From: a virus
Virus record (IMG/VR): IMGVR_UViG_3300034198_006763
Coordinates: 1 to 25,170 of that record
Length of the DNA: 25,170 nt
Reading direction: 5' to 3' (one strand)
In this document: positions 1 through 25,170 of the stretch, piece after piece
Position numbering within the stretch: position 1 is the first letter of the stretch
How the letters are laid out: each line of letters starts with the position of its first letter
Translations under genes and position numbers: made by a program
Notes under the pieces: model-generated
What the model was told of the DNA's origin: nothing
Database searches by the model: none
The model's input: only the letters and a program-made list of their open reading frames with translations

Positions 1-270
1 GGTTATAATAGAATACCACATACATGTGTAGTTAAAGGTGATGCTAACTATTACTCGATTGCCGCAGCATCGATTCTGGCAAAAGTAGAAAGAGATAATC
101 ACATGGCTGAGCTTGCCAAAAGCTTTCCTTTTTATAAATGGGAATCGAATAAAGGTTATGGCACATCTGATCATAGAGAGGCTTTACTTGAAAATGGGCC
201 TACTGTTCATCATAGAAAGACATTCATATCTAACTATGTAAAGAGAGATAACGGCAATGCGCTTTTCTGA
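1..270 (+). CDS. rnhB: Ribonuclease HII, C-terminal part (5' end outside window)
   Basis: The first 89 codons form an open frame, without a start in the window, that ends in TGA. The protein carries the classic RNase HII block SIAAASILAKVERD, preceded by KGD, then NKGYGTSDH and a GPT..HHRKTF segment near the C-terminus. These are the conserved second half of the type 2 RNase H family, which cuts RNA at RNA-DNA junctions, removing primers or misincorporated ribonucleotides. The N-terminal DEAGRG-type catalytic motif would lie upstream and cannot be checked. A DNA ligase and a base-excision glycosylase follow within 3 kb, which suits a role in DNA repair or Okazaki-fragment maturation. The frame is intact to its stop, so I see no sign of decay. 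Confidence 0.93.
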   Translation, partial: GYNRIPHTCVVKGDANYYSIAAASILAKVERDNHMAELAKSFPFYKWESNKGYGTSDHREALLENGPTVHHRKTFISNYVKRDNGNALF

Positions 271-277
271 AGATCTC

Positions 278-308
278 TTTTAGTTTAGAATAATGTTTCT
301 TAGTTTTA
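278..308 (+). promoter_or_regulatory. Possible Bacteroidota-type promoter before the zinc-ribbon gene
   Basis: TTTT at 278-281 and TAGTTTTA at 301-308 are separated by exactly 19 nt. The Bacteroidota sigma-A consensus is TTTG, 19-21 nt, then TAnnTTTG; each box here differs by one base. The downstream box ends only 4 nt before the ATG at 313, so a transcript would be nearly leaderless. AT-rich DNA gives such matches by chance, so this is weak. Confidence 0.3.
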
Positions 309-312
309 CCCT

Positions 313-882
313 ATGCAATGTAACAAATGTAAATCTGAAATACCTGCAAAGCGCGTAGAACTTGGTTATAAAGTTTGCGTCAAATGCAGTACTGTCGAAT
401 CATATGGCTGCGTAGATATAGTCTATCACAAGACCGGCAATACAGTACAACCCGTAGATAAAAGAACTGCAGAGCTTATCAATAAAGCCTCAAGGCGAAG
501 TGGCTTTGGTGTAATGAGAGGAATGCTAGCAGGACAATCTCAAAAGCAGAAGTTATCAGGGGTCGGTATTTGCAAAGTAGCACCAATTGTTACACCTTCT
601 GATGATGCGTTTGAAGAGGTTGGTTCCAAGGCAATGGACTTGCTGGAAACTTTAGGTTATGATGCTGCAAGTGAATATATTTATGAAAGCATTAGAGGCA
701 GTATTATCAGCATCGCACAATCGCACAGACTATTTAATATCTTAAAGTCTATGCCTGCCTATAATAAACCTGTACAGCAGGTAAAACTAACCCATAACCC
801 ATATAGTAAGTACGAGCCATCGCAGCCTAGACCTCAGGTTTCAGAAGATATTTCATGGGCTTTTAATAACTGGAAAAAGTAA
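313..882 (+). CDS. Zinc-ribbon protein of unknown function
   Basis: This 189-residue protein opens with two CxxC pairs, Cys3/Cys6 (CNKC) and Cys22/Cys25 (CVKC). Four cysteines 16 residues apart make a small zinc ribbon or knuckle, similar in layout to the ends of DksA/TraR-like or other nucleic-acid-binding proteins. A basic stretch follows (about residues 50-80, with ASRRSGFG). The middle (about 95-150) looks helical, and the tail is rich in Pro and Gln and ends in FNNWKK. I do not recognise a catalytic motif. It lies between RNase HII and DNA ligase, so a role in nucleic-acid metabolism is possible, but that is inferred from position only. The ATG at 313 puts the zinc pair at the extreme N-terminus, and no Shine-Dalgarno site precedes it. 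Confidence 0.75.
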   Translation: MQCNKCKSEIPAKRVELGYKVCVKCSTVESYGCVDIVYHKTGNTVQPVDKRTAELINKASRRSGFGVMRGMLAGQSQKQKLSGVGICKVAPIVTPSDDAFEEVGSKAMDLLETLGYDAASEYIYESIRGSIISIAQSHRLFNILKSMPAYNKPVQQVKLTHNPYSKYEPSQPRPQVSEDISWAFNNWKK

Positions 883-896
883 AAGCTGCAAATAAC

Positions 897-927
897 TTTC
901 ATTGTAGAGATATTCTAGTTATATTTA
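897..927 (+). promoter_or_regulatory. Possible Bacteroidota-type promoter in the 883-946 gap
   Basis: TTTC at 897-900, a 19-nt spacer, and TATATTTA at 920-927 match the TTTG-N19-TAnnTTTG consensus with one mismatch in each box. This is the same quality and spacing as the candidate at 278-308. The box ends 19 nt before the ATG at 947. The gap is one of the longest in the left half of the window, which helps the case, but AT-richness makes chance matches likely. Confidence 0.33.
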
Positions 928-946
928 CACCATAATCAATAACAAT

Positions 947-1246
947 ATGGCACACGAAAAATTTACACAATCTGAACTTGAGCAAAAAGCTTTCGAAATC
1001 ATGGACCGCTTTGATTTTGACTCCGTGTTAAAACACATGCAGGAAACGAATTGGACATGGTATAAAGGAAACGGCAAGATGGAAGTACCTGATATGGATG
1101 ATTTGCGATTTACTGCAAGAGATCTTTTAACAAAGGCGATCTGGAGTGAAGACAAAGTAATGAACGTCGGAACAGGCGGATTCTGTGCTTATAAACTACC
1201 ATGGGGATTAGAACTAACATTTCAAATAGAACATACACATGCATAA
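947..1246 (+). CDS. Conserved small phage protein, function unknown
   Basis: This 99-residue protein contains a helical N-terminus, then HMQETNWTWYKGNGKMEVPD, a segment of the type ARDLLTKAIW, and a C-terminal TGGFCAYKLPWGLELTFQIE. I recognise the overall pattern (TNW.W, then AR.LL, then TGGF with alternating hydrophobic residues and a final E) from small uncharacterised proteins in many tailed phages, but know no function for it. It ends in TAA and overlaps the ligase gene by 8 nt, so the two are probably translated as a coupled pair. No membrane segment or metal site is visible. Its position suggests membership in the replication and repair transcription unit, which is inference. Confidence 0.72.
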   Translation: MAHEKFTQSELEQKAFEIMDRFDFDSVLKHMQETNWTWYKGNGKMEVPDMDDLRFTARDLLTKAIWSEDKVMNVGTGGFCAYKLPWGLELTFQIEHTHA

Positions 1247-2576
1247 TATGAATAAAGCACTAGAAACGTTACAGCAGATTGCTGCTTGTACTGGAAAAGG
1301 CTCACAAGAGCAAATGCAATCTATACTTAAGGCAAACTTAACCCCTGAATTGGAGTTCTTGCTTGAAGTTGCATACAATCCATTTATCGTAACCAAGCTT
1401 AATAAGCTAGATATGGATATGAACAATCCTGTCACATTTGGCACATCTGATAATTTCGATGCAGTAAAAAATCTGGTAGATAAATTAAGAAAAGCCAAGG
1501 CCGCAAATAAAGAATTGCGTGAAGAGGCAATCTGGGTAATTAGTAGCTTTAACCCTGAGCTTCAGCAAACGCTCTACGATGTGCTTACTAAAAACTTGAA
1601 CATCGGTATTCAGGCCAAGTCTATCAACAAAGCAGTAGGTCGTCAATTGATACCTAACCCTAGCTTGATGCTTTCTGAAGACGATGTAGAATTGATTGAT
1701 AACTGGGACACTATCTACTGTGAGCATAAATATGACGGAGTTCGTATTATAGCTCTCTATAAAGATGGCGACTTCCAGTATTTCACTAGAAACTTCAATC
1801 AAGTACCTACTGAACATATGAAATATGTGAATGTAGATCTACATTCTATAGTTGCAGCCAATCCTAAATTTGACTTTGAAGGCTGGTTCTTTGATGGTGA
1901 GTTAACTGACCATGATCGCAAATCTGTATCTGGTAAATTGAATAGAATGCTTAAAGGTAAAGTCGATGGCGAAATTTCAAAGGACTTTATGTTTAACATT
2001 TTTGACATTGAACATCAGGATGTTTTAACTGCGGGAAAAGGTATTACAAAATATCTAGACCGTAGAAACATGTTGGACCTACTTTGGTCAGGTATCAATG
2101 AGGCTAAACATATTTGCTTATCAGAACGTTGGACTTTCAGTAGCGTAAACGAGATGATGGATCGCTATAATGAAATTGTTAAAGAAGGCGGTGAAGGAGT
2201 TATCTGTAAAACAAACGCAGTATATGAGTGTAAACGTAGCCGCAGTTGGATAAAACTTAAAGAAGTAAATGACTGTGATCTTGTTGTTACAGGTTGGATC
2301 CCAGGTGAAGGTCGACGTACAGGTTACATTGGCAGCCTTTGTTTATCTGACTCTACTGGTACTTTGAGAGTTGATGTTGGATCAGGCTTTACTGATGCTG
2401 ATCTTAAGATGGTTAACGAGTTGATAAATAATAATGAGCTGATTGGCAAAATTGTAGCTATTCAATATAACCTGAGCATTACAGATAAGCATGGTAACCA
2501 TAGTTTATTCTTACCTCGTTTCATTGAAGTTAGAAATGACAAGTCTGAAGCCGACAACATAAATAATATGCGATAA
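1239..2576 (+). CDS. ATP-dependent DNA ligase
   Basis: This 445-residue protein has all the nucleotidyltransferase motifs of ATP-dependent DNA ligases. Motif I is EHKYDGVRI, with the adenylated lysine at about K164. Motif III is EGWFFDGEL (about 214-222). Motif IIIa is FNIFDIE. Motif IV is EGGEGVICK (about 316-324). Motif V is SWIKLKEV with K339 and K341. An OB-fold domain follows, containing GWIPGEGRRTGYIGSLCL. A helical N-terminal region of about 140 residues resembles the DNA-binding part of T4 gp30-type ligases. Length and order match phage ligases, which seal nicks after replication and repair. The ATG at 1239 overlaps the previous gene by 8 nt; a second ATG at 1248 is an alternative start. 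The stop TAA shares its last base with the next ATG. Confidence 0.95.
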   Translation: MHNMNKALETLQQIAACTGKGSQEQMQSILKANLTPELEFLLEVAYNPFIVTKLNKLDMDMNNPVTFGTSDNFDAVKNLVDKLRKAKAANKELREEAIWVISSFNPELQQTLYDVLTKNLNIGIQAKSINKAVGRQLIPNPSLMLSEDDVELIDNWDTIYCEHKYDGVRIIALYKDGDFQYFTRNFNQVPTEHMKYVNVDLHSIVAANPKFDFEGWFFDGELTDHDRKSVSGKLNRMLKGKVDGEISKDFMFNIFDIEHQDVLTAGKGITKYLDRRNMLDLLWSGINEAKHICLSERWTFSSVNEMMDRYNEIVKEGGEGVICKTNAVYECKRSRSWIKLKEVNDCDLVVTGWIPGEGRRTGYIGSLCLSDSTGTLRVDVGSGFTDADLKMVNELINNNELIGKIVAIQYNLSITDKHGNHSLFLPRFIEVRNDKSEADNINNMR

Positions 2577-2776
2577 TGTTTAACCCGGAAAAAGTAGTAG
2601 CTATCATAAACCATGTAACTGAAAAGCTAAAAGCACAGGAAAGTTATAGGTTAGGTGCAGACCTTTTATTATCAGAGTTAACTGAGATTAAAAAGCACTT
2701 TGAAGTTAAATTAGACGAACCTTTCGGTGATTTCAAAGATACTTATATTTTCACTAAAAAGAAAACAGATGCCTGA
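2576..2776 (+). CDS. Small protein of unknown function (66 aa)
   Basis: This short, mostly helical and charged protein has no cysteine and no membrane segment. Its reality is supported by context: its ATG shares one base with the ligase stop (TAATG), its frame is open throughout, and its TGA lies 8 nt inside the start of the glycosylase gene. That places it in a translationally coupled chain of ligase, small protein, glycosylase. I recognise no family. A small partner of the ligase or glycosylase is conceivable but nothing in the sequence shows it. Confidence 0.6.
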   Translation: MFNPEKVVAIINHVTEKLKAQESYRLGADLLLSELTEIKKHFEVKLDEPFGDFKDTYIFTKKKTDA

Positions 2777-3584
2777 ATTAGCAGAAGTTAAAATCATGGC
2801 CGAGTATATTAACTCGGTTTCAGAAGGTCAGATATACACTAACATTAGAAAGTCTGAAGAGACAAAGGTTAAAACAGAAATGGAAGATCCGTTTGCTGGA
2901 ATGCCATTTACCGTTAAGGCCGAAAGCAGAGGTAAAGAATTGATGGTTACCTTAATATCAATGGGAGGTGATGAGCGCTACATTAAGTTTGCAATGGGTA
3001 TGAGTGGTAATTGGTATCTTGCCAGCCCCGGCGAACTAGTTAAACATGCACATCTTAAATTTTATAGAGAAGATGGGTATGCTCTTATGATGGTTGATGT
3101 ACGTCGATTTGCTAAATGGGACTGGACTGAAGACTGGAGTAACAAGAGGGGCCCATGTCCATTGACTCAATATGAGGCATTTGTGAAAAACATTCAGGCT
3201 TCAATGAGTAAAAAGATATTTGAAAAGCCGATCTATGAAATACTCATGGATCAAAAGTACTTTAACGGTATCGGCAATTATTTAAGAGCTGAAATACTCC
3301 ATAGATACGATGTTAACCCATTTTTACCGGCTAAACAGGTTATAACTTATGATCTGCTTGAGCTTTGCCATGATGTCTGTCAGGAAGCCTATCTAGTAGG
3401 AGGTGGCGAACTTAAAGATTGGGATAATCCATTTAAGCGAGGCTATGGTAGAGGCAGAATAAATGAAAAGATGGGTAAGCTTGCTGATACTTCTTTCAGA
3501 GACTGGTTACAATGTTATGGTAAAATGGAAAGCCTTGAAGATAGTAAAGGTCGTAGATTTTGGTTTGATAAAAAATGGTTATGA
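2769..3584 (+). CDS. Fpg/Nei-family DNA glycosylase with a NEIL1-like zincless finger
   Basis: The gene starts at the ATG at 2769, not at the longer in-frame ATG at 2727, because the catalytic N-terminus must be Pro2-Glu3 and the protein then begins MPELAEVK. The 271-residue product excises damaged bases and cleaves the abasic site by beta/delta elimination. Lys56 in SRGKEL matches the conserved catalytic lysine of the family. The H2TH region is clear: DQKYFNGIGNYLRAEIL. The C-terminus lacks the four-cysteine zinc finger of bacterial Fpg and Nei. Instead it has DWLQCYGKMESLEDSKGRRF followed by WFD, closely resembling the 'zincless finger' of human NEIL1 and mimivirus Nei1, including the Arg before the aromatic pair. 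It overlaps the upstream gene by 8 nt and the downstream gene by 4 nt. Confidence 0.93.
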   Translation: MPELAEVKIMAEYINSVSEGQIYTNIRKSEETKVKTEMEDPFAGMPFTVKAESRGKELMVTLISMGGDERYIKFAMGMSGNWYLASPGELVKHAHLKFYREDGYALMMVDVRRFAKWDWTEDWSNKRGPCPLTQYEAFVKNIQASMSKKIFEKPIYEILMDQKYFNGIGNYLRAEILHRYDVNPFLPAKQVITYDLLELCHDVCQEAYLVGGGELKDWDNPFKRGYGRGRINEKMGKLADTSFRDWLQCYGKMESLEDSKGRRFWFDKKWL

Positions 3585-3925
3585 ATAGAGCAATACTAAT
3601 TTCAGCAATTTTATTTACGATTGGGCAAATCTTAATTTGGTTCCAGTCAAATGGGCAATTTATCAATGAGTGGTTTAAGAATAATACACTGTTGATTTCT
3701 TTTTTCGGGGTTCCAATTTCATATCTCTTTATACACGCAACGCGTTTAAGTTATGAGGGGTTTGAAGGAGCAACATGGCCAGGTAGAATGTTAGGCTTTG
3801 CCACAGGTGTTTTAGTCTTTACATGTCTTGCTTATTATTTCATGGGAGAAAACGTTAATTTAAAGACAGGCTTGTCACTAATCCTTTCATTCGGCATCAT
3901 TTGTATACAGGTATTCATGAAATGA
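3581..3925 (+). CDS. Small four-helix membrane protein, function unknown
   Basis: The 114-residue product has four hydrophobic segments, at about residues 4-21, 37-56, 68-88 and 95-113. Short polar links separate them, and a conserved-looking SYEGFEGATWPGRMLGF lies before the third. I chose the ATG at 3581 because it forms a 4-nt ATGA overlap with the glycosylase stop; an upstream ATG at 3575 would add two residues. The compact four-helix layout superficially resembles small multidrug-resistance-type proteins, but I see no conserved membrane glutamate of that family and do not assign it. It probably sits in the host inner membrane after infection. A holin role is possible for a phage membrane protein, but it lies far from any lysis gene seen here. 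Confidence 0.72.
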   Translation: MNRAILISAILFTIGQILIWFQSNGQFINEWFKNNTLLISFFGVPISYLFIHATRLSYEGFEGATWPGRMLGFATGVLVFTCLAYYFMGENVNLKTGLSLILSFGIICIQVFMK

Positions 3926-3935
3926 TATATACACT

Positions 3936-4163
3936 GTGAACAATATACCTACATTTGAAAAGTTTATTTATGAGAAGTCATATAAAGAACTGGGTTCAAA
4001 TGAACAGGATATGGTTACTGGTATTGCAGATATTCTAAATCAGGTTAAAGATAAAGATAATAGAAAATCTATAGCCGACGATCAGATTAAGCAATTCAAG
4101 AAAGAGAACATTGTATTTGACTATTCAGAATTTATGGATATGGTCATGAATAAAAACAAGTGA
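3936..4163 (+). CDS. Small protein with capsid-targeting-like N-terminus (GTG start)
   Basis: This 75-residue charged, helical protein is read from GTG at 3936, 10 nt after the previous stop. The N-terminus, MNNIPTFEKFIYE then KS, resembles the T4 capsid-targeting sequence (MKTYQEFIAE). That sequence directs internal head proteins and Alt into the prohead and is removed by the gp21 protease after I/L-x-E. Here I-Y-E at residues 11-13 would be the cleavage point. The next two genes carry the same kind of leader, which makes coincidence less likely. The mature part would be about 62 residues, rich in Lys, Asp and Glu, like a small internal head protein that binds or accompanies DNA. I know of no direct homologue; the packaging role is inference from the leader. 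Confidence 0.66.
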   Translation: MNNIPTFEKFIYEKSYKELGSNEQDMVTGIADILNQVKDKDNRKSIADDQIKQFKKENIVFDYSEFMDMVMNKNK

Positions 4164-4164
4164 C

Positions 4165-4410
4165 ATGAAAAAGTTTACTAATCTATTTGAGGCTAAAGCC
4201 AAGTATGATAAGAAAGACGTTGAAGACTTTCTTAAAAAGCACGATGAGATTGATGTCATCACTAATATAGGACAGAGGCTTTTTATACCAGGATATATGC
4301 ATACTAATGGTAAAGTAGAAGGTGCTGACGAGAGAGGAGTGTATGCACTGTTAATGGATGGCACTAAATTATATGTGCCTTATACTGAAATTAAAAAGCT
4401 TGAGTTTTAA
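4165..4410 (+). CDS. Small protein with capsid-targeting-like N-terminus
   Basis: This 81-residue protein begins MKKFTNLFEAKAKYDKKD. The leader has the basic-aromatic pattern of a T4-type capsid-targeting sequence and an L-F-E at residues 7-9, where a gp21-like prohead protease could cut. The rest is a helix-rich, charged segment (about 12-32) followed by a beta-rich part (about 33-81) with NIGQRLFIPGYMHTNGK and KLYVPYTEIKKLEF. This looks like a small SH3-like or single-sheet domain. The gene begins 1 nt after the previous stop, and its TAA shares a base with the ATG of the ATP-grasp gene, so the three leader-bearing genes are translationally linked. The function is unknown; I infer a minor internal head or injected protein. 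Confidence 0.66.
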   Translation: MKKFTNLFEAKAKYDKKDVEDFLKKHDEIDVITNIGQRLFIPGYMHTNGKVEGADERGVYALLMDGTKLYVPYTEIKKLEF

Positions 4411-5504
4411 TGAAACTTTTTTCATTTACACAATTTGTTAATGAGCAGATGAACTATCAGCGTGAAGCACCTGACAGTAAATTTGATATGCGTATTAGTA
4501 AAAAAGTAAATTGCTTTTCAGGTGAACATTGGTTTGGTGTAGATCGAGCCACGGGTATAGATGAGATTTATGATATAACGAAGAGAGATCTTTTCAATGT
4601 TATTACTCAACTTGAGTTTACTGGAAACACAAAGAAATTTGATTCTAATCTTCCAGCATTGGGTTATGTAGCAACATATACACAGTCTGTATTAGACGCA
4701 GGTTATAACCCAGAGTTAATGTACAATATGCCAGCAGACTCCCTTAAATTAAGAAAGGTTAATTTCTATAAGCAGCTAAACGAATTAGGTAGCGAGTATG
4801 TTTCCAAGACTGTTTTCAAAATAGAAGATACGCAAACTCTTAAATTTCCGGTTATTGCAAAAGCTGAAGCCTCATGGCAATCAAAGGGTGTTGAGAAATT
4901 TGACACAGTAGAAGATCTTAAAGCAAGTAAAGAAAGCTTTGATCTTTACCAGGAAGCATTTAACATAGATAAGGAATATAGGGCGATCATCTTTAATGGT
5001 AAAAAAGATAAGACTCCTAAGCTTCTTACGATGTCATTACGTACACCAGCAAATGAAAAAGCTAAGTCATTAAGAATTTCAGAAGGTGCTTCACATGACG
5101 AACTTGCAAGTAAAGATAATTCTAAATTTACATGGACAACAATTGATATTTTTGATAAAGAATGCGGTATCGATATGGGTGAAATTTCAGAAATGGTTGC
5201 CGATGTATTAAAGGTTAGCCCAGATATGAATATGTTTGCAATCGACGTTGCAATTGACAAGGACGGTAAGTACTGGTTAATAGAAGCTAACACTCAGCCT
5301 GGCCAAAACGGCATCACGTCACATCTAATATATCTGAATATGGTTAAAGACTTCTATGGTCTTAAGATTACTGGTGAAGATATTGATAAAATGAAGACAT
5401 CTATGTACGCTGCAATAAACGCTACACGTGCTTATATTTTAGGTTATACTATTCCAGATAATCTATATTCCGACCCACAGTGCTGGTATGGAATAGAACT
5501 TTAA
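4410..5504 (+). CDS. ATP-grasp ligase with capsid-targeting-like N-terminus
   Basis: This 364-residue protein shows the ATP-grasp fold. A lysine strand at about 146-161 reads FPVIAKAEASWQSKGV. A nucleotide-binding strand contains YQEAFNIDKEYRAIIFNG. The metal-binding end is FAIDVAIDKDGKYWLIEANT followed by QPG (about 276-298), with Asp279, Glu292 and Asn294 as likely Mg2+ ligands. ATP-grasp enzymes join a carboxylate to an amine or thiol through an acyl-phosphate. The nearest style is RimK or glutathione-synthetase-like, but the substrate cannot be read from sequence. The N-terminus MKLFSFTQFVNEQ resembles the leaders of the two preceding genes and the T4 capsid-targeting sequence, with V-N-E as a possible cut site at residue 12. 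If so, the enzyme would be packaged and injected, like T4 Alt. The enzyme class is fairly secure; packaging is inference. Confidence 0.82.
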   Translation: MKLFSFTQFVNEQMNYQREAPDSKFDMRISKKVNCFSGEHWFGVDRATGIDEIYDITKRDLFNVITQLEFTGNTKKFDSNLPALGYVATYTQSVLDAGYNPELMYNMPADSLKLRKVNFYKQLNELGSEYVSKTVFKIEDTQTLKFPVIAKAEASWQSKGVEKFDTVEDLKASKESFDLYQEAFNIDKEYRAIIFNGKKDKTPKLLTMSLRTPANEKAKSLRISEGASHDELASKDNSKFTWTTIDIFDKECGIDMGEISEMVADVLKVSPDMNMFAIDVAIDKDGKYWLIEANTQPGQNGITSHLIYLNMVKDFYGLKITGEDIDKMKTSMYAAINATRAYILGYTIPDNLYSDPQCWYGIEL

Positions 5505-5526
5505 TCTCTTTTCACATATAACTATT

Positions 5527-6018
5527 ATGCCACGTATTGATATACATAAAGTCTACATGAATATAGCCGAGGAGATTGGTCAATTGTCCTATGCTGAACG
5601 TAAAAAGGTAGGTTGTATTCTAGTTAAAGATGGGACTATAATAAGCCATGGCTATAATGGTACACCCTATGGATTTGATAATGTATGTGAAACTTATAAA
5701 GAAAGGTTTTATGATAGCCCAGACGGTGCAGAATGTTTAATCGATCAAGGTTATGAATTGATGGAAGGCGGAATAGCCAGAAAGCTTGTAACTAAAGACG
5801 AGGTATTACATGCTGAATCAAATGCTATAAGCAAAGTAGCAAAATCTTCAAACAGTTCAGAAGACGCTGATCTGTATGTTACACTATCACCATGTTTCCA
5901 GTGTTCAAAGCTTATAATACAGGCTGGTATCAAGCGAGTTTTTTATCGCGAAGCTTATAGACTATCTGACGGGTTAGAATTACTAGAGAAAGCTGGCATA
6001 CAGTGCATGCAGTGCTAA
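5527..6018 (+). CDS. dCMP deaminase
   Basis: This 163-residue zinc enzyme of the cytidine/deoxycytidylate deaminase family converts dCMP to dUMP and feeds dTMP synthesis. Zinc ligands are His95 in VLHAESNA and Cys123/Cys126 in PCFQC, with Glu97 as the proton shuttle. The N-terminal RKKVGCILVKDGTIISHGYN and GTPYGFDN blocks are typical of the ComEB / T4 Cd type. A region of about 25 residues before the HAE motif probably forms the extra loop seen in T4-like dCMP deaminases. The length is slightly below the T4 enzyme. The gene is separated by 22 nt from the ATP-grasp gene and has no Shine-Dalgarno site. It is the last recognisable metabolic gene before the structural genes. Confidence 0.94.
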   Translation: MPRIDIHKVYMNIAEEIGQLSYAERKKVGCILVKDGTIISHGYNGTPYGFDNVCETYKERFYDSPDGAECLIDQGYELMEGGIARKLVTKDEVLHAESNAISKVAKSSNSSEDADLYVTLSPCFQCSKLIIQAGIKRVFYREAYRLSDGLELLEKAGIQCMQC

Positions 6019-6034
6019 ATATATACTAAAAATA
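6018..6034 (+). promoter_or_regulatory. 17-bp repeated upstream motif, copy 1
   Basis: AATATATACTAAAAATA lies in the gap after the dCMP deaminase gene, ending 12 nt before the GTG at 6047. Near-identical copies stand 11 nt before the starts at 10923 and 18580. Fifteen of 17 positions are invariant among the three. It is most likely a phage late promoter element (a TATA-like -10 region) that marks the start of the virion genes, or a translation signal. Which of these it is cannot be decided from sequence. Confidence 0.6.
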
Positions 6035-6046
6035 GCGCACATATAA

Positions 6047-6760
6047 GTGGTAATCGAATCAACCTGTGTCAAGACCATAATTGACTTATTAGAATCACTT
6101 CGTAAAAATTCATTTACGGCTACTGAAATACGTGTCAGTTATACACAGAGGGGTTCTAAAAAGCAGTATATAACATTTGCTACACTCGATACTCTTAAAG
6201 CAGACTATATAACTAAGTATGCTAAACAAATACAGTCTAAAAGGAGTCCATATACAAGCGATCCGATGTTAGCATTACAGGAACCTGTGTCGACTACTGT
6301 TGGCCAGCAACTTTTCAATACCTATAACCCGTATGAGATTTACTTTGAAGCATCTACTTTCTTTTGCAATACAGGAAGTTTAGTAACACTTGAAAGTTTT
6401 AATCTTACAAGTTATATGAAAGAGTATCAAATGTCATTTAACGTAAAAGACGTTACCAGTTCAATAAAGATTATAGATGGCAGTAGGTTCGATCTTAGAA
6501 GACAGGATCAAATTGCAGTCGTTGTAGCCAGATTCAAAAGTGCGGTACAAGATTTTATCTCAACCTACAATAAGATTTATGGTAGGCTTAATAGGTTATT
6601 TGTACAGGGTCAGTATGTCGATCTATGTTATGCTACAATCGGTTATGTTGAGTTTACATTTGAACTATATAAATTATTTTTTGCAATAAACAAAACACCG
6701 ATTGATGCCGGTATAACAGATATGCCATTAAAGAGGATGTATCTACGAGCTACACCATAA
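6047..6760 (+). CDS. Unknown protein at the head of the structural region (GTG start)
   Basis: The gene encodes 237 residues. A stop codon lies directly upstream in frame (TAA 6044-6046), so the frame must begin at or after 6047; GTG at 6047 is the only good start. The N-terminal half mixes helix and strand, with a mid segment STFFCNTGSLVTLESFNLTS. The second half is helical, with KSAVQDFISTYNKIYGRLNR and a hydrophobic stretch around GYVEFTFELYKLFFAINK that is too polar for a confident membrane helix. The C-terminus is short and basic (LKRMYLRATP). I recognise no family. It follows copy 1 of the repeated 17-bp motif and precedes a large fibre gene, so a virion or assembly role is likely but unproven. 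Confidence 0.68.
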   Translation: MVIESTCVKTIIDLLESLRKNSFTATEIRVSYTQRGSKKQYITFATLDTLKADYITKYAKQIQSKRSPYTSDPMLALQEPVSTTVGQQLFNTYNPYEIYFEASTFFCNTGSLVTLESFNLTSYMKEYQMSFNVKDVTSSIKIIDGSRFDLRRQDQIAVVVARFKSAVQDFISTYNKIYGRLNRLFVQGQYVDLCYATIGYVEFTFELYKLFFAINKTPIDAGITDMPLKRMYLRATP

Positions 6761-6762
6761 TC

Positions 6763-6770
6763 GATAAATA
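6763..6770 (+). promoter_or_regulatory. T4-late-like box GATAAATA before the fibre gene
   Basis: GATAAATA stands in the 22-nt gap ahead of the fibre gene and ends 12 nt before its ATG. It differs by one base from the T4 late -10 element TATAAATA. Its distance to the start codon equals that of the 17-bp motif copies, whose right ends read AAAAATA or CAAAATA. It may be a weaker version of the same signal, but an 8-bp AT-rich match is common by chance. Confidence 0.28.
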
Positions 6771-6782
6771 AAAAACAAACAG

Positions 6783-8753
6783 ATGCCAGTACTAAGTGAA
6801 TATATTAAGTTAAGAACAGAACAAAATAGAGAATTATCTTGGGGTGAACTTGATGATAATTTCCTATATGTTGCTAACCCATGGGTTACTTATAGACACT
6901 ATAAAGAAGGTAGCATCGTTTATTATGATGCCGGTATAACTGGCTCATCAGGTCTTTCTTGGTATAGAGCAACTGTAGATAACGGACCATCTGTAGTTTT
7001 TAATATCGGTGAATGGGAACCAGTTGGTGCATCAAGTGCCGGATCAGGTTCTATATTAGTTCAAAACGGTTTATCTACAAATACGGTTAGTGTTTTAGAT
7101 TTTGCTTCTAGTGATTTCAATATATCTGTAGTAGGCAGTACTGCTACAATTACACTAGACGGTTCTGCAATTAAATACTGGTTAGAATCAGGTGATCCTG
7201 GTATTGGCACAGGTCAAAATGCAGCTGCTGTTATACACACAGGTAACGTAGTAATTGGAGCGGGTTCTTTCGGCGCTAATAAATTAGCCGTTAATGGAAA
7301 TACTATCATTACTGGTGACTTAGTTGTAAATGGTACTGTAAATACAGTTGATGTACTTCAGCTTGCTACAGAATACGCTGCACATACACATACTGCTCTA
7401 CCTACAACTTTTACAAATTACTCTTCATTATTCCCAAATTCAATCGGGCAGCTTGAAGACTTTAACATAGACACTAGCACCCTAGTTAATGGTCAGGTTC
7501 TATCATGGGATAATTCAGGCCAGAAATGGGTTAATACTACAGCAGCCGCATCTAGTTTACAAACACTATCAGATGTTCAATTTGGTTTTTCATTAGCTGC
7601 TAATCAAATACTTCAATATAATGCAACCTCGGGTAAATGGACAAATAGAAACGTAGGTACTAATGGTGATACTGGTTTAATTATGCCAGGTTTTGGACAT
7701 AATCATGATACAAGATATTATACAAAAACACAATTAGGAACAGTTAGTTCAAGTTTTATAAATTGGAATAATTTATCCAGCTTACCTGCAGACAATACCG
7801 AGTATGTAATAATAGGAGCGATGGATTCACCGTTTGCTTCAAATTATGCTAGAACTTTAGGTTCTTCTGATGGTAGTATAAACATTGATACTACTACAAA
7901 TAACATTCTAGACTTGACTGTAGCTTCTGTTATAGGTCTAGAAGTCGACCAAGATGGAACAGGTGTTACAACAGGCTCTACTATTCTTGATTTTGTAACA
8001 AATTCATATGGAGGATTTACAATCACTTCGGTTACAGGAGGAGTAGCACAAATAGAATTAGATACTCCTACAATTCAAGTTGTTACAGATGTGGTAGGAG
8101 CTATAGATACAAGCTATTTGTATTTAGGCGACCCTGATGGATCAGGATGCGATACTGCCGATAGAAATGTTTTCTTTTCAGACTCTATTGCGCCTTCTGC
8201 AGGAACTGGCCAGTATAACGTATATGGTGTAGCTAAACAATGGGTTGGTAAAGAAAGTATTAGCAGCACAGTAACCTTTAATAGTTTACAACCTAGGTTA
8301 GTTTTTGTAGATACCGCTAACTTAACCTGGTCTGTTACTGAAGATATAGGAAACGGATATCATTTAGTAGAAGCTTCGCCTAATCTTAATTCCACTATTG
8401 GTGTATCTGTCGATGCTTCATTTATAGGTGACGCATCTGATATTGAATTTATCTCGGGTAATGGAGCGACAATATCCGGGAATGTATTGTCTGGTTCTGC
8501 ATTAGAGGTTACAGTTGATGTCAGTGCAGGTCTTGATATAATATGTTCTAATGATAATACCACAACGTCTCCTATAAAGATAACTGGTACCGGTGGTTAT
8601 TTTGAATTATCAGGCGGCGGTAATTTCATCGAAATAGATGACCCAGCTGATATTGCAGGCGAGACAGGTGGTATAATACTCAAGTCTCCTAATGGTAATA
8701 GATGGTTGGTAACCGTAGATAACTCTGGTGGCCTAGTCACAACTCCATTATAA
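6783..8753 (+). CDS. Tail fibre or other trimeric fibre protein
   Basis: This 656-residue protein is rich in Gly, Ser, Thr, Asn and beta-branched residues, with very few Lys and Cys, as in trimeric beta-structured phage fibres. The N-terminus (about 1-80) may be the virion anchor: SEYIKLRTEQNRELSWGELD, then a WYRA..GP carbohydrate-module-like patch. There are two NGQVLSWDNSGQKW / ANQILQYNATSGKW-type repeats near LQTLSDV. Two His-x-His sites, H201-T-H203 and H306-N-H308, recall the iron-binding HxH sites of T4 gp12 and gp37. A YYTKTQLGT segment is typical of fibres. The C-terminus ends with GGIILKSPNGNRWLVTVDNS, a common fibre tail. It could be a long tail fibre part, a short fibre or a whisker. 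Adhesin function is inferred from composition and motifs. Confidence 0.8.
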   Translation: MPVLSEYIKLRTEQNRELSWGELDDNFLYVANPWVTYRHYKEGSIVYYDAGITGSSGLSWYRATVDNGPSVVFNIGEWEPVGASSAGSGSILVQNGLSTNTVSVLDFASSDFNISVVGSTATITLDGSAIKYWLESGDPGIGTGQNAAAVIHTGNVVIGAGSFGANKLAVNGNTIITGDLVVNGTVNTVDVLQLATEYAAHTHTALPTTFTNYSSLFPNSIGQLEDFNIDTSTLVNGQVLSWDNSGQKWVNTTAAASSLQTLSDVQFGFSLAANQILQYNATSGKWTNRNVGTNGDTGLIMPGFGHNHDTRYYTKTQLGTVSSSFINWNNLSSLPADNTEYVIIGAMDSPFASNYARTLGSSDGSINIDTTTNNILDLTVASVIGLEVDQDGTGVTTGSTILDFVTNSYGGFTITSVTGGVAQIELDTPTIQVVTDVVGAIDTSYLYLGDPDGSGCDTADRNVFFSDSIAPSAGTGQYNVYGVAKQWVGKESISSTVTFNSLQPRLVFVDTANLTWSVTEDIGNGYHLVEASPNLNSTIGVSVDASFIGDASDIEFISGNGATISGNVLSGSALEVTVDVSAGLDIICSNDNTTTSPIKITGTGGYFELSGGGNFIEIDDPADIAGETGGIILKSPNGNRWLVTVDNSGGLVTTPL

Positions 8754-8785
8754 TAAACATTGTCTAATCCTCGTATATAAATTTT

Positions 8786-9352
8786 ATGTACGCGGAAAAA
8801 TATCAATGGATTAAAGGTGATAAAGTAGGTAATGTTGAATTATATAGTTCACATGATAACGAGTGGGTTTATTTTACGGGTGGTAATAGAATAAGCTCTT
8901 CTTTAATAAGTGAGTATATGATGCAAGTCGCTTCTGATACGCCGTTAGATTTAAGTATAACTAAGCAGGATCTCAGATCAACACCTACAAAGCATGCTGA
9001 TATATCTCCTGTTAAAAGGCAGGATGAATTTAATCCTGTAAAATCTCTATTAAAACAGGCTGCTAAAACAAAGCATTACTTTTCTTATACCTTCGATGCT
9101 GATATTCCTAAACAACAAGTATATAACCTAATACAGGATTCGTTTGAAACTAACATCGATGATTTATTGATTGATATGGTTATGTCAACTATAAATAAAA
9201 ACGAATTATACGAAAACGTTAAAGTACAACTCAGAGAGCAAATTCTTAAAATCTATAATAATGGAAAACAATCAGAACCAGGAGAATCTGGAAGTAATGA
9301 AAAATCAGACAAACACATGGGTGAACAGGAGACAGAGAAGGTCTTATCTTAA
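8786..9352 (+). CDS. Unknown protein (188 aa), possibly tail or assembly related
   Basis: The N-terminal 30 residues form a beta hairpin-like part (KYQWIKGDKVGNVELYSSHD, then EWVYFTGGNRI). A disordered, charged linker follows (about 55-90), then a helical domain (about 90-165) with YNLIQDSFETNIDDLLIDMV, and finally a Glu/Lys/Ser-rich tail. No catalytic motif is visible. The last 92 nt overlap the next gene in another frame, so the charged tail (SEPGESGSNEKSDKHMGEQE) is doubly constrained. It heads a run of five short genes (8.8-10.9 kb) between the fibre and the baseplate genes. Such positions often hold assembly chaperones or minor virion proteins, but I cannot choose. Confidence 0.65.
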   Translation: MYAEKYQWIKGDKVGNVELYSSHDNEWVYFTGGNRISSSLISEYMMQVASDTPLDLSITKQDLRSTPTKHADISPVKRQDEFNPVKSLLKQAAKTKHYFSYTFDADIPKQQVYNLIQDSFETNIDDLLIDMVMSTINKNELYENVKVQLREQILKIYNNGKQSEPGESGSNEKSDKHMGEQETEKVLS

Positions 9353-9608
9353 ACATGTTGGTGTCTTAGAAGCAAAGCGTAATCTTAGATTAAGTGACTG
9401 GGTGAATATCTGTAATAGAAATCAAACCGAAGGCTTGAAAAGGCACGGTGAGTATGAGGATATTGTAAGAAATAGCATCGAAAACCAATTGTCTCAAATA
9501 GAACAAAGAATACGTTTGTCATGTTCAGAGTTGGGTTTTAATAAAGAACAGACAGATTCTAAAGTTAATCAATGGACGGAGTCTTTAAAACCATGGCCTA
9601 ATTTTTAA
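9261..9608 (+). CDS. Unknown basic protein (115 aa or 103 aa)
   Basis: This frame overlaps the end of the previous gene. With the ATG at 9261 the overlap is 92 nt; with the in-frame ATG at 9297 it is 56 nt and the protein begins MKNQTNTWVNRRQRRSYLKH. The second start may be the real one, since a short N-terminal segment followed by NRRQRR recalls small phage assembly proteins. The remainder is helical and charged, with Trp near the end (WTESLKPWPNF). The frame continues 256 nt beyond the overlap without a stop, and its TAA shares a base with the next ATG, so I accept it as a gene. Function unknown. Confidence 0.62.
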   Translation: MENNQNQENLEVMKNQTNTWVNRRQRRSYLKHVGVLEAKRNLRLSDWVNICNRNQTEGLKRHGEYEDIVRNSIENQLSQIEQRIRLSCSELGFNKEQTDSKVNQWTESLKPWPNF

Positions 9609-9955
9609 TGATAAAGATTATTTTGGATATAGCCTCAAATGGTATTATCAAAACGGTTATTGATGATAATATAAACGGGGCTGGTGAAAAATACGAAAAG
9701 AAATATGTGTACGATTTCGAAGACGATAAAGAGTTTAAGAAACGTATACAATTTCTTTTTGAATTATGTGATGAGGTTGGTATAGAAACAGGTAATAAAT
9801 TCGATCGTAATACTCTAGTCATGAAAAATGAATGGGGTAAAAGTTATATGCCGACTGATGATGAGTTAGATTCCAAAATAAAAACTATCAGTAATGAACT
9901 TAAATACTTAAAATCTCTTAAAAAAGAATTAGATGAGCTCAATGAAAAAGATTAA
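9608..9955 (+). CDS. Unknown acidic protein with C-terminal coiled coil (115 aa)
   Basis: The gene begins with a TAATG overlap on its neighbour. The N-terminal third looks like two or three beta strands (IKIILDIASNGIIKTVIDDN), and the middle is acidic (DFEDDKEFKKRI). The last 30 residues (SKIKTISNELKYLKSLKKEL then DELNEKD) form a likely coiled coil, suggesting oligomerisation. No known family is recognised. The neighbours are similarly short genes of unknown role. Confidence 0.62.
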   Translation: MIKIILDIASNGIIKTVIDDNINGAGEKYEKKYVYDFEDDKEFKKRIQFLFELCDEVGIETGNKFDRNTLVMKNEWGKSYMPTDDELDSKIKTISNELKYLKSLKKELDELNEKD

Positions 9956-10340
9956 ATGCGTTTACTCAAAGAATAAACTAGACTTTAAGAAATATTCAAG
10001 ATGTTCTGATTATCAGGAGGTTGTAAGTTACTATGATATAATTGCTAAGCTAATTAAAAATGACATAGATGGTGTTAAACCAAGTGAATTTGTAGTAAAT
10101 TCATATATTAGAAAAAGGTTAATTAAGGCAATAGAAGATTCTGATACCATCTTATACGCTTTAAAGAATCTAGATGCAGAAGCCGTCGATTCTATAAAAT
10201 CAATAGTATGCGAAGCTTATGAAGGTGAAATAATTTTCGAGCTAGCTATAATAGATGCTAAAAGAAATAAAATAGATCTATGTGAAGATTTAGCATCCAG
10301 ATTTAATGAAGTCATTAACATAGACTATGGTCAATCATAA
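9942..10340 (+). CDS. Unknown helical protein (132 aa)
   Basis: I chose the ATG at 9942 (MKKIKCVYS) because it gives a 14-nt overlap with the previous gene, the same overlap seen at two other junctions in this window (10327-10340 and 19886-19899). An ATG at 9933 would add three residues. The product is mainly alpha-helical with alternating charged and hydrophobic residues, for example SEFVVNSYIRKRLIKAIEDS and LDAEAVDSIKSIVCEAYEGE. No cofactor or metal motif is present. The context is a translationally coupled run of small genes before the baseplate genes. Function unknown. Confidence 0.62.
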   Translation: MKKIKCVYSKNKLDFKKYSRCSDYQEVVSYYDIIAKLIKNDIDGVKPSEFVVNSYIRKRLIKAIEDSDTILYALKNLDAEAVDSIKSIVCEAYEGEIIFELAIIDAKRNKIDLCEDLASRFNEVINIDYGQS

Positions 10341-10890
10341 ATTATTCGTTAAAGGTGAAAGGGTTTATTCCCTTTTAATATCACATTCGCATCCCAATAT
10401 TTTAATACCAGTTAAGGGTATAGTGAAAGATGTTAAATACGATGAGGTTAACCCAGAGTATTTAATTAAAATAATTAAATTTTACGATTCAGCCGATTTC
10501 TTAAGACTTAATTTCTCGAAAATGAGTTACGTTCAAACATTCGGTAATAAACCTAGGCGTTTGAAATTTAATGAAGACAATCCGCTTAAAACACATGATG
10601 ACTTTTTTATAGATATAAATGGCCCTAAAGAAAGAAAGTTTATGGTGGTTGTTGACTCTATAATGACTTTGCAATATAAACAGGATATGTTTGAACTTTT
10701 TAATAAAGTTGAAGACCATGTAATAGAAAAAGAATTAAGAAACATTAAGCAGCACACGTGCCGTACGGCGTATAAGGGTAAGTATAATATTTCTACCCAG
10801 ATTGAGTTTTTTCTAAGGCTGCGCAGATTCATCGGTGATAAAATAACAGATGATGATAAAAGGTGGTTGGAGTTTACAGAAAGGCTGTAA
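10327..10890 (+). CDS. Unknown protein (187 aa)
   Basis: This is the last of the five short unknown genes. The N-terminal part (about 1-60) looks like a small beta barrel: KLFVKGERVYSLLISHSHPN, then VKGIVKDVKYDEVNPEYLIK, in the style of a KOW or SH3-like fold. The C-terminal half is helical and basic, with KQDMFELFNKVEDHVIEKEL and QIEFFLRLRRFIGDK. The start overlaps the previous gene by 14 nt. No known family is recognised. The following gap carries copy 2 of the 17-bp motif, so this gene probably ends a transcription segment. Confidence 0.65.
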   Translation: MVNHKLFVKGERVYSLLISHSHPNILIPVKGIVKDVKYDEVNPEYLIKIIKFYDSADFLRLNFSKMSYVQTFGNKPRRLKFNEDNPLKTHDDFFIDINGPKERKFMVVVDSIMTLQYKQDMFELFNKVEDHVIEKELRNIKQHTCRTAYKGKYNISTQIEFFLRLRRFIGDKITDDDKRWLEFTERL

Positions 10891-10894
10891 ACCC

Positions 10895-10911
10895 AATATA
10901 TACCAAAAATA
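10895..10911 (+). promoter_or_regulatory. 17-bp repeated upstream motif, copy 2
   Basis: AATATATACCAAAAATA occupies the middle of a 32-nt gap and ends 11 nt before a TTG start at 10923. It is identical to copy 1 (6018-6034) except for one base and differs from copy 3 (18552-18568) at one base. Here too it precedes a virion gene with a weak start codon. Confidence 0.62.
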
Positions 10912-10922
10912 GATAAGCAAAA

Positions 10923-12794
10923 TTGGCTAGAGTTACAGGAGCAAAAGGACCATCATTGAGCAGTGCAGCACAGTCTGATAATGCAGCTACAGTTCTTGAG
11001 TCCAGTCTTAATAATAATTACAGGTCTGAGAATATAGGTGTTTACTTAAATTCACAGTACGATCAATCCTTCCCATTAAAGAAATACGAATTACAGGATT
11101 TTACGGTAAAGGAAGACGGTGAAGCGCCTGCTTCAATGATTAACAGATATGTCTTGTTCCAATATAAGGGTTTAAATGGACCTGCATTAAGTGTTCAAGA
11201 TTATAGAGACAATCCCGGCTCTAGATTTATAGTTGATAAACAATATCAGATGGCTTTGCAGCCTACTACTACGAATATCATAAATTATTTTAATGATATT
11301 CCTGATAACATAAGTATGATTTATAGTTATTCTGATTTCATTTATTGTAAATATCATGGTAAGATACCTAATAACTATATGCTTACGTTGAGAAGATTTC
11401 ATCTTCCGGTACTTGATGATATCATGTCTCCTACTACATATGATTTTAAGTCTAAACAAACTGTAGATACTAGACAGCCTGACCTGGCCAGAGCAGTAAC
11501 TTGGATGAGTGAAGCTACCGGCAATAAACTTGAAGATATAATCAAATTCAATACTGAGCTTAAATTCAAAGAGGTTGAATCTGAAATGCAAGTACTTCAA
11601 TCTAATGCACAGGGTATTCAAGGAAGTAGTATACTGGGCATAGGTACAACTGGATTTGGTTTAGGTTCTGCAATATCCAGTGCTGCAACACTAGGATCTG
11701 GTACAACCACTGCAGGCGGTAGAGAAACTGCGGCAAGTGGCGGATTTGATGCTACAAAATCTACATATCCTAATTTTGTTGAGGGACCATTGTATGTTAT
11801 TAAACGTATCATGGTTAAGGATAGTGGCATATACTGTGCACCTGAATTTAAGTTAACATTTAATTATAGCTTAAGATCTTATAACAATATTAACCCCAAA
11901 ATAGCATTACTTGATATAATGGCAAATATGTTGGTATTAACGTATAATGCTGCTCCTTTCTGGGGAGGAGCTACACGTTATGTCGGTAATGGTACATTTG
12001 GAAAGCCAATGGGTGATCACTCTAAATTAGCAGCAGGTGACCTAGGTGGTTTTATAAACAGCCTGGTAAGTGATGCAGGTGGCATGTTAACTAAAATATT
12101 CGGTGATGGTAGCGGTAACGTTACATTAGAAAGTGCACTTGGTGGATTAGGTAAAGTTGGAGGTGATATGTTAGGTGGATGGTTGTCTAAAAACTTTAAT
12201 ACGCCACAGGGTGCACAAGGCGCCGCTGCCTTCTTATCAGGATCACCTACAGGTAACTGGCATCTTACGATAGGCAACCCGCTAAATCCTATTGCAATGA
12301 TAGGTAATCTTGTTCTAACTACAAGTGAATATAAGTTTGTAGGACCGTTAGGTAAAGATGATTTCCCATCAGAACTTGAAGTAGTCGTTACATTAAAGAG
12401 CGGTAGAGATAGAGATAAAGGTGACATTGAGAATATGTTTAATGCTGGACGAGGTAGACTATATCAAGTACCGGAAGGATTTGAAGATTTTACTAATATA
12501 AGCGGTAAGCAGCCACCTGTAGTAACAGCATATTCTAAATTACCTGCTCCGAACGATTCAAACGGATTCTCACAAAGACAGAATACTGGTGGAATATCAA
12601 ATGCTGGGCATAATGCAGCTGCAAATAATTCAGGGCCTGATACTATATGGGGTGCAGGAAAAGAAGTGTATGATGCTAATCTAAAAACACAAGGTGATGC
12701 TGCATCAAATTGGTTAGATTCCAAATTTCAAAATATAAAAAAATCAGATGCTGCAAATCTATTTAGATTTTCAAATGCTGTAAACCATGGTTAA
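10923..12794 (+). CDS. Baseplate or tail-tube-initiator-like structural protein (TTG start)
   Basis: The gene encodes 623 residues read from TTG at 10923. A stop at 10914-10916 lies upstream in frame, and only GCA AAA separates it from the TTG. The fold seems to be two tube- or baseplate-like domains, about 30-215 and 285-345 plus 440-510. They are joined by low-complexity Gly/Ser/Ala stretches (about 225-275 and 375-445). The C-terminal domain has NWHLTIGNPLNPIAMIGNLV and LGKDDFPSELEVVVTLKSGR, a pattern I associate with contractile-tail baseplate proteins close to the tube (gp48/gp54 region). It is directly followed by gp53-like and gp27-like genes, so a central baseplate position is likely. 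The exact T4 equivalent is not certain. The tail is Asn/Gly/Ala-rich and probably disordered. Confidence 0.68.
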   Translation: MARVTGAKGPSLSSAAQSDNAATVLESSLNNNYRSENIGVYLNSQYDQSFPLKKYELQDFTVKEDGEAPASMINRYVLFQYKGLNGPALSVQDYRDNPGSRFIVDKQYQMALQPTTTNIINYFNDIPDNISMIYSYSDFIYCKYHGKIPNNYMLTLRRFHLPVLDDIMSPTTYDFKSKQTVDTRQPDLARAVTWMSEATGNKLEDIIKFNTELKFKEVESEMQVLQSNAQGIQGSSILGIGTTGFGLGSAISSAATLGSGTTTAGGRETAASGGFDATKSTYPNFVEGPLYVIKRIMVKDSGIYCAPEFKLTFNYSLRSYNNINPKIALLDIMANMLVLTYNAAPFWGGATRYVGNGTFGKPMGDHSKLAAGDLGGFINSLVSDAGGMLTKIFGDGSGNVTLESALGGLGKVGGDMLGGWLSKNFNTPQGAQGAAAFLSGSPTGNWHLTIGNPLNPIAMIGNLVLTTSEYKFVGPLGKDDFPSELEVVVTLKSGRDRDKGDIENMFNAGRGRLYQVPEGFEDFTNISGKQPPVVTAYSKLPAPNDSNGFSQRQNTGGISNAGHNAAANNSGPDTIWGAGKEVYDANLKTQGDAASNWLDSKFQNIKKSDAANLFRFSNAVNHG

Positions 12795-12797
12795 GAT

Positions 12798-13337
12798 ATG
12801 AGAATACAAACAATGACAAGTCTGGCGCAGACTGTCGATCAAGAAACAGGTGAGCAAAAAATAAATATTGCTATACCGCCATTTAAGATTGCAGCTGATG
12901 TTAGATTGCTTAATATCCATTATGTAACTCAAGACGAGGTAATGAGACCAGATCTTATCTCTGTAATGTATTATGGTACACATCAATATATGGATATCAT
13001 ACTTAAAGCTAATGCTATATCAAATCCATTTTGTATTAAAGAGGGTATGTTTTTAATTATACCTGAGCAGACAAGTGCAATGTCACAGTACAAACCTATA
13101 CGCAAGTCCCTTAAGCCTAGAACTCAGTTCCAGGATAAAAAGAGAATTACGCCAACAGATAAGAAAAGACTTGAGTTTCTTGCAGCAAAGTCTAGTACTA
13201 AGAAAAATGGTTCAAGTGAGAATCTTCCTCCTAATATGTTAAAGTCAGATCAGAAATCAAAGATAGTACAAGGTAATGATACTATTCTACTGGGTGCAAA
13301 TTTAGGTATACAGAAAGAGCAAAACTCTAGAATTTAA
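12798..13337 (+). CDS. Baseplate wedge protein, gp53-like, with LysM-like domain
   Basis: In this 179-residue protein, residues about 42-90 (VTQDEVMRPDLISVMYYGTH, then QYMDIILKANAISNPFCIKE and GMFLIIPE) have the LysM-like pattern of phage baseplate proteins. They resemble the T4 gp53 segment that reads '..P..LA..IYG....YWVLL..N...DPY'. gp53 connects baseplate wedges around the hub. The C-terminal 80 residues are basic and probably disordered. The gene starts 3 nt after the previous gene and ends in a TAATG overlap with the hub gene. It is about as long as T4 gp53. A P2 gpX-like LysM tail protein that links tube and baseplate is the alternative. Confidence 0.7.
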   Translation: MRIQTMTSLAQTVDQETGEQKINIAIPPFKIAADVRLLNIHYVTQDEVMRPDLISVMYYGTHQYMDIILKANAISNPFCIKEGMFLIIPEQTSAMSQYKPIRKSLKPRTQFQDKKRITPTDKKRLEFLAAKSSTKKNGSSENLPPNMLKSDQKSKIVQGNDTILLGANLGIQKEQNSRI

Positions 13338-14839
13338 TGGCAAAGATATCTAATAACATATTAACGGTTACAGAACCTATTATTAGACTAGAACCATTTG
13401 AAATAGGTGACAGCGAAACTGCGACGAAGCCTAATACGAATAATGATAAAATGAGTAAATTTGCAGGCGATCAATTCCCTGCGATCAGAGTGAATAAGAT
13501 TGATTTTAATAGAGATGATATCATTTCATTCAATCTTAACCTAGACTCAATGGTACCTAGCTTTAACATGGTTGTTAGAGATACAAAGGGTCAAATAACT
13601 AAGAGTAGATATCCTGCAGATGGTGATGTTATAAACATTTTGATTAGAAGTAAAGATGAAGAGGTTTATAAACCTATTAGAATGGACTTTGATATTACTG
13701 AAGTTTCAACTACACCTCTAGCAACGGCTGAATCCTATAGTGGAGGTAGCGAATTAGAAGGTGCAGTTGAGGTAGCAATAACAGGTGTAACTAGATTACC
13801 GGGTTTATTTGCAGAAATATGTAAATCTTATCCCGAAGACACTTCTTTTAATTATTTTATTGATGTAGCAGAAGAGCTTGAAATAGGTTTTGCTAGTAAT
13901 GAAGATTCTACTGACGATACTATGAAAAGATTTTGTGCATTTGATACTAAATACAAGTTAATGCAGGATAGTCTATCGTCCTCTTATAAAGATGATAACA
14001 GTTTTTTTACCCTGTACATCGATCCTTACTATTATTTGAATTTAGTAAACGTAAACAAGCAAATAACATTTGATGAAAGTCTTGAAGATACTTTAAATTC
14101 GATGATACAGGATGCAAGTACAACAAAGACAATTGAAGATGGCTCTAATAATGCCATAGATGATAAGCTTTATTTAACCAATCATAATTCCAAGAGAGGT
14201 AGTGCAACATTTATGAATAAGTACAAGCTTGTAAATAATGCGGCATCAGTAACACTAGGCGATGGCTATAGAAGAATTATACAATATTATGATGACGTCG
14301 ATAAAGAATATAGAACATTTACCGTTGAATCATTAACTACTGAAGAGTTACCTGCAGATCAAGCACCACTTAAGGGTAAGCTTAATCCAGAAGGTGATAA
14401 AATGTATAAGATACAACAGAAATATAAGTATGTTGGTAAACAGGGTAAAAATGTACATGCTAACTACTATTATGCACAGATGCTTAATTATAAGAACATG
14501 TTAGAACTAGAGAAGATGTATCTTGAAGTTGAGTTAGAAACAGCAAATATGGCTTTATATAGATATCAGATAGTACCTGTTCTTATCTTTGAACAAAACG
14601 CAGAAAAAGCTGAAATACAACAACAGAAAGAAATTAAGTCACAGGATCAAGGTACTGAAATGAAGGATAAGAAAGGTGTTAATGCAGATCTTGAAAATGG
14701 TTTACAGAAACAGAAGGTTGATGAAAGATTAACTGGCGTATATACAATAGCTAGAATTAACTATACATATGACGAAACAGAGGGAAGGATTAGACAAAAA
14801 TTAACACTCTTTAGAAGAGAGTGGCCGAACACACCATAA
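13337..14839 (+). CDS. Baseplate hub protein, gp27/gpD-like
   Basis: This 500-residue protein matches the hub family in layout. The early segment FPAIRVNKIDFNRDDIISFN and LDSMVPSFNMVVRDTKG forms a beta-barrel domain of the gp27/gpD type. GVTRLPGLFAEICKSYPED (about 151-172) is followed by a helical RFCAFDTKYKLMQDSLSSSY, then FFTLYIDPYYYLNLVNVNKQ, resembling 'IPFDNRPWEALQ..A...G..FYID..G.L..' regions of tail hub proteins. The protein is longer than T4 gp27. A charged Lys/Gln/Glu insertion sits near 415-455, and the C-terminus ends in a beta strand pair (GVYTIARINYTYDETEGRIR). Three copies would form the cup above the spike, whose gene lies 1.3 kb downstream. Confidence 0.75.
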   Translation: MAKISNNILTVTEPIIRLEPFEIGDSETATKPNTNNDKMSKFAGDQFPAIRVNKIDFNRDDIISFNLNLDSMVPSFNMVVRDTKGQITKSRYPADGDVINILIRSKDEEVYKPIRMDFDITEVSTTPLATAESYSGGSELEGAVEVAITGVTRLPGLFAEICKSYPEDTSFNYFIDVAEELEIGFASNEDSTDDTMKRFCAFDTKYKLMQDSLSSSYKDDNSFFTLYIDPYYYLNLVNVNKQITFDESLEDTLNSMIQDASTTKTIEDGSNNAIDDKLYLTNHNSKRGSATFMNKYKLVNNAASVTLGDGYRRIIQYYDDVDKEYRTFTVESLTTEELPADQAPLKGKLNPEGDKMYKIQQKYKYVGKQGKNVHANYYYAQMLNYKNMLELEKMYLEVELETANMALYRYQIVPVLIFEQNAEKAEIQQQKEIKSQDQGTEMKDKKGVNADLENGLQKQKVDERLTGVYTIARINYTYDETEGRIRQKLTLFRREWPNTP

Positions 14840-14840
14840 C

Positions 14841-16097
14841 ATGGCAACATCTACAAGAACATTTGATTTAGCAACAATTGAGAGATTCACGAAAGGTATA
14901 CAATCCGATTACGGTAAGTATAATGATCCTACATACTTAGGGTTCGTTTTTCTTTTTAATGACTTTGACCCTAATGTTAGCCCATTATTAGCAAGAGGCA
15001 CAGACAGCGCTCCGCCTCCTGTAGGTTCAGCGCTAAGTTACCTTGCTTCTATAAATGATACTGCTAGATATAATTACCTAAAGTTGTTTCAGGAGCTTTT
15101 ACTAGATACTAATTACTGGATGCCATGGTATTGGCAACAGATAGATGGGATTGATAAAATATGGGATTACGGCGGTCTTAAAGATCCATATAAAGGCGGA
15201 GACGATTCTAGATTGAAGGTAACAACACTTGAATCAATTGATTTGAGAATTACGGCTTTAATGGATTTGTATAGAAAAGCTTGTTATGACTATACATATA
15301 GAAGGTTTATTTTACCAGATAATTTAAGGAAATTTCAGGTTAGTATTTTTATACAGGAAATAAGAAATATACAGGTTGACTTTGGTGCACTTGGTAATGC
15401 AATAAACACTGTTAACCAATTATCAGGTGCTTATCCTCAGCTATCACCCCTTAATATACCCGTAGAAACACCTAAACAGAGGGCAGCTAGAGAAACAGCA
15501 CAAGTTTCTAATGAGTTTGGTGCAAATATGATGTTCACTTTAAAGTATTGTGAATTTGATGCGGATAAATCATTTGGTAGTTTTGCTTCAGTTAATAACT
15601 CTGCACCTGAACCTGCTTCACAGGTCATAGAATTTACATATGACAGTATAGATGAAAGTTATTTGAATCCGACTGTAGTAAATACGCCACCTGGTTATAG
15701 TACAGCAGGTATGAACTATTCATTCCTCGGTGATCTTCCAGCACCTCCTACAAGTGCAGGTGAAGGCATGCTGCAAAAGCTTGAAAAACTAGCTTCAGAC
15801 CCGGATTATAGGGAAGACATAATGAAAAGCGCTGCCAAAAATGCAGGTGCTGCTTTAGGTGCTGCTGCAGCAAATGCCGTAGATACTTTAGCTACGAATG
15901 CGGCTAACCGGGTACAGGGTGAACTAAACAGATTGTTGTTAGGTAATGTATATGGTTTTTCACCATCCCAGGTATTGACGTCACTTCAACAGGGATCTTT
16001 ATTATCACTTGGACCACAGGCACAAAATATAGCAGAGAATAGACGCAGAAACAATTCTGACAATGCTCCTATAAACCTAGGTAATTATTATAAGTAA
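14841..16097 (+). CDS. Baseplate/tail-tube-associated structural protein
   Basis: This 418-residue protein starts 1 nt after the hub gene. Its N-terminal 170 residues are helical and Trp/Tyr-rich (LLLDTNYWMPWYWQQIDGID). A beta domain follows (about 165-275) with NLRKFQVSIFIQEIRNIQVD and MMFTLKYCEFDADKSFGSFA, which looks like a tube-type beta sandwich. The C-terminus has an Ala-rich helix (AAKNAGAALGAAAANAVDTL) and LLLGNVYGFSPSQVLTSLQQ. I associate that 'LGNVYG' ending with gp48/gp54-type tail-tube initiators in T4-like phages, but not firmly. Its position between hub and spike genes supports a place at the hub-tube junction. Confidence 0.66.
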   Translation: MATSTRTFDLATIERFTKGIQSDYGKYNDPTYLGFVFLFNDFDPNVSPLLARGTDSAPPPVGSALSYLASINDTARYNYLKLFQELLLDTNYWMPWYWQQIDGIDKIWDYGGLKDPYKGGDDSRLKVTTLESIDLRITALMDLYRKACYDYTYRRFILPDNLRKFQVSIFIQEIRNIQVDFGALGNAINTVNQLSGAYPQLSPLNIPVETPKQRAARETAQVSNEFGANMMFTLKYCEFDADKSFGSFASVNNSAPEPASQVIEFTYDSIDESYLNPTVVNTPPGYSTAGMNYSFLGDLPAPPTSAGEGMLQKLEKLASDPDYREDIMKSAAKNAGAALGAAAANAVDTLATNAANRVQGELNRLLLGNVYGFSPSQVLTSLQQGSLLSLGPQAQNIAENRRRNNSDNAPINLGNYYK

Positions 16098-16099
16098 GT

Positions 16100-16843
16100 A
16101 TGCCACTTGATAATTTATTTGCGGACGATTTAAGAACTTCTAATTGGTTAGGTAAGGTTATTGATAATCAAGACCCTGACTTTGAGGGAAAAATTAAAGT
16201 TAGAGTCTTTGGTAAATTTGATGACATACTTGACGAAGATTTACCGTGGGCAAGACCTACTAATAGAATAACAGCAGGTAGTGATACAGGTTCTGGTTTT
16301 CATTCAGTACCTAAAGTCGATTCAGTTGTAGGTATAACGTTTGACAACGGTGATATCTATGAGCCTGAATACTTTTATCTGCAGCATATATCAGATGAGC
16401 TTAAGGCTGAAATAGAGGGTTCATACTCTAATGCACATTCGCTTTTATATGATACAGAAACTGAAGGTAGCGTCAAGGTATTTTTTACAGAGGAAAAAGG
16501 TTTGATGCTTGATTATAAAGAAACTCAAATCAATATCAAGCCTGATAATTCAATGACTGTGCTTAACCCTAACGGTGATTCTATAGTATTGAATAACGAT
16601 GGTACAATAATTATAACTACATCTAAACAGGCTACAGTCATATCACCATCTGTTGTGATAGATGCTGCTAACACAATTGAATTAGGAAAAGGTGCTACAG
16701 AAAAGTTAGTATTAGGTGATAGTTTCATGGCTCTTTTTAATGCACATACCCATATAGGTAATCTAGGTGCACCGACAACTCCACCTGTTTTGCCGATGAC
16801 ACCCGCTCAATTAAGTCAAAAACCTAAAGTAACAACCAAATAA
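16100..16843 (+). CDS. Baseplate central spike, gp5/gpV-like, without lysozyme domain
   Basis: This 247-residue protein begins with an OB-fold domain (about 12-100) containing NWLGKVIDNQDPDFEGKIKV and VDSVVGITFDNGDIYEPEYF, as in T4 gp5, P2 gpV and VgrG. A beta-helix-like region follows (about 125-200) with short repeats such as SMTVLNPNGDSIVLNNDGTI and SPSVVIDAANTIELGKGA. The C-terminal stretch contains NAHTHIGNLGAPTTPP with H216-T-H218, typical of spike proteins. T4 gp5 carries a lysozyme domain between OB and helix; there is no room for one here. Three copies should form the membrane-piercing needle beneath the hub. It lies 2 nt after its upstream neighbour. Confidence 0.87.
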   Translation: MPLDNLFADDLRTSNWLGKVIDNQDPDFEGKIKVRVFGKFDDILDEDLPWARPTNRITAGSDTGSGFHSVPKVDSVVGITFDNGDIYEPEYFYLQHISDELKAEIEGSYSNAHSLLYDTETEGSVKVFFTEEKGLMLDYKETQINIKPDNSMTVLNPNGDSIVLNNDGTIIITTSKQATVISPSVVIDAANTIELGKGATEKLVLGDSFMALFNAHTHIGNLGAPTTPPVLPMTPAQLSQKPKVTTK

Positions 16844-16844
16844 T

Positions 16845-17312
16845 ATGCCACTCTTAACACCTAAATTAGCTATAGATTTAGCAGCAGCTTTTACTAAGAT
16901 GGAGCCTACTATTAAAGCTGATCTGAATATGCATTTTCTTGCTCCTGTTTCGGGTACAAAAAGCATATATGAAGTACAGGAGGAGATTGACACATGGGTT
17001 AGAAACAATCCACAGAAGAGTGGTCTAGATGTTGATATTTATAAGAGAAGATTATGGACTGAAGTTGCAAAAGACTGGGCTGATTCATTATCTGAACATA
17101 TTGCTAAAGACATAACTAAAAATATGGCTTTGGTTTTAGCTCCCATGATGGCTGAAATTATAGATAACCATCTTAAACAGGCTTCAATTTATATTACAAT
17201 TCCGATTGGTACTGTATCAATCGGAGCAGGTCCTAATGCAATTCCAAACCCTGTACCGATTGAATTAACATTTAGCCCATCAGATCCTATCAAAAACGGA
17301 GGTATAAAATAA
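16845..17312 (+). CDS. Unknown protein following the spike (155 aa)
   Basis: The gene begins 1 nt after the spike gene, so it is almost certainly co-expressed with it. The N-terminal 110 residues are helical (LTPKLAIDLAAAFTKMEPTI, then WTEVAKDWADSLSEHIAKDI and MALVLAPMMAEIIDNH). The last 40 residues are a beta segment rich in Ile, Pro and Gly: IYITIPIGTVSIGAGPNAIP followed by NPVPIELTFSP. The gene order and the beta-rich Pro/Gly tail suggest a protein that sits on, caps or chaperones the spike. It lacks the PAAR His/Cys metal site, so I do not call it a PAAR tip. Function unknown. Confidence 0.65.
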   Translation: MPLLTPKLAIDLAAAFTKMEPTIKADLNMHFLAPVSGTKSIYEVQEEIDTWVRNNPQKSGLDVDIYKRRLWTEVAKDWADSLSEHIAKDITKNMALVLAPMMAEIIDNHLKQASIYITIPIGTVSIGAGPNAIPNPVPIELTFSPSDPIKNGGIK

Positions 17313-17318
17313 AGCAGT

Positions 17319-17347
17319 GATATATACTATGATAGTATAATAGTATA
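17319..17347 (+). promoter_or_regulatory. Inverted repeat plus direct repeat upstream of the S1 gene
   Basis: Within the 58-nt gap lies TATACTAT (17323-17330), a G, then ATAGTATA (17332-17339): a perfect 8-bp inverted repeat around one base. It is followed at once by a second ATAGTATA (17340-17347). It overlaps ATATATAC, the left half of the 17-bp motif found at other gene starts. The arrangement looks like an operator on a promoter, or an RNA hairpin in the S1 leader. The stem is all A/T except one G-C pair, so a DNA-binding site is more plausible than a stable hairpin. Confidence 0.45.
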
Positions 17348-17370
17348 TTAACTCTTTAAATTTTAATTTT

Positions 17371-18513
17371 ATGTCAGGTTATCAAACCGATGAAGCATTC
17401 TGGGAAGAGATAGAATCAGAACAGAAAAAGCTTAAAAGAATCCCAAACAATAAAGTAAAAACCAACGGTGCTAAGGTTTTCTACTATGGTTCAGATGCAC
17501 AAGAAATGTATGACCGGTACGAAGGAAAGTCAAGCCAATACAAAGAACCAGTAAATGGTGAATTGATAGAAGGTGAGCTTATCAGTATAGGTAATGATAC
17601 TGCGGTATTTGAAATAGGTTACAGAGAACAGGCTTATATGGATTTGAAAAAAGAATCCAATGAGTATTTAGATCTATTTAAAGTTGGTAGTAAACTCTCA
17701 GTTAAGGTAAGTCAAAATAAAATAAAAGACTTTATCTCGGTTTCGTTTACAGATAGTGTAAATGAAATGAAAACAAAAAGCTTAGTAGAATCTATTGATA
17801 AAGATGTAGCTTATGTTGCTAAAATAGAAGAACTTATTTCAGCAGGTTACATAGTTGATATAGATGGTATTAAAGCTTTCATGCCAGGTTCTTTAGCTGG
17901 CTTAAATAAATTAAATGACTTCTCTTCTTTGCTAGGTAAGCAACTAATAGTAATGCCAGTTAATTTTTCTAGAGAAAAGGGTACGGTTGTTGTTTCACAT
18001 AGACAATATCTACACTCGCTCATACCTTCTGCAATAGAGAAGATAAAGGAGAATCCAACACGACTGCATACAGGGTTTGTTACGGGTACCACAAAATACG
18101 GAGTGTTCTGTGAATTTAGTGAGTGTCTTACTGGTATGATACATGTAAGTGATCTTACTGATGATCTAAAAGAAAAGCACGCTAACGGTCAAATCAAATC
18201 TGGTGAATCTTTAGATTTCTATATCAAGGACGTTATAAGTAATTTCAAAATAATTTTAACTCAGTTTTACAAAGAAAACCCCTGGGATAACGTTGATGAA
18301 ATTTATAAACCGTCTTCAGTAGTCATGGGTAAAATTACAAGTATAAAAGAGTATGGTGCATTTGTTGAGCTTTCACCAGGTATTTCAGGTCTTATACATA
18401 TTAGCGAACTGAAAGGTAAATTCAATGAAGGTGATATGGTTGGGGTTAGAATTAACAAGATAGATAAAATAAATAAAAAAGCCTATCTGGGTTTAGCTTC
18501 AGATCTTAAATAA
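17371..18513 (+). CDS. Ribosomal protein S1 homologue with four S1 domains
   Basis: This 380-residue protein is built from S1-type OB domains. Domain 1 (about 62-128) contains VNGELIEGELISIGNDTAVF. Domain 2 (about 145-212) contains AYVAKIEELISAGYIVDIDG and GTVVVSHRQYL. Domain 3 (about 238-300) contains GFVTGTTKYGVFCEFSECLT. Domain 4 (about 315-378) contains VVMGKITSIKEYGAFVELSP then GISGLIHISEL. The order and wording are those of bacterial bS1, which has six domains in E. coli. bS1 binds single-stranded mRNA and brings it to the 30S subunit. A phage copy could favour phage mRNA, or protect or count RNA; that is inference. It stands alone: an inverted repeat precedes it and a strong terminator follows. 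The acidic-basic N-terminal 60 residues are not S1-like. Confidence 0.9.
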   Translation: MSGYQTDEAFWEEIESEQKKLKRIPNNKVKTNGAKVFYYGSDAQEMYDRYEGKSSQYKEPVNGELIEGELISIGNDTAVFEIGYREQAYMDLKKESNEYLDLFKVGSKLSVKVSQNKIKDFISVSFTDSVNEMKTKSLVESIDKDVAYVAKIEELISAGYIVDIDGIKAFMPGSLAGLNKLNDFSSLLGKQLIVMPVNFSREKGTVVVSHRQYLHSLIPSAIEKIKENPTRLHTGFVTGTTKYGVFCEFSECLTGMIHVSDLTDDLKEKHANGQIKSGESLDFYIKDVISNFKIILTQFYKENPWDNVDEIYKPSSVVMGKITSIKEYGAFVELSPGISGLIHISELKGKFNEGDMVGVRINKIDKINKKAYLGLASDLK

Positions 18514-18516
18514 TTT

Positions 18517-18547
18517 GAAAGGGGTTTTTAAGCCCCTTTCTTTTTGT
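18517..18547 (+). terminator. Rho-independent terminator after the S1 gene
   Basis: GAAAGGGG (18517-18524) pairs perfectly with CCCCTTTC (18533-18540) across an 8-nt loop. TTTTTGT follows at 18541. It begins 4 nt after the S1 stop codon. It is the only clear GC-rich hairpin with a T-tract in the window, and it separates the S1 gene from the amidoligase. Confidence 0.92.
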
Positions 18548-18551
18548 CTTA

Positions 18552-18568
18552 AATATATACCCAAAATA
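18552..18568 (+). promoter_or_regulatory. 17-bp repeated upstream motif, copy 3
   Basis: AATATATACCCAAAATA lies just after the S1 terminator and ends 11 nt before the ATG at 18580. Coming directly after a terminator, it is in the place where a new promoter is needed. This is the best argument that the motif is a promoter rather than a ribosome-binding signal. Confidence 0.65.
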
Positions 18569-18579
18569 CTGGCTCTGAT

Positions 18580-19899
18580 ATGTTGTTAAACGAACAAACC
18601 GTAAACGTTTTATTGAACTCGAAGATAGGATATGAGTTTGAATTTTATTCTAACTATTCTGCAGATGACACAGCTGAAAAGCTGGCTAAATATTTAGGTA
18701 AAAAGATATCTGTCTTTGATGAATCACATAGTGACTTCAAAGTAACTACAGACCACTATAAACTAGAGAAAGATTATTCAGGAGGCAAAAAACTTATAGA
18801 GCTTGTTACAGGTTCCCAACCATACCAAGAAGCTAGAGTGACTTTAATCAAAGTTCTTAAATGGATAAAAGAGAATGGTTACACTAATGATAGATGTGGT
18901 ATTCACTTTAACATTTCGTTTAATGATGAGAAAATGGGATCCAGTTTTCTTACAAGACTAAATAGATTAAAGTTTATTTTAGATTTTGATGAGGATAAAA
19001 TCTGGAAAGATTATCCTAATAGGAAAAATTCAGTTTATGCAAAGTCTATTAAATTTGTAATACCCGTAGATAAACTTAGTTATGAAACTACAAAGGGTGT
19101 TAATCAGGCAGACTTTATTTTCCCAACAGAAAAGTATTACGGTGTTAATTTCTTAAAGCTCGAAAAGAATTATTTAGAGTTTAGATATTTAGGTGGAGAT
19201 GGTTATGAGAAGATGACAGACAAGCTTTTAGCAACACAGGACCAGTTTATTGAGTCACTATATAAAGCTGCTGCAAATCCAGCCTTTAGTGCTGATGATA
19301 AAAAGAAGCTTACTAATATTCTAGATAAACATAAGGGTGCTATTAAAGCATATAGTTCATTTAAGTTATTTAAAGAAAACTTTCCAGATATCGGTATACT
19401 GGTAAACATGGACACCGATGATAGAAACATCAATTCATTCTGGTCTAAGATCAGAGAAAAGATATTTGAAATACTTACAGAAGGTTCCATGAAAAAGGGT
19501 ATTATAAATTATGATTCTAACACAGGTAAGATACAACTTAAAGATGCTGACTTCAGTGGAGCTTTTAAGCTCGAAGAGGTAGATCTAATTGATTGTAAAA
19601 ATGTTAGAGGTATTGTAAATAAGTGTGATGTATTTTCTTGTAATCTAGAAGGTGCTGAAGTATATGAATCTAACCTTTTTGATAACTGTAAAACACTTAA
19701 CTGTAAACTTAAAGATTGTTATGTAAATACATCTTCAACTATTAAAGACTCTTATTTTTGCGGTAAAAACGGTGTTATGAATGGTACAATGATAAATGGT
19801 ATATTCAGAGAAGGTAAGATTACAGATCTTTCTAAATTTGACGGTACTGAAGTTGTAGAATACGAAAAAATAATTCCAGGTGTAAATGCCAAGTATTAA
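18580..19899 (+). CDS. Amidoligase (Amidoligase_2-like) with C-terminal solenoid-like domain
   Basis: This 439-residue protein shows the signature of the COOH-NH2 ligase family related to gamma-glutamylcysteine synthetase. It has IGYEFEFYS with Glu19 and Glu21; KDYSGGKKLIELVTGSQPY with Asp65, Ser67 and Glu74; RCGIHFNIS with Cys106, His109 and Asn111; and VNFLKLEKNYLEFRYLGGDG with Glu200 and Arg202. Such enzymes use ATP to form amide bonds, often on peptides or proteins; the substrate here is unknown. From about residue 304 a second domain follows, made of short Cys/Asn-rich repeats (DADFSGAFKLEEVDLIDCKN, CDVFSCNLEGAEVYESNL, CKTLNCKLKDCYVNTS) that look like a pentapeptide-repeat or beta-solenoid module. 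It ends with MINGIFREGKI and TEVVEYEKI. It sits between S1 and the wedge genes, behind motif copy 3, and overlaps the next gene by 14 nt. Confidence 0.82.
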   Translation: MLLNEQTVNVLLNSKIGYEFEFYSNYSADDTAEKLAKYLGKKISVFDESHSDFKVTTDHYKLEKDYSGGKKLIELVTGSQPYQEARVTLIKVLKWIKENGYTNDRCGIHFNISFNDEKMGSSFLTRLNRLKFILDFDEDKIWKDYPNRKNSVYAKSIKFVIPVDKLSYETTKGVNQADFIFPTEKYYGVNFLKLEKNYLEFRYLGGDGYEKMTDKLLATQDQFIESLYKAAANPAFSADDKKKLTNILDKHKGAIKAYSSFKLFKENFPDIGILVNMDTDDRNINSFWSKIREKIFEILTEGSMKKGIINYDSNTGKIQLKDADFSGAFKLEEVDLIDCKNVRGIVNKCDVFSCNLEGAEVYESNLFDNCKTLNCKLKDCYVNTSSTIKDSYFCGKNGVMNGTMINGIFREGKITDLSKFDGTEVVEYEKIIPGVNAKY

Positions 19900-20701
19900 T
19901 GATATTAAAACGGCTGAAGCCGGAAGATGTATTGATCAGCTTATACAAAATGTAAACTCAGAGTTAACTAGTGCATGCATGATACCGTTGACTATACCTA
20001 AAAAGGAAATGGTTCGTATCATAACAGAGGCTAAAAAATGGTTTTATAAAAACTATGAAGACTCTGTACAGGAAGGTTATTATGTAGTACCAACCGCAGC
20101 ATTCAGGACAGATCTATTTAAAGCGTCTAGGGAAATACCTATACCTGGTCCAAGGCCAGACGGTGCAGGAGCTGTAATCGGTGTAAATGAACTTACACAA
20201 GCAGGTGAGTTTTTGATAGGTGCCGGTAATAATGGTTTTAGTATGGATGCCGATTTTACGCTTGATAAATTTATCTTTGCTAATGCTTATGCTTTAGGTG
20301 GCGGTACCACGGTACTCGGTGAAAACTTGATGTATTATGTAGCTAATGAAAACTTATTTGACATGGCTAGACAGGTACTTAATTCTAAAGTATCATACAA
20401 CTATAACAGATTAAACAGAACTTTAAAGATACAAGGTGAGACGCCAAAGCATAACTGCATATTAAGCGTCTATGAATCTATATCAGACTGTGCTTTATAT
20501 TCAGATGAGATTTTCCACAGATACGTTGTGGCAAAATGTAAAACTCAACTGGGCACAATGTTGATGACTTTTAGTTATCAGATGCCGGGTAACGTTACTC
20601 TCAATGCGGATATGATCAGAGATGCTGGTCAAGAAGAACTTGATGCAATCAAGGAAGAGATTAAGGGAGACGAAGGCGTAGATTACTTCCTAACAAGTTA
20701 A
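19886..20701 (+). CDS. Virion structural protein, role unknown
   Basis: This 271-residue protein begins with helices (ACMIPLTIPKKEMVRIITEA, then KKWFYKNYEDSVQEGYYVVP). A central part is rich in Gly and aromatic residues (FLIGAGNNGFSMDADFTLDK). The C-terminal half has NSKVSYNYNRLNRTLKIQGE, IFHRYVVAKCKTQLGTMLMT and MPGNVTLNADMIRDAGQEEL. The closing pattern (aromatic-rich helix, then L/M-PG-x-V-x-x-N) is one I have seen in phage neck and connector or baseplate proteins without a settled name. It overlaps the amidoligase by 14 nt and precedes the gp25 gene by 4 nt, so a baseplate wedge or neck role is likely. I cannot name the T4 counterpart. Confidence 0.6.
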   Translation: MPSINDIKTAEAGRCIDQLIQNVNSELTSACMIPLTIPKKEMVRIITEAKKWFYKNYEDSVQEGYYVVPTAAFRTDLFKASREIPIPGPRPDGAGAVIGVNELTQAGEFLIGAGNNGFSMDADFTLDKFIFANAYALGGGTTVLGENLMYYVANENLFDMARQVLNSKVSYNYNRLNRTLKIQGETPKHNCILSVYESISDCALYSDEIFHRYVVAKCKTQLGTMLMTFSYQMPGNVTLNADMIRDAGQEELDAIKEEIKGDEGVDYFLTS

Positions 20702-20705
20702 AATT

Positions 20706-21068
20706 ATGGCTGACATTTACACAAGAATAGAAGGTGACCCAGGCTTCGTAAGAGATAGAATAGAAATAACAGAAGATTTAGATTATTTACTTACACAGAT
20801 TGAAGTTATATTATTTACAGAGCCTACCGAAGTGTTAGGTGATAAAATGCTTGGTGCAGATTTAGAAAAGTTAATATTCAGTACAAACGTATCTGCAGGT
20901 ACCATAGAAGATACTATAAGAAATCAAATAAAAATATACTGTAACGCTCTTGCAAATACATATAATGTAGATACGAAGTGTGAGTTCTACAAAGGCGTGG
21001 ATAGAGATACTGCCGTACTAGATATAACAATAGATGGTAGAACAGCAGTAGGTTTACTATTTTCGTAA
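20706..21068 (+). CDS. 25: Baseplate wedge protein gp25-like (gpW family)
   Basis: This 120-residue protein matches the gp25/gpW fold. The N-terminal helix region (RIEITEDLDYLLTQIEVILF) is followed by EVLGDKMLGADLEKLIF (about 42-58), the counterpart of the family's G-x-(R)-x-x-x-P-x-(F/L)-G-x-x-L-x-x-L-I-F motif. Helix TIEDTIRNQIKIYCNALANT and the closing strands (DTAVLDITIDGRTAVGLLF) complete it. gp25 nucleates sheath polymerisation through its EPR motif and binds the gp6-gp7 bundle. The genes for those partners follow directly. The length is close to T4 gp25. The Arg and Pro of the classic EPR-type motif are replaced here, so the motif is somewhat divergent. Confidence 0.82.
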   Translation: MADIYTRIEGDPGFVRDRIEITEDLDYLLTQIEVILFTEPTEVLGDKMLGADLEKLIFSTNVSAGTIEDTIRNQIKIYCNALANTYNVDTKCEFYKGVDRDTAVLDITIDGRTAVGLLFS

Positions 21069-21081
21069 ATAAGAATAAAGA

Positions 21082-22911
21082 ATGGCAACTATAAAAAATA
21101 ACTTTAAATTTCTTGATAAAGCTAGAGTACTAGGTGAACAGATATATGATGACTCTATTATCTTTTTAACGAATGCTTATCAGAACTCTAATAAGATATT
21201 CACTAATGCTTCACCGTTTGGTCAGTTATTAAAAGTTATGAGTAATATCGGTGAACTTATCATGTACTACATAACCGATTCAACGACTGAGAACAATATA
21301 ATTACTGCTAATAATCTCGAGTCAATATATGGTCTTGCTGCTCTTACAGGTCATAACCCTACAAGACCGATAAGTGCAATGGGTCAAGTCCGTATGAAGT
21401 TTAAGCCTGGTAAACAATCTGCTTTTCCGGGTCCATATATTTTAGTACCGAATAAAACAATTCTTAGATGTCAATCAAACGGTATTAAGTATACAATGAA
21501 ATTTACAGGTGATTATATTAGAGTTGAAAAAACCAATGTAGATTTTACATTTGCAGAAATCATACAAGGTGTATTTGAGTCTCAGCGTGTTATAGGCACT
21601 GGTAATTCTATGCAATCATTCAATATTAACACACCTGGTTTTGTAGATAATAACAATGTTAAGGTTTATGTTAATAGTGAACTATGGCAACCTTATGATT
21701 CTTTATATGATATGGGTATAAATACAAAAGGTTATATAGTGAAAACAGGACTAGCAGGAGGATTAGATATTTTCTTCGGCAATGGCTTTTTCGGTGTTGC
21801 ACCCGTATTAGGTTCTTTTATTGATGTTGAGTATTTAGTTACAGCCGGATCAGGAGGTAATATAAGTTCAAATTCAGAACCTGTTACGTTTAGGTTTGAA
21901 GACACTGGTAAAGATGTTAACGGTGAAGATGTTGATCTGAATGATTTCCTTCTTATTGAAACATCTAAAAACCCAAGTTTAGGATCCGATCAAGAAGATC
22001 CTGCATTTACTAAACTTATTGCACCTTTAGCTAGCAAATCATTTGTTTTAGCAAACCCTGAAAACTATGAGTATTACTTATCTAGGTTTAATTATTTTTC
22101 TTATATTGATGCATTTAATGAAACAGGTGACGATTATCTAGACGATGATAATATCATCTATTTGTATTTAATTCCAGATATACAAAGAAAATTAACAACT
22201 GACAGTGATTATTTTACAGTTGATCTAGAAGAGTTTACTTTAACTGCTGATGAGAAAACAATGCTAGTAGCTTCTATAAATGAAAGCGGTAGACAAATGA
22301 CCAGTACTGAACTCCAGTTTGTAGATCCTGATATAAAAAGATATGCTATCAATATAGTATTAAGAACTATAGAAGGTTATGATTTAGGTGTTATTAGAAA
22401 TGAAATCAGGACTAAACTAAACGAATATTTCCTAAATGTTAAACGTAGAGACAAGATACCGAAGAGTGACCTTGTTGCCATCATAGAAGGTATAAAAGGT
22501 GTCGATTCTGTTAGTGTGTTTTTTGTATCTGAAGAGAATGAAACTGCTATTAGAAACGGTTATTATATCAAGAGATCTTATAAGGTTACACCTACAACAC
22601 CGTTCTTACAGGAAGGTGAAGGTAATAAGAAAAGATATATTTTCTTTAATAAGGAACTGATAGAAACTAAAATACCAATCGAGACAGGAGAAGATCCAAA
22701 TCTGGGTCTAGACGATTTTGGTGATATTACAATAGGCTTGAGAGATTTAGCTATTATCAGAGGTGGTTGGACAGATCGCGATGGTGTATATTATGAACCA
22801 ACACCTGTTGAAGGTAGAGCATCTTCATTAAGTATTTACTTTAATGGAACCATATCTGACTCTATAAATATAGGTAAATTAGAAGCTGCTAAAAAAGATA
22901 TTAAAATTTAA
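21082..22911 (+). CDS. 6: Baseplate wedge protein gp6-like (gpJ family)
   Basis: This 609-residue protein resembles T4 gp6. A helical N-terminus (ARVLGEQIYDDSIIFLTNAY) is followed by NNLESIYGLAALTGHNPTRP (about 88-107), the hallmark 'A-x-x-x-G-H-N-P' turn after the core helix. Beta-rich middle domains (about 110-270) come next. The C-terminal half has YLYLIPDIQRKLTTDSDYFT and a GYDLGVIRNEIRTKLNEYFL then IPKSDLVAIIEGIKGVDSVS segment, typical of the gpJ C-terminal domain where wedges contact each other. gp6 dimers form the inner ring of the baseplate. The gene begins 13 nt after gp25, in the usual 25-6-7 order. Confidence 0.84.
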   Translation: MATIKNNFKFLDKARVLGEQIYDDSIIFLTNAYQNSNKIFTNASPFGQLLKVMSNIGELIMYYITDSTTENNIITANNLESIYGLAALTGHNPTRPISAMGQVRMKFKPGKQSAFPGPYILVPNKTILRCQSNGIKYTMKFTGDYIRVEKTNVDFTFAEIIQGVFESQRVIGTGNSMQSFNINTPGFVDNNNVKVYVNSELWQPYDSLYDMGINTKGYIVKTGLAGGLDIFFGNGFFGVAPVLGSFIDVEYLVTAGSGGNISSNSEPVTFRFEDTGKDVNGEDVDLNDFLLIETSKNPSLGSDQEDPAFTKLIAPLASKSFVLANPENYEYYLSRFNYFSYIDAFNETGDDYLDDDNIIYLYLIPDIQRKLTTDSDYFTVDLEEFTLTADEKTMLVASINESGRQMTSTELQFVDPDIKRYAINIVLRTIEGYDLGVIRNEIRTKLNEYFLNVKRRDKIPKSDLVAIIEGIKGVDSVSVFFVSEENETAIRNGYYIKRSYKVTPTTPFLQEGEGNKKRYIFFNKELIETKIPIETGEDPNLGLDDFGDITIGLRDLAIIRGGWTDRDGVYYEPTPVEGRASSLSIYFNGTISDSINIGKLEAAKKDIKI

Positions 22912-22913
22912 TT

Positions 22914-23195
22914 ATGGCGTGGAACGATAATGCACTTAATGGTAGATTTGGCTATAAGAAACCTAGTTTATATTCGTTAGCCAGAACTAGCGGTGAAAAA
23001 AGAATCAATATATCGTTTGACTATACTGACGAAGTCGTTAAAAGAAGTATATCAAAGCACTTATTACGTATACCTATAGTCAATTGGTTTACAGTTTATA
23101 TGAATGATTATTTTGTTAACCTGATTAACACAACTAAGAAGGTTCGTATCTTTAGGGTATTTAGCGTGAATAAAGATTATCAATATATTAACTAA
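22914..23195 (+). CDS. Small basic protein between gp6 and gp7 genes (93 aa)
   Basis: This basic 93-residue protein starts 2 nt after the gp6 gene and ends in a TAATG overlap with the gp7-like gene, so it is embedded in the wedge operon. Segments include RFGYKKPSLYSLARTSGEKR, a strand INISFDYTDEVVKRS, and NWFTVYMNDYFVNLINTTKK. No family is recognised. Its tight placement suggests a minor wedge component or assembly partner. Confidence 0.63.
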   Translation: MAWNDNALNGRFGYKKPSLYSLARTSGEKRINISFDYTDEVVKRSISKHLLRIPIVNWFTVYMNDYFVNLINTTKKVRIFRVFSVNKDYQYIN

Positions 23196-25170
23196 TGGCG
23201 GTTATTAACGAAACATATAAGTACCTAGGTTTTTTTGATAAGAACGGTACAGATCTTAATTTTATTTTTGATGAAGTCACAGGTATATGGAACGGTTCTG
23301 TAAACTTACCTGAAGTTTCGGTTAATTTATATGAATCAGCAACTGTTGTTATATTAGAGGAGTTTCTAACAAATGCTGGTATAACAAAATGGGGTGTACC
23401 ACACTACTCTGAGCCAGGCGCAACGTTCGAGGTAACAGGCAGCTATGATGGATCAACATGGAGAGCGTACTGGGAGGATGAAACTGACGAAAACGATAAA
23501 TTCATTCTTTTTACATTTAACTTAAATCAATCAAAACCAAAATTAAATATAACAGATACTGCAATAGTTGATGTTGATATTGATCCTAATCAGACATATA
23601 CATCATACGGTCAAACTATTACAAATGTAATAACTAACCAGGGCATTCAATTTAATGTAGCATTATCATCAGATCTTGAAGGAGTATATGAAAGATATCT
23701 TATAATTGCCGAAGACGGGACTAACAATATTATTGCAAGAATTAAATTCTATGGAGAAGTTATAGGTGAGGATGAAAGACTTACAGTTTTAATTCAGAAC
23801 CTAGGATATAGTTTATTTGATGAAGATTCACCAGTTTTTAGATCTTCAGATATCAATGAATCTTTGCCTGACTATATTCTATTAAACGAGAAGAGAAAGG
23901 AAATGCTTCTTGAGGGTAAAAACATTCAGCCATTTATAGGATCATACAAGGGTGTTATCAATGCTATTAAGTTTTTTGGTTATGATAATGTTAAACTAAG
24001 GGAGTATTGGTTAAACATTGATAGCACCTCACCTAATTACGGTAAGTATAAAACAACTACAGTTATAGATGTATTTGATCCAACAGTTAATGTTAATGAT
24101 CCTAGCACATTTGTACCTAATAAGATCTACAAGAAGACTGCTTTATTTTCACTTGTTTATAGGGTTAACCAGGTTACCAATGAATTGGATGAGTATGATA
24201 TGCCTGTTGTTACAGAAGCTAGTGACTTTACAATAGAGGAAGCTTTGATTAAATTATATGGTCTTAAAGAAGTTTTAAGAAAGAGATATCTACCTTCTAG
24301 TTCTAGAATCATTGATATTATAGGAGAAGCAGACTATTTTGGAAAAACTGTAACTTCGGTATGGAACGACCAACAGAGGATAGATAACTTAAATATTGGG
24401 ATATCACCTAAAATTGAAGTAACACCTAAATTTGGATATATTCAGGATTTAAGACCTCTGAACTCTCTATTTGATCCGGCTTTTACACCGTACTTCCTAG
24501 ACAGATTTTCGAATTTAGGTGACTTAGATACAGAGATATTAGGCGACATCGGACCTGTTTTACTAGCTTACTTTCAAACATACGGTCCAAACTTAAATAC
24601 TATTGCCCAGTTACCTGATAAACCTGGTATACCGGTAGGCTGCCCTATTGTTTTAGAAAATAAAAGTTTCGAAATCGATTGGTTAAAATCAGAAGTACAA
24701 TGGGATGAACTATGGGCTAACGGTGTTTTAATAATAGACTTTACTGCTTCTAATATAGGAATAGGTGATGTTTTTATAGTTAAAGACCTGACTTCAGGAA
24801 AACAAATTTCATATACTGCTTCATTTGGTGATACACCAGCTACAGTTGCTGCAGGCTTACTAGCATCGTTCAATGCTGAATACAATACAGGTGATGGTAA
24901 ACCATGGACGTATTTTGAAGCTACGTTAGTAGATAAAGACGATAATTCGACATTTGAAACTTTTAGATTAAGGCAGATTATTTCTGGAAATTTTAATATA
25001 GATTTACAGGCTTTAACACAAGACAACGGTTCACTAGGTAACAATCCTATATTAACCAAGTCTTATGGTGCTGGAAATACACTTAATTCATGGGACACCT
25101 TTGGTAGATCTAGTTTTTATGAAATGGAATGGAGGGTTTTTAAAGAAGCCGATGAGACACCTGCATACGA
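23195..25170 (+). CDS. 7: Baseplate wedge protein gp7-like (gpI-type domain), 3' end outside window
   Basis: An ATG at 23195 shares its A with the preceding stop. The frame then stays open for 658 complete codons to the window edge. The N-terminal 200 residues are beta-rich (LGFFDKNGTDLNFIFDEVTG, then GSYDGSTWRAYWEDETDEND). Residues about 224-272 read LPDYILLNEKRKEMLLEG and GSYKGVINAIKFFGYDNVKL then REYW. This matches the P2 gpI-type helix-turn pattern in which a segment like 'GT..ai..al..lGy..v.i.ew' closes the domain. T4 gp7 contains the equivalent region and pairs with gp6. The later part (about 540 onward) looks like an Ig- or fibre-like insertion. The order 25-6-small-7 supports the call. 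Confidence 0.75.
   Translation, partial: MAVINETYKYLGFFDKNGTDLNFIFDEVTGIWNGSVNLPEVSVNLYESATVVILEEFLTNAGITKWGVPHYSEPGATFEVTGSYDGSTWRAYWEDETDENDKFILFTFNLNQSKPKLNITDTAIVDVDIDPNQTYTSYGQTITNVITNQGIQFNVALSSDLEGVYERYLIIAEDGTNNIIARIKFYGEVIGEDERLTVLIQNLGYSLFDEDSPVFRSSDINESLPDYILLNEKRKEMLLEGKNIQPFIGSYKGVINAIKFFGYDNVKLREYWLNIDSTSPNYGKYKTTTVIDVFDPTVNVNDPSTFVPNKIYKKTALFSLVYRVNQVTNELDEYDMPVVTEASDFTIEEALIKLYGLKEVLRKRYLPSSSRIIDIIGEADYFGKTVTSVWNDQQRIDNLNIGISPKIEVTPKFGYIQDLRPLNSLFDPAFTPYFLDRFSNLGDLDTEILGDIGPVLLAYFQTYGPNLNTIAQLPDKPGIPVGCPIVLENKSFEIDWLKSEVQWDELWANGVLIIDFTASNIGIGDVFIVKDLTSGKQISYTASFGDTPATVAAGLLASFNAEYNTGDGKPWTYFEATLVDKDDNSTFETFRLRQIISGNFNIDLQALTQDNGSLGNNPILTKSYGAGNTLNSWDTFGRSSFYEMEWRVFKEADETPAY

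Follow-up and report, generated by a model that had tools for sequence, protein, structure and literature searches.

Do the short N-termini shared by three consecutive genes of a viral DNA fragment serve as capsid-targeting propeptides, as do those of the internal head proteins of phage T4? The question is raised by a single IMG/VR viral record of 25,170 bases (hereafter the window, i.e. the whole stretch of DNA analysed), which carries T4-like baseplate genes. The relevant features of the window are as follows.

3936..4163, + strand: gene A, encoding a small, mostly charged protein of 75 aa, with a GTG start codon
3936..3974, + strand: leader A, MNNIPTFEKFIYE, in the T4-type register (F7, F10, I11, E13)
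4165..4410, + strand: gene B, encoding a protein of 81 aa with no assigned function
4165..4191, + strand: leader B, MKKFTNLFE, in the PAU-type register (F4, L7, E9)
4408..4412, + strand: TAATG overlap (TTTTAATG) of the stop codon of B and the start codon of C, which sets the start of C
4410..5504, + strand: gene C, encoding an ATP-grasp ligase of 364 aa, whose C-terminal half is similar to YheC/D and D-Ala-D-Ala ligases
4410..4445, + strand: leader C, MKLFSFTQFVNE, in the T4-type register (F6, F9, V10, E12)

The positions and N-termini of the three ORFs given in the original prediction were confirmed, with the addition of the GTG start of gene A. The start codons are well fixed, since only 1 nt separates the stop codon of A from the start of B, and the ATG of C overlaps the TAA of B. 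The short leaders are therefore placed at the exact N-termini, with start codons constrained by gene overlaps and conserved in homologues. Pairwise comparison revealed that the bodies of A, B and C are unrelated to one another, in agreement with the earlier statement that they share nothing obvious downstream of the leader.

Judging by its sequence, the window is part of the genome of a jumbo myophage whose relatives include LR756500, the Lak phages and PAU. Its gp6-like wedge protein gave the best match to LR756500.1 (48%), an uncultured phage of 462 kb (here W01), followed by Lak phages, Tenacibaculum phages and PAU. A search for relatives with the gene C protein as the single query gave no match; they were found via the conserved baseplate gene, and an alignment of C later yielded 24 C homologues. 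The relatives with overlapping content are W01 and the contigs G001 (28 kb), G003 (123 kb), G004 (151 kb), G007 (71 kb) and G002 (44 kb), the last two being of the same type. The order A-B-C is retained in G001, G003 contains only C, and G007 carries B at another place. Genes were called by a simple longest-ORF method, in which the start was chosen freely. The window also encodes, among its baseplate genes, a protein with two S1 RNA-binding domains (17371-18513); G001 and G007 contain genes at a similar place. A 439-aa protein of the tail cluster (18580-19899) has no Pfam or PHROG match; it may have an amidoligase-like fold.

In T4, the first ten residues of IPIII are sufficient for its incorporation into the head; residues 4 and 7 are important for targeting and residues 8 and 10 for processing, and Asp at position 10 blocks processing while leaving targeting intact. 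The gp21 protease cleaves after L/I-x-E (PMC9026906). Leaders A and C contain an aromatic residue at positions E-6 and E-3, and I, L or V at E-2, followed by the E, which is the arrangement of the T4 capsid-targeting sequence (aromatic at 4 and 7, aliphatic at 8, E at 10). Leader B has L at E-2 and lacks the aromatic residue at E-3. The proposal that all three genes carry the same leader thus holds for A and C, while B, ending in L7-F8-E9 and not in F-I-x-E, belongs to the type found in PAU: MK and any third residue, a hydrophobic residue at 4, L or I at 7 and E at 9, on otherwise unrelated bodies. In T4 itself, gene 61.1 (NC_000866.4, 19130-18966) encodes a hypothetical protein of 54 aa that starts with MKTFKEFIKE, a perfect capsid-targeting register; its product is possibly an unrecognised T4 internal protein.

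Such similarity could arise by chance, from the biased composition of the N-termini of AT-rich phages, or by paralogy of whole proteins, and the window by itself is compatible with this, being only moderately significant and hence weak evidence when taken alone. The T4-register pattern occurs in 2 of its 34 ORFs, versus approximately 0.07 expected (P ~0.002) from the rate of about 0.002 per site at internal positions of the relatives, and cross-trained leader profiles (trained on regex matches) were not significant for the window by itself. A scan of all proteins for the pattern, suggested in the original prediction and run with the T4 register set as the rule beforehand, revealed a strong N-terminal excess in four relatives, with 52 proteins in the pooled set versus approximately 2.5 expected: 13/173 in G003 (0.35 expected; P 7e-17), 9/157 in G004 (0.35 expected), 8/110 in G007 (0.06 expected) and 22/725 in W01 (1.8 expected; P 4e-17). 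No excess was observed in PTm1, MaF61 and Lak-A1. A stricter pattern matched 58 of 1,230 gene N-termini (at least 2 of these 58 are spurious or misplaced starts) versus a single match among 2,990 internal Met controls.

A degenerate DNA pattern for leaders of the MKYIKxFExFINE type matched 30 IMG/VR stretches, and none in 84,980 prokaryote genomes (257 Gb). The IMG/VR loci matched in this way, some of which are near-duplicates, contain 79 tagged genes. The 113 distinct leaders from the window, its relatives and loci L134-L163 have F or Y at E-6 and E-3, I, L or V at E-2, and the E; their consensus is M-K-[YH]-I-K-x-[FY]-E-x-F-[ILV]-N-E, with a length of 13 residues in 85 of them. In 62% of these leaders, the presumed cleavage site is followed by S, A, N or G, which might fit a P1' preference of a protease. 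In four W01 leaders (at 12212, 14298, 265240 and 271250), the final E is replaced by D, N or K, as if the proteins were targeted but left uncut, like T4 IPIII with Asp at position 10; the lack of the E in such leaders also counts against the capsid-targeting reading. A further phage, LR745206.1 (635 kb; locus L166), contains tandem genes (2995-5106) starting with MKHLKAFEEYE, MKYLKKYKAFE and MKYLKTFESID, without I-x-E, which perhaps represent a third leader type.

Paralogy is contradicted by the diversity of the tagged bodies, since the leader is common to otherwise unrelated proteins of one phage. The 14 tagged bodies of G003 fall into 14 families, the 8 of G007 into 8, the 12 of locus L139 into 11, and the 25 of W01 into 18, including a leucine-rich-repeat (LRR) group. 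The average DNA identity in W01 is 72% within the leader versus 42% upstream and 37% downstream of it, and in the W01 genes at 314520 and 316693 the leader DNA is identical letter for letter while the bodies differ. When reciprocal-best pairs with any tag were compared, both partners were tagged in 14 of 28, and most of the others show a weaker version of the leader. Tagged genes are significantly clustered side by side in W01 (P 0.001), and not significantly so in G003, G004 and G007. Locus L139 contains 12 tagged genes within 8.3 kb (6261-14537), and the three tagged proteins of this array that were searched against Pfam gave no match. W01 also encodes a family of seven leader-bearing paralogues (11706-15898, 181730, 199531, 313912 and 332545); several of them are LRR proteins by Pfam, which is unusual for virion cargo.

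The leaders are also retained in homologues, as required by the original prediction. The gene A protein, which has no database match outside the relatives and none in phage records, is 80% identical in G001. Its leader there reads MKNILSFDNFINE, with F7, F10, I11, E13 and the GTG start conserved; all 6 nonsynonymous changes between the two leaders spare both F residues, the I and the E. Homologues of gene B, for which a search of phage records gave no match, occur in G001 (2613-2864; 40%) and G007 (35447-35701; 42%), and begin with MKKFSSILE and MKKFSKLLE, respectively.

Gene C encodes a member of the ATP-grasp superfamily: both PF14398 (31.6 bits) and PF07478 (26.8 bits) exceed the curated cut-off, and the predicted ATP/Mg residues K116, K151, E182, D279 and E292 are invariant across the alignment. 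Foldseek retrieved ATP-grasp enzymes (E down to 3e-6) with a model of low confidence (pLDDT 51), fit for fold recognition only; matches to the R2K group were weak and below the cut-off. Homologues of C were sought via internal ATP-grasp motifs alone, i.e. blind to the leader. The search yielded 24 loci (approximately 15 distinct N-termini), 23 of which begin with a leader, at a median pairwise body identity of 0.29. The remaining one, L188, has the decayed form MKYLKLFENF, without I-x-E, and the leader of the W01 ATP-grasp protein is also decayed, a point against the capsid-targeting reading. Five of the loci encode the ATP-grasp domain behind another domain; the one fusion whose sequence was inspected in full (L175) carries the leader at its N-terminus and none at the internal junction. 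Because tagged ATP-grasp proteins recur across many phages, this enzyme appears to be a preferred cargo. Leaders that persist where bodies fall to 23-29% identity are contrary to both chance and paralogy. Together with the enrichment and the unrelated bodies, this retention led us to reject chance, composition and paralogy, whose combined probability we regard as negligible.

Capsid targeting of the T4 type also demands a processing enzyme, and the original prediction accordingly called for a gp21-type protease. An S77 (gp21-type) prohead protease with the motifs GE[LM]xHP and S[ST]R is encoded in G004 and W01, adjacent to the portal and capsid genes. Among the contigs of the leader scan, it is present in all five of at least 100 kb and in none of the 10 shorter ones. 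PF03420 was not found in the window or in G001, G003 and G007, which is attributable to the small size of these fragments; the 25-kb window contains no head genes and is too short to hold its own protease. PTm1 and Lak-A1 encode an S77 protease and lack a comparable set of leaders, which counts against the capsid-targeting reading.

A link with the virion is provided by PAU, which is related by the baseplate gene and encodes the S77 protease gp151. A start similar to MK-x-[I/L]-xx-LYE is present in 22 of 300 PAU genes versus 2 of 1139 internal Met positions, and in 4 of the 5 proteins annotated as internal capsid proteins (hypergeometric P 1.1e-4). Leader B resembles MKSLTNLYE of one of these proteins, gp142, and shares with MKTLTQLYE, also of PAU, the register of a hydrophobic residue at 4, L or I at 7 and E at 9. 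The PAU record gives no basis for these labels; they were probably not derived from the leader, because most leader genes are unlabelled and gp70 is labelled despite lacking it. By N-terminal sequencing, the mature PAU major capsid protein retains 520 of its 585 residues (PMC5646251). This places the cut no more than one residue away from the L-x-E site ALME64; cleavage after N65 agrees a little better with the mature length than does cleavage after E64. The ELYE and NLYE motifs in the major capsid proteins of W01 and G004, considered as the counterpart of ALME, were rejected, as MAFFT did not align them with it. The PAU leaders are of the B type, and not of the longer T4-like type of A and C, which PAU does not use; this counts against extending the PAU evidence to the latter two.

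The same leader is carried by gp152, the annotated scaffold protein of PAU, and small charged proteins are frequent among the tagged ones. Both observations would fit an assembly tag only, i.e. a leader on prohead core or scaffold proteins (like T4 gp67, gp68 and gp22) that are degraded or expelled and never injected. We consider this unlikely, since the tagged bodies are often enzymes without an assembly role (ATP-grasp, PNK3P phosphatase, 2H phosphoesterase, DUF2201/VWA and CCA-type polymerase), the tagged families vary strongly from phage to phage, unlike a core scaffold, and four of the PAU leader proteins bear the internal capsid protein annotation. Even less probable is a localisation helix for a non-capsid site, such as a replication compartment, a membrane or the tail. 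A short amphipathic N-terminal helix could indeed dock elsewhere, and residues 6-13 of C are helical in the low-confidence model, but the positions of the E and of I/L/V agree with the S77 cleavage rule, as does the register with that of T4, a virion link exists in PAU, and the tail and baseplate genes of the window have no leader.

The excess of leaders in the relatives, their retention in homologues and the S77 protease in the relatives thus support the T4-like interpretation. We estimate at roughly 0.8 the probability that the N-termini of A, B and C are capsid-targeting propeptides, whose cargo is packed, cleaved and probably injected. According to this model, the leader of 9-19 residues would dock the protein on the prohead core via two spaced hydrophobic or aromatic residues. 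The S77 protease would then cut after the terminal [I/L/V]-x-E (A and C) or [L/I]-x-E (B), with loss of the leader, and the freed cargo would remain in the filled head and probably enter the host with the DNA. Genes A, B and C may constitute a single small cassette of such cargo, linked at the level of translation, in which the ATP-grasp ligase would act at once on a host or virion component, ahead of phage gene expression. R2K ATP-grasp ligases of jumbo phages are predicted to modify host proteins, e.g. translation factors (PMC7824862), and by analogy we infer that the product of gene C may do likewise.

The proposed system resembles that of T4 (IPI-III and Alt, processed by gp21) in its N-terminal leader of 10-20 residues on unrelated proteins and in the tandem genes for small internal proteins. 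It differs in being much expanded, with 8-25 cargoes per contig or genome versus a handful in T4; in addition, the leaders mostly span 13 residues and follow a consensus of their own (MK[YH]IKxFExFINE), and among the cargo are enzymes that are not known to occur in T4 heads. The S77 proteases of W01 and G004 comprise approximately 610-630 aa, whereas T4 gp21 is a protein of about 212 aa. An N-terminal signal also directs the injected anti-defence protein DarB into the capsid of phage P1, but this signal is approximately 30 residues long and was shown for one protein, and is not common to many genes (PMC9024508). The inner-head propeptides of phiKZ and SPN3US are likewise cleaved after E by a gp21-related protease, and the cargo is ejected; unlike the leaders described here, they are mostly longer than 100 residues, end in A-x-E or S-x-E and contain no common short tag (PMC5694885). 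The T4 capsid-targeting mechanism is known; within the reach of our searches, what is new is the spread of the leaders, the coexistence of two leader types and the enzymatic nature of the cargo.

The tagged proteins of the relatives include PNK3P phosphatases (3'-phosphatases) in G004 and W01, and a 2H phosphoesterase of G003 with two HxT motifs, close to the Acb1 and 2'-5' RNA ligase families. A PolyA_pol/CCA-type enzyme of G004 has a looser leader. A tagged 421-aa family with ligase-type motifs is present in G003, G004 and W01; the motifs EKxDG, ARNK, EGxVF and YKLTG point to a ligase-like nucleotidyltransferase, and a fold search with its model (pLDDT 44) gave no significant match. An AAA ATPase, a DUF2201/VWA protein and LRR proteins are also tagged. 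As a lead, the PNK3P, 2H phosphoesterase, CCA-type and 421-aa proteins would fit RNA-end repair, which is known in jumbo phages and, in the literature covered, not as virion cargo. We tentatively suggest, as a possibility that we would put at somewhat below even odds, an injected enzyme kit that combines RNA-end repair or anti-signalling with a host-factor-modifying ligase, all loaded by one portable leader. Its members would be the 3'-phosphatase, the 2H cyclic-phosphate/Acb1-like phosphoesterase, the ligase-like nucleotidyltransferase, the CCA-type polymerase and the ATP-grasp ligase. If so, the phage could resist host defences that cleave tRNA or use cyclic nucleotides even before its first protein is made.

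The set of injected proteins of a phage is usually not known without virion proteomics. A leader that can be read from the sequence would predict this set for many uncultured jumbo phages, including the small proteins of tandem arrays such as that of L139, and would point to early-acting anti-defence and host-modifying enzymes. A tag of this length could also be used to load chosen proteins into such heads.
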